Notes under the pieces: generated by a model
The model's database searches: none
Told to the model about the DNA's origin: nothing
The model's input: the letters and a program-made list of their open reading frames with translations, nothing else
Shown: piece by piece, positions 1 to 64,000 of the stretch
How positions within the stretch are numbered: position 1 is the first letter of the stretch
How the letters are laid out: each line of letters starts with the position of its first letter
Assembly: GCA_015060885.1 (NCBI GenBank)
Contig: SUXO01000001.1
Location: 1-64,000, forward strand
Direction of reading: 5' to 3'
Length of the DNA: 64,000 bases
Origin: Bacteroidales bacterium
GTDB lineage: Bacteria; Bacteroidota; Bacteroidia; Bacteroidales; Bacteroidaceae
Position numbers and translations under genes: made by a program

Positions 1-365
1 TTTAAGAAGCAATTCACGAGCCGAGGCGTGAGCGACTATTTTTTCTCGTGTGCTGCGCCTTTTGCTTCTTTTCGTCTCACGAAAAGAAGAAGATAAAAAC
101 AATTCAATTGAGAGAAAGACTCACGGGCCACCGAGGATTTAGGAGTGAGAAAGTTTTATTCCCCCGACTTTTGCAGGTGAGCCGAATTTTCTCGCGTGCC
201 GGGCGTTTGGTTCTTTGCGCGACAAAGAACATCAAAGATATATTTCCAATGAGAGAATAACCGACAAATAACAACGAGAAGTCAAAAGCAAGAATGTTTA
301 GTATCGTATATAGTGAGTGCCCACACCTTTTTGCTACTGAGCCATTATTAAGGCTTGCAACCGCC

Positions 366-1478
366 TTACACTTTAAGGAAAATCTTCTTGCGGTAAAGGA
401 AGTAGAGCAACCCCCAACACACACCCACATAGCAGAGCCAATAGGCAAGCGGGTGCAATGAGGCGGGAAACGCATTTATAACCCCACCCAAAAGAGCGTT
501 AGTGGGTTGGTGGAAATCGACAAACCGCTGCAACAGATATATTGTAATGGAGTTCATACCAATCACACGGAAAAAGAGCGTCCAACCACGCCACTGCAAC
601 ACATCGACCACAAGATAGAAGAGTGCAAAAAGGGCAACCGACCAGCCACCTGCAAAGCAGACAAAAGAACTTGTCCACAGGTTCTTGTTTATGGGGAAGA
701 GCATATCCCACAACCACCCTGCAAGCAACAGCAGAGCTGCTGCGGCAAAGAGATAAAGCACCTTCCTGTAACCGCTCTGCACCTTTTTCGACATAACAAA
801 TTCACCTGTAAAGATACCCAGCAAGGCAGTCACCACGGCAGGCAAGGTCGAGAGTAGCCCTTCGGGGTCGTGTACGCCGTCGTGCAAAGTGCCCGGGAGC
901 AGCAGACGGTCGATGTAACCCACAAGGGAACCGCCCATTGAAAATGGAGAGAGCCCCTCGGAACCGGGAACGGGCACGCAGGCAAGCAAAGCCCAATAGC
1001 CAAGCAACAAAACAGCCGACAAGAGAGCCGACCACTTGCGGCCAACCCACACATACAAGAGGGCTGCAAACATCCAGGCCGAGCCTATGCGGCCAAGCAC
1101 CGAAGGGTAACGCATTGTTTCGAAATCGAACGACAGCAAACCGTTATAGACCATTCCCAAGAGAACAAGCATTGCGCCTCTGTAAAGAATCTTACGCGAA
1201 ATTACACAATTGCTCTTTCCCAAACTCCGTTGCTTTGCAAGCGAGAAGGGGAACGACACCCCGGCAAGGAAGAGGAACAATGGGAAGATGAGGTCGTAGA
1301 AGGTGAAACCGTCCCAGGCAACGTGATGCATCTGGGCTCCCCAACTACCAACTAACGTTCCGGGAAAGAGGGAGCAGAAGGCTATAAAAAGAGCATCGCC
1401 ACCCATAATAAAAAACATATCGAAACCACGAAGAGTGTCGAGCGACATAAGACGGTTGTTATTCTTCACATTCCCCAT
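366..1478 (-). CDS. DUF5009 / heparan-alpha-glucosaminide N-acetyltransferase-like membrane acyltransferase
   Basis: N-terminus NNRLMSLDTLRGFDMFFIMGGDALF and many TM segments typical of the NagX/DUF5009 family. Confidence 0.8.
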   Translation of the reverse strand: MGNVKNNNRLMSLDTLRGFDMFFIMGGDALFIAFCSLFPGTLVGSWGAQMHHVAWDGFTFYDLIFPLFLFLAGVSFPFSLAKQRSLGKSNCVISRKILYRGAMLVLLGMVYNGLLSFDFETMRYPSVLGRIGSAWMFAALLYVWVGRKWSALLSAVLLLGYWALLACVPVPGSEGLSPFSMGGSLVGYIDRLLLPGTLHDGVHDPEGLLSTLPAVVTALLGIFTGEFVMSKKVQSGYRKVLYLFAAAALLLLAGWLWDMLFPINKNLWTSSFVCFAGGWSVALFALFYLVVDVLQWRGWTLFFRVIGMNSITIYLLQRFVDFHQPTNALLGGVINAFPASLHPLAYWLCYVGVCWGLLYFLYRKKIFLKV

Positions 1479-1479
1479 A

Positions 1480-2010
1480 TTACTGTATTATAAGATTATC
1501 GGATTCAACATCAACCTCAAAGCCCAACGAAGGCTCGGCACTGCGCCCCACTGCCATCACAAGCACGGGAGCAAACGGTAGCGAGAACTTTTCGACAAGC
1601 TCCTCCGGGTTAAAGCCGCTGACAAGCGAGGCCGAAAGACCTATTTCGGCAAGCTGCATAAACATCGCCTGCACCACCCTCCCCAACAGAAAACTGTCGC
1701 AGGGTGCTGTTGCCGCACAAACCATAATATAGCCATTGGCAACAGGAGTACACGATGCTGCGCCCAAGCAGGAGCGCAAAGCAACCGCATCGTCTGCCAC
1801 AAATAACTTGAATGAAAAGGCGGCAGTAACCTTTGCCGCGGCCGCCACTGCACGGCGCAACTGGTCGATGCGCACTTCGTAATCACCGAAGGCTGCACAC
1901 TGCCCGCTACACTTGTCGAGCAGATGAGCCACGCCACCCTTTGCCTTTACAGGGGCCGCCACACGCGCTTTGTGCTGCTCCATCTTCTTTTCCAAATAGT
2001 TGTCGGCCAT
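1480..2010 (-). CDS. nitroreductase-like family protein
   Basis: ORF track starts at 2106 inside the tRNA; the plausible start is MADNYLEKKMEQHKARV at 2010. Sequence resembles small nitroreductase-fold proteins. Confidence 0.55.
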   Translation of the reverse strand: MADNYLEKKMEQHKARVAAPVKAKGGVAHLLDKCSGQCAAFGDYEVRIDQLRRAVAAAAKVTAAFSFKLFVADDAVALRSCLGAASCTPVANGYIMVCAATAPCDSFLLGRVVQAMFMQLAEIGLSASLVSGFNPEELVEKFSLPFAPVLVMAVGRSAEPSLGFEVDVESDNLIIQ

Positions 2011-2060
2011 AGTGTTTCTTATAAAGGAAATAAAAAAAGCACCGTTAACACGGTGCTTCG

Positions 2061-2132
2061 AGGTACCTGGCGGATTCGAACCGCCGTACATGGTTTTGCA
2101 GACCACTGACTAAGCCACTCATCCAAGGTACC
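2061..2132 (-). tRNA. tRNA-Cys (anticodon GCA)
   Basis: Reverse complement GGTACCTTGGATGAGTGGCTTAGTCAGTGGTCTGCAAAACCATGTACGGCGGTTCGAATCCGCCAGGTACCT: 7-bp acceptor stem, CTGCAAA anticodon loop, GGTTCGAATCC T arm, U73 discriminator. Confidence 0.93.
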
Positions 2133-2274
2133 GGTTGCAATTGGATTTTGCACCGGCAAAGGTATAACTATTTTTCATAAACGACAAATAAAGAGCCTAT
2201 TTTTTGCTTATAAGAACCACCTTTTTAGTAAAAAAAACAAAAATATAAAGTTTATGACCTATCTTCGCGGATAA

Positions 2275-3597
2275 ATGCAGTATATGATACACAAGGTCGC
2301 AAAATACATACAGCAGAAGGAGTTGATGAGCGAGGGGGCAAAAGTCCTCGTTGCCATCAGTGGCGGAGCCGATTCCGTCGCTCTTTTGATTGTGTTGAAG
2401 AGGCTCGGATACGATTGCGAGGCCCTGCACTGCAATTTCCACCTACGCGGCGATGAGAGCATGCGCGACGAGATGTTTGTACGCGACCTGTGCAAGAGGG
2501 AAAGAGTAAAACTCACGGTGGTCCATTTCGACACCGCAGCATACGCCGCCGAAAAGGGGATTTCAATTGAGATGGCCGCACGCGAACAACGCTACGAAGC
2601 CTTTGAAAGCCACCGCAAAGAGTGCGGAGCGACCGCCATTGCCGTGGCTCACCACCGCAACGACAGTGCCGAAACGATGTTGCTGAACATTGTGCGCGGC
2701 ACAGGACTGAAAGGGTTGCACGGCATACAGCCCAAGAACGGGTATGTTGTGAGGCCCTTGCTTTGCGTGGAGCGCAACGAGATTGTGGAGTACCTGAAAT
2801 GGCGTGGAACCGGATATGTCACCGACAGCACCAACCTCGAAAGCGAATTCACCCGCAACAGGATACGCCTGCAAATAATTCCGCTGCTGCAAGAGATTAA
2901 CCCATCGATAATAGAGAGCCTTGCCGCAACCGCCGAACGGCTGGGAGAGGCCGAAAAGGTATATGCAAAAGGGATCGAAGAGGGAATTGCAAGAGTGAAG
3001 AACGGCAATATTATAGAATTAGCGGCCCTTGAACGCGAACCGTCGCCCCAAGCCCTGCTCCACGAAATATTGCGGCCCATAGGCTTCAATGGTTCACAGG
3101 TAAACGACATTCTGCAATCGATGGATGGGGAGAGCGGGCGCACCTTCACCGGCAAGCATTGGCAGGTGGTGAAAGACCGTACCGCACTCATAATTACACC
3201 AAACGAGGATTGCAGCATAAATGCCGAACTGCCCTGCAACGGCACAGTGGAAACAGCGCACGGCAGGCTATTATGCACAACTGCGGAATTCAGCGGCACC
3301 ATTGAGCGCAAGAAGGAGATTGCAACCATAGACTGCGGCAAGGTGCAGATGCCGCTCACGCTGCGCAACCGCGAGGAGGGCGACCGTTTCACTCCGTTCG
3401 GTATGCGTGGCAGCAAACTCGTGAGCGACTACCTCACCGACCGCAAAAAGAGCCTCATCGACAAACAACGGCAACTGGTTGTTACCGATGCCACCGGGAA
3501 AATTGTGTGGCTTGTGGGAGAGAGATTGGCTGCCTGCGGTGCTGTCGATGACAGCACAAAGAGCGTTATGCGCATCGAATGGCAGGAAAGGGAATAG
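2275..3597 (+). CDS. tilS: tRNA(Ile)-lysidine synthetase TilS
   Basis: PP-loop VLVAISGGADSVALL, HHRNDSAETMLLNIVRGTGLKGLHG, C-terminal TilS domain. Confidence 0.93.
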   Translation: MQYMIHKVAKYIQQKELMSEGAKVLVAISGGADSVALLIVLKRLGYDCEALHCNFHLRGDESMRDEMFVRDLCKRERVKLTVVHFDTAAYAAEKGISIEMAAREQRYEAFESHRKECGATAIAVAHHRNDSAETMLLNIVRGTGLKGLHGIQPKNGYVVRPLLCVERNEIVEYLKWRGTGYVTDSTNLESEFTRNRIRLQIIPLLQEINPSIIESLAATAERLGEAEKVYAKGIEEGIARVKNGNIIELAALEREPSPQALLHEILRPIGFNGSQVNDILQSMDGESGRTFTGKHWQVVKDRTALIITPNEDCSINAELPCNGTVETAHGRLLCTTAEFSGTIERKKEIATIDCGKVQMPLTLRNREEGDRFTPFGMRGSKLVSDYLTDRKKSLIDKQRQLVVTDATGKIVWLVGERLAACGAVDDSTKSVMRIEWQERE

Positions 3598-3657
3598 CCA
3601 TAAAAAGGAGTTTTTAGACAAAAGAACAAAAAGACAAAAAACAAACGCGCAATGTAG

Positions 3658-3679
3658 GGGCAGACCGGTGTGTCTGCCC
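3658..3679 (+). repeat. REP-like palindrome GGGCAGAC-CGGTGT-GTCTGCCC
   Basis: Perfect 8-bp inverted repeat preceded by AATGTAG; related copies at 4006, 4314, 56113 and 56166. Confidence 0.85.
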
Positions 3680-3710
3680 GAAAAGGAAACGCAAACAAAA
3701 GTAATTAAAG

Positions 3711-3781
3711 ACTCCTCCACCGCAAGCGGTCCCCTCCTCTAACGGAGGAGGAGTAATAAAACTCTCCCTATTTTAGAGGGA
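3711..3781 (+). repeat. intergenic repeat copy A (ACTCCTCCACCGCAAGCGGTCCCC...TTTTAGAGGGA)
   Basis: Near-identical (one indel, one substitution) to 4053-4124. Confidence 0.85.
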
Positions 3782-4005
3782 GTACCCGTAGGGGGAGGGA
3801 GTTTGTTTCCTTGCTTGTAATTATTTTGGTGATTATATACAATTTTACATTAACAGAAAACTGACAACAAACGTGTCATTCTCGAACGTATGTGAGAGTC
3901 TTTCTTGGAACTACTTTTAGATTTCTCGTCGCTCCGCTCCCACGAAATGACAAAGTGAAGCAAAAACAAAGTTCCTCCACCGACAAAAGCAAACGCGCAA
4001 TGTAG

Positions 4006-4027
4006 GGGCAGACCGATGTGTCTGCCC
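4006..4027 (+). repeat. REP-like palindrome GGGCAGAC-CGATGT-GTCTGCCC
   Basis: Same stem and upstream context (GCGCAATGTAGG) as 3658-3679, one loop change. Confidence 0.85.
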
Positions 4028-4052
4028 GGATACACAAGCAAGAGGAAGAAAT

Positions 4053-4124
4053 ACTCCTCCACCGCAAGCGGTCCCCCTCCTCTCACGGAGGAGGAGTAAT
4101 AAAACTCTCCCTATTTTAGAGGGA
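4053..4124 (+). repeat. intergenic repeat copy B
   Basis: Near-identical to 3711-3781; both follow a REP-like palindrome. Confidence 0.85.
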
Positions 4125-4313
4125 CGATGCGGTACCATAGCATCGTTTGCGACGACGAAACATTTATGTTTCCAAAGGAGTGCCGAAACGCAGTGAAGGG
4201 CCTCAAAGCCGGGAGGGAGTTCCCAAGAGGAGGAGTTTGAAAGGCAAGTAATAACTGTCCCGCTTGTAGAGGGACAGTTGTTTTTGTTGTTTTTGCTTTG
4301 CCTGTGTGTTTTT

Positions 4314-4335
4314 GGGCGCACACACCGGTGCGCCC
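4314..4335 (-). repeat. REP-like palindrome, minus-strand reading GGGCGCAC-CGGTGT-GTGCGCCC
   Basis: Perfect inverted repeat; reverse complement has the same GTAGG prefix and CGGTGT loop as the other family members. Confidence 0.85.
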
Positions 4336-4367
4336 CTACGGCAATCCTGATTAAGGGCACTATAACA

Positions 4368-4394
4368 ATAAATCCCGGCAGAACCGGGATTTAT
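4368..4394. terminator. hairpin ATAAATCCCGG-CAGAA-CCGGGATTTAT downstream of distal DGR-type target
   Basis: Perfect 11-bp inverted repeat, 5-nt loop, just after the stop codon of the 4402-5460 gene. Confidence 0.7.
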
Positions 4395-4401
4395 GGGTTG
4401 T

Positions 4402-5460
4402 TTACGGGCAAACAGGGCGCACCGAGTAGCCGAAGGAGCGTTTGTCGTTGTACCACTCGAAGTAGCCGCTGTAGAAGTACAGGTAGTAAGCGTAGTAGCT
4501 GCGGCTGCTGCACAACGAACTCGACCAATAGTAGCCGCTGGTGCCTCCCGTACCGCCGCGGTAGCCCGCAGCGGGCAGGAAGATGCTGTTGCCATTGGGG
4601 CCGGTTACACGGTAACCCTCTACGCCGTTAAGAGTAGTCCAAGTCCAAGTGCAGTTGTTTATGAGTTCTCGTTGTTCTTCGTCGGTAGGCATTCGCCAAC
4701 TGCCGCCCCATTTAACGCTGGCTACATCGTCACCTGCTTCAAGGGTGGTTTTGTTGTCCACGGTGCCGTAACTGCTGCTTGTGCAGTATTTGGTCATCGA
4801 GTTAAAAGTGCCATTGCAATATTTATAGGTGCTCCATGAGTAGTCGCTCTTCTCCTCTGTTTCGCCCCAAGCGTAGTAACCGCCATACTCTTCGGGCTTT
4901 GTGGCACCCACATTGCACGAGGCCCATTTAAGTCCACTGGGCAAGCCGAGGTCAACAGCGCGTGAGTCGGTGGTAGGGGTGTCATCGTCGCTGTCGGGGT
5001 TCAGTATTATATTCACAACCTCGGTTACGTCGGCCACATCAACAGTGCCGTCACCATCGACATCGCCTTTCTTGCCTGCGGTTTCGGGGATTGTGATGGT
5101 GGCGTTGATTATCTTTGCCTGGTCGCTGCCGCTACTGCCACCATAGTCTTTGGTGTATTGGGCTACAAAGGTATAGACGCCGCTTTCGGTGAATTCGTGG
5201 GTGTAGGTGCCGCTGGCGGTTCCGCTCTTTTTAAGGATTTGGGTGCCGTCGAGGGTAACAATGAGCCAATCGTAATTGCTCTCGCTGCTTACGCTCCAAT
5301 CGAAAGTAAAAGTACAACCGGCGAAAGCACATATACCATAGCTGTTCTGTGAACTGCTGTTGTTGGTGCCGCCGTTGGTGGAGGTCCAGTCCTTGAAGGT
5401 CTGTGCACCGGCTGCAACAGTGAGCAGTAGGGCGGTTAAAAACAGGTAAATCTTTTTCAT
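4402..5460 (-). CDS. secreted protein with dockerin-like EF-hand segment and C-terminal FISUMP/C-type-lectin-like domain; candidate remote DGR target (VR2)
   Basis: Signal peptide MKKIYLFLTALLLTVAAGAQ, GDVDGDGTVDVADVTEVVNIIL, C-terminal LPAAGYRGGTGG...SVRPVCP; highly similar to 54610-55704. Confidence 0.8.
   Translation of the reverse strand: MKKIYLFLTALLLTVAAGAQTFKDWTSTNGGTNNSSSQNSYGICAFAGCTFTFDWSVSSESNYDWLIVTLDGTQILKKSGTASGTYTHEFTESGVYTFVAQYTKDYGGSSGSDQAKIINATITIPETAGKKGDVDGDGTVDVADVTEVVNIILNPDSDDDTPTTDSRAVDLGLPSGLKWASCNVGATKPEEYGGYYAWGETEEKSDYSWSTYKYCNGTFNSMTKYCTSSSYGTVDNKTTLEAGDDVASVKWGGSWRMPTDEEQRELINNCTWTWTTLNGVEGYRVTGPNGNSIFLPAAGYRGGTGGTSGYYWSSSLCSSRSYYAYYLYFYSGYFEWYNDKRSFGYSVRPVCP
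4412..4579 (-). repeat. candidate remote DGR variable repeat VR2 (168 nt)
   Basis: Aligns to the TR at 53112-53291 with about 24 adenine-site substitutions, about 4 non-adenine substitutions and one 12-nt deletion (hand alignment). Confidence 0.75.
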
Positions 5461-5500
5461 AGCTTTGTGTTTTATTTATTGGTTATTCCTATGATGAAAA

Positions 5501-6244
5501 TCACTCGACCAAGTGACGCTGGCGCACTGCCTCGTAGAGGATTACACCGGTTGCCACCGATACATTGAGCGATTCAATGTTACCGAACTGGGGAATGGAC
5601 ACCCACTCGTCGCACAAGGCAAGGTGCTCGTGAGGGATACCTGTATCCTCGGCACCCATAACAACACACACGGGCTCGTTATATGTTGCCTGGGTGTAGT
5701 TTATTTTGCCCTTCTCGGTGGCACATACCACACGCACGCCCGAAGCCTTCAAGTACTTCAACACCTCGGTTATGTTCTTCTCGCGGCACACAGGCAGGGT
5801 GTGCAGGGCTCCGGCCGATGTCTTTACCGCATCGGCATTCACGGTAACGCTGTTGTGAGCCGGGATTATTATGGCATCGACACCGGCACAGTCGCAGGTG
5901 CGGGCAATGGAGCCGAAGTTACGCACGTCGGTAATTCCGTCGAGCAGCACAAGGAAGGGAACCTTGCCCTCTTCGTAGAGCGTGGGCACAAGCATATCGA
6001 CACGGGCATACTCCACTGCCGACATAAAGGCTATTACCCCCTGGTGGTTCTTGCGGGTTATGCGGTTGAGTTTCTCCACCGGCACACGCACCACAGGTAT
6101 GGTGCTGCCTTTGAGCGCGCCGAAGAGTTCACGCGACAACTCGCTCTGTATATCACGCTTTACCAGAATCTTATCAATCTCCTTACCGGCCTCCAAGGCC
6201 TCCAACACGGCGCGTACGCCGAATATCATTTCGTTCTTTACCAT
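5501..6244 (-). CDS. rlmB: 23S rRNA (guanosine-2'-O-)-methyltransferase RlmB / TrmH family
   Basis: IFGVRAVLEALEAGKEIDKILV ... VVMGAEDTGIPHEHLALCDEWVSIPQFGNIESLNVSVATGVILYE. Confidence 0.92.
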   Translation of the reverse strand: MVKNEMIFGVRAVLEALEAGKEIDKILVKRDIQSELSRELFGALKGSTIPVVRVPVEKLNRITRKNHQGVIAFMSAVEYARVDMLVPTLYEEGKVPFLVLLDGITDVRNFGSIARTCDCAGVDAIIIPAHNSVTVNADAVKTSAGALHTLPVCREKNITEVLKYLKASGVRVVCATEKGKINYTQATYNEPVCVVMGAEDTGIPHEHLALCDEWVSIPQFGNIESLNVSVATGVILYEAVRQRHLVE

Positions 6245-6247
6245 AAT

Positions 6248-7915
6248 CTATTTTTGTGACAGCAGAAGGGCGGCATTGTCGAGAGCAGCATCGGTGAGCA
6301 CCTCGCCACTCATCATCTGCGCAATTTCACGCACTCGCTCTTCACGCCCAAGTTCAATAATATGTGTATGTGTACCCTTCTCGCTCTCCTCTTTGAACAC
6401 CTTGTAATGCGACGCACCCAGGGCTGCCACCTGTGGCAGGTGGGTGATGCTTATCACCTGATGGCGGGCACTGCCCATCTGTTGCATAAGCCGGCCCATA
6501 CGCTCGGCAAGCACGCCCGAAATACCGGTGTCTATCTCGTCGAATATGAGTGTAGGCTGGTCGAGGTTTGTGGCTATGAGCGATTTGAGCGCAAGCATAA
6601 CGCGTGCCATTTCGCCGCCCGATGCAACAGTGGCAAGGGGTTGCGGTGCGCTTATGCTGTTGGCCGAGAAGAGGAAAGTAACCTCGTCGCCACCCAGGGA
6701 AGAGAGGGAGGCAAGGGGTGTTATGCTCACCTCGAAACGTATCATAGGCATACCAAGATTCACAAGCACAGCCACAATGTTCTGTTGCAGTTCCTTTGCG
6801 GCAGTTGTGCGCGCCTCGGTGAGTTGCGCGGCCAAAGCCGTGACCTTTTTATGCTGTACGGCGCAACGCTTCTCGGCCTGCTGCAATTCCCAGTCGCCAT
6901 TGTCTATGTGGTCGAGCTTTTCGCGATAGGAGTCGCGCAAGGCTATGAGCTCCTCGACCGAAGATACCTTATGCTTGGTTTGCAGGCTGTAAATGAGTGC
7001 CAGACGCCTGTCGACATATTCCAGACGGTCGGGGGCCGACTGCACGCTTTCGGCGCGCCTGCGCAGTTCGTCGCAACAATCTTTAAGTTCTATGAAATTG
7101 CTGTCAAGACGCTCTGAAAGTTCCCCTGCCGATGCATAGTGACCGGCCACACGCGACAGGGCAACAACGCCCTCGCGCAAGGATTGAAGAAGGCTTGTTC
7201 CCTCGCCTCCCTCAATGGCAGTGTAGGCGGTGTAGAGCGCGGCACGTATATCCTCGGCGTGGGAGAGTTCCTGCTGCTCCTGCTCCAACTGCTCCTGCTC
7301 ATTGCTGCTCAACGCGGCACTGTCGAGTTCGTCGAACTGGAAACGCAGCCACTCCTCGTCGCGGCGGCTCTTCTCTATTTCGGCACGCAAGGCTTCGACC
7401 TCCTTCTGTACAGCCACATAGGCTGCATACTCTTCTTTATATGATGCAAGCAACGAAGCATCGTGAGCCATAATATCGAGCACATTCAGCTGGTAGTTCC
7501 TGTTGCAGAGCAACAGGTTCTGGTGCTGCGAATGAATATCGATGAGGCGGCCGCCAAGCTCTTTAAGCACTGCTGCCGACACCGGCGTGTCGTTTATGAA
7601 CGCTCTGCTGCGGCCCGACGAGGAGATTTCACGCCTTATTATACAGTCGTCGGCACAATATTCGAGGTCGTTCTCCTCGAAGAATGGCTGCAACGAAAAG
7701 GATGATATGTCGAAATGCCCCTCGATGATGCAACGGTCGGCACCTTCGCGTATGGATTTGGTGTCGGAACGCTGCCCCAGCATTATGGCTATCGCACCCA
7801 GAAAGACCGACTTTCCGGCACCGGTTTCTCCCGTAATCACGGAGAGGCCCGGCGAGAAATCGACCTCGATACTCTCGACAAGTGCGAAATTGCGTATTAT
7901 AATTGATTTAAGCAT
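6248..7915 (-). CDS. recN: DNA repair protein RecN
   Basis: MLKSIIIRNFALVESIEVDFSPGLSVITGETGAGKS; VASGGEMARVMLALKSL; DEIDTGISG. Confidence 0.95.
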   Translation of the reverse strand: MLKSIIIRNFALVESIEVDFSPGLSVITGETGAGKSVFLGAIAIMLGQRSDTKSIREGADRCIIEGHFDISSFSLQPFFEENDLEYCADDCIIRREISSSGRSRAFINDTPVSAAVLKELGGRLIDIHSQHQNLLLCNRNYQLNVLDIMAHDASLLASYKEEYAAYVAVQKEVEALRAEIEKSRRDEEWLRFQFDELDSAALSSNEQEQLEQEQQELSHAEDIRAALYTAYTAIEGGEGTSLLQSLREGVVALSRVAGHYASAGELSERLDSNFIELKDCCDELRRRAESVQSAPDRLEYVDRRLALIYSLQTKHKVSSVEELIALRDSYREKLDHIDNGDWELQQAEKRCAVQHKKVTALAAQLTEARTTAAKELQQNIVAVLVNLGMPMIRFEVSITPLASLSSLGGDEVTFLFSANSISAPQPLATVASGGEMARVMLALKSLIATNLDQPTLIFDEIDTGISGVLAERMGRLMQQMGSARHQVISITHLPQVAALGASHYKVFKEESEKGTHTHIIELGREERVREIAQMMSGEVLTDAALDNAALLLSQK

Positions 7916-7985
7916 TTAAGGCAAGTTCTATAAATTACGTAAAAACAGGAAGCGTTTGAACGGCAACGCAGCGTAGGATATATTA

Positions 7986-10079
7986 TTACAGCTGTTCTGC
8001 CGGTTTCGACACAAGCTCCTCCCACTTTGCCGAAAGGGAAGGGTCTATTCTTGTAATTATCTTTTCGGCATCCTGACGCTCCTTTGTGGAACTGTTCGAA
8101 TAGATATTCAACAGTTCGTCATTCTTGTACTCGACAAAAAGGCGGGGGAAATAGGCCATTGCACGGTCCTCGTATGCCTTGTTGAGCATTGTAAGGCACT
8201 CCGTGATAACCTTGCGGCCCGCAGTGACATTCTTGTACATTGTGTCGAGCCCCAGACGATGGTATTTGTACATCAGCTTGCGCACAGGTTCCAACGCGCC
8301 GTTCATATAGTCGTCGATAATTGAGTAACGGTTGTTTTCGCTGCTCATCGCACGCCACCCTGCATCGCCCAAAGTCTGGGCATTATTGGCTATGCTCTGC
8401 GCCTTGTTGAGCCACTCGTTACCGCCCAAGTCGCCCATAGTGTCCATATCGAAACCGATTATGAGGTAGGCATAATAGGCAAGGACCGCAGTGAGGTTGT
8501 TGTCGAGATTATCTTCGTTGAACTCCATACGGTCGTATGGCTGATAGGTGAATGTAATGGCTTTGTCTTCGTACTTGAATACCGTTGTACTGTAATTGGA
8601 GCCATATACAGGGCGGGTACCCTGCACAATAAGTGAGGTTGTGAAACTGCCGTCGGGGGAGTATTGGTCGACAACAAAGTTGAAATTGCAGTCGATGCGC
8701 TCATAATCCTCGTATGTATTGGCAGTCCACTTGCGGTCGTTAAGGAACTGGGTTATAGCCTCTTCGAGCACCTTGAATACTTCGGTATTCGCTCCCTGCA
8801 CCTTTGAAGAGTTAAGGCTTACCTTTGCATTGAGTTCCTCGCCCACAGCAAATGTATCGAGCGGAAGAACAAGGATAAGCAGCGCAAGCAACAGTTTCGA
8901 CAGATGGGCAACGATGTCACGCGCCACATCGCGTTTACTCTTCAATGGGTACTCTGCAACGCCCTCCTTGTCTATAATTGTAACCTTGTTGGTATCGTGG
9001 GCAAAACCGGCACCCTTGTCGGCAAGTGAGTTTAGCACAATGAAGTCGAGGTTCTTTTTTGCAAGTTTCTCGCGTGCATTGAGCTCACCGTCGTTTGTTT
9101 CGAGCGCAAAGCCCACAAGGCGTTGCCCGTCCCTTTTAGCCTTGCCAAGCTCGGCTGCAATGTCTTTGTTGGGTTCAAGCTCAATTACCATACCCTCGCC
9201 GGTGCGCTTTATCTTCTTGTCGGCACAGGTGGCAGGGCGATAATCGGCAACGGCGGCACAGAGTATCGCGGCATCGCAGGCAGGGAAGGCCTTTACGGCA
9301 GCATCGTGCATTTGAGCTGCCGACTCCACATCGATGCGCTCCACCGCGCCCGATGGTGTCGGTTGCGACACCGGGCCCGAAACAAGCACAACATCGGCAC
9401 CGCAGGCTGCACACTCGGCAGCAAGGGCGAAGCCCATCTTACCCGACGAATAGTTCCCGATGAAACGTACCGGATCTATCTTTTCATAGGTGGGACCGGC
9501 TGTTATGAGCACTTTTTTCCCTTTCAGCAGCGACTTGCCTAAAAAAAAATCCTTTAAGGCCTGTACTATGTTTTCGGGCTCTTCCATACGCCCTTTGCCC
9601 GACAGGTGGCTTGCAAGCTCGCCCGTTCCGGGCTCAATTATGTGATTGCCGTAGCCTGCCAGCACTTCAAGATTGTGCTGTGTCGATGGGTGGGCAAACA
9701 TATCGAGGTCCATTGCAGGAGCAATGAACACAGGAGCCTTCATTGAGAGGTATGTGGTAACAAGCATATTGTCGGCAATGCCGCCTGCCATCTTGCCTAG
9801 TGTGGAAGCGGTGGCGGGAGCCACTATCATAGCGTCGGCCCACAAGCCAAGTTCCACGTGGCTGTTCCACTCGCCGCTGTTGCTGTTGAAGAAATCGCAA
9901 AGCACCGGACGGCCCGACAGCGTGGAGAGTGTGAGAGGAGTTATGAACTCCTTGCTCGAAGGAGTCATGACAACCTGTACCTGTGCTCCCTCCTTCACCA
10001 ATAGACGAACAAGTATTGCCGCCTTGTAAGCAGCAATACTTCCCGTAATTCCCAAAACTATATTTTTTCCTTTGAGCAT
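7986..10079 (-). CDS. coaBC: CoaBC (phosphopantothenoylcysteine decarboxylase / phosphopantothenate-cysteine ligase) in-frame with a C-terminal DUF4835-like domain
   Basis: MLKGKNIVLGITGSIAAYKAA... and KKVLITAGPTYEKIDPVRFIGNYSSGKMG (CoaBC), then LLLALLILVLPLDTFA and a DUF4835-like C-terminus. Confidence 0.88.
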   Translation of the reverse strand: MLKGKNIVLGITGSIAAYKAAILVRLLVKEGAQVQVVMTPSSKEFITPLTLSTLSGRPVLCDFFNSNSGEWNSHVELGLWADAMIVAPATASTLGKMAGGIADNMLVTTYLSMKAPVFIAPAMDLDMFAHPSTQHNLEVLAGYGNHIIEPGTGELASHLSGKGRMEEPENIVQALKDFFLGKSLLKGKKVLITAGPTYEKIDPVRFIGNYSSGKMGFALAAECAACGADVVLVSGPVSQPTPSGAVERIDVESAAQMHDAAVKAFPACDAAILCAAVADYRPATCADKKIKRTGEGMVIELEPNKDIAAELGKAKRDGQRLVGFALETNDGELNAREKLAKKNLDFIVLNSLADKGAGFAHDTNKVTIIDKEGVAEYPLKSKRDVARDIVAHLSKLLLALLILVLPLDTFAVGEELNAKVSLNSSKVQGANTEVFKVLEEAITQFLNDRKWTANTYEDYERIDCNFNFVVDQYSPDGSFTTSLIVQGTRPVYGSNYSTTVFKYEDKAITFTYQPYDRMEFNEDNLDNNLTAVLAYYAYLIIGFDMDTMGDLGGNEWLNKAQSIANNAQTLGDAGWRAMSSENNRYSIIDDYMNGALEPVRKLMYKYHRLGLDTMYKNVTAGRKVITECLTMLNKAYEDRAMAYFPRLFVEYKNDELLNIYSNSSTKERQDAEKIITRIDPSLSAKWEELVSKPAEQL

Positions 10080-10082
10080 TTT

Positions 10083-10850
10083 CTATTTGTTAAATTCACG
10101 AATCTTTATCCGTGTCAGTGCCTGTTTGGTATTCAAGGGGAAATCCCCGTTCATCATCCAACCGTAATAACCGGGGTCGCGACGCAACACGGCTGCAACG
10201 CTCTCGCCCTTGTACTTGCCGAAGTTGAACACCTCGCAACCGGCATCGTCATACACGAAACGGCCAGCAAAATCGACATTGCGGGTAAACGATGACTCCT
10301 TTGCAAGAGCAGCTACATCGTTCTCCATATCGTCGTAATGGTCGAGCTGTGCTTTCAGCACTTCGTATGTGGCACGGGTATCGGCAAGCGCGCTGTGCGC
10401 ATTGTCGAACTCTGTTCCGCAATAGAATTTATGGGCTGCCGACAAGGTACGGGGCTCGCGTTTGTGGTAGAGCACCTGCACGTCTATCGCGTGGTGACGG
10501 GTGAGGTCTATATCAACCTGCGCACGCAGGAACTCCTCGGCAAGCATCGGAAGGTCGAAACGGTTCGAATTGAAACCGGCAAGGTCGCAACCTTCGAAGT
10601 CGGAAGCAATCTCTTTGGCTACATCCTTGAAGAGGGGACAATCCTTTACATCTTCGTCATATATACCGTGAACAGCCGATGCGCCTTCGGGAATGTGCAT
10701 ACCGGGGTTTATGCGCTTTGTGCACTCCTTTTCGCTGCCGTCGGGGAAAACCTTTATGTAGCAGATTTCCACAATGCGGTCCTTTGAAACATCGACACCG
10801 GTGGTTTCGAGGTCGAAGAATATAAGCGGGTTTTTAAGGTTCAGTTTCAT
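10083..10850 (-). CDS. 3'-5' exonuclease, DnaQ/Pol III epsilon-like
   Basis: LIFFDLETTGVDVSKDRIVEI, HSALADTRATYEVL exonuclease motifs. Confidence 0.88.
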   Translation of the reverse strand: MKLNLKNPLIFFDLETTGVDVSKDRIVEICYIKVFPDGSEKECTKRINPGMHIPEGASAVHGIYDEDVKDCPLFKDVAKEIASDFEGCDLAGFNSNRFDLPMLAEEFLRAQVDIDLTRHHAIDVQVLYHKREPRTLSAAHKFYCGTEFDNAHSALADTRATYEVLKAQLDHYDDMENDVAALAKESSFTRNVDFAGRFVYDDAGCEVFNFGKYKGESVAAVLRRDPGYYGWMMNGDFPLNTKQALTRIKIREFNK

Positions 10851-10856
10851 TTTCTC

Positions 10857-11984
10857 TTATTCGGTAAGCATCATAGGCATCAACAACATAAGAAGCTCCT
10901 GTTTCTCCTCCTGGTCGGCGGGAACTATTACGCCTGCACGTGAAGGATCGGCAAGCTCTATTATTGCATCCTGGCCGGGCATATTGCTCAAAATGTCGAT
11001 GAGGAACGATGCGCGGAAACCGATGTTCATTGATGCACCTTCGTAGTTGCAAGTAATGTTCTCCTCGGCCGATGTCGAGAAGTCGGTATCCTGGGCCGAG
11101 ATGACAATCTTGTTGTTTTCCAGGTGGAGCTTTATGAGGCTTGCCTGCGAAGAGAAGATTGCCACACGACGCAATGCGCTTATGAAGGCCGCGCGGTCAA
11201 CTGTGAGCTTGTGTGGGTTATTCTGGGGGATAACAGAGTTGTAGTTGGGATAACGGCCATCGTAGAGGCGCGAAACCAGCTTGTACTCGCCCAACACGAA
11301 GATTACGAAACGGCCGTCGAACTCAATGCTAACCTCTTCCTGTTCGTCCTTGCCGAGTATGTTTTTGAGCAGTGTGGCAGGCTTCTTGGGAAGGATGAAA
11401 GCCGATTTTTCGGCACCCTCTACCGAGTAGTCGCGGAAACGCACGAGCTTGTGACCGTCGGAAGCAACAAGAGTGATGCACTCGGGTGTGAAGTCGAAGT
11501 ATATACCGCTCATCATACGACGTACATCGTCGTCGGCAGCCGAAGCGAACAAAGAGCGTGAGATACCGCCCGACAGCACCGATGCGCCGGCCGAAATCTT
11601 AACGGCATTCTCGCCCAACACTGCGGGTGCGGGATATTCGTCGCCATTGTGGGCCACAAGGCTGTACTTACCGTTGAGGTAATATATTGTAACTTCGAGA
11701 GTATCCTTGTTGACCTCGAAACGCACGGGCTGTTCCGAAATCTCCTTCAAGGAGTCGATAAGGATTTTTGCCGATATGGCAAATGTGAAATCCTCGGAAC
11801 ACTCCACCACTTCGAACGAAGTGTTGAATGTGTTGTCGGGGTCCGATGCTGTCAATGTAAGTGTATTGCCTTGCAGCTCAAACAAAATACAATCCAGGAT
11901 ATACACGGGATTCTTTGAGTTCAGAACACGGCTGATTACCTGCAAGCGTGAAGACAATTGAGAACTTGATACTGTAAAATTCAT
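10857..11984 (-). CDS. dnaN: DNA polymerase III beta subunit (sliding clamp)
   Basis: MNFTVSSSQLSSRLQVISRVLNSKNPVYIL ... C-terminal LMLLMPMMLTE. Confidence 0.95.
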   Translation of the reverse strand: MNFTVSSSQLSSRLQVISRVLNSKNPVYILDCILFELQGNTLTLTASDPDNTFNTSFEVVECSEDFTFAISAKILIDSLKEISEQPVRFEVNKDTLEVTIYYLNGKYSLVAHNGDEYPAPAVLGENAVKISAGASVLSGGISRSLFASAADDDVRRMMSGIYFDFTPECITLVASDGHKLVRFRDYSVEGAEKSAFILPKKPATLLKNILGKDEQEEVSIEFDGRFVIFVLGEYKLVSRLYDGRYPNYNSVIPQNNPHKLTVDRAAFISALRRVAIFSSQASLIKLHLENNKIVISAQDTDFSTSAEENITCNYEGASMNIGFRASFLIDILSNMPGQDAIIELADPSRAGVIVPADQEEKQELLMLLMPMMLTE

Positions 11985-12145
11985 AATATATAGCGTTTAT
12001 TTATTAACAAAAACAATATGCGCTCGCGCGCAACGCGTAACTCTTACAAAGATAAAACTAAATATAATATAGCCTGCAAAATATTGGAAAAAAATTGCTT
12101 TTCGAGCAGAAATTAACTACTTTCGCAAAGTATTTGAAAAGTATT

Positions 12146-12517
12146 ATGGAAATAACAGGAAAAATTATTGCAGTATTGCCCGAGAGAGGCGGTACATCGA
12201 AAACAGGTAACGAGTGGAAGATGCAGGAGTACGTTATAGAGACACACGAGCAGTACCCCAAGAAGGTATGTTTCAACGTATTCGGCGCCGACAAGATAGC
12301 ACAGTTCAACATTCAGGCAGGTGACGAGCTTACAGTGTCGTTCGACATAAATGCCCGTGAGTATAACGGCCGCTGGTACAACGACATACGCGCGTGGCGT
12401 GTAGAGCGTGGCACTGCACCCGCAGAGGCTCCCGCCAACATTCCCGCGATTGACGCTCCCAAAGCCAAAATGGAGGATTTCAGCAACGACAACAACCCCG
12501 ACGACCTCCCCTTCTGA
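12146..12517 (+). CDS. DUF3127 / SSB-like protein
   Basis: MEITGKIIAVLPERGGTSKTGNEWKMQEYVIETHEQYPKKV...; acidic C-terminal DDLPF tip; start moved from 12095 to 12146. Confidence 0.85.
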   Translation: MEITGKIIAVLPERGGTSKTGNEWKMQEYVIETHEQYPKKVCFNVFGADKIAQFNIQAGDELTVSFDINAREYNGRWYNDIRAWRVERGTAPAEAPANIPAIDAPKAKMEDFSNDNNPDDLPF

Positions 12518-12535
12518 TAAAAGATATCAAGAATT

Positions 12536-12577
12536 AAAGCAGCCGACTTGCACTAAAAAGTACAAGTCGGCTGCTTT
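12536..12577. terminator. terminator AAAGCAGCCGACTTG...CAAGTCGGCTGCTTT
   Basis: 15-bp perfect outer stem just after the DUF3127 gene. Confidence 0.85.
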
Positions 12578-12591
12578 ATTATACATTAACA

Positions 12592-12672
12592 AACTTTAAC
12601 AACGGCGACTATACCAAGAGCAACCGTGGTGACAGCTTCAACGGCCACACGGTGCACCCTGTTTGCCCGTAA
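12592..12672 (+). pseudogene. orphan DGR TR/VR-like (FISUMP C-terminal) fragment
   Basis: AAC TTT AAC AAC GGC GAC TAT ... TTC AAC GGC CAC ACG GTG CAC CCT GTT TGC CCG TAA = NFNNGDYTKSNRGDSFNGHTVHPVCP*; matches the 3' part of the TR (NGHTVRPV) and the VR2 end (PVCP*). Confidence 0.75.
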
Positions 12673-12687
12673 GTACTCAATACACAA

Positions 12688-12731
12688 ATACAAAGAAACA
12701 GCTGCCAGGTTTGGCAGCTGTTTCTTTGTAT
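12688..12731. terminator. bidirectional terminator, 20-bp perfect stem
   Basis: ATACAAAGAAACAGCTGCCA-GGTT-TGGCAGCTGTTTCTTTGTAT. Confidence 0.9.
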
Positions 12732-12745
12732 AACGACATCACTTG

Positions 12746-14671
12746 TTACGAATTCATACTCATAAGGAACTCGCCATTGTCCTTTGTCTTTTCCAGGCGG
12801 TCCTTAACAAATTCCATAGCCTCCATAGGTGTCATATCGGCAAGATACTTGCGAAGAATCCACATACGGTCAAGAGTCTGTTTGTCGAGCAAGAGGTCGT
12901 CGCGACGGGTGCTCGAAGCAATGATGTTCACTGCGGGGAATATTCGCTTGTTGCTCAATGTGCGGTCGAGCTGGAGCTCCATATTACCGGTACCCTTGAA
13001 CTCTTCGAAGATAACCTCGTCCATCTTGGAACCTGTGTCGATGAGGGCTGTTGCTATAATGGTGAGCGAACCGCCATTTTCTATGTTACGGGCTGCACCG
13101 AAGAAACGTTTGGGCTTGTGCAGAGCGTTGGCATCGACACCACCCGACAACACTTTGCCCGATGCGGGAGAAACCGTGTTATAGGCGCGTGCAAGGCGGG
13201 TTATTGAGTCGAGGAAGATTACTACATCGTGACCGCACTCAACCATACGTTTTGCGCGTTCAAGCACAATTCCTGCAATTTTCACGTGACGCTCTGCGGG
13301 CTCGTCAAAGGTAGATGCAATGACCTCGGCATTCACACTGCGGGCCATATCGGTAACCTCTTCGGGACGCTCGTCAATGAGCAGCATAATCATATATGCT
13401 TCGGGGTGGTTGGCCGCAATGGCATTGGCAATGTCTTTGAGCAGCATTGTCTTACCAGTCTTAGGCTGTGCCACAATGAGCGCACGCTGTCCCTTGCCTA
13501 TGGGTGAGAAGAGGTCGACCACACGCGCCGACATATTGTCGTAGTTGCCCGCACAAAGGGTGAACTTCTCTTCGGGGAAGAGGGGCACCAGGTTGTCGAA
13601 CGATACGCGGTCGCGCACAAGTTCGGGGGCAAGGCCGTTTATCTTGTTGACCTTTACAAGCGGGAAATATTTCTCGCCGGCACTTGCGGGGCGTATGATA
13701 CCCTCGACAACGTCACCGGTTTTAAGGCCGTAGAGCTTTATCTGCGACTGCGACACATAGACATCGTCGGGCGAAGAGAGGTAGTTGTAGTCGGAAGAAC
13801 GCAGGAAACCATAGTTGTCGGGCATTGTTTCGAGAACACCCTCAACGCGCAATACGTCGGCAAAGTCATACTGGGGCTGCGGCTGCTGACGCTCCTGCTG
13901 CTCGCCCTGTTCCTGACGGCCTTTGTCGCCGCGCTGCTGACGCTGGCGTTTGTCGCCCTTTTGAGGCTGCTCCTGACGGCTCTTGTCGAATTTCTCAACA
14001 AGTTCTGCGGGAACCTCCTTGTTTTCCACAGGGAGCTCTTCTATGGGTACAAAAGCCTCTTCTACCGCAACGGCAGGCTGCGCAGCATCGGTTGCTGCCT
14101 CGGCGGGCTGCTCATCGGCCTGTTTTTTAGGCTTGCGGCCGCGCTTTTTGGGGGCGGGCTCGGCCTGTGCCTCTTCGACAACGGGTTCCGCAGCCTGTGT
14201 CGTTTCTGCTGCCGCCTCAACGGGCTGCTCTTCGGCCTGTTTTTTGGGCTTGCGGCCACGTTTCTTGGGAGCGGGCTCGGCAGCGGGTTCTTCAACTGCG
14301 GGTGCTGCGACGGGCTCAGCAACAACTGCTGCAACAGGTTCTGTTACAGGCTCCAATAGTTTTTCCTGTTGTTTGTTCTTTTTGGGTTCGTCGGTGTCGA
14401 GCTTGACAGCCTTGTCGCCTGTGGCGGTATAGACCTTGCTGGTTGCATCGGTATGTATTCTGTTACGGCGATGCTCACGACGATGCATTCTTGTCTCCTC
14501 CTTTACCACAGCCGGAGCACCCGACTGGCTGTTCTGCACAGCCTGGCCATCGAGGATACGATAGATTACCGAGTCGCGGTCGAGTGACTTTACACCTTTG
14601 ATACCCAACTCTTGGGCAATGGATTGCAGCTCGGCAATCTCCTTGCTTCTTAATTGTTCTATATGATACAT
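12746..14671 (-). CDS. rho: transcription termination factor Rho with long N-terminal low-complexity insertion
   Basis: [56 protein letters not shown]-terminal [14 protein letters not shown] repeats. Confidence 0.95.
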
Positions 14672-14882
14672 AAATTATACGAATGGTTTTAACCCTGCAA
14701 GCCGGTTAATTCCATATGTGTGAAAATAAAAATTGTTGATTCTTTTCGTTGAATTGAGCGCTTGCCATGAGATGCGCTTCATTTTTACAATGCAAATATA
14801 AGGCATTTTGTTCGAATACAATGCAGTTTTTATGGGCAATTTTACATATTTTATCAAAATAAACGCATTTATTGGCCATAAC

Positions 14883-14924
14883 ACAACATCCGGCTACGCC
14901 CAAACAGGCATAACCGGATGTTGT
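14883..14924. terminator. terminator-like hairpin ACAACATCCGG...CCGGATGTTGT
   Basis: Perfect 11-bp outer stem between the rho and 14953-15462 genes. Confidence 0.7.
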
Positions 14925-14952
14925 ATTGCATAAAATTGCATTTAAGCGGGCT

Positions 14953-15462
14953 TTATTCCTCGGAATCTACGGGAGAGAGTGCATTGTCCTTTATATCGGC
15001 GGGAACCTCGCTTACACGCACAAATATCTGCACATCGGTTGCATCGCCGTCGACTGTAAGTATCATTGCATTGGCATAAAGAGAAACTATGTAGTCATTG
15101 TTCCAATTGCCGCTTGAATGGTTGTACTTGCCTTTCAGGATAGCTCCTTTGTAGTAGTCGCTTTCGAGCGAGAATGTTCCTGTAACAAGGCGGGGATACA
15201 TACTGCCGTAGTTCTCGTATATATTGAACTTGCGGTCGCGACGAATAAGTTCAAGATATACTTCGGGAGTATATTGGTCGCTGCCGCTCCAACGCTGCAA
15301 TTTCCACACTCCTGCGATGTTGTTGGGGGTAACCTCTACGGGAACGGACATATCGACACCCGGAATCGTTACCACGGGAAGCATTGCTTCGTCATCGTCG
15401 GAACAGCCCTGGAAGGGAATAACCAACAAGGCAAGCATCATCAGTTTTAAAATACTCTTCAT
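14953..15462 (-). CDS. lipocalin-like lipoprotein
   Basis: Lipobox-like MKSILKLMMLALLVIPFQGCSDDDE; IAGVWKLQRWSG. Confidence 0.65.
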   Translation of the reverse strand: MKSILKLMMLALLVIPFQGCSDDDEAMLPVVTIPGVDMSVPVEVTPNNIAGVWKLQRWSGSDQYTPEVYLELIRRDRKFNIYENYGSMYPRLVTGTFSLESDYYKGAILKGKYNHSSGNWNNDYIVSLYANAMILTVDGDATDVQIFVRVSEVPADIKDNALSPVDSEE

Positions 15463-15483
15463 TTCTTTATATATTTTTTGTTA

Positions 15484-16266
15484 TTACTCTATTGTTGCTT
15501 TTATGGTGCGCGAGGAGGGAGCTCCTTCAACCCCGTTTACAATAACCGAAAAAGAGACCGTGCCTGTTGTATCCTTCGGCAACAGTTCGGGATTTATCGA
15601 AATGACTATATCTCCCTCGTCACCCGGTTGCAACACCTGCGGCTCGGTTGCAAATGTGGCATATTGCGGCAACAGGTCGGCCGACAGCCTTAAAGGCTTA
15701 ACACCCACATTGGCACAAGATATGCGCGATACCTTGCGACCGTTCTTGAAGGTTGTCTGCTTGCGTTTCAGCTTCAAGTCTCCCATCGAATAGGGCAAAT
15801 GGCTCCACTCGTCATCATCGATGACATTGCCTCGCAATGTGAGCTTGGCAACAGGCCTGCGGCCTGTTGAGGCGGTGTACACAAACGCGCCTGTATCGAC
15901 CGTGCCGTAACGCCCTTTGGGATTATACCTCACTGCAATCTCGGAGGATGCGCCGGGCGCAATAGGTTCTTTGCTGAATTCGGCAGCCGTACAACCGCAA
16001 TGGGTGGTTACCCTGGTTATTGTCACTGCGGTGTCACACACATTCCTGAACGGGAATGTCACCACGCGGACGGTATCGCTCTCGTGGAGTGTACCCATAT
16101 CCACTGTTGTCTTTTCAAAAAGGAGAACCTTGCCACGATGCAAAGAGGGGTTCAGAATGCTATCGATACCTGCACGTGTGGGGTATTTCTGCACCATCTG
16201 CGCGTTTACAGAGATTGAGCAGAGGAACAGCAAGGCTGCTATGTATGATAGTACTCCTTTTCTCAT
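15484..16266 (-). CDS. DUF1573 domain-containing protein
   Basis: FPFRNVCDTAVTITRVTTHCGCTAAEFSKEPIAPG signature. Confidence 0.8.
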   Translation of the reverse strand: MRKGVLSYIAALLFLCSISVNAQMVQKYPTRAGIDSILNPSLHRGKVLLFEKTTVDMGTLHESDTVRVVTFPFRNVCDTAVTITRVTTHCGCTAAEFSKEPIAPGASSEIAVRYNPKGRYGTVDTGAFVYTASTGRRPVAKLTLRGNVIDDDEWSHLPYSMGDLKLKRKQTTFKNGRKVSRISCANVGVKPLRLSADLLPQYATFATEPQVLQPGDEGDIVISINPELLPKDTTGTVSFSVIVNGVEGAPSSRTIKATIE

Positions 16267-16278
16267 AGCCTGACTTTT

Positions 16279-18360
16279 TTACATCCAACCGTTATTGTTT
16301 GCGCTGTTGCGTACTGTTATTGTCACAACGTGCTCAACACCATCGACCGTAACAGTCATAGTGGTAATGCCTGTTGCAACACCGGTAACGGTAAGTTTTG
16401 TCCCGCTTACTGTGGCTGTTGCGACTGCCTCGTCGGCCACCGCGCAAGTGTAGGCCTTGTTCTCGCCATCGATGAAATAACGGGCAAGGTCGATGATTTG
16501 CTTCTTTTCGGGAGCGAGGTATAAGTCGGGCAATTTCATATCGTGCCCTGCACCCTCAATGGCATTGAGCAATGCTGCGGCATTGACCAGCTTGCCCATC
16601 TTGCCTTTATATTTATCCAGGTTCACAGAAACAAGGTTCGATGTAACTGTATGATTTCTAAAATACCTCTTTGAGCCTACGAAGTAGGAATCAATATCGT
16701 CTGAGTTTTCTTTCAGCAAAGAGACGAACTCGGCCTGTGTAAAGTGACGGCGTAATTGCGCTGCATAAGAAAGGCCAAGTGCAACAACTCCCGAAACGTG
16801 AGGACAAGCCATTGATGTACCCTCGTAGAATGCGTATGTATCCTTACCCTCAAAAACCAATGTAGAGAAAATCATACCTCCATTATCGACAGCCGAACCG
16901 GGAGTTCCGTAGTAGTCGCCATCGCCACCGGGAGCAGCGATGTCATTGCCGGGACCGTAGTTGGTGTACGATGCGGGGGTGTAATCGGCAGCCACAGAGG
17001 TTACCGCAATGCACTTTGAATAGGCACCGGGGAAAGAGGCTGCTGCCGCATATTCGTTACCCGAAGCATATACAACAACACCGCCGTCTATTACGCCATT
17101 GGGCGAGCCTGCATTGGCAATGAAGTAGTCGATAGCCTCCTTCTCCAAAGGATACATTGCAGCCCACTCCTCCTCGGTCGCAGGGCCGGGAGGGTAATCG
17201 ATGGGGTTAACCTCGGATGAAAGGTATCCCCAGCTGCACTGCATAACAACAGCTCCATTATCGGCGGCATATTTCATAGCCTTTGCCTCGTTCACAAGTG
17301 AAGACTGGTATTGATCGTCAAAGAGCTGGCAACTCATAATCCTTACACCCGGCTGGCCGGCAGCAGCATCGCCACCTGCAATACCACAGCCTCCTATTCC
17401 GTTGTTGTTCACAGCAGCAATGGTACCCGCAACGTGTGTTCCGTGGCCTGTACCATACGAACCTGTAACCGAAATATATGGACGGTTGGTTGCGAAGTTA
17501 TATCCATAACGGTCGCCATTGTAACCATTTCCATCGGCATCCTCGTCGGAACAATAGACCTCACTCTCGTTCACCCACATATTATCTCTCAAATCCTCGT
17601 GGTTCCACATAACACCTTCGTCGAGCACAGCAACAATGATAGAGGGGTCGCCTGTACACTTTTCCCAAGCATTTTCGCATCCCACATCACAACCTGCAAC
17701 AACCTTTTCGGTATCCATAATACCCAATGTGCGGTCGCTGTTCTCTATCTCTATGCCCGACATTTCGCCACCGTCCTTATAATCGTAAAGGAGACCACGG
17801 TTAATGTAACTCCACTGCAAGGGAAGCCCAGGGTCGTTGAACTTGAATTCATTGGCAGAGCGTGTAACGGCATTCACTACATTGATTGCGGCAGCGGCGG
17901 TGCGGCGGTTGTCGATACGGTATATCTTGCGGTTACACTGCACTTTTGATACCTCGCCAAGCTTTGATATGCGCTCCAAGGCCTCTTTCATATCGACATT
18001 CTTGTCGAACGATACCCTGTACCACAGGTGCATTCCGGCCTTGCGTGTACGTTCCTCGTTTCTTTTGTCAACGGGGAAGATGCGCTCGAACTTATACGCT
18101 TTGAGGATATCCAGGACTTCGTCGGTCGAAGGTATTCCCGAACGTGTTGCCACACCTGCGCGGGTAACGGCAATCTCGTCGAGGCATTCGCTCATTTCAG
18201 GGCGGAACTTTACAAGCAGTTCACCCTCGACATAATCATCGTAAGCATCTATTATTGCTTTGTTGTCCAGGCTCGCCGCATTGTCGGCAATGTCATTATC
18301 GGAACAGGAAGTTGCAAAAAGAACCGCCAAAAGCAATATATACAGAAATCTATTTTTCAT
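16279..18360 (-). CDS. S8 subtilisin-family serine peptidase (lipoprotein)
   Basis: Start moved to MKNRFLYILLLAVLFATSC; VAVLDEGV, GHGTHVAGTIAA, GTSMACPHVSGVVAL catalytic motifs. Confidence 0.92.
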   Translation of the reverse strand: MKNRFLYILLLAVLFATSCSDNDIADNAASLDNKAIIDAYDDYVEGELLVKFRPEMSECLDEIAVTRAGVATRSGIPSTDEVLDILKAYKFERIFPVDKRNEERTRKAGMHLWYRVSFDKNVDMKEALERISKLGEVSKVQCNRKIYRIDNRRTAAAAINVVNAVTRSANEFKFNDPGLPLQWSYINRGLLYDYKDGGEMSGIEIENSDRTLGIMDTEKVVAGCDVGCENAWEKCTGDPSIIVAVLDEGVMWNHEDLRDNMWVNESEVYCSDEDADGNGYNGDRYGYNFATNRPYISVTGSYGTGHGTHVAGTIAAVNNNGIGGCGIAGGDAAAGQPGVRIMSCQLFDDQYQSSLVNEAKAMKYAADNGAVVMQCSWGYLSSEVNPIDYPPGPATEEEWAAMYPLEKEAIDYFIANAGSPNGVIDGGVVVYASGNEYAAAASFPGAYSKCIAVTSVAADYTPASYTNYGPGNDIAAPGGDGDYYGTPGSAVDNGGMIFSTLVFEGKDTYAFYEGTSMACPHVSGVVALGLSYAAQLRRHFTQAEFVSLLKENSDDIDSYFVGSKRYFRNHTVTSNLVSVNLDKYKGKMGKLVNAAALLNAIEGAGHDMKLPDLYLAPEKKQIIDLARYFIDGENKAYTCAVADEAVATATVSGTKLTVTGVATGITTMTVTVDGVEHVVTITVRNSANNNGWM

Positions 18361-18400
18361 ATTCACTTTAAATCTTTTTAATGTTACCTCTTTTTGATTA

Positions 18401-20122
18401 TCAATCCTCTTCCTCAATTTCCTCTTTAATCTCATACTTTGCACGCATTAGGGGGAAGGCTGCGTAATAGTATTCGAAATCGGTGGGTTCATTGTCGAAG
18501 CCTGGTTTGTTACCCTCGGAATCGACTCCCTCTTCTTGCGGGAACACCAGCGACTGCGGAATCCACTCCATAAAATTGGGGTGATAGAGCAACCAGTCGG
18601 GCAAATCTCCTGTAAAGAAGTTCAGATTCAATCGCAAGGTCTTTATTTTAGGCAGGATTTTCGGTATATTGTTGTCGGCCAACCATTGTATTGTATCGCC
18701 ACCGAATGCGTCGACATCGGCCTGTGTATATGCCACGACACCATCCTTGCCCACCTCGAAATCGGGCAATTGTCCTTCGAGATAAGACACAGAGAAACCA
18801 AGATATTCGAGATTATCCCACAAGAACAGATTGCGCAACTGACTGGGACCGGTGGCACCACTTTTAATGTTAAGACCTATGCCGTCGGGGTATTCGTCTT
18901 TTTTGGTCAGGTCCTTCACTGATGAACGACGACGCATACCTCCGAGGTCGAGCACACGCAGATGCGGGAAATTCTCTTTGTTCAAGAACGAGGGAACCTC
19001 TTCAATGTTATTCGCATTCAAGTCGAGAACTTCAAGAGTCTCTCCCAGTTTTACAAAGTCCTCGGAAAGTGTGACAATACCGCAAGAGAAGAACACAAGT
19101 TCTTTCAAGTATTTCAAATCACAAATTTCAGAACCCAGCTCTACGTTTTTAAGGAACGCATTATTATTTGAGAAGAGCGTAAAACTTTCGAGGTACTTCA
19201 AATGTGATATCTGTTCGGGGATACTCTCTTCGGTATCAAAGAAACGATACAAAACCGAACGTACACGGCCGACAGCCTCATCACAAGGAAGATCCTTGTC
19301 GTTAACTTCCCACAACGTAACGCCGTCCCAATTGTTCATACGCTCACTTGTGTCCCATATTTCGCTATCACAACCCAGAAGTTCATAGGCAAGTATCATT
19401 GCAATTGAATCACCGGCACGGCTATCCTCAATTTTTACCGATGGTTTCTGCAATACCACAATTTCCTTTGTAACTGCAGATTTATCCTCGTCGGCGGTGG
19501 GAACAAACTGAATTCTCGCAATGCGCTCTTCGGGCTCCACATTTGCCGACCACTCAAAACGCAACTTGACAGTGCGGGGACGGGCACTTTGACTTGGTTC
19601 AATCTTATTGTCGGCATCCAGGACAACCCAACCTTCGTCGGCACCATCATAGGCTACGTTAACATCGAAGTTCACATTCGTTACCACATCAACCTCAAAG
19701 AAACGTTCGCCTCTCTTGCCCAGGCTCTCAATCTCTATCTCCTCCTTTTTGGGAACAATAGCTTTGTCATACCCTAACTGCTCAACAGATATTATAGACT
19801 CCATTGCGCCTGAACGAACTCTGATGTTACCACTACGCAGAATAAACTGCGGAGTAGATTGCACGCTCACTTCACAAGTGGCCATACCAACACCATTTGC
19901 CGGAGAAACTGACAGCCAATCGGGAGCCGATACCACGCTCCAGCCACCCATAGCCTGCACAACAAAACTCTCCTTGCCACCCTCGGCTCCCATTGTAATA
20001 TTATCCTTACTGAGCGAGAATAACGGATAGGACAAATTGGTGTTGTCATCGCTGTCACTGCAACCAATGAAAGCAAATACACCGACAAACAGTCCTAAAA
20101 TTATTTTAAATGTACTTTTCAT
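18401..20122 (-). CDS. BACON-domain and leucine-rich-repeat lipoprotein
   Basis: GGWSVVSAPDWLSVSPANG (BACON), LRR-like LEVLDLNANNIEEVPSFL; lipobox GVFAFIGCSD. Confidence 0.8.
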   Translation of the reverse strand: MKSTFKIILGLFVGVFAFIGCSDSDDNTNLSYPLFSLSKDNITMGAEGGKESFVVQAMGGWSVVSAPDWLSVSPANGVGMATCEVSVQSTPQFILRSGNIRVRSGAMESIISVEQLGYDKAIVPKKEEIEIESLGKRGERFFEVDVVTNVNFDVNVAYDGADEGWVVLDADNKIEPSQSARPRTVKLRFEWSANVEPEERIARIQFVPTADEDKSAVTKEIVVLQKPSVKIEDSRAGDSIAMILAYELLGCDSEIWDTSERMNNWDGVTLWEVNDKDLPCDEAVGRVRSVLYRFFDTEESIPEQISHLKYLESFTLFSNNNAFLKNVELGSEICDLKYLKELVFFSCGIVTLSEDFVKLGETLEVLDLNANNIEEVPSFLNKENFPHLRVLDLGGMRRRSSVKDLTKKDEYPDGIGLNIKSGATGPSQLRNLFLWDNLEYLGFSVSYLEGQLPDFEVGKDGVVAYTQADVDAFGGDTIQWLADNNIPKILPKIKTLRLNLNFFTGDLPDWLLYHPNFMEWIPQSLVFPQEEGVDSEGNKPGFDNEPTDFEYYYAAFPLMRAKYEIKEEIEEED

Positions 20123-20136
20123 TATCTTCTATAATA

Positions 20137-22803
20137 TTATTTTTCTAAATCCAGAATATCACAACCGCGTATGTCCTGTGTTTTGTCATACACAAGCATG
20201 GGCATACCATAGTAATACATCATACTATATATATAATCGCAGATTGGCGCAACGTTGATGGTTATATTGGGATTATCGGCAATTTCAAAATAGAAAAGGC
20301 TGCACATGCTCATTGTTTCATCCTCAATCTTTCTCAAATCGTTTCCACCCATCAGCAAATATCTCAATCCAAGATGCTGCCATATACCTTCGGGCCAGTC
20401 ACGCAGGCAACGGTTTCCATCCTCGTCGCTCTGATAACGGATAAAGAAACGGGAAAGCCCCGACACGCTCAAAGGTTCGGTGGGAAACTCCTTAAACCTG
20501 TTGTAACTCAAATCAACGGCTGTGAGATAGGGCATTTTTTGTGCCGAAAAGTCCACGGGCAATTCACTCAATTTGTTAAAGCTCAAATCAAGGGCTTCAA
20601 GCATAAAGGCATTATCACCATCGAAAGAGCCTTTTGGAATTTCGGTCATTCCGTTGCCCGACAATACAAGATAGTTCAAAGGAGAGTTCTTCTTTATTAA
20701 GATTGCGGGGAATGTTTCCAGCCTGTTCTTTGACAGGTTAAGCTGTGTGGCATTCACGCCGCGGAAGTTGTCACCATTCTCAAACTCGCTTATCTTGTTT
20801 CCCGAAAAGTCTATCGACTGGAATACATTTATATAACGGGCATTGAAAATGTCGGGGAAAACAGTCATTTCGTTGTTACTTGCGGTAAAGCTCTCCATTT
20901 GTTCAAAACCACAGAAGTAACCATCCTTGTTGGGTATCTCTTTGATTTTGTTGTAATCGAGATATACTTTGGCAAGGTTGACCTCTTTGCCAAAGGGGTT
21001 CAATTTCTCAATCTGGTTGTTTGTGAGGTCGAGCAGACCGAGCTTACGCATTTTATTAAGGTCGTCATATTCGGGGAACTCTTTCAAGTTATTATATCCC
21101 ATATATATACCTTGTACCTTTGCTCCACTTTTACCGTTTATGAGGGCCTTCCAGTCGGCAAGCAGCTGCTCGCCCGAAATGCTCTTCAAACAAGCAATGT
21201 TAATCATTTGCAGTTCCGGTATGTTGGACAACATATCCATAGGAAGCGCTGTCAATTGGGGGCAATTGTATATTTCCATATCGGTGAGATTGGTAAAGTT
21301 CTCCCAACTCCAAGAACTCTCCTCGTCTGCATACTTATGATTTGCATCGATATCGTCGATAAAGAAATTCTCGTGTGTTATGGGCGAGTTTGCGATATAC
21401 AACTGTTCCAACTTTGTACAACGCATAATAGCCTTGGAAATTCCTGTGATCTGGTTGGTTAAATCTCCAAACATAATATGCTTCAACTGCACGCTTTTCA
21501 GCGGCTTTTCATTCTTGTCCAATTCAATGGTCTTTTGCCACTCTTCGGACAGAGCTGTACGGAAGTCTTTTTTCAAATATTTCTCTTCGTAGTCGTAACG
21601 TATTGCGTTCTTCTGTTCAGCAGTCATTTCGGGGAATATGTGACCGCCCAACTCTTCGGAGTGGCTGCCCAAATAGAGTATAACCAGTTCGGTCAACTGG
21701 CCTATTGACGAAGGAACAACACCTTTGGCTCCAAAACCTTCGAGTGAGATTGTTGCCACACGACCGTTTGCGAAGAGCTGGACTCCGGGCTGAACACCCC
21801 ACATATCTATATCCTTGTTAAAGTTCCAGTTGCATCCCGGTGCCTGGGCTATTCCTGCATATTTCCAGTTGGGGCCATCCATTGCTTCCCAAATCTCTTT
21901 TAGGGCAATGTAATCCTTTATATACTCTTCGGTGCCTTTAATATCGAAAGGTACCCTGACATTCTCGCTGAGTTCATTGTCTGCAATTTCAAATGTCTCT
22001 TGCGTTGTGTTATATACCTCACCCAATAAAACTTTACCTTTCTTGTCGGAGTATGCTCTGAAACTATGTACCTTGTAGGTGCCGGCAGGCAGCCACACGA
22101 TGGTATCACATTCGGCATAAGAGGTTTCGCTGTTGTTGCCGGGGGTTGCATCGTTATTGAAGCCCTCCTCATATTTCACGGCAATCTCCTCAATTGTTAT
22201 TTTCTCCAAAGTAAAGGTGTTTTGTATTGTAATATCAGCACAAAGGATATTACTCAAATGGAAAGACTCGTCCTCTTCGGCACGGGTTGTTCCCATAATG
22301 TTTTTCACAATACGGAACGATGCTTTACCTCTGGGAGCGACTTCGGCCGACAAATTACATACCGCCATACCGCCACCTACAACAGTAAACGAAACGCCAT
22401 TAACATCGGAGGCCAACAATTCTTTGTCAAGTTCGTCGTACAGCACATAGCCTATTATATTATATGTGCCTGCAAGAATTTTCAGTTTCTCACTACGCAA
22501 GCCATACTCGGCGCTTTCATCATCGAACGAGTTGAAAAGCAGTGTGTGCGACAGTGTCTGGCCTGCACTCTGCATAATAACTTTTATCTTATAAGCATCG
22601 GACAATTTATCCAAACGCTCTACCGCACGGGTACCTATGGCACCACCTTCGGCCGATGCCTTTTTGTACAACTTGAACTGTACGTATCCATACAGGTCGT
22701 ACTGCGGTTGTGCCGCATCGTCATCGTCGGAACAACCGACCATGCCCAATGCCATAAAGGCAAAGAGCAAGGTCAATAGATATAAATTCTTCTTATTCAT
22801 CAT
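20137..22803 (-). CDS. DUF4458-type leucine-rich-repeat lipoprotein
   Basis: Repeated LRRs (LGLLDLTNNQIEKLNPFG, LEALDLSFNKLSELPVDF), lipobox GMVGCSDDD. Confidence 0.82.
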   Translation of the reverse strand: MMNKKNLYLLTLLFAFMALGMVGCSDDDDAAQPQYDLYGYVQFKLYKKASAEGGAIGTRAVERLDKLSDAYKIKVIMQSAGQTLSHTLLFNSFDDESAEYGLRSEKLKILAGTYNIIGYVLYDELDKELLASDVNGVSFTVVGGGMAVCNLSAEVAPRGKASFRIVKNIMGTTRAEEDESFHLSNILCADITIQNTFTLEKITIEEIAVKYEEGFNNDATPGNNSETSYAECDTIVWLPAGTYKVHSFRAYSDKKGKVLLGEVYNTTQETFEIADNELSENVRVPFDIKGTEEYIKDYIALKEIWEAMDGPNWKYAGIAQAPGCNWNFNKDIDMWGVQPGVQLFANGRVATISLEGFGAKGVVPSSIGQLTELVILYLGSHSEELGGHIFPEMTAEQKNAIRYDYEEKYLKKDFRTALSEEWQKTIELDKNEKPLKSVQLKHIMFGDLTNQITGISKAIMRCTKLEQLYIANSPITHENFFIDDIDANHKYADEESSWSWENFTNLTDMEIYNCPQLTALPMDMLSNIPELQMINIACLKSISGEQLLADWKALINGKSGAKVQGIYMGYNNLKEFPEYDDLNKMRKLGLLDLTNNQIEKLNPFGKEVNLAKVYLDYNKIKEIPNKDGYFCGFEQMESFTASNNEMTVFPDIFNARYINVFQSIDFSGNKISEFENGDNFRGVNATQLNLSKNRLETFPAILIKKNSPLNYLVLSGNGMTEIPKGSFDGDNAFMLEALDLSFNKLSELPVDFSAQKMPYLTAVDLSYNRFKEFPTEPLSVSGLSRFFIRYQSDEDGNRCLRDWPEGIWQHLGLRYLLMGGNDLRKIEDETMSMCSLFYFEIADNPNITINVAPICDYIYSMMYYYGMPMLVYDKTQDIRGCDILDLEK

Positions 22804-22820
22804 CCTTTATCTTATAATCA

Positions 22821-24356
22821 TTAATTAACGGGTTTAATTATCAACGCCTTCTTATTGACATTGCTTGTATGCAGACGAATGATTACCGGTTCGGTGAACC
22901 TTGTTGCAGCCGGGACTGTAAACGTTAGGACATAGTATCCATCGACAAGTTTACGGCTTAAACCCCATACACGGGCATTGGTGTATGAATTATTGCTCTT
23001 GTCGTATATTGAATAGCCACCACCCCAATCGGCCTCGGTGTATAGTGTGTTTACTGTATATTTCACACCGTTAACACCGTTCATTGTGTAAACGTCGGTA
23101 ATGGAGAGTTCGCTGCTTACCCAATCGTAGAGATCGCCGGCAGGTTCTTCTCCGGTGATAAATGAGGTGCCATCGCTGCCTGTCACACTGAAACCTTCGA
23201 TTGCAAAGATGTCCTTTTGAGTAACATCGGCAAGAACATACTTGATATTGTCATCGATAGCGGTTGTAATATCGGCCGATGCCGACAACGATGCAAGAAC
23301 ATTATCATACACTCCCGATGGTATGGCAAATATGTAACCTCGGCGAGAACGCTTCGCTGTTGTTGCCACAAAGGGTTTGGCAACAACGTTCACGGTAGAG
23401 AGGTCGGCATCGCTGCGCGAAGCGGTTAGCCAAGCATCATTAAGTATGCTGAATGTGCCGTCGGCATTCTCTTCAATTGACAAGAACTTACAATCGTAAT
23501 TGAAACATTTAACCGTGAAGGGCAAAGAGTTCTCAACATAGACATCTTCGGTTTCGCTTTCGATGGACGAAGCACTGCCCTCTTTCAAGAATGTTTTTCC
23601 GTCGAGAGAAACAAACCACTCCCAGGGTGCATAGCTGCCCGATATTGTAATTGCATCGGGGTTCATTCCTGCATAATTTACAGGGAATGCCTGTTCCGCT
23701 GTTCCATCCTCGCTTGCCACGACTATGGAACCCGACATCTCAAACGGAACATACTCGTCGATTACATTAAATATATAAGAACCATTATATATGGTGGGTT
23801 CGGACAACCATTCGGGATATGATTTTATTCCGCACAAATAGTTGGCTTCTATTTTGAAGGATGTCGATGCGCTACCGTCTATCTCTATTGCAGAAACAGC
23901 GTTGCCGGCCTCGTCGAGAATAGTTGTGGCGTGCTGCTTGGCATGACGATATATTGTTCCAAAATCATATGTATACCCGCCATAATTGAATGTAACCCTT
24001 GCACCGGCAGGCTCAAAAGTACGTGCATCATTGGTTATCTTCATATATATTTTGTGAACACCTGCTGCACCCATAATGTCGTTATAGTACTCACCATCTT
24101 CTGTGGTAGAGAACAGTACCCATATTTTGTCAGACATTGCCTTCCAAGTGGTTGTCGATGAGAACTCAATGGGTGTTATTATGTAATCCGTCTTGTCCAG
24201 GTCGGCGAGGTCGTAAGGCTCCATATTTATCAACTTGAACGAAGAGGGTTGCATTGGATAATTTGCAATTGCATTATCGTCGTCGCTGGAACACGCTGTG
24301 AAAGCGCAAGCAACAGCAAAAACGCTTGCAAATAATATATTCTTCATATTTTTCAT
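22821..24356 (-). CDS. surface lipoprotein of SusC/D-linked operon (DUF5003-like)
   Basis: Lipobox VACAFTACSSDDD; position in operon. Confidence 0.6.
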   Translation of the reverse strand: MKNMKNILFASVFAVACAFTACSSDDDNAIANYPMQPSSFKLINMEPYDLADLDKTDYIITPIEFSSTTTWKAMSDKIWVLFSTTEDGEYYNDIMGAAGVHKIYMKITNDARTFEPAGARVTFNYGGYTYDFGTIYRHAKQHATTILDEAGNAVSAIEIDGSASTSFKIEANYLCGIKSYPEWLSEPTIYNGSYIFNVIDEYVPFEMSGSIVVASEDGTAEQAFPVNYAGMNPDAITISGSYAPWEWFVSLDGKTFLKEGSASSIESETEDVYVENSLPFTVKCFNYDCKFLSIEENADGTFSILNDAWLTASRSDADLSTVNVVAKPFVATTAKRSRRGYIFAIPSGVYDNVLASLSASADITTAIDDNIKYVLADVTQKDIFAIEGFSVTGSDGTSFITGEEPAGDLYDWVSSELSITDVYTMNGVNGVKYTVNTLYTEADWGGGYSIYDKSNNSYTNARVWGLSRKLVDGYYVLTFTVPAATRFTEPVIIRLHTSNVNKKALIIKPVN

Positions 24357-24386
24357 ACTAATTAGTTTCTCAATTATTCAATGTTA

Positions 24387-25322
24387 TCACTTACCCAGCT
24401 TTAAGGCTGCCGATTTTCCGGTGTATGCACCTTCGTTGTACATCTTTTTAGCCTCATCGTCGCTTATCCACTCGACAGCGTTGACAAATGTTCCAATAAC
24501 ATTCATTCCTGACATACTGGGAACATACAACGACATATATTGCCATATGAATGTTTCGCAACTGCTGTAATAAGAGACATACATTGTAGGTTGATAGAGA
24601 TTAATTATGCCATCCTCGCCATACTTGGTACCAAAGGCCTCGTCGGTGGGACCGAACTCCTGCTCTTTGAACTTGATAAGAGGGTTAAGAATGTCGTTTG
24701 TCGTAAGTTTAATCTTAACATCGTAACCGTTGTAGAAGTAGTCCTTGATGATTATGGTATTCTCCTCTTCGGGATCTATTTCGGCATATGTCAGACGATT
24801 GCTGTAATTGGTATAGTTCTGCAAGAATGTAGACACCACAGAGCAGTAACCCGCGAAGGCGTTTATATCGAGTTTGCAGGCCTTCTGCAAGAACACCTTT
24901 GTTTCAATACCATAGAGGTTCCACTGTGTATCTTCCTTGGAGATAAGGCGCAGAGAGAAGCCGAGCGAGTCACCCACTTCAATATTGGAGTGATAACCGC
25001 GGACATTCACATTGCCGACCAGCTGACCGGCAGGAATTACCACATTGTTTGTGAGCAATGAGTAGTGACGTCCCTCGTGGGCATTGCTCACGCTGTCGAC
25101 AATTTCCACAGCCAGCACACGGTCGTAATCGCAGGCTCTTGTTGCCACAACCGGCAACTGGAAATACTCCTCATCGTTCTGTACGGGAAGCTGGTACAGA
25201 GTATCGGAGAACATTATGTAGTTGGGGCCCTCGTATGTTACATATTCGGCATCGGTGTCACAAGAAGAGAACGATACCGAGATAACAAGAAGCAGATATG
25301 TATATTTAAGTATATTCTTCAT
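24387..25322 (-). CDS. DUF4984-like lipoprotein
   Basis: Lipobox VSFSSCDTDAEYVTYEGPNYIMFSDT; position downstream of susD-like gene. Confidence 0.7.
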   Translation of the reverse strand: MKNILKYTYLLLVISVSFSSCDTDAEYVTYEGPNYIMFSDTLYQLPVQNDEEYFQLPVVATRACDYDRVLAVEIVDSVSNAHEGRHYSLLTNNVVIPAGQLVGNVNVRGYHSNIEVGDSLGFSLRLISKEDTQWNLYGIETKVFLQKACKLDINAFAGYCSVVSTFLQNYTNYSNRLTYAEIDPEEENTIIIKDYFYNGYDVKIKLTTNDILNPLIKFKEQEFGPTDEAFGTKYGEDGIINLYQPTMYVSYYSSCETFIWQYMSLYVPSMSGMNVIGTFVNAVEWISDDEAKKMYNEGAYTGKSAALKLGK

Positions 25323-25340
25323 TTTCTGTTCCTCCTCTTA

Positions 25341-26876
25341 TTATTTGTTACTTGCATTGGGTTGGATTTGAGAACCGGGAGCATCGAGTTCGTGCTGCGG
25401 TATGGGCCATACGAAGAGCGGGTTGTCGGCCTCTACCTTCAAGCTGCTGCCGTGAGCTATTGACTGCTCTTGCGGCTTGCGCTCGAAACCTTTGCCCCAG
25501 CGTTTGAGGTCTTGCAGGCGGAAGCCCTCCATATAAAGTTCCTTCACGCGCTCTTCTTCAATGATTTCCATTGCATTCTCGCTGTTCATTGTAACACCGC
25601 CGCCGTAGGATGTGTCATAACGTTTCAGACGCAATGCCGATATATCCTTTGCTGCCTTGTTGTATTCGGGTGTTTCCTTCTGACAGTAGGCTTCGGCACG
25701 GATGAGGTATTGCTCCGATAAACGGAAGACCTTGGGCATTGACTTGTGCAACAGTTGTGCTTCGTTGAACAGGTCGGCGTTCCCGAAATATTTATAGAGA
25801 AGAGGCCAGGTGAGCCCGTGGCTATGACCGGTTGTTACGGTGTAGAAGAAGTAATCGTCGCGCAGGTCATTGCTTGCATAGAGTTCTAATACCCACAAGG
25901 CGGGTACGTAGTCGGGGTAATAGCTGGTGAAGTCGTAGTTCCAGAAGATTGTTCCCAAAGAACCGCCGTAGTTGGTAGATGTAAAGCCAACCTTCCATAT
26001 AATTTCAGTGGCCTTGTCGCACTCCCACATATATTGGTATAAGCTGATGCCGGAGGTGTACTCGGTGGTGGTGCTCGACAATTCGTAGTAGCCGCAATCG
26101 ATCAGTTTTGTTGAGTATTTGATGGCATCGTCCCACTTGCGCATATAGAGTGATATGCGGGCAAGAAGGGCGTAAGCGGTATACTCGTTAAAATATTGTG
26201 CGGCATTGTAGAGCTCGCCATCGATTTTGGCATCGTAGTCATCGCCGAGGGCAAGCAGTTCGGCCGCGCGGTTCAGGTCTTTTATAACGAACTGGTACGA
26301 GTCGTAAAGCGATGAACGGGTGATGTTCTTTGCTCCATAGTAGGAGTCGGTTATTACTACACCCAGCTGCTGCTTGGCATCTTCGTCCGATTTGTAATCG
26401 ACACAATAGAGCTTGATGAGTTCGGAGTATGAGAGAGCGCGTGCAAAATAGGCTTCACCGCGAAGACGTTCAAGGTAATCGATGTCATCGTCGTTGGTAA
26501 GTGTGCCTTGCAGGGTGGCAGCGTTGTCTAGGAAGAAGTTACAGTTTCCGATAACTTCGTACAGACTGCCATAAACGGCCTCTATTTCAGGGTTTGTGGG
26601 GAGAATGTCCCAACGCCATATATCGCCGTGAGTGTTTGTGTAACCATTCACTGCATACACGAAATCGGATTGCAAGTCGGGCAACAAAGTCAGGTGACCG
26701 CTGTACAAGGCCGAACTCATGAGCGATGAATAGATACCGATTACTGCCTCGTCGGCCTGGTCTATATTAAGTATTGCTCTGTCGGCAAGCACCGCATCTT
26801 CGGGGTGCTTATCCAGGCAGGATGTTGCGCCAAAAGCAACCAACATCGCCATTATATATATCTTGATATTTTTCAT
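25341..26876 (-). CDS. SusD/RagB family nutrient-binding outer membrane lipoprotein
   Basis: GATSCLDKHPEDAVL; LRGEAYFARALSYSELIKLYC; C-terminal KRWGKGFER...WPIPQHELDA. Confidence 0.93.
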   Translation of the reverse strand: MKNIKIYIMAMLVAFGATSCLDKHPEDAVLADRAILNIDQADEAVIGIYSSLMSSALYSGHLTLLPDLQSDFVYAVNGYTNTHGDIWRWDILPTNPEIEAVYGSLYEVIGNCNFFLDNAATLQGTLTNDDDIDYLERLRGEAYFARALSYSELIKLYCVDYKSDEDAKQQLGVVITDSYYGAKNITRSSLYDSYQFVIKDLNRAAELLALGDDYDAKIDGELYNAAQYFNEYTAYALLARISLYMRKWDDAIKYSTKLIDCGYYELSSTTTEYTSGISLYQYMWECDKATEIIWKVGFTSTNYGGSLGTIFWNYDFTSYYPDYVPALWVLELYASNDLRDDYFFYTVTTGHSHGLTWPLLYKYFGNADLFNEAQLLHKSMPKVFRLSEQYLIRAEAYCQKETPEYNKAAKDISALRLKRYDTSYGGGVTMNSENAMEIIEEERVKELYMEGFRLQDLKRWGKGFERKPQEQSIAHGSSLKVEADNPLFVWPIPQHELDAPGSQIQPNASNK

Positions 26877-26888
26877 TTTCCGCTAATT

Positions 26889-29825
26889 TTAGAATGAAAT
26901 TTCCAAACCGCAAGTATATTGACGCGACATCGGGTACTGCGCAGCATATATGTTGCTCGAAGACTCAGGGTCGATACCGCTGAACTTGGTTATTGTAAAT
27001 AGGTTTTGTGCCTGAACATACATGCGTACGCGACTCAACACTCTCGATTTTTTAAGCAACGATGCGGGAAGTTCGTAACTCAACATTATGTTTTTCAAGC
27101 GCAGGAACGATGCATCTTCCAAGAAACGTGAATCCATCTGGGGTGTCACACCGTAGCGGGGAATGTCGGCAATGTCGCCGGGCTTTCTCCAACGGTTGTA
27201 GAGCAAACGTTTCGACTGGTTGTAAACCGAGTAAAGGCCGTTGCTCTCTTCGAAGAAACGGTCGTTGTTGAACATCCAGCGGTCCTCCACCCAACTGAAA
27301 TGAGCGCTGAGCGACAATCCCTTGTAGCTGATAGTGGTTCCAAAACCACCCTGCCAAGGAGCAATGTAGTTCTTGTCAAGCATAACCTTGTCGCTTTCGT
27401 TACACTCATTGGTGACGTTTCCGTACTTGTCGTACCACAAGGCATCGCCATTGGCGGGGTTCACGCCGGCATAACGGTTCAGGAAGAACTCGCCCACGGG
27501 ATGGCCCACCACCAATTTTGTAGCAGTGGTACCGACGGTGTATTCCTGCACACCGTTATACAGTTCGGTAATCTCGTTCACGTTGTACGAAGCGTTGGCA
27601 TTGACATTCCACACAAAATCCTCGGTGCGTATGATGTCGGCATTGAGCGAGAGCTCCACGCCCTTGTTGACCATTGTACCCACATTGTCCCAACGCGAGC
27701 CATAACCATTGTTCACATAGGACTGGGGAACAGCCATAAGCATATCGGTGGTTTTCTTGTAATAGAATTCAGCGTCGAGGTTCACACGGTTGAAGAAGCC
27801 CAGGTGAAAAGCGAGGTTCGATGTCCACAATTTCTCCCAGCTGAGGTCCTCGTTACCCTGTGACACGGGTGCAATACCGGGGCTGTCCATATAGTTGTAA
27901 CCGCTGGAAACGAGTGCCAAATGGTCGTAATCGGGGATTGAGGAGTTACCCGATGTACCTGTACTCACTGCGACTTGTGCATTGGAAAGCCATTTTACAT
28001 TCTGCAAGAATTTCTCTTTCTTGACGTTCCACATAAAACCGAGTGACCAGAATGTTGCCCAACGGCCGTTTTCACCGAAACGCGAAGAGGCATCGGTACG
28101 CAAAGAGAAGTCGGCATAATAGCGGTCGTTATAGTTATATTCGGCACGGCCGAAGAACGAAAGGAACGAGTGGCTCGACGAGCTGTTGGCCCAGGAAGCG
28201 GCTCGTGTTCCCGAAGAGAGCAGTGTGAAAGAGTCGTTGCTCTGACCACGTGTCACAACCTGGAAACCCTCGGAACGGTAATCCACACCCTCCTGACCAA
28301 TCATAAGGTTGAAGTTGTGCTTCTTCTTTATGTCGAATATATAGTTTGCGGTATTGGTGATGGTGAGGTTCACTGCTGTGCTCGATGCACGGCCGGCCGC
28401 ACCCTGGTTGTTGTTACCCACGAAGCTGGGGAACGACTTCATATCGGTGGTGCTGTGTGTAAAGTCGACACCGAACTGTGAACGTATTGTAAGGTTCTTT
28501 ATTGGAGTGAGTTCGGCATAGAGCACGCTGATGGCCTTGTACTTCTTCAACTCCATCGGGTTGTAGTTCATCCACTCCACGGGGTTGTATCCCTTGCCTG
28601 TCCAACTGCCGTCTTTCGATGAAGCCACCTTGCCGCCTTCGAGGTAGGGTGCCCAATAGGGCAACATAAAACGGCAAGCCGATATTGGGGTATAAAGAGC
28701 ATACTCGCCATCGTCGGCCTGTTGCACCTCCTCATAGGCCAACATCGAGTTGGTTCCCACCTTCAACCAATCACAGGTTCTCACATCGGCATTTGCACGC
28801 ATATTGTAACGTGTGAATGTAGAGCTCTGCGCAATACCCTCTTGGTCGAAGTAGCTTGCCGACACAAAATAGTTGGTCTTGTCGGTTGCGTGGTTCACGG
28901 AGAGGTCATAGCTCTGCAAGTTGGCTTTGTCGTTGAACACGGCATCCATCCAGTTCACATCGACCATTGCCAGGCGGTTGTAATCCTGTCCCTCGTCGAG
29001 GCCGAGTTCCTTTTCGAACATAATGCGCTCGGCAGTGTTCATAAGGTTCCAATTGTCGTGGGCGAGGTTTGAATATCCGAGCTGCGAACGGAATGTAACA
29101 TTAACCCTGTCGGTGCTTGTTCCGCGCTTGGTGGTGATAACTACCACACCGTTTGCCGCACGCGCACCATAGATTGAGGTCGATGAAGCATCTTTAAGGA
29201 TGTTTATAGACTCAATGTCGGCCGGGCTGATGGCGTTGAAGTCGGAACTTGTGATGGGCACTCCGTCGAGTATGAACAAAGGTGCAGTTCCCGAACTTAT
29301 GGAGTTGGTACCACGAATCTGGAATGTTGCAGCCTTGCTGGGCTCTCCCGAATTGGACAACACTGTCATACCCGGTGTCTGTCCCTGCAATGCCTGGTCG
29401 AAACCGGCAGTGGGCACATTCTCAATTTTCTCGGCCTTCACAGTGGTTACCGAACCGGCGATAGTTCCTTTCTTGCGAACACCATAGGCGACAACCACAA
29501 CGTCGTCTATCAGCTGTGTTTCACAAGGGAGTTCCACATTGAGTTCCTTTGTACCGGCATTGACCACAAATTCCTGTGTTTCGTGCCCCACATAGGTAAA
29601 GACCAATGTAGCCTCCTTCACATCTCTGATTTCAATTGTGTAGTTGCCATCAAAATCGGTAACCACACCATTCGTCGTACCTTTCTGCATTACGCCGGCC
29701 TGCAACAGCGGAGAACCGTCCTCACTGGTGGTTACGGTACCCTTCACGACAAACATCTGCGCAAAGGCTCCTTGCACAAGCATCAAGCAGAAAAATGCGA
29801 ACAAAAGAATTCCTCTTTTTCTCAT
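26889..29825 (-). CDS. SusC/RagA family TonB-linked outer membrane protein
   Basis: Carboxypeptidase-like N-terminal domain, plug VVVAYGVRKKGTIAGSVTTV, SIYGARAANGVVVITTKRG. Confidence 0.96.
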   Translation of the reverse strand: MRKRGILLFAFFCLMLVQGAFAQMFVVKGTVTTSEDGSPLLQAGVMQKGTTNGVVTDFDGNYTIEIRDVKEATLVFTYVGHETQEFVVNAGTKELNVELPCETQLIDDVVVVAYGVRKKGTIAGSVTTVKAEKIENVPTAGFDQALQGQTPGMTVLSNSGEPSKAATFQIRGTNSISSGTAPLFILDGVPITSSDFNAISPADIESINILKDASSTSIYGARAANGVVVITTKRGTSTDRVNVTFRSQLGYSNLAHDNWNLMNTAERIMFEKELGLDEGQDYNRLAMVDVNWMDAVFNDKANLQSYDLSVNHATDKTNYFVSASYFDQEGIAQSSTFTRYNMRANADVRTCDWLKVGTNSMLAYEEVQQADDGEYALYTPISACRFMLPYWAPYLEGGKVASSKDGSWTGKGYNPVEWMNYNPMELKKYKAISVLYAELTPIKNLTIRSQFGVDFTHSTTDMKSFPSFVGNNNQGAAGRASSTAVNLTITNTANYIFDIKKKHNFNLMIGQEGVDYRSEGFQVVTRGQSNDSFTLLSSGTRAASWANSSSSHSFLSFFGRAEYNYNDRYYADFSLRTDASSRFGENGRWATFWSLGFMWNVKKEKFLQNVKWLSNAQVAVSTGTSGNSSIPDYDHLALVSSGYNYMDSPGIAPVSQGNEDLSWEKLWTSNLAFHLGFFNRVNLDAEFYYKKTTDMLMAVPQSYVNNGYGSRWDNVGTMVNKGVELSLNADIIRTEDFVWNVNANASYNVNEITELYNGVQEYTVGTTATKLVVGHPVGEFFLNRYAGVNPANGDALWYDKYGNVTNECNESDKVMLDKNYIAPWQGGFGTTISYKGLSLSAHFSWVEDRWMFNNDRFFEESNGLYSVYNQSKRLLYNRWRKPGDIADIPRYGVTPQMDSRFLEDASFLRLKNIMLSYELPASLLKKSRVLSRVRMYVQAQNLFTITKFSGIDPESSSNIYAAQYPMSRQYTCGLEISF

Positions 29826-30202
29826 CTTGTGTGTTTATATAGTTTAATAATCGTTCCGCTTATATAAATATATAATAAGGAATGGCAGCACATCTGTCAA
29901 CTTTTTAAAAATTGAAGAGATGCCGACACCCTATTTTTTTGAATATCTATGCAAACAATATTCACTCATTCCTATAAAGCGGTGCAAATTTATGAAAAAT
30001 ATCCCTATATACTGTTGCTTTTACAAAAAAAATGATAAATAGATAAAATTTTAACTATTTACGAGCCGATTTTAATGCAAATTTGTAAAAAACAGAACAT
30101 TTGAATAATATGCATAAATAGAATACTTGACAAATTGCGTAAGACAGGAAAGCAGCAATATGCCCACACAGCGCCAATGATTGCTGCAAACTGCAAACAA
30201 AG

Positions 30203-30365
30203 AGTGGGTGACCCAAAAGTGAAATGGGTCACCCACGTTTGTAGGGAGGTTGGATAAAAAGAGCTATTTTTAGGCTTGCGAAGCCCGAAAAAACGCAGTT
30301 TACTAAGCGTAAATGAGTATTTTTCGGTCAAGCGTAACAACAAAAGAGCCTTTTTAGTCAGCCTC
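30203..30365 (+). repeat. 163-bp dispersed repeat copy 1
   Basis: Identical by eye to 47983-48145; begins with hairpin GTGGGTGACCCA-N9-TGGGTCACCCAC. Confidence 0.92.
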
Positions 30366-30391
30366 CGACTTATGAGTATGTATAAGAGAAA

Positions 30392-31489
30392 TCATTCAAG
30401 AGTGCCGGCCAAGAGGGAATCGAGCTCGGCAGGAGTTATGTCACGTGCAATTATGGTACCCTTGTTGTTTATGAGAAGATTGGAAGGGATGGCATCGATA
30501 CCATAAGCTGCAGCCACCTCGCTGCTGCCGCCCGACGGGCTGCACAGCTGTACCCACGAAGAAGAGAGGGAAGCGGCAGCACTGCGCCACTCGTCGGCAC
30601 TGCTGTCGAGCGAAAGGCCCACAACGGCAAGCCCCTTCTTTGCATATTTCTTATACAACGCATCAATTGCCGGAAGTTCGCGGTGGCAGGGAGCGCACCA
30701 ACTTGCCCAGAACTGCAACAGTGTGTACCTGTTTTCGCCGACCACCGATGAAAAAAGCACCTTTTTACCGGAAATATCGGGCAGTTCAAAATTCAAATAC
30801 ACAGAACCAACCGACACCGCCTCTTTCTGTTTTTTGCTTGCAAGGGCTACCGAAACGTAGTCATTTACGACATCGTAACGGGCGTTACGCAGATAAGAAG
30901 GTACCCTTTCGAGCAGCGGTGCCATCTTCTCGGCATCGACAAGCTTATAGGACTTTGTTATGAGGAAGAGACCGAGACTGTTGTCTATGTTGTTCTCAAT
31001 GGCGAGATAAGCAAAAGCCGCAAGCGTGCCTGCTGCCTTGTCGCGCTCCACTACGAGGCTGTCGTACACATTCTTGTCGAGGGGCATACTCTTCACGTAT
31101 GTGGGAGAGGTAATATCGACCAACCCCTCGTAATGTTCACTTGCATCCATAAAGCGTTGCAGTATTGCATTTCCTTCGGTTCCGCCACGCTCTATGGTCT
31201 TGTCAATTTTCACATTTACCACACCCTTTTCAACCACCACCGGGCCACCGACTGCCTTGCCGGGCACCAGCAGCATACGCAAAATGCGGTCGTAATAACC
31301 GCCTTTGAATTCGAAACAGCCATTGTTGATTACAGCAGAATCTATGGTGGTGAAAAACTCATCGGCGGCAGTCATATACACCAGCGTGCCATCTTCGGCA
31401 CCGGGGAAAGAGCCTTTAATGGTATAGCCGTCATTGTCGCACGAGGCAAGCAGAATGAGTGCAGAAAGCACCGGAAGCAGTTTTTTCAT
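30392..31489 (-). CDS. TlpA-like thiol-disulfide oxidoreductase lipoprotein with N-terminal DUF4369
   Basis: LLQFWASWCAPCHRELPAIDALYKKY; lipobox ILLASCDND. Confidence 0.9.
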   Translation of the reverse strand: MKKLLPVLSALILLASCDNDGYTIKGSFPGAEDGTLVYMTAADEFFTTIDSAVINNGCFEFKGGYYDRILRMLLVPGKAVGGPVVVEKGVVNVKIDKTIERGGTEGNAILQRFMDASEHYEGLVDITSPTYVKSMPLDKNVYDSLVVERDKAAGTLAAFAYLAIENNIDNSLGLFLITKSYKLVDAEKMAPLLERVPSYLRNARYDVVNDYVSVALASKKQKEAVSVGSVYLNFELPDISGKKVLFSSVVGENRYTLLQFWASWCAPCHRELPAIDALYKKYAKKGLAVVGLSLDSSADEWRSAAASLSSSWVQLCSPSGGSSEVAAAYGIDAIPSNLLINNKGTIIARDITPAELDSLLAGTLE

Positions 31490-31495
31490 AGTCTG

Positions 31496-32110
31496 TTATG
31501 ATTTTAGCGAATCGTTTATTTCTAAAATGTATTCAAGAAGCTCGTCGCGCCCCATCGCACTCTCCGACGAGGTTATAAAGATAGGAGGCAGTTCCTCCCA
31601 CTCTTCGAGCAGGCGGGTTTTGTAGGCTTCGACATTGCTTGCAAGAGCCGTTTTTGTGAGTTTGTCGGCCTTGGTGAAGACAATGGAGAAGGGTACGCCG
31701 TTCTCGCCCAGCCACTCGAAGAATTCAAGGTCAATCTTCTGCGGTGCGTGACGGCTGTCGATGAGCACGAAAAGGTTACTCATCTGCTCGCGGTCGAGGA
31801 TGTACGACGATATTATATGTTCGAGCTGTTCATTCTGCTTCTTGCTGCGCTTGGCATATCCGTAACCCGGCAAATCGACCAGATACCACTCGTCGTTCAC
31901 AATGAAGTGGTTTATAAGCAGAGTCTTGCCCGGCATTGAGGATGTCATTGCCAGCTTGTTGTGACGGGTAAGCATATTTATGAGGCTCGACTTGCCCACA
32001 TTGGAACGGCCGATGAAAGCATATTCGGGCTTGTTGTCCTGCGGGCATTTCCTGATGTCGCTGTTGCTTATCACAAAACGGGCCGATTTTATTACAGGTA
32101 TCTTTTTCAT
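31496..32110 (-). CDS. engB: ribosome biogenesis GTP-binding protein EngB/YsxC
   Basis: [34 protein letters not shown]. Confidence 0.95.
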
Positions 32111-32232
32111 TATGCAAAACTATTTCGGTGCGAAGATAGAAAAAAATACAAACAAGAAAAAGCCTGCTACGCAAAAAGCAATATCACGCCACAAGCTTGT
32201 GGCGTGATAAAACACAGACTCGTACACTCTTT

Positions 32233-33270
32233 TCAATTACCAATCTCGTAGCACAGCCTCAACTGCCCCACAGTGGTACTCTGCCCATCGGTGCGTATAA
32301 AATGAATGGCCGGTTGAATGGAGAAACCCCAAGCAATAGGGCAATTAAATGTAACCTCAATATCCGTTTCGCTCCCATCGAGGCAGTATATGCGATTCAC
32401 CGCCGCTCCTATCCGCACACCCTCTTTTATGAAATTCTCAACAACAAGCCCGCCGGCCCAAAATCCTTTGCACGGAGCCTCGTCGTTAAAATGCTTGGAG
32501 CCTTGCGCCAAAAGGCTTAATCGCGAATCTCCTATGCGCAGGAGCGGCTGTTCCACACTACCCCACATACTAAACTCGCTACGTCCGTGCGCCTCTTTGG
32601 TTGTAACGGCATACCCGAGCGTGTAGGAAGCGGGGGCAAAATCCTCGTCGCCCCAAGAGTACATCACGCTACCAATATTGAAAAGACCGTCGCGCCCGGG
32701 ACGGAAACGGAATTCCTCATCGACCCTGTCGGATGGGGCTCCATTGTAGAGCGTTTCACGCAAAGTCCAGCCACCCTTGTTAAATTCAAGATGCACGGCA
32801 AGTGCAGCCTCGGGATATACGGCTATATTATGATTTTCGGTACAAGTGGGCACACAGCCGTATGACGAACCTGTGAAAAGCCCTGCAAGATCGGTGTTAA
32901 AATAATCCTCGTCGGCAGCCTTTAATCCTATAAAGGCGGTCAATGCACCATCAAAGAAATTCTGCGACAAGCCCGCGTGAAAAAGCCTGAGACCGCGATT
33001 TTCAGCATCTATATTGGAAAATCCCTGACGGTCGTCGGCCACAGGCGAACCTGCGCCGTATGTCGACAAAAGCGACACATCGAACAACGAACCCTTCCAC
33101 AGCCTCACGCCAAAATCGGCATTTATAAGATTGGCCCATCTGTCCTTACCATTGGACATATTCCACTGCCCCTCACTGATAACACCCACGTTCCAAGAGA
33201 ACCTTTTTTCCTGTGCCGACAGTGAGATTGTTAAAAACAATGCAACAAAAAGAATAAAATGTTTTTTCAT
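32233..33270 (-). CDS. OprB-like carbohydrate-selective porin / outer membrane protein
   Basis: Signal peptide MKKHFILFVALFLTISLSAQ (start moved to 33270); beta-barrel pattern. Confidence 0.65.
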   Translation of the reverse strand: MKKHFILFVALFLTISLSAQEKRFSWNVGVISEGQWNMSNGKDRWANLINADFGVRLWKGSLFDVSLLSTYGAGSPVADDRQGFSNIDAENRGLRLFHAGLSQNFFDGALTAFIGLKAADEDYFNTDLAGLFTGSSYGCVPTCTENHNIAVYPEAALAVHLEFNKGGWTLRETLYNGAPSDRVDEEFRFRPGRDGLFNIGSVMYSWGDEDFAPASYTLGYAVTTKEAHGRSEFSMWGSVEQPLLRIGDSRLSLLAQGSKHFNDEAPCKGFWAGGLVVENFIKEGVRIGAAVNRIYCLDGSETDIEVTFNCPIAWGFSIQPAIHFIRTDGQSTTVGQLRLCYEIGN

Positions 33271-33308
33271 AATTATATCCGGTTTTATATTTTTTATGTA
33301 ATTAAATA

Positions 33309-35504
33309 TCAAAATAACATCGCCACGCGATAAACTATCCACGCTGCAATATATGCCACCAAAGTAGTGTAAAGAGCCGTAAAGAGAGCATATTTCCATC
33401 GGCCGCTCTCACCCTTTATTGCAGCAATCGTAGCCAAACAAGGGAAATAGAGCAGAGCAAAGACCATATAACTTAAAGCAGCTGCGGCTGTCATTCCCGA
33501 TAGTCCGATAGCTTGCTGCAACATAGTCTCATCCTCGGCACAATCATCGGGTAAATCATACAGCACGCCCAATGTGCTCACCATAAGTTCCTTTGCTCCC
33601 AATCCCGCAAGAATACCTACTCCCATACGCCAATCGTAGCCCAAAGGAGATATTACAGGCTCTATTGCGTGCCCAATCTGCCCAAGATAGGATTGTTCCT
33701 GTTGCTGCGACGAAGTAATTTCCTCGGCCGAACCACTCACGGGGAAATAACCCAAAGCCCATATAACAATGCTGGCAACAAGAATAATTCCACCCATCTT
33801 GCGGATATATTGACGACCCTTTTCCCAAGTGTGACGGGTAACACTGCGCATCACAGGCATACGATAGGGCGGCATTTCCATTACAAAGTGACTCTCCTCT
33901 TTTCTGCGAAAAGCCACATTCAAAAGCATCGCCGACATTATTGCTATTATCACCCCGCCAAAATAAAGCCCCATCATAACCAATGACGCATTCTCGGGGA
34001 AAAAAGCACCGGCAAGAACCGTGTACACCGGCAAACGAGCCGAACAAGACATAAACGGCAAGGTAATCATAGTAATAATCCTGCTCTTGCGGCTCTCGAT
34101 GGTGCGCGTAGCCATTACCGCCGGCACGCTGCATCCGAATCCCATTATAATAGGGATAAAAGATTTTCCGTGCAACCCCACGCGACGAAGCAACGGGTCG
34201 GCCAACATAGCCGCACGAGCCAAATAACCCGTATCCTCCAAAATGGATATAAAGAAATACAGTATCAAAATATTGGGAAGGAAAATAATCACACTGCCTA
34301 TTCCCCCCACAATGCCATCGACAAGAAGGTCCTTGAACCATCCATCAGCAAGATTGGCACCAAGAATTTCCGACACCCACGCAACACCGGCATCCATCCA
34401 CTCCATAGGATAGGCACCAATTTCAAAGGTTGCATAAAATATAAGATACATCAATGCAAAAAAAGCAAAATACCCCAAAGCCGAAGAGGCCAACCAACGG
34501 TCGATTAGTGCCGTTACTCGCGAAGAACGCCCCTCGCGCAATTTATAAACACCATCGAGAATACGATGCACAGCCGTATGCTGGTTCTGCATTGTAACAT
34601 CATCGACAGGCAAAGAGATTACACAATCCTCTTTATGCTCCGCACAAGCAATCGCCCGACGAAGCACCTCATCGACTCCCTTACCCTTGCAAGCAACCGT
34701 GGGTATCAAAGGTATTCCGAGCCTCTCTTGCAACTGCTCTATATTTACTTCGCTGCCGTTACTCTCAAATTCATCATAAATATTAAGCACGCCCACCACG
34801 GGAATACCGAAACGCATCAGCTGCAAAGTAAGCAACAGGTTACGTTCAAGATTATTCACGTCAAGCACATTCACAATAACATCGGCCTCTCCCTTTCCAA
34901 GCTCATTGGCCACAAAAGCCTCCTCGGGGCTGAATGCTCGCAAAGAATATGTACCGGGCATATCAATTATACGCAATTTCTTGCCTTCAAATTGAGTGCG
35001 CCCCACTACGCTCGAAACAGTAACGCCGGCATAATTACCCGTACGCTCGTGCCCGCCCGAAGCATAATTGAAAAACGCAGTCTTGCCACAATTGGGGTTA
35101 CCCACAAGAATTATTGTTATTTCATCCTTCTCGGCCGGAGTTATTTTACCGCCGCCACCGCAACCGGGGCACCCCGCACAGGCACTTTTATCACAAGTAG
35201 CCGCCCGTTGAGGAACCACATTCACATTCTCCTCTATGACAGGAACAGATGTGTTCACAGCCAATTTAAGAGCCTCTGCCTCGGAAGACTCTATGCTTAT
35301 AAATTCCGCCTCGGAGCTACGCAGCGCGACCGATTGCCCCAACATTGAAAAAACAATGGTCGAGGAGCAAGGAGAGGCATAGCGCATCGTAATCTCCTGC
35401 CCGGGGATAAAGCCCATCTCCTCCAAACGGAGACGGAAAGCCGCAGACCCGCCTACGACCGAAATAAAACCCTTTTCACCCTCTTTTAAATCTACTAGTT
35501 TCAT
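33309..35504 (-). CDS. feoB: ferrous iron transporter, FeoA-FeoB fusion
   Basis: N-terminal FeoA-like MKLVDLKEGEKGFISVVGG...LRLEEMGFIPGQEI, then LVGNPNCGKTAFFNYASG and FeoB membrane domain. Confidence 0.93.
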   Translation of the reverse strand: MKLVDLKEGEKGFISVVGGSAAFRLRLEEMGFIPGQEITMRYASPCSSTIVFSMLGQSVALRSSEAEFISIESSEAEALKLAVNTSVPVIEENVNVVPQRAATCDKSACAGCPGCGGGGKITPAEKDEITIILVGNPNCGKTAFFNYASGGHERTGNYAGVTVSSVVGRTQFEGKKLRIIDMPGTYSLRAFSPEEAFVANELGKGEADVIVNVLDVNNLERNLLLTLQLMRFGIPVVGVLNIYDEFESNGSEVNIEQLQERLGIPLIPTVACKGKGVDEVLRRAIACAEHKEDCVISLPVDDVTMQNQHTAVHRILDGVYKLREGRSSRVTALIDRWLASSALGYFAFFALMYLIFYATFEIGAYPMEWMDAGVAWVSEILGANLADGWFKDLLVDGIVGGIGSVIIFLPNILILYFFISILEDTGYLARAAMLADPLLRRVGLHGKSFIPIIMGFGCSVPAVMATRTIESRKSRIITMITLPFMSCSARLPVYTVLAGAFFPENASLVMMGLYFGGVIIAIMSAMLLNVAFRRKEESHFVMEMPPYRMPVMRSVTRHTWEKGRQYIRKMGGIILVASIVIWALGYFPVSGSAEEITSSQQQEQSYLGQIGHAIEPVISPLGYDWRMGVGILAGLGAKELMVSTLGVLYDLPDDCAEDETMLQQAIGLSGMTAAAALSYMVFALLYFPCLATIAAIKGESGRWKYALFTALYTTLVAYIAAWIVYRVAMLF

Positions 35505-35714
35505 TTTTATAATATTTCTAATTATTTTTTTTTGACAATGCCATTATTGACGATTGCAAAATTCCTATAAAAACAGAAGCCCCACAATCACATTTTTTTG
35601 CTATTCTGCCCATTTTTCATAATCATTTTTAACCAAAAATAGTTAATAGCACAAATTACCGATGGAACATATTGCGAAAAAACAGTATATTCGTAACCTG
35701 TAAACAGACACTCT

Positions 35715-37058
35715 ATGAGAGGAAAGATAATATTCGCACTGCTCGCCGCAACCATATTTGCCACAGGCACCACCGCGCAGTGCATCAAGAAGAGTACCAA
35801 AAAGGAGATTGAGGCCTTTTTCGGCAAAAGCCTCAACGGAGAAGATGCACAATTCAACAACAAGAAGAGAGTAAAGAATATCGCGCTTGCCACCGACGAA
35901 GTGTGGGAGTGCTGGCGAAATGCTGTAAACGCCTTCGACAAGGAGCAGTTGCCTGTTGCCACCACAAACGGAGAGCGCGACACGCTCTATTGGCAAATGC
36001 CCACACACCCCGAACCCGATGCAAGAATGCCCTTCCACTATATATACAAAGGAGAGAAACCCGATGCGGGATACCCTCTTTTTCTCTATATGCACGGTTC
36101 CGGGCCAAAAAAGAGTGAATGGGAAACCGGGTTCCGGCTATGCAGTATGTTCGACGATGCCCCGTCGGCCTACTTTATTCCGCAAATACCCAGCGAAAGA
36201 CTCTACCGTTGGGCGGTACAGCCCCAGCAGCTCGCTTGGGAGAAACTTTTGCGGCTCGCAATGCTGTCGGGCGACATAAACGCCAACAGAATATATCTCT
36301 TCGGCATTTCCGAAGGTGGCTACGGCAGCCAGCGGCTTGCATCGTTCTATGCCGACTACCTTGCGGGAGCCGGCCCTATGGCCGGTGGCGAACCGCTGAT
36401 GAATGCACCTGCCGAAAACCTTGCCAACACAGCCTTTTCGTTGCGTACGGGTGAAAAGGATTATGGCTTCGGACGAAACTTTATGACATACACCGCTGGC
36501 AAGACACTCGACAGTTTGCAACATCTGCACCCCGGTCTATACAAGCACAAAGTGGAGCTTATACCCGGCAAGGGACACAGCATCGACTACCGCCCCACTA
36601 CCCCCTGGCTGGCACAGTTCACGCGCACGCCACACCCCACATATTTCTATTGGGAGGATTACGATATGTATGGCCGCCACCGCAAAGGGTTCTACAACAT
36701 AAGGGTGAACGAAACGTCGCGCAACAGCGACGAGGAGCGCACCTGTTACGAAATGAATATAAAAGGGAACATAATTTTCCTCACTGTAAAGAATGTGAAA
36801 TACCGCACTGCAAAAACGATAAACAACATACCTATGCTCTTTGAAAAAAGCTACAAGAAGGCCGACAAAGGAAACATCACCATATTCCTTACCGACAAGC
36901 TGTTCGACCTCACAAAGCCCATAACGGTCATTGTGAACGGCAGGCTTGCGTGGAAAGGAAAGGCAACCCCCACATTGAAGAGTGTGGTCGAAAGCTGCGC
37001 ACTCTTTTTTGACCCCGAAAGGGTGTTTCCCGCGGCAATAGATATAGAGATAGAATAA
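35715..37058 (+). CDS. secreted alpha/beta-hydrolase (esterase/prolyl-oligopeptidase-like)
   Basis: Signal peptide; PLFLYMHGSGP; IYLFGISEGGYGSQRLA nucleophile elbow. Confidence 0.7.
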   Translation: MRGKIIFALLAATIFATGTTAQCIKKSTKKEIEAFFGKSLNGEDAQFNNKKRVKNIALATDEVWECWRNAVNAFDKEQLPVATTNGERDTLYWQMPTHPEPDARMPFHYIYKGEKPDAGYPLFLYMHGSGPKKSEWETGFRLCSMFDDAPSAYFIPQIPSERLYRWAVQPQQLAWEKLLRLAMLSGDINANRIYLFGISEGGYGSQRLASFYADYLAGAGPMAGGEPLMNAPAENLANTAFSLRTGEKDYGFGRNFMTYTAGKTLDSLQHLHPGLYKHKVELIPGKGHSIDYRPTTPWLAQFTRTPHPTYFYWEDYDMYGRHRKGFYNIRVNETSRNSDEERTCYEMNIKGNIIFLTVKNVKYRTAKTINNIPMLFEKSYKKADKGNITIFLTDKLFDLTKPITVIVNGRLAWKGKATPTLKSVVESCALFFDPERVFPAAIDIEIE

Positions 37059-37133
37059 TGCAGCACGGGCAACACAAGGAATTTTGTAAAAAAATCACTA
37101 TCTTCGCAACCTAAAAGGATAAATACAAAGGAG

Positions 37134-37754
37134 ATGAACCAGGAATATCCATCGGCATTATTGGAAAAGGCAGTGAGCGAGTTCGGCAAATTGCCGGGGA
37201 TAGGGCGCAAAACCGCCACACGCCTTGTACTGCATATATTGCGCCGCAAGGAAGAGGAGGTTACCGCTTTTGCCGACTCCATTGTAAGGCTCAAACGCGA
37301 AGCAAAATATTGCAGGGAGTGCCACAGCATTTCGGACACCGATATATGCCCCATCTGCTCCAACCCCTTGCGCGACCATAGCGTAATATGCGTTGTAGAA
37401 AACATACAGGATGTTATGGCTGTGGAGAATACTATGCAATACCGCGGCGTGTACCACGTGCTGGGCGGTGTCATCTCCCCAATGGACGGCGTGTCGCCCG
37501 GCGACCTTCACATCGACAGCCTTATAGAGCGCGTGGCGACAGGTGAGGTAAAAGAGGTTATTCTTGCATTGAGTTCCACAATGGAGGGCGATACCACAAA
37601 CTTTTACATTTATCGCAAACTGACACAATACAATATAAAACTGTCGGTTATTGCACGCGGAATATCGGTGGGCGATGAACTTGAATATGCCGACGAGATA
37701 ACGCTCGGCCGTTCCATCATAAACCGTACGCCATTCACCGGCAAAACCATCTAA
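37134..37754 (+). CDS. recR: recombination protein RecR
   Basis: [18 protein letters not shown]4 zinc finger, Toprim [13 protein letters not shown]. Confidence 0.95.
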
Positions 37755-37763
37755 ACACCAATT

Positions 37764-38207
37764 ATGGAAAAGAGAGAAGCACTTAAAAAGGCACGCATCA
37801 CATTCTGGTTACAGGCAGTAATGACCATTGGCATAATAACCCTGTTCGAAACCGGCATAATTGCAAGGAACACAATAAACCTCACCCCCACTATGCAATA
37901 TGCAAGCGAGGTGGCAAGCGCACTGCTCACCATAACACTCATACCCCTCGCAATAAAGGGATTTTCAACACTTATGCGCAGGGCTGCCGAGAAGAGTTTA
38001 CCCCATTTCAACGAATATTTTTACAACAAGAGCAATGCGCGGTTAAGCATTCTCTTTGTGGTAACGATAATGAACATCACACTTTACTACGGCAATGGCA
38101 ACAACAGCGCATTCTACTGCGCCTTGCTGGGAATGGCTGCAACAATATACAGCTACCCCACTGCCGGCATACTCGATAACCGCAACCAAGAAAACAACCG
38201 AGGATGA
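37764..38207 (+). CDS. hypothetical membrane protein
   Basis: ORF between recR and GT2 with several predicted TM segments. Confidence 0.6.
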   Translation: MEKREALKKARITFWLQAVMTIGIITLFETGIIARNTINLTPTMQYASEVASALLTITLIPLAIKGFSTLMRRAAEKSLPHFNEYFYNKSNARLSILFVVTIMNITLYYGNGNNSAFYCALLGMAATIYSYPTAGILDNRNQENNRG

Positions 38208-39403
38208 AACTATCTGTAATAATTGTAAGCTACAACGTGAAGCACTACCTTGAACAGTGCCTGCGTTCATTGTTCAAGGCTGCCGGCGACAAAATTCCGA
38301 TGGAGGTCTTTGTTGTGGACAACGCCAGCCAGGACAACTCGGCAACACACGTGGAACACACCTTCCCACAAGCAGCATACCCCCATTTGCACGTAATAAA
38401 AAATGCCCGCAATGTGGGATTCGGCAAGGCCAACAACCAGGCTGTAAGAAAGGCTGCGGGAGAATATATACTGTTCCTGAACCCCGACACCATACTCACC
38501 GAGAATACCCTCGACGATGTGATAAAGCACGCCGACGAAAACCCCGAAGCCGGAGGTGTAGGCACAATGATGCTTTACAGCAACGGCCTTTTTGCAAAAG
38601 AGTCGCGCCGCGGCCTTCCCAGCCCCTGGACCGCATTCTGCAAGATGAGCGGCTTGCGCAGCCTCTTCCCAAAAAGCAGACTCTTTGGAAAGTATTATAT
38701 GGAGTACCTGAACAGGAACAAGCCTGCCGAAATAGAGATAATATCGGGAGCCTTCTTCCTGGCACGCCGCACCGCACTCGACAAGGCCGGCCTCTTCGAC
38801 GAGGATTTCTTTATGTACGGCGAGGATATAGACCTTTCATACCGCCTTCTGAAACAAGGGTTCAAGAACCACTACGTGCCATCGCCCATAATACACTACA
38901 AAGGAGAAAGCACGCACAAGAGCACATTCCGCTACGTACACATATTCTACACCGCAATGCTCATATTCTTTAAAAAGCACTACGGAAAATATGGTATGCT
39001 GCTCACGCTGCCCATAAAGCTGTCGATACTCACAAGAGCAGCCATTGCCGTTGTGGCACAATATATGAACCGCGCACACGAATTCATATTCCCACCCAAG
39101 GAGATGCAGGACTACAAGTACATATACATTGGGCGCAACAGCGACAAGATAAAGGCTATTGCCGAAAAATGGTGTCTCGACATCACATACATCGACAGTG
39201 ATGAGAACACAAGGACACCACGCCCTGCACTAACCGACAAAAAGGTCGATTATATAATATACGACACCACAAATTTCAGTTACAGCTACATTGTGCACCG
39301 TTTCAAGGCATCGGACCACAGGACAAAAATAGGCACCTTCTACCCCGACAGCAACCTTGTAATAACAGAAACAGAAACCTTCACACTGCCCCAAGATGAA
39401 TAA
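38204..39403 (+). CDS. family 2 glycosyltransferase
   Basis: MKLSVIIVSYNVKHYLEQCLRSLFKA ... FLNPDTIL ... SGAFFLARRTALDKAGLFDEDFFMYGEDIDLSYRL. Confidence 0.92.
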   Translation: MKLSVIIVSYNVKHYLEQCLRSLFKAAGDKIPMEVFVVDNASQDNSATHVEHTFPQAAYPHLHVIKNARNVGFGKANNQAVRKAAGEYILFLNPDTILTENTLDDVIKHADENPEAGGVGTMMLYSNGLFAKESRRGLPSPWTAFCKMSGLRSLFPKSRLFGKYYMEYLNRNKPAEIEIISGAFFLARRTALDKAGLFDEDFFMYGEDIDLSYRLLKQGFKNHYVPSPIIHYKGESTHKSTFRYVHIFYTAMLIFFKKHYGKYGMLLTLPIKLSILTRAAIAVVAQYMNRAHEFIFPPKEMQDYKYIYIGRNSDKIKAIAEKWCLDITYIDSDENTRTPRPALTDKKVDYIIYDTTNFSYSYIVHRFKASDHRTKIGTFYPDSNLVITETETFTLPQDE

Positions 39404-39914
39404 CAGAGCGAAAGTAACATTGCGCGCGCCCGAACCCGAGGACCTGGAACTGCTCTACACCATAGAGAACGATACCGAGATATGGGACACAAGCTCGGCA
39501 ACGGTGAACTATTCAAGATATGCAATTAAACAGTACCTCGCCGGGCAACCGCAGGAGATAATGATTGCCGGCGAAGTGCGGCTCATAATAACCGACAGCG
39601 AAACCGAAGAGGCAGTGGGGCTCATTGACCTCACCAACTACTCGGCCACCGACCGCAGTGCCGAAATAGGCATAGCCCTGCTCAAAAGCGAGAGAGGCAA
39701 GGGATATGGCCAGGCTGCAATAAAGGAGATTGAACGATATGCCGCGAGGTTCTACAACCTGCGTATGCTGTATGCCCGTACATCGGCCGACAACACATCG
39801 GCAGCCAAGAACCTGTTCCTCGCCTGTAAATATATACCCGTTGCCACCCTGCCCGAGTGGCATTTCAACCAGGGCCGATACGAAGATTTGACCGTTTTCA
39901 AAAAAAATCTGTAA
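39396..39914 (+). CDS. GNAT-family N-acetyltransferase
   Basis: LRAPEPEDLELLYTIENDTEIW ... AEIGIALLKSERGKGYGQAAI. Confidence 0.88.
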   Translation: MNNRAKVTLRAPEPEDLELLYTIENDTEIWDTSSATVNYSRYAIKQYLAGQPQEIMIAGEVRLIITDSETEEAVGLIDLTNYSATDRSAEIGIALLKSERGKGYGQAAIKEIERYAARFYNLRMLYARTSADNTSAAKNLFLACKYIPVATLPEWHFNQGRYEDLTVFKKNL

Positions 39915-39999
39915 AAAAAATCTCCATTTTATTTGCAGATTAAAAAAATATGCATACCTTTGCACACGCTTTGAGACACAAAGCAGACATAAAACAATT

Positions 40000-40073
40000 G
40001 GTGCGTTAGTTCAGTTGGTTAGAATACATGCCTGTCACGCATGGGGTCACGGGTTCGAGTCCCGTACGCACCG
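40000..40073 (+). tRNA. tRNA-Asp (anticodon GTC)
   Basis: GGTGCGTTAGTTCAGTTGGTTAGAATACATGCCTGTCACGCATGGGGTCACGGGTTCGAGTCCCGTACGCACCG cloverleaf. Confidence 0.95.
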
Positions 40074-40146
40074 CAAAAAATCGGACTTATAAAAAAGTTC
40101 GATTTTTTTGTTTGTCAATAGCACCTTGAACACAACTATCATCTAT

Positions 40147-41175
40147 ATGAAAAACGAACATAGCGAAATCCACTTTTTAAGACTGGTGGCAACAATGGCA
40201 GTTGTGATGCTGCACACAAGCAGTGGTATTTATGGCAATTGGGGCAATTATACAAGCGATGCAAATTTCGACAAAAGCATTTTTGCCCTTTACATTCACC
40301 TTACCGAATGGTGTGTTCCTGTGTTTCTGCTCATTAGCGGAGCTCTGCTTTTATCGCCCGAAAGAGATACCGGCTACAAAACCATCTTCAAAAAATACAT
40401 AAGAAGAATTGCTTGGGCTCTTTTGATATTTGCACTGCCAATGACTTTGTCGGAATCTTTCTTGGAGAACAGGGGAGAGAGCATCCTTTACATCCTTTAT
40501 GACGGAGTTACAGACTGGCTGTGCGGACACTCCTGGGCCCATTTATGGTATCTTTATATGCTCATAGGCATATATCTCATAACACCGATAATAAAACCAT
40601 TCGTAGTGGCGGCAAACGACAGGGATTTGGAAATTGCACTATTCACACTGTTTCTCCTTTCGATGCTTTTACCAACCATATCAGACTATGTGACACCCAT
40701 TGAAGGATACCTGCTTCTGCCACCACCATACATATTCATATATATGCTTGGGTACTATTTACATTCACGTACCGAACATCACAAGATTCTCAGGAACAAA
40801 GGTTTATGGACAGCAGTCTTTGCCGCTTCAACTGCTGCAATAATGGTTGTGGTACTCACAAAAGGCTCACTCGACGGATGGATGGAACTTGCCTGGTTCC
40901 CCTTGGCAATTGCCATATTTATGCTTGCCAAACTGATGCACATCGACTGGGACATTGCAAGAAAAGCAGCACCCTACTGCTTCGGTGTATATCTGCTACA
41001 CCCGGTATTTGTAAATTTGAGCTATAAGATATTGGATATAACACCTCTCAATTCTTTGGGAAAAACGCCCTGCACCATTGCCTTGCTACTGTTTTTCGTT
41101 GTTTTCACCGCACTTGCATTCGGTGCTGCATACGCTGTTTCAAAAATTCCTTTTATAAAAAAGAATGTGATTTAA
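40147..41175 (+). CDS. acyltransferase family 3 membrane protein
   Basis: HFLRLVATMAVVMLHTSSG ... WAHLWYLYMLIGIYLITPI. Confidence 0.85.
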   Translation: MKNEHSEIHFLRLVATMAVVMLHTSSGIYGNWGNYTSDANFDKSIFALYIHLTEWCVPVFLLISGALLLSPERDTGYKTIFKKYIRRIAWALLIFALPMTLSESFLENRGESILYILYDGVTDWLCGHSWAHLWYLYMLIGIYLITPIIKPFVVAANDRDLEIALFTLFLLSMLLPTISDYVTPIEGYLLLPPPYIFIYMLGYYLHSRTEHHKILRNKGLWTAVFAASTAAIMVVVLTKGSLDGWMELAWFPLAIAIFMLAKLMHIDWDIARKAAPYCFGVYLLHPVFVNLSYKILDITPLNSLGKTPCTIALLLFFVVFTALAFGAAYAVSKIPFIKKNVI

Positions 41176-42454
41176 CATTTACAGCCGACTGCTGTTTGTT
41201 GCGGTTTTTTGTTTCGGGCTTCCCCAACAGGCCATCGAGCAACGGGAAGAGTTCCTCGCACACCACATTGGGAGTTATTGCATCGAAAAGGGCGTTGTAA
41301 TCGCCCGTAAGCGGCGAATTATAGTCACACCCTATCCCGTATGCCGGAACGCTTGTACGCGGCAACCACACGGTTTTGTCGGCAACAGGGGAGAATATTG
41401 CATACGATGGCACACCTACCGCCTGCGCAATGTGCCGCGCACCGCCTTCGTTACCGAAATAGAATGAGCAGCAGGCACAAAGAGCCATAAGAGAACGCAA
41501 GGAGCGTGCCTCCACGCCAATCTTCACCGCCGAAGGGCTCCCAAGCCGCTTGAAAAGCTCCACGGCATCCTGTTCTTCGCGCCCCGGCGCGTAATTGAAA
41601 ATAAGCTGCACATTGCGATAACGGGCAAGCAACCGCTCCAACACCTCACGCATATACTCCATATTCCACCGTTTGTGCAACAGTTTTGTTGTCACGCCAA
41701 CCATTATCACAGGGCGCGAAAGGTCTATGCCACGGCTTTGCATATAGTCGCGCATTGTAAGTAACTCGCCATCACTTATATAAAGATTGAAACCGTCTGC
41801 ACGCTTTATGGGTGCAAGGGCCGAAAGGGCTGTTGCAAAGGCGTGGTTCTTTTGGAGCATATCACCGCCTACCAATGGTACGTTTTGCGTGAAAAGCAAA
41901 CGGGAATACCATTTGCCGCGCCCCACCCGCAACGGGCGACGGGTGGAAAAGAGCGATAAAAAGGAGAAAAGAAGAGTTCGTACCGTAGCACGCTGGTCGA
42001 TGATTACGTCGTACTTGCCCTGCCTCACCACACTCCACACCTTGCGCATATATTCGAACGTGTTGTTGTTTTCGTAAGTAGAAAAGGTCACCACTTTGTC
42101 AATGTCGGGGTGGCCTGCAAACAGCGGGGCAAGCCCCTCATTAAGCACAATATGTACCTCGGCACCGGGAAAAGAGCGTTTCAGGGTACTGCAAAGGGCG
42201 GCAGAGAGCACCGCGTCGCCCAGCTGACGAAAGCGAATGACAAGTATTTTCTTAATCATTTTATCCATATTATAATGCGTTACTTGCGAACCACAATATT
42301 TGCACACCGGCACAGGGTGTGAATATACCTCTACACACATTTCACACAACACGCCGCAATGCGGGCAGCGGTAAACTTCACGAGGGAAGAGAACACTGCG
42401 CAGCCACCCGTTCAAAGGGGTTCCGCATTTAGGGCAAACAGAGGGCTTTTTCAT
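41153..42454 (-). CDS. glycosyltransferase family 9 (heptosyltransferase-like) with N-terminal zinc-ribbon-like segment
   Basis: KKILVIRFRQLGDAVLSAALCSTLKRSFP; FYFGNEGGARHIAQAVGVPSYAIFSP; N-terminal CPKCG/CPHCG/CEMC/CKYCG. Confidence 0.88.
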   Translation of the reverse strand: MKKPSVCPKCGTPLNGWLRSVLFPREVYRCPHCGVLCEMCVEVYSHPVPVCKYCGSQVTHYNMDKMIKKILVIRFRQLGDAVLSAALCSTLKRSFPGAEVHIVLNEGLAPLFAGHPDIDKVVTFSTYENNNTFEYMRKVWSVVRQGKYDVIIDQRATVRTLLFSFLSLFSTRRPLRVGRGKWYSRLLFTQNVPLVGGDMLQKNHAFATALSALAPIKRADGFNLYISDGELLTMRDYMQSRGIDLSRPVIMVGVTTKLLHKRWNMEYMREVLERLLARYRNVQLIFNYAPGREEQDAVELFKRLGSPSAVKIGVEARSLRSLMALCACCSFYFGNEGGARHIAQAVGVPSYAIFSPVADKTVWLPRTSVPAYGIGCDYNSPLTGDYNALFDAITPNVVCEELFPLLDGLLGKPETKNRNKQQSAVNVKSHSFL

Positions 42455-42588
42455 CCAATAAAAACACCCTGCCGCGCCCTATTGTTCTCATTCCGTTGCA
42501 AATATCAAGTCCAATTATGAAATAAAGTTGAAATAGAGAGAAAGGCCGGGAGTATATATAAATAAAATAAAGAGGGTGACCCAAAAGT

Positions 42589-43030
42589 AAAAGTTATCGT
42601 ACAGAAAGTTGAAACTTGTGCTTCTATATCATACAGGACAAGTGCTTTTATCCCGCCTTTCTTCTTGCGGAATTTAGCCCAAGGAAATGTAGCCAAACAT
42701 AAAGGAATCGTAGTGGAACCGAAAGCGTACTTTCGTCCTGGGATGTCCAAAGTATTAGTCGACCGTTTTTCACTTGCTTCTTTCATCATATAAAAAGCGA
42801 AGTCTTCGAAAATTCTATAATCCTGTTTTGATTGACTGATGCAAGTGTTGTTTTGGCTATTCCCAAATGATAGCGTTTCCCTTAATGGGCATCCAAAGCA
42901 ACTATCAAGTCACGCAGGCTTTCACGGTTACTGAGTTGTCCAAACATCATAGCAAGCAGTTGGTTCCAACATGTAAAATGCTTAGGTTGCCGTCGTATTT
43001 GCGAACGTAGTTGTTAAACTGAATTCTGTT
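42589..43030 (-). pseudogene. IS4-family transposase remnant
   Basis: Minus-strand pieces HFTCWNQLLAMMFGQLSNRESLRDLIVALDAH(stop) and STNTLDIPGRKYAFGSTTIPLCLATFPWAKFRKKKGGIKALVLYDIEAQVSTF, interrupted and truncated; boundaries approximate. Confidence 0.75.
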
Positions 43031-43195
43031 CAAAAACATGGAAAGTTGAGAAAAAACGTATCGGTCTTAATTCATATGCATTTGAAATTGCACAATTCTT
43101 ACCAATTAACAAAATTTAACAATGGGGGGTAATTACTCAATCTTTTGGACTACATTTGCACAGAAAATTTCATTTTATTAACTCAAACTTAAATT

Positions 43196-44887
43196 ATGGA
43201 CATGAAAAAGTTTTTTATCTTCAATTGGTTGCCACTGCTTTTTGCGGCTGCCATACCATTCTCATTCACTGCTTGCAGCAGCAGCGATGATGAAACAGCA
43301 GCGGTAACGATTCCCGTACCCAACCCCATTGAAAAGGAGTATTTCGGAATTAATGGAGCCAACTTTGTAAAAGGCGAAATGCCAGAAAGTACAGATGCTG
43401 AAATTGCACAAGGAGCAACATTGGAAGAGAATGTTATAACCATTGCATCAAGCACCCGGTATAGCAAGTTCTACGTAAGCGTCAATGGAATAGATGGCTA
43501 CTATGAAATACCAGCTACCGAAACAACCACAACACGCAGCGGCATTTATACTTATAAAATTATATTAGAGATAAAAAAAGCCATTAAGGAAATAGAGATA
43601 GCCCTCAAAGGTGAAACAACAAGCGGTATAATAAAAGATTTCGAAAACATATATATTGAAGAAATAGCACCAAGCAAACCTGTAACCGAAACAGACAAAG
43701 GCAAGTTGGAACAAGTAGGAATTGCACTCGCCAACGAACTAAAAGCCAATGAATTCGAAAACCTGACCAATATTGTATCCCAAATTGTGGAAAAATACAC
43801 CTCGGAAAGCTACAATAACACAGCCCTCGAAATATGGGCCGACGATTGCCTTGCCAGAATATCAAAAATATTCGTGGATACAGAGGAGCAAGAACTGATA
43901 ATAGGAAATCAGCACAATTACATAACAACCGATTTTTACAGAACCATTTATAAAGCTTCGAACTTTGTTGGTGATTTTACAGCAAATGATAACGGATGGA
44001 AATACACAGAGGCCAACTATCTGCAATTCTCGGTGAAAGACAATACCGGTGCAAATTGCATATTCAAAATAGAGACATCGGGCAACGAGAAGAAAGTTTA
44101 TTTAGATACCAGCTCCAAAGAGGAATCTTGGCTTAACTATGATTACACCCAATACCCATACATATACAAATATTACAGAACCATTGAAAATAATGAGATT
44201 TACGCAATGGTCCCCGAAGTTATAAACTTCACTTTTACTCGCAACGGGATAACAATGGCAAGCCTTAATATTAATACCGACCTGTCATCAATGGCAGAGG
44301 AAATTCCGAATTTGAATTCAGACAGATTCAATGCCAATATTATAGGCACCATCGGTTCATACACATTCACGATAAACAAATTAGAATATCTTCCCAACGC
44401 ACAGTCAAAAATAAGTTTCGCCTTGTCTAAAAATTTCAAACCGTTAATCTCTGTTGGAATACAAGCCAACACAAAAATCGTAGACAATGACGTTCAAGAG
44501 GTAAAAAACGCTGAAATTAATCTTGACATAATGAACCAAGTACAAATAAAAGGCACTTGCAGCAATGTACTTTATCTTATCCGCTTCTTGGAGAAGGCAC
44601 AAGAAAATGAATATGACAAAGAGGAGTTCGGCAACTATCTTAACCAAGCCAACGATTTGCTGAACCTTGATATGTACTACGGAATTATAAAGGCAGCCGC
44701 CATAAAACTTGCAAGGTTTGAGAACGATGGCTGTTACTACTATACACCTATAATTATTTTTAGCGACGGTAGTTCATACTCATTTGAAGAGTTCTTCACC
44801 GAAAGTAATTTCAAAAACCTTTTAGGCACGGTAGAAACGATTCTGAAAGAGTATGAAGAAATGTATCAAAATACCATAAACGATTAA
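43196..44887 (+). CDS. hypothetical lipoprotein
   Basis: Signal/lipobox IPFSFTACSSSDDE; long intact ORF. Confidence 0.75.
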   Translation: MDMKKFFIFNWLPLLFAAAIPFSFTACSSSDDETAAVTIPVPNPIEKEYFGINGANFVKGEMPESTDAEIAQGATLEENVITIASSTRYSKFYVSVNGIDGYYEIPATETTTTRSGIYTYKIILEIKKAIKEIEIALKGETTSGIIKDFENIYIEEIAPSKPVTETDKGKLEQVGIALANELKANEFENLTNIVSQIVEKYTSESYNNTALEIWADDCLARISKIFVDTEEQELIIGNQHNYITTDFYRTIYKASNFVGDFTANDNGWKYTEANYLQFSVKDNTGANCIFKIETSGNEKKVYLDTSSKEESWLNYDYTQYPYIYKYYRTIENNEIYAMVPEVINFTFTRNGITMASLNINTDLSSMAEEIPNLNSDRFNANIIGTIGSYTFTINKLEYLPNAQSKISFALSKNFKPLISVGIQANTKIVDNDVQEVKNAEINLDIMNQVQIKGTCSNVLYLIRFLEKAQENEYDKEEFGNYLNQANDLLNLDMYYGIIKAAAIKLARFENDGCYYYTPIIIFSDGSSYSFEEFFTESNFKNLLGTVETILKEYEEMYQNTIND

Positions 44888-44954
44888 TAACACTTTCATA
44901 AAAACAAGAGTGGCAATAAGGTTGCAATCTTTATTGCCACCCTTTTTATTAAAG

Positions 44955-46988
44955 ATGCATAAATATTCCATAGTTTTTATACTGCTAACAATTTTTACGG
45001 CACAAATTGCAAGTGCCCAAAATGATAGCATTGCCAAAATGCTCGAAACCATCGTCATAACAGGTAATACATATACATCACCACTTAAAAACAGCAACCC
45101 CGAAAACATAAAACTCGATATGCGATTTATGCATCAATTGCCCAAAATTTTAGGTAATGCAGACCCCATACGCCATTCACAATTACTTCCCGGCATTCAA
45201 ACAAATTCGGAATACGAAAACGGGGTTCACATCTACGGTTGCGAGAATTCACACAACATAATATCAATAAACAAAATTCCCATTTACAACGCAACACACC
45301 TGCTTGGAATATTCTCGGTTTTCACCCCCTCACATTTTTCGAATATCTCCTTTACTCTAAACAACACTGCCGAAAACAATTTCAACAGACTGGGTGGAAT
45401 AATGAATATGGAACTTTTCGAAGAAATCCCCGAAAAATTTAAAGGAGAATACACTATCGGCGTGATGTCGTCGCAAGGAACATTCAAAATCCCAATTAAC
45501 AGAAAAAAAGCACTATATCTATCTCTGCGGGCATCATACCTTAATCTATTATATAGTTCTTTGCTCACTATCGACAACAGCAAACTAAAATATTCTTTTG
45601 CAGATATAAATGCTACTTATCTGCAAAAAATAAACAACAGAAACTCCTTTATACTGAATTTATACACAGGTGCCGACAATGCCAGCCTCAAAGAGGATGA
45701 AAAAGAGAACAAAGAAAGTGAAACAAAAAACAACCTCGACCTATTATGGGGAAATCTCCTATTGTCGGCACATTGGAACTACAAGAGTTGTACAAAAGAA
45801 ATCGAACAAAGCCTTTATTTCACCGGTTACAAAAGTAAATTCAACGTATCGGTGAACGATGTAATGAAAATAACATCGGGAGTATACGATTTCGGTTATA
45901 AAGCCAAAATGAGAATAAAAAACATCAATTTTGGATTGTCCCTTGTGCAGCATTACATAAAGCCACAAAAGCCAAACTCGAAAACATTGATGTTAAAGCA
46001 AACTGAACAGAAGGACGAAAAAACACTTGAAGCAGGCACTTATATCAGCTACTCACAAAATATTACCGACAACCTGTTGATAAAGCTTGTAATGAAAGGG
46101 AATCTTTATCGACATCACACTGCAAATGAAACATACTGCTCGGCAGACCCATCCATCATACTTTCTTATACAAAACAAAAAGTGGGTAAGTTTGCACTTA
46201 CATACAGCACCCAACATCAATATATGCACAATTCCGGTTTTACATCACTTGGTCTGCCAATAGAGTTTTGGTTTTCGTCTGACAGCTACAAAAAACCCCA
46301 ATATGCACATTCGCTGATTTTCAATTACGGCAAAGAAATCTTTGGTGGAAAATACAACATAAGTGTAAGTGCTTATTACAAAAGACTCTATCATCAGCTC
46401 GAATATAAAGGCTCACCACTTGACCTTTTTAACTCGGTTTTTTCATTAAACAATGTATTAATTTCTGGAAACGGATATAATTACGGCGGCAATATAACCA
46501 TAAACAAATGCAGCGGTAAAATAACCGGATGGATTTCATACTCATACGGGAGAGCAAGACGCCGATTCGACATATACGGAAAAGAAAAATTCCCTGCAAC
46601 ACACGAAAGACCTCACGAAATAAATGCTGTTATAGCATATAGAATAAACAAAAAAATAGATTTCGGAGGCACATTTGTGTATGCATCGGGGACACCATTC
46701 ACCGCGCCTAATCGCTTCTATATGCTGAACGGGAACATAATTTCGGAATATGGTAAGCACAACGCCAATAGGTTATCGCCCTACATACGCCTCGACCTGT
46801 CTATGAACTATGATATTATAAACAATAACGACAAAAAAGCCGGTGTAAATATTTCCATATATAATGCCCTGATGCGGGAAAACGAAATCTACTACCGTTT
46901 GGATATTTCCCAAAAGAGATTTGCATATCGCAGTTTTTCATTCTTCGCTAAAATATTACCATCAATAAGTTTTTATTATAGTTTCTAA
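44955..46988 (+). CDS. TonB-dependent receptor-like outer membrane protein
   Basis: Plug-like IVITGNTYTSPLKNSNPENIKLDMRFMHQLPKILGNADPIRHSQLLPGIQTN; C-terminal aromatic beta-barrel end SFYYSF; start moved to MHKYSIVF. Confidence 0.82.
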   Translation: MHKYSIVFILLTIFTAQIASAQNDSIAKMLETIVITGNTYTSPLKNSNPENIKLDMRFMHQLPKILGNADPIRHSQLLPGIQTNSEYENGVHIYGCENSHNIISINKIPIYNATHLLGIFSVFTPSHFSNISFTLNNTAENNFNRLGGIMNMELFEEIPEKFKGEYTIGVMSSQGTFKIPINRKKALYLSLRASYLNLLYSSLLTIDNSKLKYSFADINATYLQKINNRNSFILNLYTGADNASLKEDEKENKESETKNNLDLLWGNLLLSAHWNYKSCTKEIEQSLYFTGYKSKFNVSVNDVMKITSGVYDFGYKAKMRIKNINFGLSLVQHYIKPQKPNSKTLMLKQTEQKDEKTLEAGTYISYSQNITDNLLIKLVMKGNLYRHHTANETYCSADPSIILSYTKQKVGKFALTYSTQHQYMHNSGFTSLGLPIEFWFSSDSYKKPQYAHSLIFNYGKEIFGGKYNISVSAYYKRLYHQLEYKGSPLDLFNSVFSLNNVLISGNGYNYGGNITINKCSGKITGWISYSYGRARRRFDIYGKEKFPATHERPHEINAVIAYRINKKIDFGGTFVYASGTPFTAPNRFYMLNGNIISEYGKHNANRLSPYIRLDLSMNYDIINNNDKKAGVNISIYNALMRENEIYYRLDISQKRFAYRSFSFFAKILPSISFYYSF

Positions 46989-46991
46989 AAT

Positions 46992-47861
46992 ATGCGACAC
47001 CTTATATTATTTACATTCACCGCGTTACTGCTATTGACATCCTGCGATAAGAAAATATACACTAACGAAACCCCACAAGAAATTGTTGTCGAGGGGTGGA
47101 TTGATGCCGGCGGCTATCCAATAGTAATGTTAAGCAAAAGCATACCTATAAGCAGCGAGTGGCAAAGTTTCGAAAATCTTGATGAATATGTAATAAAGTG
47201 GGGTAAGGTTACCGTGTCCGATGGAGAAAAAGAGGTTGTGCTTACAGGCAAATACGATTCCGACTATTATCCGCCCTATATCTACACGACCACGGAAATA
47301 CAAGGAGTTGCAGGAAAAAAATACAAACTGATGGTTAGTTATAACGAATTCTATGCAGAGGCCGAAACAACAATCCCGGAAATTGTTGAGCTCGAAGCTA
47401 TATATGGCACATACAGCGACAATAAATATATATTAAAAGCCAAAATAGACGACAATCCCAACGAACACAATTATTATAAATTCTTTGCGAGAGTGATCGA
47501 CAGGGACAATATGTATCTTTCGTCAAACATAGCCGTTATAAACGATGCCGACTATAATTTCCCTGCCGAAATTCCGATAGAAATCGGGAGTTCAATGTTA
47601 TACGACAAACATTTAAGAGATTTTGTCCTAACCAAAGAACACAGCGTGAGAATTAAATTCGCAGCAATAGATTCAGTTGCTTATACATTCTGGAACGATT
47701 ATAAAAACGTTGTAGAGATAAGCCGCAACTCAATGTTCAGATATAACAACAACATTCACTCCAACATTAAAGGAGGGCTTGGATATTGGTTTGGATATGG
47801 TGCAACAGAATACTTGTGCCTATCGAACAAGCACAACGAACCTATAAAGATTTCAAGGTAA
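46992..47861 (+). CDS. DUF4249-like lipoprotein
   Basis: LLLLTSCDKKIYTNETPQEIVVEGWIDAGGYPIVMLSKSIPI. Confidence 0.78.
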   Translation: MRHLILFTFTALLLLTSCDKKIYTNETPQEIVVEGWIDAGGYPIVMLSKSIPISSEWQSFENLDEYVIKWGKVTVSDGEKEVVLTGKYDSDYYPPYIYTTTEIQGVAGKKYKLMVSYNEFYAEAETTIPEIVELEAIYGTYSDNKYILKAKIDDNPNEHNYYKFFARVIDRDNMYLSSNIAVINDADYNFPAEIPIEIGSSMLYDKHLRDFVLTKEHSVRIKFAAIDSVAYTFWNDYKNVVEISRNSMFRYNNNIHSNIKGGLGYWFGYGATEYLCLSNKHNEPIKISR

Positions 47862-47982
47862 GCAATCATATAAGACACAGCACCTGTCCGATATTCCACG
47901 ATGACCACCAACGACGATGTCAAATTTCACCTGCTACGTATCTCCATAATACAGAATCGACACATCAATATAATATAAACAA

Positions 47983-48145
47983 AGTGGGTGACCCAAAAGT
48001 GAAATGGGTCACCCACGTTTGTAGGGAGGTTGGATAAAAAGAGCTATTTTTAGGCTTGCGAAGCCCGAAAAAACGCAGTTTACTAAGCGTAAATGAGTAT
48101 TTTTCGGTCAAGCGTAACAACAAAAGAGCCTTTTTAGTCAGCCTC
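47983..48145 (+). repeat. 163-bp dispersed repeat copy 2
   Basis: Identical by eye to 30203-30365. Confidence 0.92.
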
Positions 48146-48171
48146 TTTGAAATATACACTCTAAAAGAGTA

Positions 48172-48927
48172 TCAGTCTTTCAGCTTCGCTTTAATGAACT
48201 CGCGGTTCAAGCGGGCGATGTTGCTTATTGAGATACACTTGGGACACTCGGCCTCGCAGGCGCGTGTGTTGGTACAGTTACCGAAACCGAGTTCGTCCAT
48301 CTTGGCAATCATCGATTTTGCACGCTTTGCAGCCTCGGCCTTACCCTGGGGAAGGAGAGCGAACTGGCTCACTTTTGCCGAAACGAAAAGCATTGCCGAA
48401 CCGTTCTTACAAGCTGCCACGCAAGCACCGCAACCGATGCAGGCTGCTGCATCCATAGCCTCCTCGGCAACATCCTTGCCAATGGGAATTGCGTTGGCAT
48501 CGGGCATACCGCCGGTGTTGATTGATACATAACCGCCTGCCTGCTGAATCTTATCGAAGGCTGTACGGTCGACCATAAGGTCGCGTATCACGGGGAAGGC
48601 TGCCGAACGCCAGGGCTCTACTGTGATTGTGTCACCGTCTTTGAAACGACGCATATAGAGCTGACAGGTGGTAGCACCTGTTGCAGGGCCGTGGGGATGA
48701 CCGTTCACGTAGAGTGAACACATACCGCAGATACCCTCGCGACAGTCGTGGTCGAATACAATGGGCTCCTCGCCTTTATTTACCAAAGTCTCGTTAAGTA
48801 TGTCGAGCATCTCCAAGAATGAGGTATCACCGGGGATATCCTGCATCTGATATGTTGCAAAAGCGCCCTTCTCTTTGGGACCTCTCTGACGCCATACTTT
48901 CAATGTAAAACTGATATTTTTATCCAT
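48172..48927 (-). CDS. sdhB: succinate dehydrogenase/fumarate reductase iron-sulfur subunit
   Basis: [45 protein letters not shown]. Confidence 0.95.
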
Positions 48928-48947
48928 TGTTTTTTAAATTTTCGGGG

Positions 48948-50906
48948 TTAGTTTTTGTAGTTACGCTGTTGTACCTTGATGTACTGATAGTTAAGGTCCT
49001 CTTTAATGAGTTCGGGCTCTTCTCCCTCGCCGGTGTACTTCCAGCAAGCTACATAAGAGAAGTTCTCGTCGTCGCGCTTTGCCTCGCCCTCTTCGGTCTG
49101 GTGCTCCTCGCGGAAGTGACCACCGCAAGATTCCTCACGGTTGAGAGCATCGCGAGCCATAAGCTTGCCAATTTCGATGAAGTCGAGCAGACGGAGAGCC
49201 TTTTCGAGCTCAATGTTGAGAGTGTCGGCCGAGCCGGGAATGAACAACTCGCTCCAGAAGAGTTTCTCGACCTCGTCGAGTTTCTGCAAAGCGACTGTCA
49301 AAGACTCCTTGGTACGAGCCATACCTACATAATCCCACATAACGTGACCGAGTTCCTTGTGGATAGAGTCGACACTGCGCTTGCCCTGGATAGCCATAAG
49401 CTTGGCAATCTTGTCGTTTACAGCCTTCTCGGCAGCAACGAATTCGGGAGCGTCGGTGCTGAAACGGGGAACCTGAATCTGGTCGGAGAGGTAGTTCTGT
49501 ATTGTGTAGGGGAGAACGAAGTAACCGTCGGCCAAGCCCTGCATAAGAGCCGAAGCACCAAGACGGTTGGCACCGTGATCCGAGAAGTTGGCCTCACCGA
49601 TAGCAAACAAGCCGGGAACCGATGTCTGCAATTCGTAGTCAACCCAGATACCACCCATTGTGTAGTGGATAGCGGGGAATATCATCATAGGCTCCTTGTA
49701 GGGGTTGGTGTCGGCAATCTCCTCGTACATATCGAAGAGGTTTCCGTAACGCTGGCGCACTACATCCTCGCCCAGACGCTGTATAGCGTATTTGAAGTCG
49801 AGGAACACGGCAAGACCGGTGTTGTTCACGCCGAAGCCTGCATCGCAACGCTCTTTTGCAGCACGTGATGCCACGTCGCGGGGCACGAGGTTACCGAATG
49901 CGGGATAACGACGCTCCAAATAGAAGTCGCGGTCCTCGTCGGGAATATCGTTGGGGTGTTTTGTACCGGCCTGCAAAGCCTTTGCATCCTCCAATTTCTT
50001 GGGAACCCAGATGCGGCCGTCGTTACGCAACGACTCAGACATAAGAGTAAGCTTCGACTGCTTGTCGCCGTGAACGGGAATACAGGTGGGGTGAATCTGT
50101 GCGTAGCAGGGGTTGGCAAACCAGGCACCCTTGCGGTAGCACTGCAATGCAGCCGAACCGTTGCTGCCCATAGCGTTGGTCGAAAGGAAGTATGTGTTAC
50201 CGTAACCACCGGTACCGATAACCACTGCGTGGGCTGCAAAACGCTCAACCTTACCTGTTACAAGGTTACGTGCGATGATACCGCGTGCACGGCCGTCGAT
50301 TACAACGAGGTCGAGCATCTCGTAACGTGTAAACACCTTTACGGTACCCTGGCTCACCTGATAGTTAAGAGCCGAGTAGGCACCAAGAAGAAGCTGCTGA
50401 CCGGTCTGGCCACGGGCATAGAATGTACGCGATACCTGTGCACCACCGAACGAACGGTTGGCAAGCAAGCCGCCGTATTCGCGGGCGAAGGGAACGCACT
50501 GTGCTACGCACTGGTCGATGATGGCACCCGAAACTTCGGCCAAACGGTAAACGTTTGCCTCACGTGCACGGTAGTCACCACCCTTGATTGTATCGTAGAA
50601 AAGACGGTAAACAGAGTCGCCGTCGTTCTGATAGTTCTTTGCGGCGTTGATACCTCCCTGTGCTGCAATTGAGTGAGCACGACGGGGAGAGTCCTGAATA
50701 CAGAAGTTGAGCACGTTGAAGCCCATAGCTCCGAGCGATGCGGCAGCCGATGCTCCTGCAAGACCTGTACCCACAACAATTATGTCCAACTTGCGCTTGT
50801 TGGCAGGGTTCACCAATTTCTGATGCGCCTTATAGTTAGTCCATTTTTCGGCCAAAGGACCTTCGGGAATTTTTGAATCCACTTTCACTGAACTTATTTT
50901 AGCCAT
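48948..50906 (-). CDS. sdhA: succinate dehydrogenase/fumarate reductase flavoprotein subunit
   Basis: [86 protein letters not shown]. Confidence 0.96.
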
Positions 50907-50943
50907 AGTATTTAGTTTTTATAAATTTCGACATTAGGGGTTA

Positions 50944-51633
50944 TTAGCAGGTTCCTGCACAGGGGCAGAATGCGTATGCGGCAACCACGGCAAGGAAGCC
51001 GAGAATGATGATGGTAACAATTACATTACCGATAACCTTCCAGCGGTTGAACCATATCTGGTTGGCCCAGCCAAGTGTCTGCATAGCACTCCAAAAACCG
51101 TGGGTGAGGTGGAACCACAAAGCAACAAGCCATATTACATAGAGAGCTACGTAAACAGGGCAAGCGAATGTCTCCTTGATGTAGTGTACACCGTCGGCTG
51201 CAAGTGAAGCATCGACATTGGCACCAAGCATATGAAGAACCTCGACCAACTGCATATTGGCCCAGAAGTTGAACAAGTGCAATGCCATACCCAGGATTAC
51301 AATAACACCAAGTACAAACATATTCTGTGAAGCCCACTCAACAGTTTTAGGCTTTACAGTGTAGGCATAACCCTGACCACCGCGAGCCTTCTTGTTCTGC
51401 AAGGTGAGGATGATAGCGTAAACGAAGTGCACTACCACGAGAGCGGCAAGACCGGCAGTAGCGATGAGCGCATACCAGTTGGCTCCCAGAAACTCACAAA
51501 TCATGTTGTACCCCTCGGCGCTGAAAATAGCAACCAAGTTCATTGACATGTGGAAAAGAAGGAAGAGTACAAGGGCAATACCCGAAACACTCATGATTAC
51601 CTTTTTTCCGACCGAAGAATTAAATAACCACAT
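50944..51633 (-). CDS. sdhC: succinate dehydrogenase/fumarate reductase cytochrome b subunit
   Basis: KKVIMSVSGIALVLFLLFHMSMNL; WFHLTHGFWSAMQTLG; operon position. Confidence 0.93.
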   Translation of the reverse strand: MWLFNSSVGKKVIMSVSGIALVLFLLFHMSMNLVAIFSAEGYNMICEFLGANWYALIATAGLAALVVVHFVYAIILTLQNKKARGGQGYAYTVKPKTVEWASQNMFVLGVIVILGMALHLFNFWANMQLVEVLHMLGANVDASLAADGVHYIKETFACPVYVALYVIWLVALWFHLTHGFWSAMQTLGWANQIWFNRWKVIGNVIVTIIILGFLAVVAAYAFCPCAGTC

Positions 51634-51892
51634 AATAAATTGATATTAAATTATATAATAAATAAATTGTTTAATTCCGTAACAAACCTTTTACAGGTAA
51701 TACTTATACTAAATGACAAAAATAGAGTTTTTTTGTTAAAAACAACATTATTTGGCAAATTAATTACCTCTTTTATTATTGCAATAATTTATAAATTGCC
51801 CCAACCGCTATTTGTTCATTGCGACCGAGGAGGTAAAAAAAAGATACTATGTAGGGGGATACCAATGCATATGCCAAAAATAAGAATACAAA

Positions 51893-53092
51893 TCAAGTTG
51901 ATGAACCCCTGCTATAAACGAATTTTGAAAAACCATCGTTGAAACGGCCAAATTTAAGCAAGAAAGGAAGTGCTCCAAACATACATTTTCTTAACCCGAA
52001 ACTCGCATAATGCGACAACACCCCCAAAAAAGAATTAACCGAAGCACGTAAATATTCAGCACCATCATCGCCCGACAAAAGAGATACTTTCCTTTTCATT
52101 CTGCTCAATGACCTGTTTGCTATATAACTCCTGTAAGGTTTTGCATAACCGCCAAGAAATTCCACACCGTAACGCGCCTCGCGAATAAACAATTTATGCG
52201 GATGAACCTTCAAGCACAAAGCGTCGCGCAAAAAATCACTGACAACAGGCACTATGTCGCGTAATTCACCCTTATAAGGAGAAACAAAGAATGCATCATC
52301 AACATAACGCCCGTAACGTACGCCTCGTATATTACGTTTCACAAATTGGTCGATAACATTCATATAGACATTGCTGAAAAGTTGCGATGTTAAGTTACCG
52401 ATGGGCAACCCCTGCCCACAACCACTGTGAAAAAGACTCTTGTTACGCGGTAATCCACACCAATCGGCAGCAGAGCCCTTGATTTTACAACCTTCCAATG
52501 GGTCGTTCATTATTATCACTTGCGACAAATAGAGCAACAAAGAATAATCCAACTTATCACACCAACGTTTGCCTGCACAATCGGACGGCCTATCGGCCAT
52601 TCTAAGCAAAGCATCCCGGCAAATGTCAAACAGCCGCCTGCGCGATATATGCATAAAATATCCCATAATATCCATTTTAAGCACAAAGCACGGGCGGGTA
52701 TAATTCCTCGACACACTGCGTATGTGATGTTGCAGACGTTTAAAACCATAGTGTGTACCCTTTCCCTTTCGACAGCTATAACTATCGGCAATAAAAGTAC
52801 GCTCGAACAGCGCACACGTATAGTTATAATAAAGATGATGCACAACCCTGTCGCGAAATTCAGCTGCAAAAATCTCACGTTGTTTGGGGTCGTTTATTAT
52901 GAAACAAGTGGATGGAGCCGGTATATACCTCCGTTCCACAAGTTCGTCACGCAAAGCCACTAATTCTGTTTCAAAATCAAGTTCAAAAGACAATTGATAA
53001 AAACGTTTCCTTTTATGCCTGCGGGCATCCCTGTACGCTTTATACAAATCGACAAGAAGCTGTTGCGGAGTAATACAAAAAGAAGAAGGCAC
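51893..53092 (-). CDS. DGR reverse transcriptase
   Basis: FVLKMDIMGYFMHI, QGLPIGNLTSQLFSNVYMNVIDQFV (DGR-type motif 4 context), YGRYVDDAFFV catalytic box. ORF is open back to 53377 through the TR; a GTG at 53092 is a plausible start. Confidence 0.92.
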   Translation of the reverse strand: MPSSFCITPQQLLVDLYKAYRDARRHKRKRFYQLSFELDFETELVALRDELVERRYIPAPSTCFIINDPKQREIFAAEFRDRVVHHLYYNYTCALFERTFIADSYSCRKGKGTHYGFKRLQHHIRSVSRNYTRPCFVLKMDIMGYFMHISRRRLFDICRDALLRMADRPSDCAGKRWCDKLDYSLLLYLSQVIIMNDPLEGCKIKGSAADWCGLPRNKSLFHSGCGQGLPIGNLTSQLFSNVYMNVIDQFVKRNIRGVRYGRYVDDAFFVSPYKGELRDIVPVVSDFLRDALCLKVHPHKLFIREARYGVEFLGGYAKPYRSYIANRSLSRMKRKVSLLSGDDGAEYLRASVNSFLGVLSHYASFGLRKCMFGALPFLLKFGRFNDGFSKFVYSRGSST

Positions 53093-53104
53093 AGGAACCG
53101 CAAG

Positions 53105-53291
53105 TTCTGAGACAGGGCGCACCGTGTGGCCGTTGTAGCGGTTGTTGTTGTTCCAGTCGTAGTTGCCGCTGTTGAAGTTCAGGTTGTAAGCGTTGTTGCT
53201 GTTGTTGCTGTTCAACGAACTCGACCAATAGTTGCCGTTGGAGCCCTGGTTGTTGGCTTCCGTACCGTTGCGGTAGCCCGCAGCGGGCAGG
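53105..53291 (-). repeat. DGR template repeat (TR), 187 nt
   Basis: AAC-rich coding-strand sequence (SLNSNNSNNAYNLNFNSGNYDWNNNNRYNGHTVRPVSE) between avd and RT; gap-free with VR1, about 27 differences all at TR adenines. Confidence 0.95.
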
Positions 53292-53460
53292 CAAGCGGGA
53301 CAGCCATCTGTAATGAATGCCGATGCGGAGGCTTTATGCAACGTATCGGCAGGCTTTCTTAAATAATTTCCTGCCACCGCGTTTTTTCACTGTTTATTAA
53401 CGTATTCTCTTACATAGCAGGCAGGCTGTCTGAATTTGCTGTGGCACACTGCCGACGACC

Positions 53461-53853
53461 TTAATCGTGCGACACTCCGGCGACAAGCCCCTGCCCTTCT
53501 CTTTTGCTCCCCTTGTATGTGGCGCGTTCCCAAGCAGCCAACTGTTTCGACACCGAAACGGTAATCTCCATGAACATTGCAAATTGTTTGTCACTCAACT
53601 GCCGTGTATCATTGAACACCCTTAACAAAATCTGCACCTCCACAAGTTTCTCTCGCGCCTGTGATATATATTCAGCCTTGCTAAATGATTTATTAGCCTT
53701 GAATATCAGAACCAGCATATCCATCGAAGCACGTTTCACCTGCTCGCCCAGCGTGTAACGATAGTCGCGCCCCATCCTCGCCGTGCTTGTTACTAATTGC
53801 AGAAACAGACGATAGCACTCTTCATATACTTTCAGTTCGGTATATACAGCCAT
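53461..53853 (-). CDS. avd: DGR accessory variability determinant Avd (four-helix bundle, S23-like)
   Basis: YTELKVYEECYRLFLQLVTSTARMGRDYRYTLGEQVKRASMDMLVLIFKANKSFSK...AREKLVEVQILLRVFNDTRQLSDKQF; located between accessory gene and TR. Confidence 0.88.
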   Translation of the reverse strand: MAVYTELKVYEECYRLFLQLVTSTARMGRDYRYTLGEQVKRASMDMLVLIFKANKSFSKAEYISQAREKLVEVQILLRVFNDTRQLSDKQFAMFMEITVSVSKQLAAWERATYKGSKREGQGLVAGVSHD

Positions 53854-54360
53854 TTACAATAACCCTTTTAGCTCGGCAACAAAACACATACACTCCACCG
53901 GAGTGCGGCTTTCAACAGGAAAAGCTCGCAAGCGGGCAAGCGCTTCGCTCTCCCCCGGATTGTGCGACCGCAACACCTGAATTTCTGTGGCAGTTGCCGA
54001 AACAGTTTCGCTTCGTGCAGCCAAGCTTGCGCACAATGGTTGAGCACTTTTCCACTCCTCGAAAGTACCATCGCACGGCACCTCATATTGCGGAAGCACA
54101 AGATGCACTACACCATTCTCCACAGCTAATGAACGCCCCGCAGCCAATTTTTCGAGCGAATTCATAGGAAAACCTATACTCACAACATCCCGGCCCACAC
54201 ATTTCACATATTGTTTCTTTACCTTGAACGTGTGAACCGCGACGCTGAACAGCCACGCACTATGTTCATAGGCGATGTAAAAAACACCCTCACGATGGAG
54301 TATCACCGTGTTCAACGGTTTTTCTGCTTCCAACTGCAGTTTTTCCTTTATTGTTGCCAT
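53854..54360 (-). CDS. DGR accessory protein, MutS-domain-I-like (MSL type)
   Basis: VILHREGVFYIAYEHSAWLFSVAVHTFKVKKQYVKCVGRDVVSIGFPMNSLEKL; directly abuts avd. Confidence 0.65.
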   Translation of the reverse strand: MATIKEKLQLEAEKPLNTVILHREGVFYIAYEHSAWLFSVAVHTFKVKKQYVKCVGRDVVSIGFPMNSLEKLAAGRSLAVENGVVHLVLPQYEVPCDGTFEEWKSAQPLCASLAARSETVSATATEIQVLRSHNPGESEALARLRAFPVESRTPVECMCFVAELKGLL

Positions 54361-54372
54361 TTTTTTCGCTGC

Positions 54373-54540
54373 TTTTCTCCCCGCGCATCGAGCACGGGGA
54401 GAAAATTTTTAATAATTAAATCGTGCCTGCGGCACTGTTAAATCGACTGCGTCGATGATTGAGTTTTATCGCTCGACTGGCGATAAAACGCTCGCTCTTT
54501 TGTTTCATTGGCTCGTTTTACATTTCGCCACCCGCGTGGC
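54373..54540. other. cluster of five inverted repeats between VR1 and msl
   Basis: 54373-54405 (11-bp stem), 54423-54435, 54442-54456, 54463-54489 (10-bp stem), 54527-54540. Confidence 0.75.
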
Positions 54541-54588
54541 ATAAACTATGTCTATGCTTCACGCGACCATTGGCTGCAAAACTCGCCG

Positions 54589-54613
54589 ATAACAAAAACG
54601 AGCTTTTTGTTAT
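54589..54613. other. hairpin ATAACAAAAA-CGAGC-TTTTTGTTAT immediately 3' of VR1
   Basis: Perfect 10-bp inverted repeat overlapping the stop codon of the target gene. Confidence 0.85.
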
Positions 54614-55704
54614 TCTGAGACAGGGCGCACCGTGTGGCCGTAGTAGCGGCCGTAGTAGTACCAGTCGTAGCCGCCGCTGTAGAAGTACAGGCTGCAAGCG
54701 CTGTAGCTGTAGTAGCTGAACAACGAACTCGACCAACAGAAGCCGTAGGAGCCCTGGCCGTAGGCTCCCGTACCGCTGCGGTAGCCCGCAGCGGGCAGGA
54801 AGATGCTGTTGCCGTTGGGCCCGGTTACGCGGTAACCGTTAACACCGTTAAGAGTAGTCCAAGTCCAAGTGCACTTGTTTATGAGTTCTTGTTGTTCTTC
54901 GGTGGTGGGCATTCGCCAATTGCCGCCCCATTTAACGCTGGCTACATCGTCACTTGCTTCAAGGGTGGTTTTGTTGTCCACGGTGCCGTAACTGCTGCTT
55001 GTGCAGTATTTGGTCATTGTGTCATAAGTGCCGTTGCAATATTTATAGGTATCCCAGTCATAGTCGCTCTTCTCCTCTGTTTCGCCCCAAGCGTAATAGC
55101 CGCCGTACTCTTCGGGAGCGGTGGCACCCACGTTGCACGAGGCCCATTTAACCGAGAGGCCCAGGTCGATGGCGGTACCGACAGTTACAGAAGGGGTGCC
55201 GGGGGTAACAGTTGTGTTATCATCGTCATCGCTATCGGGGTTCAGTATTATATTCACAACCTCGGTAACATCGGCAACATCAATGCTGCCGTCGCCATCG
55301 ACGTCGCCTTTCTTGCCTGTGTTTGTTTCGGGGATTGTGATGGTGGCGTTGGTGATTTTTGCTTGGTCGCTGCCGCTGCTGCCACTGCCGTCTTTGGTGT
55401 ATTGGGCTACAAAGGTATAGACGCCGCTTTCGCTGAATTCGTGGGTGTAGGTGCCGTTGGCAGTTCCGCTCTTTTTAAGGATTTGGGTACCGTCGAGGGT
55501 AATAATGAGCCAGTCGTAATTGCTCTCGCTGCTTACGCTCCAATCGAAGGTGAAGGCGCAACCGGCTACTACTCCAACCGTGTAGCTGTTTTGCGATGTG
55601 CTGTTGTTGGTGCCGCCGTTGGTGGAGGTCCAATCCTTGAAGGTCTGCGCGCCGGCTGCAACAGTGAGCAGCAAGGCGGTTAAAAACAGGTAAATCTTTT
55701 TCAT
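54610..55704 (-). CDS. DGR target: secreted protein with dockerin-like EF-hand and C-terminal FISUMP/CLec-like variable domain
   Basis: Signal peptide MKKIYLFLTALLLTVAAGAQ; KKGDVDGDGSIDVADVTEVVNIIL; VR1 encodes GYRSGTGAYGQGSYGFCWSSSLFSYYSYSACSLYFYSGGYDWYYYGRYYGHTVRPVSE. Confidence 0.9.
   Translation of the reverse strand: MKKIYLFLTALLLTVAAGAQTFKDWTSTNGGTNNSTSQNSYTVGVVAGCAFTFDWSVSSESNYDWLIITLDGTQILKKSGTANGTYTHEFSESGVYTFVAQYTKDGSGSSGSDQAKITNATITIPETNTGKKGDVDGDGSIDVADVTEVVNIILNPDSDDDDNTTVTPGTPSVTVGTAIDLGLSVKWASCNVGATAPEEYGGYYAWGETEEKSDYDWDTYKYCNGTYDTMTKYCTSSSYGTVDNKTTLEASDDVASVKWGGNWRMPTTEEQQELINKCTWTWTTLNGVNGYRVTGPNGNSIFLPAAGYRSGTGAYGQGSYGFCWSSSLFSYYSYSACSLYFYSGGYDWYYYGRYYGHTVRPVSE
54613..54799 (-). 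repeat. DGR variable repeat VR1, 187 nt
   Basis: Gap-free alignment with the TR; substitutions only at TR adenines (hand count about 27). Confidence 0.95.
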
Positions 55705-55755
55705 AGCTTTTTATATTTTAATTGGTTAATGTCTTGCTCACTAATGCACACAACG

Positions 55756-55773
55756 TGCTGCCGAGCGGCAGCA
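55756..55773. other. hairpin TGCTGCCG-AG-CGGCAGCA upstream of DGR target
   Basis: Perfect 8-bp inverted repeat 52-69 nt upstream of the target start codon. Confidence 0.7.
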
Positions 55774-55827
55774 AGCAAAGTGGTCGCACGGGATAATCAA
55801 TTGATTTTAAAGAGGATTTTCTATAAA

Positions 55828-55877
<50 letters not shown>

Positions 55878-56112
55878 ACACAAAAATTCCGCATCCGCAA
55901 ATTTATGGGGATGTTTTTCACACAAATTCCTGATATTTAACATATTAACACACATTAAGTAATTGTCGTCAACTGCTATATAACGCAAAGTTAAAGAAAA
56001 TTTCATAATTTCTATTATTTCCGAAATATAAATTCAAACTGTCTCGCTTATTTATTAGAGGGGCTGGCGGCTTGCCGACCGAAGAAATAAAATACACAAG
56101 CTATGGAAAACC

Positions 56113-56134
56113 GGGCGCACACACCGGTGCGCCC
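56113..56134 (-). repeat. REP-like palindrome, minus-strand reading GGGCGCAC-CGGTGT-GTGCGCCC
   Basis: Identical to 4314-4335. Confidence 0.85.
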
Positions 56135-56165
56135 CTACGGCAAATAACAACCATCCACAATGCAG

Positions 56166-56187
56166 GGGCAGACCGGTGTGTCTGCCC
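56166..56187 (+). repeat. REP-like palindrome GGGCAGAC-CGGTGT-GTCTGCCC
   Basis: Identical core to 3658-3679. Confidence 0.85.
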
Positions 56188-56597
56188 GATAAAAAAGACA
56201 GAAGAACAAAAGAATGAAAATATAAACGGTTGACTCTGCACGAGCCTACTTTCACCCATTGCGTGTGAAAAATATTAGCAATAATACAGCAGTTGACCAA
56301 AAAATTGTTTGGTTGATGTCATATCGAAGAAGCATAGCGACTGAGATATCTCAACGATACTTTTTTTGAGATCCCTCGTCGCTCCGCTCTGTCGGGATGA
56401 CATTTTCGGGAAGAAATGTTGTTGCGGGTCAACATCTATATTATTACTAAAATATTGAAGTGAACTTGATATTTTTGCTTTCAGCGAAGTTTAGCGGCGC
56501 TCATTGTGTGTGAAAATAAATTTTCACCCATTCGCTTGCACAACTTTCGCTCGTTTGTGCGTATATTTGCAGATAGTAATAAAAGCTAAACAGAAGG

Positions 56598-58469
56598 GTG
56601 ATTTTCGAGTACGACATTCTGGTTATTGGTGCCGGCCACGCGGGATGCGAGGCGGCGGCCGCTGCGGCAAATCTTGGCAAAAAGACCTGCCTCATAACCA
56701 TAGATATGAACAAGATTGCACAAATGAGCTGTAACCCCGCTATCGGCGGCATTGCAAAAGGACAGATTGTGCGGGAGATTGATGCGCTTGGTGGATATAT
56801 GGGACAGATAACCGACCGCGCGTCGATACAGTTCCGTATGCTCAACCGTTCGAAGGGGCCCGCGATGTGGAGCCCGCGTGCGCAGTGCGACCGTATGAAG
56901 TTCAGCCAGTATTGGAGAGAGACACTCGAAAACATTCCCGGCCTGCACATGTGGCAGGACAGCGTGAACGAGCTGCTTGTCGAGAATGGCAAAGCGGTGG
57001 GCGTGCGCACACAACTTGGTGCGGAGTTCAGGGCGGAGGCCATAATAATAACAGCCGGCACATTCCTCAACGGAGTGATGCACGTGGGCAAGGTTCAGTT
57101 CGAAGGCGGGCGCATTGCCGAGCCTGCCGCAAAGGGACTCACCGAGAGTATCAAAAAACACGGCGTAACTGTGGGGCGTATGAAAACAGGCACTCCTGTG
57201 AGGCTCGACAAGCGCAGTATAAACCTACAATTGGTTGATACTCAACAAGGTGACAACGATTTTCACTGTTTTTCGTATTTACAGAACGAGAGAAAACTCA
57301 CACAACTGCCTTGCTGGGCCTGCTACACGAACCCCGAAGTGCACCAGACACTGCGCGACGGGCTTGAATTTTCGCCATTATACAACGGGCAGATACAAAG
57401 CATAGGGCCACGTTACTGCCCAAGCATCGAAACAAAGATTGTGACATTCGCCGAGCGAGAGCGGCACCTGCTCTTCCTTGAACCCGAAGGAGAAACCACA
57501 CAGGAGATTTATGTAAACGGTTTCTCGTCGTCGTTGCCAATGGATATACAATTGAACGCTCTGCGCAAAATACCGGCACTGAAAGATGCCGTAGCCTACC
57601 GCCCGGGGTATGCGATAGAGTATGACTATTTCGACCCCACCCAACTGAACCACACACTTGAATCGAAAATAATCGAAGGGCTCTATTTTGCAGGGCAAGT
57701 GAATGGTACCACCGGTTACGAAGAGGCCGCCGGACAAGGCATAATAGCCGGCATAAACGCAGCACTGAAAATCGACGGGAAAGAGAGTTTTGTCCTCCGT
57801 CGCAACGAGGCCTACATTGGAGTGCTCATTGACGACCTGGTAACAAAAGGCGTGGACGAACCTTACCGTATGTTCACCTCGCGTGCCGAGTACCGCATAC
57901 TGCTCCGTTCCGACAACGCCGATGTGCGCCTCACCCCGCGAGCCTATAAGCTGGGATTGGCAACCGAAGAGCGTTACAGGCTGTTGTGCGAAAAGCAAAA
58001 ATTGATGCAGCAACTGACAAGTTTCATAGAGAACTTCTCGGTGAAAGCCGACCTCATAAACAAAGGGCTCGAAGAGCTGGGCACCACCCCACTCACACGC
58101 GGCTGCAAACTATCATCGATAATTGAACGACCACAGATAACCATAAATACTATCGCACCCTACATAAACGCACTTGGCAAGGAGCTTGAAAAACTCGGCG
58201 ACAAGCGAGAAGAGATTACCGAAGCGGTGGAGATTGAGATAAAATACAGAGGCTACATTGAACGCGAGAGGGAAGAGGCCGAGCGTATGCTACGACTCGA
58301 AAACATACGCATTCGTGGCAAGTTCGACTACAACAGCCTCGACTCGCTCTCGACCGAGGCGCGACAGAAACTCACTGCCATAAACCCCGAAACTCTTGCA
58401 CAAGCAAGCCGCATTCCGGGCGTTTCGCCAAGCGACATAAACGTACTGCTTGTGCTTGTGAGAAAATAG
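56598..58469 (+). CDS. mnmG: tRNA uridine-5-carboxymethylaminomethyl(34) synthesis enzyme MnmG (GidA)
   Basis: YDILVIGAGHAGCEAAAAAANLGKKTCLITID; CNPAIGGIAKGQIVREIDALGG; apparent GTG start. Confidence 0.96.
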   Translation: MIFEYDILVIGAGHAGCEAAAAAANLGKKTCLITIDMNKIAQMSCNPAIGGIAKGQIVREIDALGGYMGQITDRASIQFRMLNRSKGPAMWSPRAQCDRMKFSQYWRETLENIPGLHMWQDSVNELLVENGKAVGVRTQLGAEFRAEAIIITAGTFLNGVMHVGKVQFEGGRIAEPAAKGLTESIKKHGVTVGRMKTGTPVRLDKRSINLQLVDTQQGDNDFHCFSYLQNERKLTQLPCWACYTNPEVHQTLRDGLEFSPLYNGQIQSIGPRYCPSIETKIVTFAERERHLLFLEPEGETTQEIYVNGFSSSLPMDIQLNALRKIPALKDAVAYRPGYAIEYDYFDPTQLNHTLESKIIEGLYFAGQVNGTTGYEEAAGQGIIAGINAALKIDGKESFVLRRNEAYIGVLIDDLVTKGVDEPYRMFTSRAEYRILLRSDNADVRLTPRAYKLGLATEERYRLLCEKQKLMQQLTSFIENFSVKADLINKGLEELGTTPLTRGCKLSSIIERPQITINTIAPYINALGKELEKLGDKREEITEAVEIEIKYRGYIEREREEAERMLRLENIRIRGKFDYNSLDSLSTEARQKLTAINPETLAQASRIPGVSPSDINVLLVLVRK

Positions 58470-58506
58470 ATGTTCCACGTGAAACAATCACAAAAAAGAT
58501 AGACCT

Positions 58507-59040
58507 ATGAACAAAGATTTATTGCTCTCAAATTTGAGAAACATCCCCGACTTTCCCATCCCCGGAATACAGTTCAAGGATGTGACATCACTGTTTAAAA
58601 ACCCTGCTTGTATGCAGGAACTCGACAAGGCTCTTTACGAGAAGTACAAGGATTGTGGCATTACCAAAATTGTAGGTATTGAGTCGCGCGGCTTTGTTAT
58701 GGCCTCGGCTCTTGCTGTTAAATTGAACGCAGGGTTTGTACCCATCCGCAAGCCTGGCAAACTGCCCGCCGAAACAATAAGCGAAAGCTATGGCAAGGAG
58801 TATGGCCGCGACACAATTGAAATTCACAAAGACGCAATTGACGAGAACGATATTGTGCTCATACACGACGACCTGCTCGCGACCGGCGGAACAATGCTTG
58901 CCGCATATAACCTTGTGAAAAAACTCAACCCAAAAAAGGTTATGATAAACTTCATAATTGAACTCGAAGGGTTGAAAGGACGCAGCATCTTCCCCGCAGA
59001 AGCCGAGGTTGACAGCTTGCTTATTCTCGAAGGAAAATAA
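58507..59040 (+). CDS. apt: adenine phosphoribosyltransferase
   Basis: IPDFPIPGIQFKDVTSLF; VGIESRGFVMASALA; VLIHDDLLATGGTMLAA. Confidence 0.95.
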   Translation: MNKDLLLSNLRNIPDFPIPGIQFKDVTSLFKNPACMQELDKALYEKYKDCGITKIVGIESRGFVMASALAVKLNAGFVPIRKPGKLPAETISESYGKEYGRDTIEIHKDAIDENDIVLIHDDLLATGGTMLAAYNLVKKLNPKKVMINFIIELEGLKGRSIFPAEAEVDSLLILEGK

Positions 59041-59043
59041 CAA

Positions 59044-60864
59044 ATGAAGAAGGAGGAGAGGACCAAGCGGGAGGATTACTTGAAAAACATTGTAAACAAC
59101 CTGCCCGACTCGCCCGGCTGTTACCAGTACCTTAATGACAGCGGAACCATAATTTATGTGGGTAAAGCAAAGAACCTGAAACGCCGGGTATCCTCGTACT
59201 TCAACAAAGAACAGCAATCATTGAAGACCAAACTGCTGGTTTCAAAGATTGCCGACATACGATATATCGTTGTAAACAGCGAGGCCGACGCACTGCTTTT
59301 GGAGAACAACCTCATAAAGCGGCACAAGCCTCGCTATAACATTCTGCTCAAAGACGACAAGACCTATCCCTCGCTGTGCATAAGCAATGAATATTTTCCA
59401 AAGGTCTTTAAAACACGCAAAATAATAAAGAACGCAGGGCGTTACTTCGGCCCCTACACCAACGCCGGCGCGCTTCACGCTCTGCTCGACCTAATAAAGG
59501 AACTGTACCCCTTGCGAAGCTGCAACCTTAAAATAACTCCCGAAGGGGTGAGAGAGGGAAAGTTCAACGCCTGCCTTGAATACCAGATACAAAACTGCTG
59601 CGCACCTTGCATTGGGAAGATTTCACAAGAGGAATACTCGAAATATATTGCCGAAATATCGGCTATTCTCAAAGGCGACATACGCATTCTGCAACAAACA
59701 CTGCTCGCCGATATGCGGTCAAAAGCCGAAAAAATGGATTTTGAGGGAGCGCAGACAATTAAAGAGAGATACCAACTTATCGAAAATTTCCGTAACAGGA
59801 GCGAAGTCGTAAGCCCTTCGCTCGACAACATAGATGTATTCTCCATCGAAAGCGACGAGAACAGCGCCTTTGTCAATTTCCTCCACATTACCAACGGCTA
59901 CATTAACCAGGCATTTACTATTGAATACCGTAAAAAACTCGATGAAAGCGACGAAGAGATATTGACAATGGGCATTGTGGAGATGCGCGAAAGGTTCAAA
60001 AGCCGGGCCAGGGAGATTATACTCCCCCACCCCATTGAACTCCCTATCGAGGGCATTACAATAACCGTACCGCAAAAGGGCGAAAAAGCACGTCTGCTCT
60101 CGCTGTCGAAACTCAATGTAAAGCAGTATCGCGTAGACCGGTTGAAACAGGATGAGAAACTGAACCCTGAACAGAAAACCACACGCCTGCTTAAAGAGAT
60201 ACAACAAGAACTCCACCTCGAAAAATTGCCCGTAACAATCGAATGTTTCGACAACTCCAACATTCAAGGAAGTGATGCCGTAGCTGCCTGTGTAGTATTC
60301 CGCAAACTTAAACCATCGAAAAAGGATTACAGAAAATACAACATAAAGAGCGTTGAGGGCCCCGACGACTATGCATCGATGCGCGAAGTGGCATACCGCC
60401 GTTACAGCCGCATAATTGAGGAAGGCGGTGAACTGCCCTCACTTGTAATAGCCGACGGAGGCAAAGGACAGATTGAGGCTCTGCGCAGCATAATCGAAGG
60501 CGAACTGAACCTGAACATTCCCATAGTGGGCCTTGTAAAGGATGGGCGGCACCGCACGTCGGAACTGATTATTGGAAAAGACGGAAGCACCGTGGGACTC
60601 AAACAGAACAGTACACTGTTCAGGCTTATGACACAGATACAGGACGAAGTTCACCGCTTTGCAATAACCTTCCACCGCGACAAGCGCAGCAAACGGCAGA
60701 CTGCGTCGGAGCTCGACAAGATAAAAGGGATTGGAGAAAAAACAAAACTACTTCTGCTACAACACTTTAAGAGCGTAAAAAGAATAAAGGAGAGCAATCT
60801 TGAAGAGGTTGCAGCCGTTATCGGGCGTGCAAAGGCAGAAATATTGCTCAATGCGCTCAAATAA
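59044..60864 (+). CDS. uvrC: excinuclease ABC subunit C
   Basis: LPDSPGCYQYLNDSGTIIYVGKAKNLKRRVSSYF; VTIECFDNSNIQGSDAVAACVVF. Confidence 0.96.
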   Translation: MKKEERTKREDYLKNIVNNLPDSPGCYQYLNDSGTIIYVGKAKNLKRRVSSYFNKEQQSLKTKLLVSKIADIRYIVVNSEADALLLENNLIKRHKPRYNILLKDDKTYPSLCISNEYFPKVFKTRKIIKNAGRYFGPYTNAGALHALLDLIKELYPLRSCNLKITPEGVREGKFNACLEYQIQNCCAPCIGKISQEEYSKYIAEISAILKGDIRILQQTLLADMRSKAEKMDFEGAQTIKERYQLIENFRNRSEVVSPSLDNIDVFSIESDENSAFVNFLHITNGYINQAFTIEYRKKLDESDEEILTMGIVEMRERFKSRAREIILPHPIELPIEGITITVPQKGEKARLLSLSKLNVKQYRVDRLKQDEKLNPEQKTTRLLKEIQQELHLEKLPVTIECFDNSNIQGSDAVAACVVFRKLKPSKKDYRKYNIKSVEGPDDYASMREVAYRRYSRIIEEGGELPSLVIADGGKGQIEALRSIIEGELNLNIPIVGLVKDGRHRTSELIIGKDGSTVGLKQNSTLFRLMTQIQDEVHRFAITFHRDKRSKRQTASELDKIKGIGEKTKLLLLQHFKSVKRIKESNLEEVAAVIGRAKAEILLNALK

Positions 60865-60920
60865 GGATTTTTTTCCTAACTTTGCATATAGTATGCAACA
60901 ACAATGCATACCATTAAACT

Positions 60921-61373
60921 ATGAGAGTACTTATACAGAGAGTAAAAAGAGCATCGGTAACCGTTGACAGCGAAATTATTTCGTTGATTGACAAAGGTTT
61001 ATTGGTATTTGTGGGCATTTGCGACGAGGATAGCAACGAAGATATCGAATGGCTTACAAAGAAGATTGCCAACATACGCCTGTTCGATGACGAGAACGGG
61101 GTGATGAACCTGTCGGTAACCGACATTGACGGCGAGATACTTGCCGTGAGCCAGTTCACACTTATGGCATCGACCAAGAAAGGCAACCGCCCATCGTACA
61201 TAAAAGCTGCAAAACCCGAAATATCTATACCGCTCTATGAGGAGTTCTGCACCGAAATGGAAATTGCAGCCAACAAGCCCATAAAGAGAGGAATATTCGG
61301 TGCCGATATGAAGGTTGAACTAATTAACGACGGGCCCGTTACTATATATATAGACTCGAAAAACAGAGAGTAG
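60921..61373 (+). CDS. dtd: D-aminoacyl-tRNA deacylase
   Basis: MRVLIQRVKRASVTVDSE; AVSQFTLMASTKKGNRPSY. Confidence 0.95.
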   Translation: MRVLIQRVKRASVTVDSEIISLIDKGLLVFVGICDEDSNEDIEWLTKKIANIRLFDDENGVMNLSVTDIDGEILAVSQFTLMASTKKGNRPSYIKAAKPEISIPLYEEFCTEMEIAANKPIKRGIFGADMKVELINDGPVTIYIDSKNRE

Positions 61374-61428
61374 GAAGTTCCCAAACTTCACTTTACATAA
61401 CTTTGATACAATTTAAACAGCTTCGAAG

Positions 61429-61758
61429 ATGACTATAAAAGAGGCACAGGAAAAGGTGGACCGCTGGATAAAGGAGTATGGAGTACGATACTTCAACGAA
61501 CTTACCAACACTGCCATACTCGCCGAAGAGGTGGGAGAGGTTGCACGCATCATGGCGCGAAAATATGGCGAGCAATCGTTCAAGGATGGCGAGAAACAGG
61601 AGCTTGCCGACGAACTTGCCGACGTGCTGTGGGTTCTTATATGCATTGCCAACCAGACAGGCACCGACCTCACCGAAGCACTTGAAAAAAACTTCGATAA
61701 AAAGAGCAAAAGAGATAATAAAAGACATATAAATAACCCTAAACTTATAGAGAGATGA
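61429..61758 (+). CDS. MazG-like nucleotide pyrophosphohydrolase
   Basis: TNTAILAEEVGEVARIMARKYGEQSFK...ELADELADVLWVLICIANQTGTDL. Confidence 0.9.
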   Translation: MTIKEAQEKVDRWIKEYGVRYFNELTNTAILAEEVGEVARIMARKYGEQSFKDGEKQELADELADVLWVLICIANQTGTDLTEALEKNFDKKSKRDNKRHINNPKLIER

Positions 61759-62693
61759 GCGAAAAATGTAACTGTGGATGCGGTGGAGAGCACAAGCACC
61801 ACATAGAAGAAGAGAGCAAATACGACTTCGTATTGAAGGAATATGCGCCGGCACAAAGCGATAGCGAGGTTGCTGCCGAAGTAAAGAAACTTATTGACGA
61901 GAAAGTCGAGGGCAACAACACGCTCGAAGTAAAGAAATTCCTTTTCAACTGCATAGACCTCACAACGTTGAAATGCACCGACAGCGAGGAGAGTGTCCTT
62001 GAATTCACCGAGAAGGTCAACAAGTTCGGTAAGGAGTTCCCCGACCTCGACAATGTTGCCGCAATATGCGTCTACCCCAACTTCGCTCAAATAGTGAGCC
62101 AGACGCTGGAAGAGGACTATGTGGGCATAGCCTGCGTATCGGGCGGTTTCCCCTCGTCACAGACATTCCAGGAGATTAAGGTGGCCGAAACAGCAATGGC
62201 AATACACGATGGTGCTACCGAGATTGACATTGTTTTGAGCGTTGGCAAGTTCCTTTCGGGCGACTACGAAGGAGTGTGCGACGAGATACAGGAACTCAAA
62301 AACGTATGTGGCGACAAGCACCTCAAAGTGATACTCGAAACAGGAGCCTTGAAGAGTGCCGAAAACATTAAAAAAGCATCGATTTTATCGATATATTCGG
62401 GTGCCGACTTCATAAAGACATCGACAGGCAAGGAGTCACCTGCCGCCACCCCCGAGGCAGCATATGTAATGTGCAGCACCATCAAGGAGTACTACCAGAA
62501 GACAGGCCGCAAAATCGGTTTCAAGCCCGCCGGCGGCATAAATACCGTGCACGATGCACTCGTGTACTATACAATAGTAAAAGAATTGCTGGGCGAGGAG
62601 TGGCTCACAAACAAACTGTTCCGCCTGGGAACAAGCCGCCTTGCAAACTTGTGTTTGAGTGAGATTGTGGGCAAGGAGATGAAATTCTTCTAA
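61755..62693 (+). CDS. deoC: deoxyribose-phosphate aldolase
   Basis: IDLTTLKCTDSEE; HDGATEIDIVLSVGKFLSGDYE; GADFIKTSTGKES. Confidence 0.94.
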   Translation: MSEKCNCGCGGEHKHHIEEESKYDFVLKEYAPAQSDSEVAAEVKKLIDEKVEGNNTLEVKKFLFNCIDLTTLKCTDSEESVLEFTEKVNKFGKEFPDLDNVAAICVYPNFAQIVSQTLEEDYVGIACVSGGFPSSQTFQEIKVAETAMAIHDGATEIDIVLSVGKFLSGDYEGVCDEIQELKNVCGDKHLKVILETGALKSAENIKKASILSIYSGADFIKTSTGKESPAATPEAAYVMCSTIKEYYQKTGRKIGFKPAGGINTVHDALVYYTIVKELLGEEWLTNKLFRLGTSRLANLCLSEIVGKEMKFF

Positions 62694-62708
62694 AAAAGAA
62701 TAATCACC

Positions 62709-62750
62709 AAATAAAAAATCCAATCACTTTTGTGATTGGATTTTTTATTT
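62709..62750. terminator. bidirectional terminator, 19-bp stem
   Basis: AAATAAAAAATCCAATCAC-TTTT-GTGATTGGATTTTTTATTT between convergent genes. Confidence 0.92.
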
Positions 62751-63719
62751 GACACGGGATATTACATAATCGAGATAAGCCACAAGTGCATCACGGCAAT
62801 CGTCCGGAATAGCCTGCGGCAAACAAGCAAGAGCCTGGGTGCGCAATTGCTCTATTTTGTCGAGGGCATACTGTACCCCACCCTCCTTTTTCGACAGCTC
62901 AATAAGCGATTCTATCTCCATTTCACCGAGCTCTTTTCCTTCTGTAAGCTTACGGTTTATTGCAGCGACAAAAGGCTCCGACGATGTGCGTAGGACATAC
63001 AAAGCAGGCAGTGTTATTTTACCCTCACGCATATCACTGCCTGTGGGCTTGCCTATATCGGATGTATAATAGTCGAAGATATCGTCTTTTATCTGGAAAC
63101 AGATGCCGAGCAATTCGCCGAACTTGCGGAACGCAGCTGCAACAGCCTCGCTTGCACCTGCCGACAGAGCTCCTATAAAAGCACAGGATGCAAAAAGGGA
63201 TGCTGTCTTACCCTTTATTATATTAAGATAGTTTTCTTCGTCATAAACGCCGTTCCGTTGCACCTGCAACTGCATTATTTCGCCGCTTGAAAGAGCGCAA
63301 CCAAGTTGCGATAATTGCTCGATGATTTCGATGTTTTTTGTCTTTGCAGCATTGCTCAAAGAGAGCGAAAACAGGTAGTCGCCGGTGAGAATTGCAATGC
63401 GGTTACCGTAAAGGGCGTTCAACGATGGGAGGCTGCGACGCATGGCACTTTCATCGACCACATCATCGTGCAAGAGACTTGCCGTGTGCAACAGCTCCAA
63501 CGAAGCCGCAGCAGCGTGTGTCACGGACGAAACAGCACCGCAACTCTTTGCTGCAAGCAACAGCAACATAGGCCTCATCATTTTGCCCACAGACGACGAC
63601 ACACTGCACAATGTCGAATTCAACAGCGGTATTTCACTATTGAATTGGGCATTGTAATACTCCTTAAAAACTTCAAATTCCTGTTTTATAGGAGCCTGTA
63701 TGACCGTCTTTAAATCCAT
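62745..63719 (-). CDS. polyprenyl synthetase (octaprenyl/geranylgeranyl-diphosphate synthase family)
   Basis: LLHTASLLHDDVVDESAMRRSLPSLNALYGNRIAILTGDYLF; GICFQIKDDIFDYYTSDIGKPTGSDMREGKITLP. Confidence 0.94.
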   Translation of the reverse strand: MDLKTVIQAPIKQEFEVFKEYYNAQFNSEIPLLNSTLCSVSSSVGKMMRPMLLLLAAKSCGAVSSVTHAAAASLELLHTASLLHDDVVDESAMRRSLPSLNALYGNRIAILTGDYLFSLSLSNAAKTKNIEIIEQLSQLGCALSSGEIMQLQVQRNGVYDEENYLNIIKGKTASLFASCAFIGALSAGASEAVAAAFRKFGELLGICFQIKDDIFDYYTSDIGKPTGSDMREGKITLPALYVLRTSSEPFVAAINRKLTEGKELGEMEIESLIELSKKEGGVQYALDKIEQLRTQALACLPQAIPDDCRDALVAYLDYVISRVK

Positions 63720-64000
63720 TTATGAGATTTATGGGTTATTTATACAGCACAACAACCCGGTAGCGACACGAGCAGTTGCAGCTATTTTAACATCGTTGCC
63801 ACAAAAGTAATAAAAAAGAATATGGATAGTAGCATAATTTTTGTATTTTTACACTCGGTTATGGTTTATTGGGAACTATATTCACGTTGTTTTTTAAATT
63901 ATGCCTGCACCGTGACAGGCGGGAGAGAATTATTTTTACGTAATTTAAAAGAACCTGCCTTTTAAAGGTTCAAAACAGTTTCTCGAATGGAAAAACTCTT

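Follow-up and report, generated by a model that had tools for sequence, protein, structure and literature searches.

In the window, which is the whole stretch of 64,000 nucleotides analysed here, the tail located between the DUF3127 (ssb-like) gene and rho is a genuine but unremarkable gene remnant rather than a second template. From 12577 or 12632 to 12672, it is likely the 3' end surviving from an Lcl_C/FISUMP-family (C-lectin-like) gene that lost its body, probably one of the subgroup diversified by the DGR. The evidence consists of the homology of the 3' end, the absence of a start and a body, a substitution pattern that is not that of a TR, and the variation of the junction throughout the genus. 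The features concerned are listed in Table 1.

Table 1. The tail, its flanks and the DGR components in the window
Feature	Positions	Strand	Evidence
Tail (ending FNGHTVHPVCP-stop)	12592-12672	+	
3' end of Lcl_C/FISUMP-family gene, securely homologous (ending SFNGHTVHPVCP-stop)	12632-12672	+	BLASTN, block scores
Upstream portion, in frame, probably belonging to the tail (YYTLTNFNNGDYTKSNRGD)	12577-12631	+	DNA-level resemblance (weaker)
Hairpin/terminator 3' of DUF3127 gene, probably bidirectional	12535-12578		
Hairpin/terminator before rho 3' end, probably bidirectional	12688-12731		
DUF3127 (ssb-like) gene, probable start 12146	12095-12517	+	PF11325, 1.2e-37
rho	12746-14671	-	
DGR template repeat (TR)	53105-53291	-	
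DGR reverse transcriptase (RT) ORF, putative GTG start, TR in frame in 5' part	51893-53377	-	RVT_1, 2.7e-11
Avd-like accessory protein	53461-53853	-	Avd model, 3e-11, below the model's curated cut-off
DGR target gene 1 (VR1 at 54613-54799)	54610-55704	-	
DGR target gene 2 (VR2, remote)	4402-5460	-	

Position and homology of the tail

The 228-nt gap between the DUF3127 gene and rho houses the tail, which is bracketed by two hairpins with stems of 20 bp. The initial annotation described it as lacking a gene body and lying between two strong terminators, in agreement with our analysis: no gene body is attached to it, and no ORF reaching 20 aa begins in its frame (12592-12672, + strand). No match was obtained with Rfam or with Pfam, the 27 aa of the stretch being too short for the latter. 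Its assignment to the opposite strand holds relative to TR, VR1, VR2 and rho but not relative to the ssb-like gene, which has the same orientation as the tail.

The sequences shared with the TR 3' end and the VR2 gene end, also pointed out initially, were both confirmed as exact 15-nt matches, AACGGCCACACGGTG at 12640-12654 (+) and 53120-53134 (-), and CCTGTTTGCCCGTAA at 12658-12672 (+) and 4402-4416 (-). In whole-genome BLASTN, the region 12585-12690 matched TR and the VR2 gene end at 28 of 31 positions each (E = 1.7e-5 in both cases). Against the family tails, the 41-nt block 12632-12672 gave a score of 52, whereas the maximum among 1831 random 41-mers of the window was 40, with none reaching 52. 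Because the block score exceeds this background and the BLASTN matches point the same way, the similarity is not due to chance. Secure homology is limited to about 12632-12672.

For the upstream half (12577-12631), DNA comparison with codon shuffles indicated resemblance to the VR of a target-like gene in the relative G015 (p<0.001) and to TR (p=0.017), both being closer in DNA than the family members C33a and C33b. A profile of our own, built from the family tails, gave the stretch 18 bits against 5.7 or less for full shuffles, the score being contributed by the last ten or so residues; on the upstream residues, 374 of 2000 shuffles scored equally high. Since the protein profile gives no support there and the resemblance is one of DNA, this half belongs only probably to the same tail.

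The tail closes with an ending of the type G-(H/L)-T-V-R-P-V-C-P-stop (NGHTVHPVCP-stop), and similar endings were detected in C33a (GHTVRPVCP-stop) and six others. VRPVCP-stop is found in T2, C37, C47, C44 and C58, and IRPVCP-stop in C33b. VCP-stop is the usual ending of the Lcl_C/FISUMP family in this genome (T2, C37, C47, C33a, C33b, C44 and C58), the exceptions being TR and VR1 (VSE). The idea that the tail links a distinct 3' end of VR2 to a lost element is therefore untenable. A search of the genome for the ending pattern yielded 7 places, 6 with a gene body, the tail being the only one without.

The DGR of the window and the substitution pattern of the tail

The system at 51.9-55.7 kb is a real cellular DGR, with RT, Avd, TR and a target carrying a VR that differs at adenines. 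Within the RT ORF, both RVT_1 and Lcl_C (the Pfam name of the target domain) were found by Pfam because TR lies in frame inside this ORF. Between VR1 and TR, 27 of 57 adenines are changed, as against none of the 130 remaining positions (Fisher p=5e-17). The corresponding differences (adenines, others) are 23/49 and 4/119 for VR2, 25/54 and 6/126 for C37, and 26/54 and 8/126 for C47, indicating the presence of at least four targets. Two of these are remote targets on other contigs, at G000:C37 about 34967-35536, C-terminal within a long open frame of 833 aa, and at G000:C47 1237-1800. The domain occurs nine more times in the genome in copies that are not targets, and a single long protein on C20 accounts for four of these. 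The non-adenine mismatches to TR amount to 45/126 for C33a and 27/91 for C33b.

Several repeats were noted in parallel. Upstream of the VR1 gene lies a (TG)21.5 run (55833-55875) that might change in length and influence expression. The palindromic repeat GTAGGGGCGCACCGGTGTGTGCGCCC occurs at 4314-4339, 56113-56138 and a further 62 genomic sites (64 copies with 3 or fewer mismatches), near some DGR target genes and, on contig C61, in a cluster with about 118-nt spacing in places. A MITE-like 163-nt pair (30203-30365 and 47983-48145), 100% identical and with inverted-repeat-like ends, has a partial third copy at 42556-42592.

The tail differs from TR at 7 of 22 adenines and at 9 of 46 non-adenine positions (20%), and contains a 3-nt insertion relative to TR; it is therefore not a copy of TR, nor a recent product of homing. 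Unlike those of VR1, its mismatches are not concentrated at adenines (p=0.36). The differences are not confined to the adenines of the current TR, as they should be in a VR, and the tail does not match the VRs except at adenines of its own, as a template should; it aligned with VR1 at only 64% and with VR2 at 77%, with gaps. With respect to context, the nearest RT is about 39 kb away (51893-53377) and the neighbours are DUF3127 and rho: the tail is located neither next to a DGR RT/Avd cassette nor in the 3' end of an ORF, the respective sites of a TR and a VR. Eight of the nine non-adenine changes are AT-ward, and this drift was dropped as a sign of decay because intact targets drift in the same way. 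The unmutated AAC codons, previously taken as a relic sign, are likewise undiagnostic, since about half of the TR adenines stay unmutated in real VRs.

The DUF3127-rho junction in related genomes

The survey of the junction covered 28 genus members in which the retrieved stretch contains DUF3127 as well as rho; in L041, L042, L045, L049 and L051 the contig ended before rho or rho was not reached. In 13 of the 28 bounded relatives the spacing was only 54-95 nt, and others contained up to 8.4 kb of other genes, with unrelated genes at several junctions. The site thus carries variable cargo in the genus, from nothing up to several long ORFs, and in L035 a MITE-like inverted-repeat element. The two nearest relatives, G010 and G014, have a spacing of 70 and 72 nt and one hairpin each, and two hairpins with little between them were seen at junctions of relatives as well.

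Genes of the FISUMP family were found at two junctions: an apparently intact gene in G031 (224 aa, lipoprotein-like start by eye, - strand), which is a paralog of the non-target kind, and a VR-like gene with a frame break in G006 (- strand). In a survey of 80 DUF3127 loci on genome contigs, FISUMP genes were located at the same two junctions only. Both genes lie on the strand opposite to the tail and are therefore not simple orthologues of the lost gene. In a tree of dnaN and DUF3127, G031 and G006 fall outside the nearest relatives of the window, the junctions of which carry no FISUMP gene, and shared ancestry of the insertions is thus unsupported. Repeated loss of a FISUMP gene at the junction across the genus is possible.

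The expected intact target or TR at the junction in relatives did not materialize: searches of the genus (43 other genomes, by DNA and with a 31-aa protein query) and of 300 genomes sampled from the family (by protein) revealed no orthologue with the orientation of the tail. In the protein searches of both sets, the stretch alone passed, and by DNA the 43 genomes yielded nothing beyond family tails at other sites (G015) or a weak match of unrelated appearance (G002). Neither RT nor Avd was detected beside the junction, here or in the relatives searched.

Origin of the tail and comparison with known systems

The tail was initially taken as either a relic TR or a decapitated target. The latter part stood, the 3' end being that of the same family and start and body being absent; the former fell with the 20% non-adenine mismatches and the family stop. 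A relic TR of the current or an older DGR might be suggested by some AAC codons, by the exact 15-nt match to the 3' end of TR and by upstream DNA that is most similar to the VR of a relative and to TR. Such codons are, however, retained in VRs too, the tail closes with the family VCP and a stop codon absent from TR, and no RT or Avd adjoins it here or at the relatives' junctions; on substitution pattern, stop codon and context, this origin is ruled out as far as a very small residual chance. The insertion and the mismatch rate at non-adenine positions equally exclude a homing product of the current TR. They are also unlike mutagenic homing in general, which argues against arrival of the tail alone, at a site that never held a gene, as a short cDNA integration or gene conversion product of the DGR. 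The composite look of TR-like GGCCACACGGTG and VR2-like CCTGTTTGCCCGTAA would fit such an arrival, but the composite is near the family consensus and its two halves recur almost unchanged in C33a, making this origin most improbable. Two strong flanking hairpins could also enclose a functional short element (a regulatory 3' UTR, small RNA or peptide), a highly unlikely reading given the lack of an in-frame ORF of 20 aa or more, of an Rfam match and of a counterpart in the 43 other genus genomes, and given similar paired hairpins with little between them in relatives.

A possible, if less probable, source is a FISUMP paralog that the DGR never targeted. Nine such copies exist in the genome, C33a among the family with its GHTVRPVCP-stop ending, the gene at the G031 junction is of this kind, and the mismatches to TR lack adenine bias. 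In contrast, the upstream DNA resembles the G015 target and TR, not C33a or C33b, and the non-adenine mismatch rate of the tail is lower than that of either. The lost gene was thus likely a DGR target.

For the remnant of a decapitated gene, we propose that the site between the DUF3127 gene and rho was formerly occupied by a full-length Lcl_C/FISUMP gene on the + strand. The promoter, start and body of this gene would have been deleted as far as the DUF3127 terminator, and for this reason the remnant would now be neither expressed nor diversified. Homology well above background, the same ending on seven paralogs and the presence of family genes at the G031 and G006 junctions agree with this proposal; the opposite orientation of those two genes and the lack of protein-profile support for anything before the final ten or so residues count against it. 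It is very unlikely that the junction is a recurrent site of landing and loss for FISUMP genes of DGR-target type (in G031, G006 and this genome independently), with targets moving between preferred intergenic sites and leaving tails.

Target-family genes of a multi-target DGR thus seem to turn over, being gained and broken, and the junction comparison gives a small picture of such genes coming and going at one site. A bare tail can pass wrongly for a template or a target, and more is to be gained from the working DGR, with its four or more remote targets, than from the remnant.

C-lectin folds are known in DGR targets (PMC8144416). A survey of the human microbiome found DUF1566, which resembles Fib_succ_major in HHsearch, more often than any other target domain (PMC4159848). 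Compared with gut-bacterial targets carrying a C-terminal DUF1566/Lcl_C (FISUMP-like, C-type lectin) domain (PMC4159848), the tail represents the C-terminal end of such a domain. The paralogs VR1, VR2, C37 and C47 show the substitution pattern of true targets; the tail differs in having no gene body, start or adenine-biased substitution, and is no working target. DGRs with multiple VRs, arising through duplication of target paralogs and accompanied by VR-less relatives, are known (PMC3521204), and the present genome agrees with this in having four or more targets beside nine domain copies that are not targets, except that the copy at 12592-12672 is cut down to its tail. With ordinary truncated intergenic pseudogenes the tail shares the survival of the 3' end only, intact neighbours and a junction of variable cargo, and it differs from them in nothing but family membership.

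Follow-up and report, generated by a model that had tools for sequence, protein, structure and literature searches.

The stretch of DNA examined here, referred to as the window, comprises 64,000 nucleotides of a contig from a gut-type Bacteroidales bacterium. A complete diversity-generating retroelement (DGR), which is a known type of machine, occupies positions 51893-55704 on the minus strand. Its parts are, in order, the target gene T1, MSL, Avd, the template repeat (TR) and a reverse transcriptase (RT). A preliminary description had given the same parts, order and strand, and all of them are present. The identification as a DGR is supported by adenine-specific TR/VR mismatches, the placement of the RT, Avd, and a putative Lcl_C/FISUMP-type target. 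The element is flanked by succinate dehydrogenase/fumarate reductase-type genes on one side and an mnmG-like gene on the other. Taken as a whole, the DGR is ordinary for Bacteroidales. Less usual are the structured RNA ahead of the TR, the mini-MutS-like accessory protein MSL, and the TR in frame within the RT open frame. Table 1 lists its features, including a structured RNA between avd and the TR; this RNA, and the location of the TR in frame within the RT open frame, were missed in the preliminary description.

Table 1. Features of the DGR and related sites in the window.
Feature	Position	Strand	Description
Target gene T1	54610..55704	-	364 aa; signal peptide by eye; N part β-rich; weak dockerin; putative C-terminal Lcl_C/FISUMP-type domain
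VR1	54613..54797	-	T1 3' end; 128/128 non-A same as TR, 27/57 A altered
Inverted repeat	54589..54613	-	Directly 3' of VR1; ATAACAAAAA-GCTCG-TTTTTGTTAT
MSL	53854..54360	-	168 aa; putative MutS domain I (residues ~6-79) and MutS C-terminal tail (residues ~130-165)
Avd	53461..53853	-	130 aa; four-helix-bundle DGR accessory protein
RT-7-like structured RNA	53293..53481	-	Rfam RF03028 match over full length; overlaps the avd 3' end by 21 nt
RT-7 closing helix, 5' arm	53424..53430	-	GACAGCC
RT-7 closing helix, 3' arm	53299..53305	-	GGCTGTC; end 9 nt ahead of TR core
TR (template repeat)	53105..53289	-	185 nt, 57 A; 3' end GGTGCGCCCTGTCTCAGAA (IMH*-like)
RT open frame	51893..53386	-	Stop to stop; TR inside in VR frame; RT domain from 53104
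Second target gene T2	4402..5460	-	T1 paralogue, 84% aa identity
VR2 in T2	4412..4579	-	Substituted at 23 TR adenines and 4 non-A positions; one gap of 12 nt
VR/target 3'-end remnant	12591..12662	+	~70 nt fragment, without full gene

TR/VR pairs, targets and reverse transcriptase

The TR and VR1 align over 185 nt without gaps, and their mismatches are confined to TR adenines (P ~7e-17), as expected of a DGR. The changes are 15 A>T, 12 A>G and 0 A>C. Besides VR1, three adenine-biased VRs were identified in the genome, one in the window (4579-4412) and two on other contigs (C37:35347-35526 and C47:1611-1790); a further VR on contig C33 is weak. Extra VR-like sites in the window had been proposed earlier. 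The site at 4579-4412 is a real VR in a paralogous target, while that at 12591-12662 proved to be a short fragment only.

The remote VRs have 4–8 non-A differences. Together with an RT that lacks a clear ATG, these differences would fit a decayed DGR whose activity is gone. We consider decay highly improbable, as VR1 is unchanged at all 128 non-A positions and RT, Avd and MSL remain intact, with every RT motif present. The repeats of this one genome indicate instead that the DGR was probably active recently on an evolutionary scale.

VR1 and the TR have the same 3' end, GGTGCGCCCTGTCTCAGAA, without the IMH/IMH* sequence difference found in BPP-1. The inverted repeat forms a perfect 10-bp stem with a 5-nt loop and occurs after VR1 only, being absent after the TR. 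It could take the place of the BPP-1 hairpin/cruciform; alternatively, it could be a terminator. The stem is A/T-rich, whereas phage DGRs have a G+C-rich stem and a 4-nt GRNA loop (PMC3240598).

The target had been described as a secreted dockerin/FISUMP protein. The VR is located in the putative Lcl_C/FISUMP-type C-terminus, and a signal peptide is recognizable by eye. The Lcl_C match (26.3 bits, cut-off 34.9) and the Dockerin_1 match (19.9 bits) are both below their Pfam cut-offs. The predicted structure of T1 was too poor to use (pLDDT 42) and was set aside. FISUMP/Lcl_C targets and additional VRs, both singled out at first as notable, are common among DGRs (PMC6642488, PMC8143477). The accessory set, likewise singled out then, is worth attention, and the template RNA even more so.

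The RT contains LPIGNLTSQLFSN and YVDD, both noted previously, matching the LPIGNLTSQ-type motif and YxDD of the DGR clade. Its best relative in the PDB is the BPP-1 DGR RT (8ub7, 2e-32), followed by a group II RT (1e-6) and others (4e-5 to 8.5e-4). A tree, in which the reference RTs are fragments, groups it with the BPP-1 DGR RT (support 0.978), and not with the group II introns or retrons named in the preliminary description as the placements that would speak against a DGR. A phage origin was rejected. The RT is ~32–36% identical to its phage relatives and the best match across phages, plasmids and IMG/VR is ~37%, a search for MSL relatives in phages found none, and the neighbours of the DGR are housekeeping genes.

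Accessory proteins MSL and Avd

Avd was matched by phrog_3206, 'Avd protein of DGR' (3.7e-20), which identifies it as a DGR accessory protein; it also matched NF033474 with 43.6 bits, under the cut-off of 80. The name MSL reportedly comes from the DGR survey of Wu et al. 2018, where MSL-only DGRs may already be stated. The label 'MSL-like' was correct and can be made more exact, as sequence and model comparisons point to MSL being a mini-MutS, remotely linked to MutS through domain I and the C-terminal tail. MutS_I (PF01624) was matched by 10/21 MSL homologues (best 1.6e-4), though the window MSL itself had no Pfam match above cut-off and its sequence had no match in the PDB. An MSL HMM scored 9–24 bits on 20 MutS domain I sequences (shuffle maximum 4.1) and 10.2 bits on the MutS C-tail (shuffle maximum 3.0). 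The AlphaFold model has a pLDDT of 85.8, and its five best Foldseek PDB matches are all MutS, with E values of 0.07 and up. MSL resembles MutS remotely, in sequence and fold, at both ends. It differs in size (168 aa vs 876) and in the absence of the connector, lever, clamp and ATPase (domain V, Walker motif).

One possible function, which we find doubtful, is that of a mismatch shield, in which MSL is a MutS-domain-I decoy that coats cDNA/VR mismatches against MutS repair. Just the mismatch-binding domain and the C-tail of MutS are retained, and they align co-linearly with the two ends of the host's MutS. The Phe of the mismatch wedge (F27) is conserved in 21/21 sequences. A full mutS is located 20 kb from the DGR. 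On the other hand, the Glu of the MutS F-x-E motif is replaced in MSL (R, H, K, I or others), and therefore mismatch specificity may be gone. Deletion of mutS was also without effect in an E. coli BPP-1 kanamycin-repair assay, where the edit was an 18-nt insertion, which is invisible to MutS (PMC12875486).

A second function, which may be entertained tentatively, is that MSL is a structural Avd substitute, with the RT and template RNA as its binding partners in place of DNA mismatches. Nine relatives, which form a monophyletic sister clade, have MSL but no Avd. Avd was not found anywhere in six genomes of this clade, one of them a single contig. Avd has been lost once, in this MSL-retaining sister clade. 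MSL is also longer in MSL-only loci (177–184 aa) than in the sub-lineage of the window (162–168 aa). However, MSL and Avd are both kept in the window's own lineage, therefore they are not simply interchangeable.

The RNA upstream of the TR and the RT open frame

The gap between avd and the TR was matched by Rfam RF03028, RT-7, across model positions 1–191 (E 2.7e-16); the score of 70.7 bits is below the curated gathering cut-off of 116.8 bits, so the window sequence is classified as an RT-7-like RNA only. It resembles RT-7 in the whole-length match, the adjacent RT and the kept closing helix. In the window fold the closing helix and the last hairpin pair, the first hairpin pairs partly, and one internal helix is mostly broken. 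RT-7 is an orphan family, filed in Rfam merely as an sRNA named after RTs. It was reportedly first described by Weinberg et al. 2017. The papers searched yielded no mention of RT-7; that original paper or Wu et al. 2018 may already state the RT-7/TR link.

Comparison of RT-7 loci suggests a likely function for the family. A TR-like repeat lies directly 3' of RT-7 in 23/27 other RT-7 matches in the order. The closing helix covaries, with a pairing sum of 620 when arms are taken from their own loci, compared with a mean of 538 and a maximum of 588 after permutation (0/1000). Because TR-like repeats adjoin RT-7 and its closing helix covaries, we interpret RT-7 as the structured 5' domain of the DGR template RNA. 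RT-7 could instead be a separate cis-regulator, such as a leader or a riboswitch-like element, of the downstream RT gene and lie outside the template RNA. Its position within the 5' part of the RT open frame and the RT-based naming in Rfam would suit a regulator. This alternative is improbable given the repeats adjoining RT-7 at the 23 sites, which include locus L160, where tandem RT-7/TR units occur without an RT within the 9 kb examined.

Recruitment of bRT-Avd in BPP-1 depends on a structured spacer that follows the TR (PMC12875486, PMC8867640). A comparable structure 3' of the TR within the RT gene was rejected here, as third-position change is not suppressed in the first 30 RT codons.

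In 8/14 clade members (the window and 7/13 relatives) the RT open frame includes the entire TR, read in the VR frame. The open frame has no in-frame ATG ahead of the RT domain; GTG codons are at 53377 and 53092. It is conceivable, though we would not favor it, that the RT is a fusion protein whose translation begins ahead of the TR, at GTG 53377 in the window and at ATG in relatives, and which carries a TR-encoded lectin-like N-terminal peptide. Besides the shared frame, the interval from the TR to the RT core is devoid of ATG, GTG and TTG in L031, L073 and L081, and linker lengths vary by multiples of three. In contrast, a GTG or ATG follows the TR in the window locus and L105, and L078, L083 and L109 start normally following a stop. 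Overlap of the TR with the 5' end of annotated RT open frames was already published as cassette group 3 of the 2012 DiGReF survey (PMC3521204).

The conserved sequence upstream of the TR was considered as a translated RT leader ('MVNK...'), but codon-position counts show conservation at the nucleotide level. Third positions are conserved like the others, with a pS of 0.25 vs 0.83 in the RT, and the stretch coincides with RT-7. With this nucleotide-level conservation and the Rfam match, translation of the leader is a rival explanation only, and the leader is conserved as RNA, not as protein. The window DGR shares with DiGReF group 3 a TR within the RT open frame, and differs in that the whole TR is included in the VR frame and the leader is a predicted RNA structure.

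Proposed mechanism and relation to known DGRs

We are fairly confident that this is a chromosomal bacterial DGR with a recently rewritten VR1, in which an RT-7-type domain plus TR serves as template for retrohoming driven by RT, Avd and MSL. The template would be one RNA, with the RT-7-type structured domain at the 5' end followed by the TR. Acting with Avd and MSL, the RT would reverse-transcribe the TR and make mistakes at adenines. A natural stop for the cDNA would be the folded RT-7 domain, which closes 9 nt ahead of the TR, and the RT complex would probably dock there as well. This cDNA would then replace VR1 of the secreted T1, with the shared 3' segment and the hairpin downstream of VR1 as guides. 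For VRs in paralogues at other places in the genome, replacement would be less frequent or would belong to the past. MSL most likely binds the cDNA or the cDNA/VR heteroduplex, where it may aid integration or shield mismatches from MutS.

The window DGR resembles that of BPP-1 in its adenine-specific TR/VR mismatches, homologous RT, Avd, target-Avd-TR-RT order, and inverted repeat after the VR. It differs from BPP-1 in that MSL is added, the host is bacterial and not a phage, the target is secreted, the structured RNA is 5' of the TR, and RT coding begins right at the TR end. Bacteroidales FISUMP/DUF1566 (Lcl_C) DGRs, such as those of Bacuni phages (PMC8143477), share the putative target domain type, Avd, and a remote second target. 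Unlike these, the window DGR is chromosomal, with the distant RT and the MSL without phage relatives described above.

A stronger form of the mechanism, which we regard as unlikely to hold in full, is that the template scaffold has moved 5'. RT-7 would take on the role of the BPP-1 3' spacer in recruiting the RT complex and would also end the cDNA, and RT-7/TR would be a self-contained trans module. The mini-MutS would be the essential protein partner, possibly hiding the mutated heteroduplex from mismatch repair, and Avd would have been replaced by it in the sister clade.

Most of what is known about DGR mechanism comes from a single phage element. A recognizable 5' structured domain offers a way to study cDNA definition and priming in other DGRs, and the orphan family RT-7 gains a likely function. 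With DGRs that keep MSL and lack Avd, both accessory roles can be tested directly, as can the still unsolved connection of retrohoming with mismatch repair. RT-7 may also be used as a search key for template RNAs distant from any RT. Surveys limited to RT neighbourhoods miss remote parts, as stated for remote targets in PMC8144416. Under the trans module reading, some genomes contain stand-alone RT-7/TR copies elsewhere.

Parts and targets of the retroelement

The preliminary description proposed a complete diversity-generating retroelement (DGR). Every part that it named is present in the order of transcription, from the target gene T1 to the reverse transcriptase (RT). The template repeat (TR) and its counterpart in T1, variable repeat VR1, align without gaps over 185 nt. 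All C, G and T positions (128/128) are identical and 27/57 TR adenines are changed (15 A>T, 12 A>G). This confinement of mismatches to adenine is far beyond chance (hypergeometric P ~7e-17 for all 27). None of the 27 is A>C, the rarest substitution class in a published DGR survey (PMC3521204).

Features of the retroelement and VRs found by searching the genome with the TR
Feature	Position	Strand	Remarks
T1 (target gene)	55704-54610	minus	first in transcription order
VR1	54797-54613	minus	TR counterpart in T1
MSL (small MutS-like protein, 168 aa)	54360-53854	minus	second in transcription order
Avd (accessory protein)	53853-53461	minus	third in transcription order
TR	53289-53105	minus	between Avd and RT
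RT	ends 51893	minus	last in transcription order
Further VR	C37:35347-35526		vs TR: 25 substitutions at A, 6 at other bases
Further VR	C47:1611-1790		vs TR: 26 substitutions at A, 8 at other bases
Further VR	window 4579-4412		vs TR: 23 substitutions at A, 4 at other bases

The RT matches Pfam RVT_1 (44 bits). Its best solved relative is the RT of the Bordetella phage BPP-1 DGR (8ub7, 2e-32); the GsI-IIC group II RT scored 1.3e-6 and others 4e-5 to 8.5e-4. FastTree analysis of the fetched relatives and PDB fragments, a coarse tree given that the reference RTs are fragments, placed the RT with that of BPP-1 and separate from group II and other RTs (support 0.978), so the placement check suggested in the preliminary description favors a DGR. 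RTs of this type are sporadic, occurring in 2/44 genus genomes (54% identity between the two), 9/301 family genomes (E <= 1e-60) and 23/393 order genomes (E <= 1e-70). No close relatives were found in phages, plasmids or IMG/VR. The element is a real DGR, ordinary within its kind, with an unusual template RNA and accessory set. The parts worth following are the link between the TR and RT-7, a structured RNA (Rfam RF03028), and a clade that bears MSL and lacks Avd.

The genome that contains the window (2.24 Mb, 88.5% complete) was searched with the TR; only one RT and one RT-7 copy were found in it. Besides weak remnants, three further adenine-biased VRs (P 1e-9 to 3e-10) were identified, one of them an extra site within the window as previously proposed. 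All three lie at the ends of T1 paralogues that share its C-terminal domain. Because VR1 alone has no differences outside adenines it is the most recently overwritten, and the other three are older or less used targets. Multiple and remote targets are common among DGRs (PMC6642488, PMC8144416).

T1, its paralogue T2 in the window and the C37 target have a common 5' untranslated sequence (TTAACCAAT...AAAGCTATGAAAAAGA; window 55705-55770 and 5461-5500, L012 1010-1050), as if it had been copied with the gene or were co-regulated. A (CA)21 repeat at 55833-55874, 129 nt 5' of the T1 start codon, is a possible slippage-driven on/off switch for T1. Two tandem paralogous lipoprotein-like genes elsewhere in the genome (L014:248-2050, G000:C33) have the same C-terminal domain and strongly diverged VR-like ends, and are perhaps former targets.

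Directly behind VR1, and not behind the TR, lies an inverted repeat (54613-54589) that forms a perfect 10-bp stem around a loop of 5 nt. Comparable repeats occur at several other loci and are missing at some. In BPP-1 a hairpin/cruciform at the corresponding place, with a G+C-rich stem and a 4-nt GRNA loop, increases retrohoming (PMC3240598). Since stem and loop differ in type from those of BPP-1, the repeat could also be a terminator.

A structured RNA 5' of the template repeat

The relatives L031, L073, L074 and L105 have sequence in common between avd and the TR. Because the RT frame is open across this leader and the TR, it was first taken for a translated RT leader. Codon-position counts speak against this and show RNA-like conservation: between L031 and L074 there are 5 changes at first, 7 at second and 7 at third positions, pS is 0.25 in the leader and 0.83 in the RT, and conservation extends upstream beyond the stop codon. 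Rfam yielded a full-length RT-7 match at 53481-53293. It spans model positions 1-191 and scores 70.7 bits (E 2.7e-16), short of the curated 116.8. Locus L079 exceeded that cut-off (133.5 bits), and matches in L095, L031 and L073 were weak.

RT-7 was found at 28 places in 16/393 order genomes. By eye, a TR-like AAC-rich repeat starts directly 3' of it in 23/27 places other than the window; of the other four, two are degenerate copies, a third is split by an insertion and the last is a short, weak match. The RT-7 model finds nothing in relatives with MSL only, yet these have a closing helix of the same kind. When the 5' arm region of each locus was paired with the 3' regions of other loci, own pairs scored 620 against a permuted mean of 537.6 and maximum of 588 (1000 permutations), although L073, L075 and L081 were individually unconvincing. 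Pairing is kept while sequence varies: the arms are GACAGCC/GGCTGTC in the window, and at other loci include GGCAATC/GATTGCC, GGCAGTC/GACTGCC, GGCAGCC/GGCTGCC, AGTAACC/GGTTACT, AGCGGCC/GGCCGCT and AATAATC/GATTATT. Together, the RT-7 match, adjoining repeats and covarying helix argue that the DGR template RNA has an RT-7-type RNA as its structured 5' domain.

BPP-1 has its structured spacer 3' of the TR, before the RT gene; this spacer recruits bRT-Avd, and cDNA is terminated by a motif in the avd 3' end (PMC12875486, PMC8867640). In the window, by contrast, RT coding begins right at the TR end. Third-position suppression, a sign of RNA structure 3' of the TR, was not seen in the first 30 RT codons, and the closing helix ends 9 nt before the TR. 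We infer that the template-RNA scaffold would lie on the 5' side of the TR and would also stop cDNA.

The TR may itself be translated as part of the RT. It lies within the RT open frame, and in the VR frame, in 8/14 RTs of the clade, an overlap that forms a published class (PMC3521204); three of these eight have no ATG, GTG or TTG from the end of the TR to the RT core, which favors translation, while conservation of the leader as RNA and not as protein argues against it.

RT-7/TR-like units also occur away from any RT (L160, L161, L162, L163 and L164). Four stand in tandem in L160 (G678:C36:112500-121500), where the 9 kb fetched contain neither RT nor Avd nor MSL; more lie on further contigs, and several in genome G609. 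Such stand-alone units suggest template RNAs working in trans, many per RT. They differ from one another largely, though not only, at columns with A in one unit. In L140 (G535) and L146/L085 (G695) the TR or RT-7 region is split by a similar insert resembling, by eye, a GIY-YIG endonuclease gene.

MSL and Avd

All 21 MSL homologues lie upstream of DGR parts and conserve the motifs EGxFxRAYExSA, GFP and C-terminal TPxEC..FLAEL. Pfam MutS_I matched 10/21 (best 1.6e-4). The MSL family HMM matches the host MutS at its two ends (residues 17-90 and 841-874 of 876), and scores 9-24 bits on domain I of 20 MutS proteins (shuffle maximum 4.1) and 10.2 on the tail (3.0 in shuffles). A PDB sequence search with the MSL profile gave no matches. 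With the AlphaFold model (pLDDT 85.8), the five best PDB structure matches and most of the top 17 were MutS, at E 0.07 or worse. In our reading MSL is a reduced MutS that consists of the mismatch-reading domain and the tail. It retains the wedge Phe and lacks the subsequent Glu of F-x-E, which puts mismatch specificity in question. The full-length host MutS gene lies ~20 kb from the DGR on the same contig, outside the window (G000:C53:73169-73513).

MSL and Avd were both sought by HMM near RTs. Nine RTs form a clade (support 0.996) in which MSL was present in 8/9 and Avd in 0/9. When their whole genomes were searched with the Avd alignment, six, among them the single-contig G146, gave no match and the other three only weak, distant four-helix-bundle matches. 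Both proteins are kept in the window lineage, which is either sister to the clade or basal to it. MSL can thus apparently serve without Avd, and Avd seems not to be universally required where MSL is present. One Avd-less DGR (L077, G090:C52) has an in-frame TAG in its RT and an out-of-frame TR, and is perhaps a decaying member.

Follow-up and report, generated by a model that had tools for sequence, protein, structure and literature searches.

The closest described counterpart of the locus reported here is the diversity-generating retroelement (DGR) of the Bordetella phage BPP-1 (bRT, Avd, and Mtd), in which a template repeat (TR) and a variable repeat (VR) differ specifically at adenines, a reverse transcriptase (RT) is accompanied by Avd, and the target protein has a C-type-lectin fold. 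A stem-loop that includes the stop codon lies directly after its VR and is required (PMC3240598), and the avd coding sequence lies 5' of TR, with a structured spacer on the 3' side (PMC12875486). MutS-like (MSL) proteins have already been named as DGR accessories, together with HRDC (PMC10053308). Our literature search for MSL or MutS-like DGR accessories returned one review-type mention only, and no function of the Rfam RNA RT-7 (RF03028) was found in the literature searched.

We analyzed a 64,000-nt stretch of DNA (the window) from Bacteroidales bacterium (GCA_015060885.1, contig SUXO01000001.1, positions 1 to 64,000), and obtained by computation the signature of its repeats, the cassette around them, the predicted fold of the target, further targets in the genome, and the absence of the island from the closest species. 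The locus has an A-specific TR/VR pair, a DGR-type RT adjoining TR, accessory proteins (Avd and MSL), and a post-VR stem-loop, and we read it as a chromosomal (cellular) DGR of this bacterium, with a probability of about 0.96 on the sequence evidence. The A-specific repeats, the RT with Avd, the C-type-lectin-fold target, and the stem-loop with its stop codon are shared with BPP-1. In contrast to BPP-1, the DGR is chromosomal, carries the extra MSL protein, has its structured RNA upstream of TR, and has a TR that nearly touches the conserved RT frame. In the proposed mechanism, RT would copy a TR-containing RNA into cDNA while misreading adenines, and the mutated cDNA would replace the repeat at the 3' end of the lectin-fold gene (VR1). 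Three remote VRs would be replaced likewise, more rarely or longer ago, and the lectin face would vary with TR unchanged. By analogy with studied DGRs, the homing reaction would run as it does in them, the stem-loop would have a part in it, and the target protein would be displayed at the surface and bind a ligand. More cautiously, Avd and MSL may act together with RT, and the RNA upstream of TR may form one molecule with TR as its 5' leader.

Adenine-specific divergence between TR and its variable repeats

TR (53105-53291, minus strand) contains 57 adenines, including 19 in-frame AAC codons, and VR1 (54613-54799, minus strand) makes up the final 62 codons of the target gene. A sequence-only reading had described the two as a gap-free match over 187 nt with about 27 substitutions, each at a TR adenine. 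Exact alignment of the reverse complements agrees with this description in full: across 187 columns with 0 gaps there are 27 mismatches, all 27 at TR adenines, and tabulation by template base gives no change at C, G, or T (0 of 130). If 27 mismatches were placed at random, all would fall on A with P = 5e-17. None of the 19 AAC codons is left as it was: 11 become TAC (Tyr), 3 AGC (Ser), 3 GGC (Gly), and 2 TTC (Phe), as that reading had also noted for these four outcomes, and outside them there are only three single changes (GAA>GGA, TAT>TGT, and TAC>TGC). By class, the substitutions are 15 A>T, 12 A>G, and 0 A>C; the missing A>C class was considered as a special feature and rejected because A>C accounts for only about 8% of A changes in the clade, which makes zero among 27 unremarkable.

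The clade was sampled through 49 related RT loci, mostly in Bacteroidales genomes from herbivore guts; the majority of these loci yielded A-biased TR/VR pairs in an automated search. In 37 pairs (the window and 36 homologous loci), changes occur at 889 of 1954 A positions compared with 77 of 5159 non-A positions, and comprise 461 A>G, 360 A>T, and 68 A>C. Within AAY codons, the first A is changed in 72% and the second in 39%; compared with what independent change at the two positions would give, there is too much Tyr and almost no Cys. Reconstituted BPP-1 bRT by itself tends to turn AAC into codons for Tyr, Ser, and Asp (PMC12875486); these outcomes may therefore owe something to mutation bias as well as to selection. 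At A before C (the AAC context), A>C amounts to about 2% in the clade of the window, whereas G misincorporation by BPP-1 bRT in E. coli reaches 26.8% (PMC12875486), a gap that could reflect a different error profile or selection on VRs.

A DNA search of the whole genome (a 2.24 Mb draft assembly in 64 contigs) with TR found VR1, three remote copies, and one 31-nt relic. The remote VRs differ from TR at 25 of 54 A and 7 of 126 non-A positions (C37:35347-35526; 6 non-A in a second alignment), at 26 of 54 and 9 of 126 (C47:1611-1790; 8 in the second alignment), and at 23 of 49 and 5 of 119 (C53:4412-4579, inside the window; 4 in the second alignment; P = 1.8e-10). Across the three remote VRs, the individual P values of the A bias are 1.8e-10, 1.4e-9, and 5e-10. 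The VR inside the window belongs to a second target gene (4402-5460, minus strand, 352 aa), which has a 27-nt hairpin at 4368-4394. The relic (12632-12662) is short, degenerate, and VR-like, with a single-stranded-DNA-binding-like gene on one side and a rho-like gene on the other.

The C-terminal domain of the target has many paralogues in the genome, and these bear on a different explanation, namely that TR and VR1 are ordinary paralogues whose A bias comes from selection on the Asn codons of a lectin loop and not from error-prone reverse transcription. All 19 changed AAC codons do yield plausible binding residues, and the Tyr excess and near-absence of Cys in the clade hint at selection on top of mutation. 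However, nine other paralogous target domains of the same genome, presumably under similar selection, show mismatch rates that are comparable at A and non-A (non-A mismatch of 26-37%, P 0.013-0.31 in in-frame alignments); therefore, the bias is not inherent to the gene family, and this control speaks strongly against selection as its source. The 130 non-A sites of VR1 are without any change, silent or other, and the same A-specific pattern recurs in 36 other loci, each beside an RT. We consider selection on paralogues hardly credible as an explanation. A separate 1253-aa frame of the genome (within C20:12000-16200) contains several target-like lectin domains in tandem, and in none of them is there a clear A bias relative to TR.

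Repeated overwriting from a single template is the outcome to which the identities between targets point: VR non-A positions are 91-97% identical, compared with 82-90% in the upstream 330 nt, and VR identity at A positions is only 41-49%. On this sequence comparison, VR1 appears to be the freshest or most often rewritten target, because it has 0 non-A differences from TR while the remote VRs carry 4-9. The claim that its retrohoming was "recent" is thus fair in a relative sense only; with their non-A differences, the three remote VRs may be of greater age or inactive. The mutagenic retrohoming claimed along with it is supported by the RT, Avd, lectin-fold target, and post-VR stem-loop that adjoin the repeats and by the 36 homologous loci with the same A-specific relation. 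VR1 might also have been written in the past by a DGR that has since decayed. The data come from a 64-contig draft read from sequence alone, and the non-A drift in the remote VRs and the relic would fit such decay. Against it, none of the reading frames of RT, Avd, MSL, and the target is interrupted and VR1 shows zero drift; we regard a dead system as unlikely, although less so than selection on paralogues.

Cassette, target protein, and genomic site

The minus-strand order of the cassette is target gene, MSL, Avd, RT-7-like RNA, TR, and RT. The RT (51893-53098, minus strand; 401 aa used) matches PHROG 1423 Reverse transcriptase (E 1.3e-79) and Pfam RVT_1 (E 2.7e-11), has the motifs GQGLPIGNLTSQ and YVDD, and in a 49-row RT tree falls among RTs whose loci carry A-biased TR/VR pairs. 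Its frame is open to 53377, thus across 53105-53377, and includes the whole TR in frame with the lectin codons of the target. Translation of TR as part of the RT was rejected as a general feature because a stop closes the frame in many relatives; in some it is open. The same genome has a second RT (C42:38028-38606), a 354-aa frame that matches RVT_1 better than the DGR RT does. Avd (53461-53853, minus strand, 130 aa) matches PHROG 3206 "Avd protein of DGR" (E 3.7e-20), as well as NF033474 (E 3e-11) and Pfam bAvd (E 2.3e-8), both under their cut-offs, and 23S_rRNA_IVP (E 7e-9), over its cut-off.

The target gene (54610-55704, minus strand) is an open reading frame of 364 aa with an N-terminal signal-peptide-like segment (judged by eye), a beta-rich region, a dockerin-like segment, and a C-terminal Lcl_C/C-type-lectin domain ending in VR1. 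Pfam matches to Lcl_C (E 9.5e-6) and Dockerin_1 (E 9e-4) are both under the curated cut-off. AlphaFold2 modeling of the C-terminal 190 aa only gave a pLDDT of 97.7. In a VIA-align search with this model, rows 1-14 are nearly all chains of the C-type-lectin fold (Z 7.9-4.6; next row 3.2), headed by the C-terminal domain of Legionella Lcl (Z 7.9, 2.5 A over 99 residues); Mtd, the target of BPP-1, is among them (Z 7.1, 3.0 A over 121 residues). Plain Foldseek returned no match for the target domain at E<=0.001. The model thus places VR1 at the C-terminal end of a predicted C-type-lectin domain. The lectin is probably secreted. About 130 nt upstream of the gene lies a (CA)21.5 tract (55833-55875), the only CA run of at least 24 nt in the assembly, which could make target expression phase-variable.

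Directly after VR1 lies a stem-loop (54590-54612, minus strand) with a 9-bp stem (TAACAAAAA/TTTTTGTTA); the stop codon is part of it, and it stands out from shuffles (p=0.005). By analogy with the required BPP-1 hairpin at the same place, it is a candidate hairpin or cruciform adjoining the site where homing would be initiated. Stem-loops follow all four VRs, with stems of 11-15 bp after the three remote ones. The remote hairpin, 27 nt long and unlike that of VR1, occurs in 3 copies in the assembly, each just after a remote VR, and these copies could simply have been duplicated along with the gene ends.

The island is flanked by sdh/frd genes on one side (sdhC at 50944-51633, named from sequence) and by mnmG (56598) on the other. 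In four close species the sdhC-mnmG gap measures 272-277 nt and is empty of the island. Homology of the window to this empty spacer stops at about 51769; therefore, the island replaced the rest of the spacer. The family sample includes 11 genus mates, of which a single one has an RT, and that RT is only distantly related. The target family is widespread in the genus. Because of the empty site in the four close species and this near-absence of RT, the DGR element was probably gained in this lineage.

The MutS-like protein and the structured RNA upstream of TR

The MSL protein (53854-54360, minus strand, 168 aa) combines a predicted MutS domain I with a MutS-like C-terminal tail and belongs to a family present at 45-47 related DGR loci. 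By itself it receives no name from the databases and reaches Pfam MutS_I (PF01624) at E 0.1, under the cut-off, but 22 of 33 rows in the family alignment match this domain (best E 1.9e-6). Its AlphaFold2 model has a pLDDT of 89, and in a VIA-align search with model residues 1-90, rows 1-41 are all MutS, from Z 7.2 (3.0 A over 81 residues) to 4.5, with the next row at 4.2. An hhalign comparison with the MutS of the same genome (873 aa) pairs residues 4-76 with MutS 12-84; a second, weaker match joins residues 134-167 to MutS 838-871. When MSL was used for profile searches against PDB sequences, no credible hit emerged. Taken at the family level, these alignments and the model place the MSL N-terminal region as homologous to MutS domain I. 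In MutS, a Phe stacks on the mismatch; the MSL Phe aligned with it is kept in 32 of 33 rows, and where MutS has a Glu two residues further on, 32 of 33 rows carry R, H, or K and the window protein carries Ile.

The low score of the window protein is what would be expected if it were an unrelated neighbor and no part of the DGR. However, MSL is found at nearly all close DGR relatives, searches of whole genomes place full-length MSL only beside a DGR RT, and in two Bacteroidales loci MSL and Avd are one fused protein (L050, 4760-5647, with the fusion gene after the RT; and L052, 533-1291). An unrelated neighbor is therefore a very improbable account. Like the known MSL accessories (PMC10053308), the protein has MutS domain I similarity and its gene lies within the DGR cassette; it differs in standing alongside Avd and in being fused to Avd in the two relatives, and perhaps also in its C-terminal tail, which is MutS-like too. 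An effect of MSL on the mutation spectrum was considered and set aside: AAC outcomes are alike in MSL-only and MSL+Avd loci, and Avd-only loci are too few.

Abutting the 5' end of TR is a 189-nt structured RNA (53293-53481, minus strand), which matches RF03028 over its full length (1-191) between avd and TR (E 2.4e-15). We call it RT-7-like and not a member of RT-7 because its 70.7 bits are under the gathering score of 116.8. An RT-7-like RNA also lies between Avd and RT in G192, where it is over the gathering score, and in G074 and G098. On its sequence and position, it is a probable leader of the template RNA, and the leader would tie Rfam RT-7 to DGR template RNAs at these loci.

A smaller consensus fold emerges from the 150-180 nt that precede TR at 26 MSL-only loci, with 87% of cells paired. 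This consensus has 106 double changes compared with 36.5 in shuffles (0 of 500 reach 106) and 14-25 when slid, counts that lean toward structure because they were made on the alignment that predicted it; even so, they exceed the slid controls by a wide margin. A model of the MSL-only leader (R1) recovered the same place in seven loci kept out of training and missed the leaders of the window, L011, L061, L066, and L067. A common origin of the MSL-only leader and RT-7 is suggested by their shared layout (GUAAAUUC before the closing stem) and not by a score.

Accessory variation across the related loci

An iterated profile search of all ORFs of the loci gave 47 hits for MSL and 10 for Avd, and across the 49 RTs the cassettes range from Avd-only through MSL+Avd (the window) and the MSL-Avd fusion to an MSL-only clade. 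In the RT tree, Avd-only and MSL+Avd rows diverge early. The window forms a pair with L011 (96/86), each having MSL+Avd, and L061 (MSL+Avd) comes next. A 34-row clade (95/93) is MSL-only, except for two rows in which neither accessory was found. PHROG 3206 gave no Avd hit anywhere in the three MSL-only genomes searched with it, of which one is a single contig. Because the tree is rooted at its midpoint, any direction of accessory change is an inference. While the TR/VR1 finding itself is ordinary for a DGR, this series of accessories and leaders is the less expected part.

A tentative reading, which we hold to be possible but on balance doubtful, is that a truncated MutS first joined and then replaced Avd, with the 5' leader of the template RNA changing alongside, and that MSL acts on the mismatched heteroduplex of cDNA and target, for instance to keep host mismatch repair away from it. 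MSL would then be a domain I that kept its Phe, with Glu replaced by a basic residue, and a MutS-like tail; the window would be an intermediate with both proteins, and the leader would be RT-7-like where Avd is present and reduced but covarying where it is absent.

The system is thus of a known kind, a DGR, here with less-studied accessory parts, namely a MutS-like protein in truncated form and, just upstream of TR, a structured RNA. It offers a clean natural case of hypermutation targeted to a lectin, probably a secreted one, of a Bacteroidales bacterium, with negative controls built into the genome, and the lineage makes DGR homing without Avd, and the role of a MutS fragment in a machine that installs mismatches, testable.
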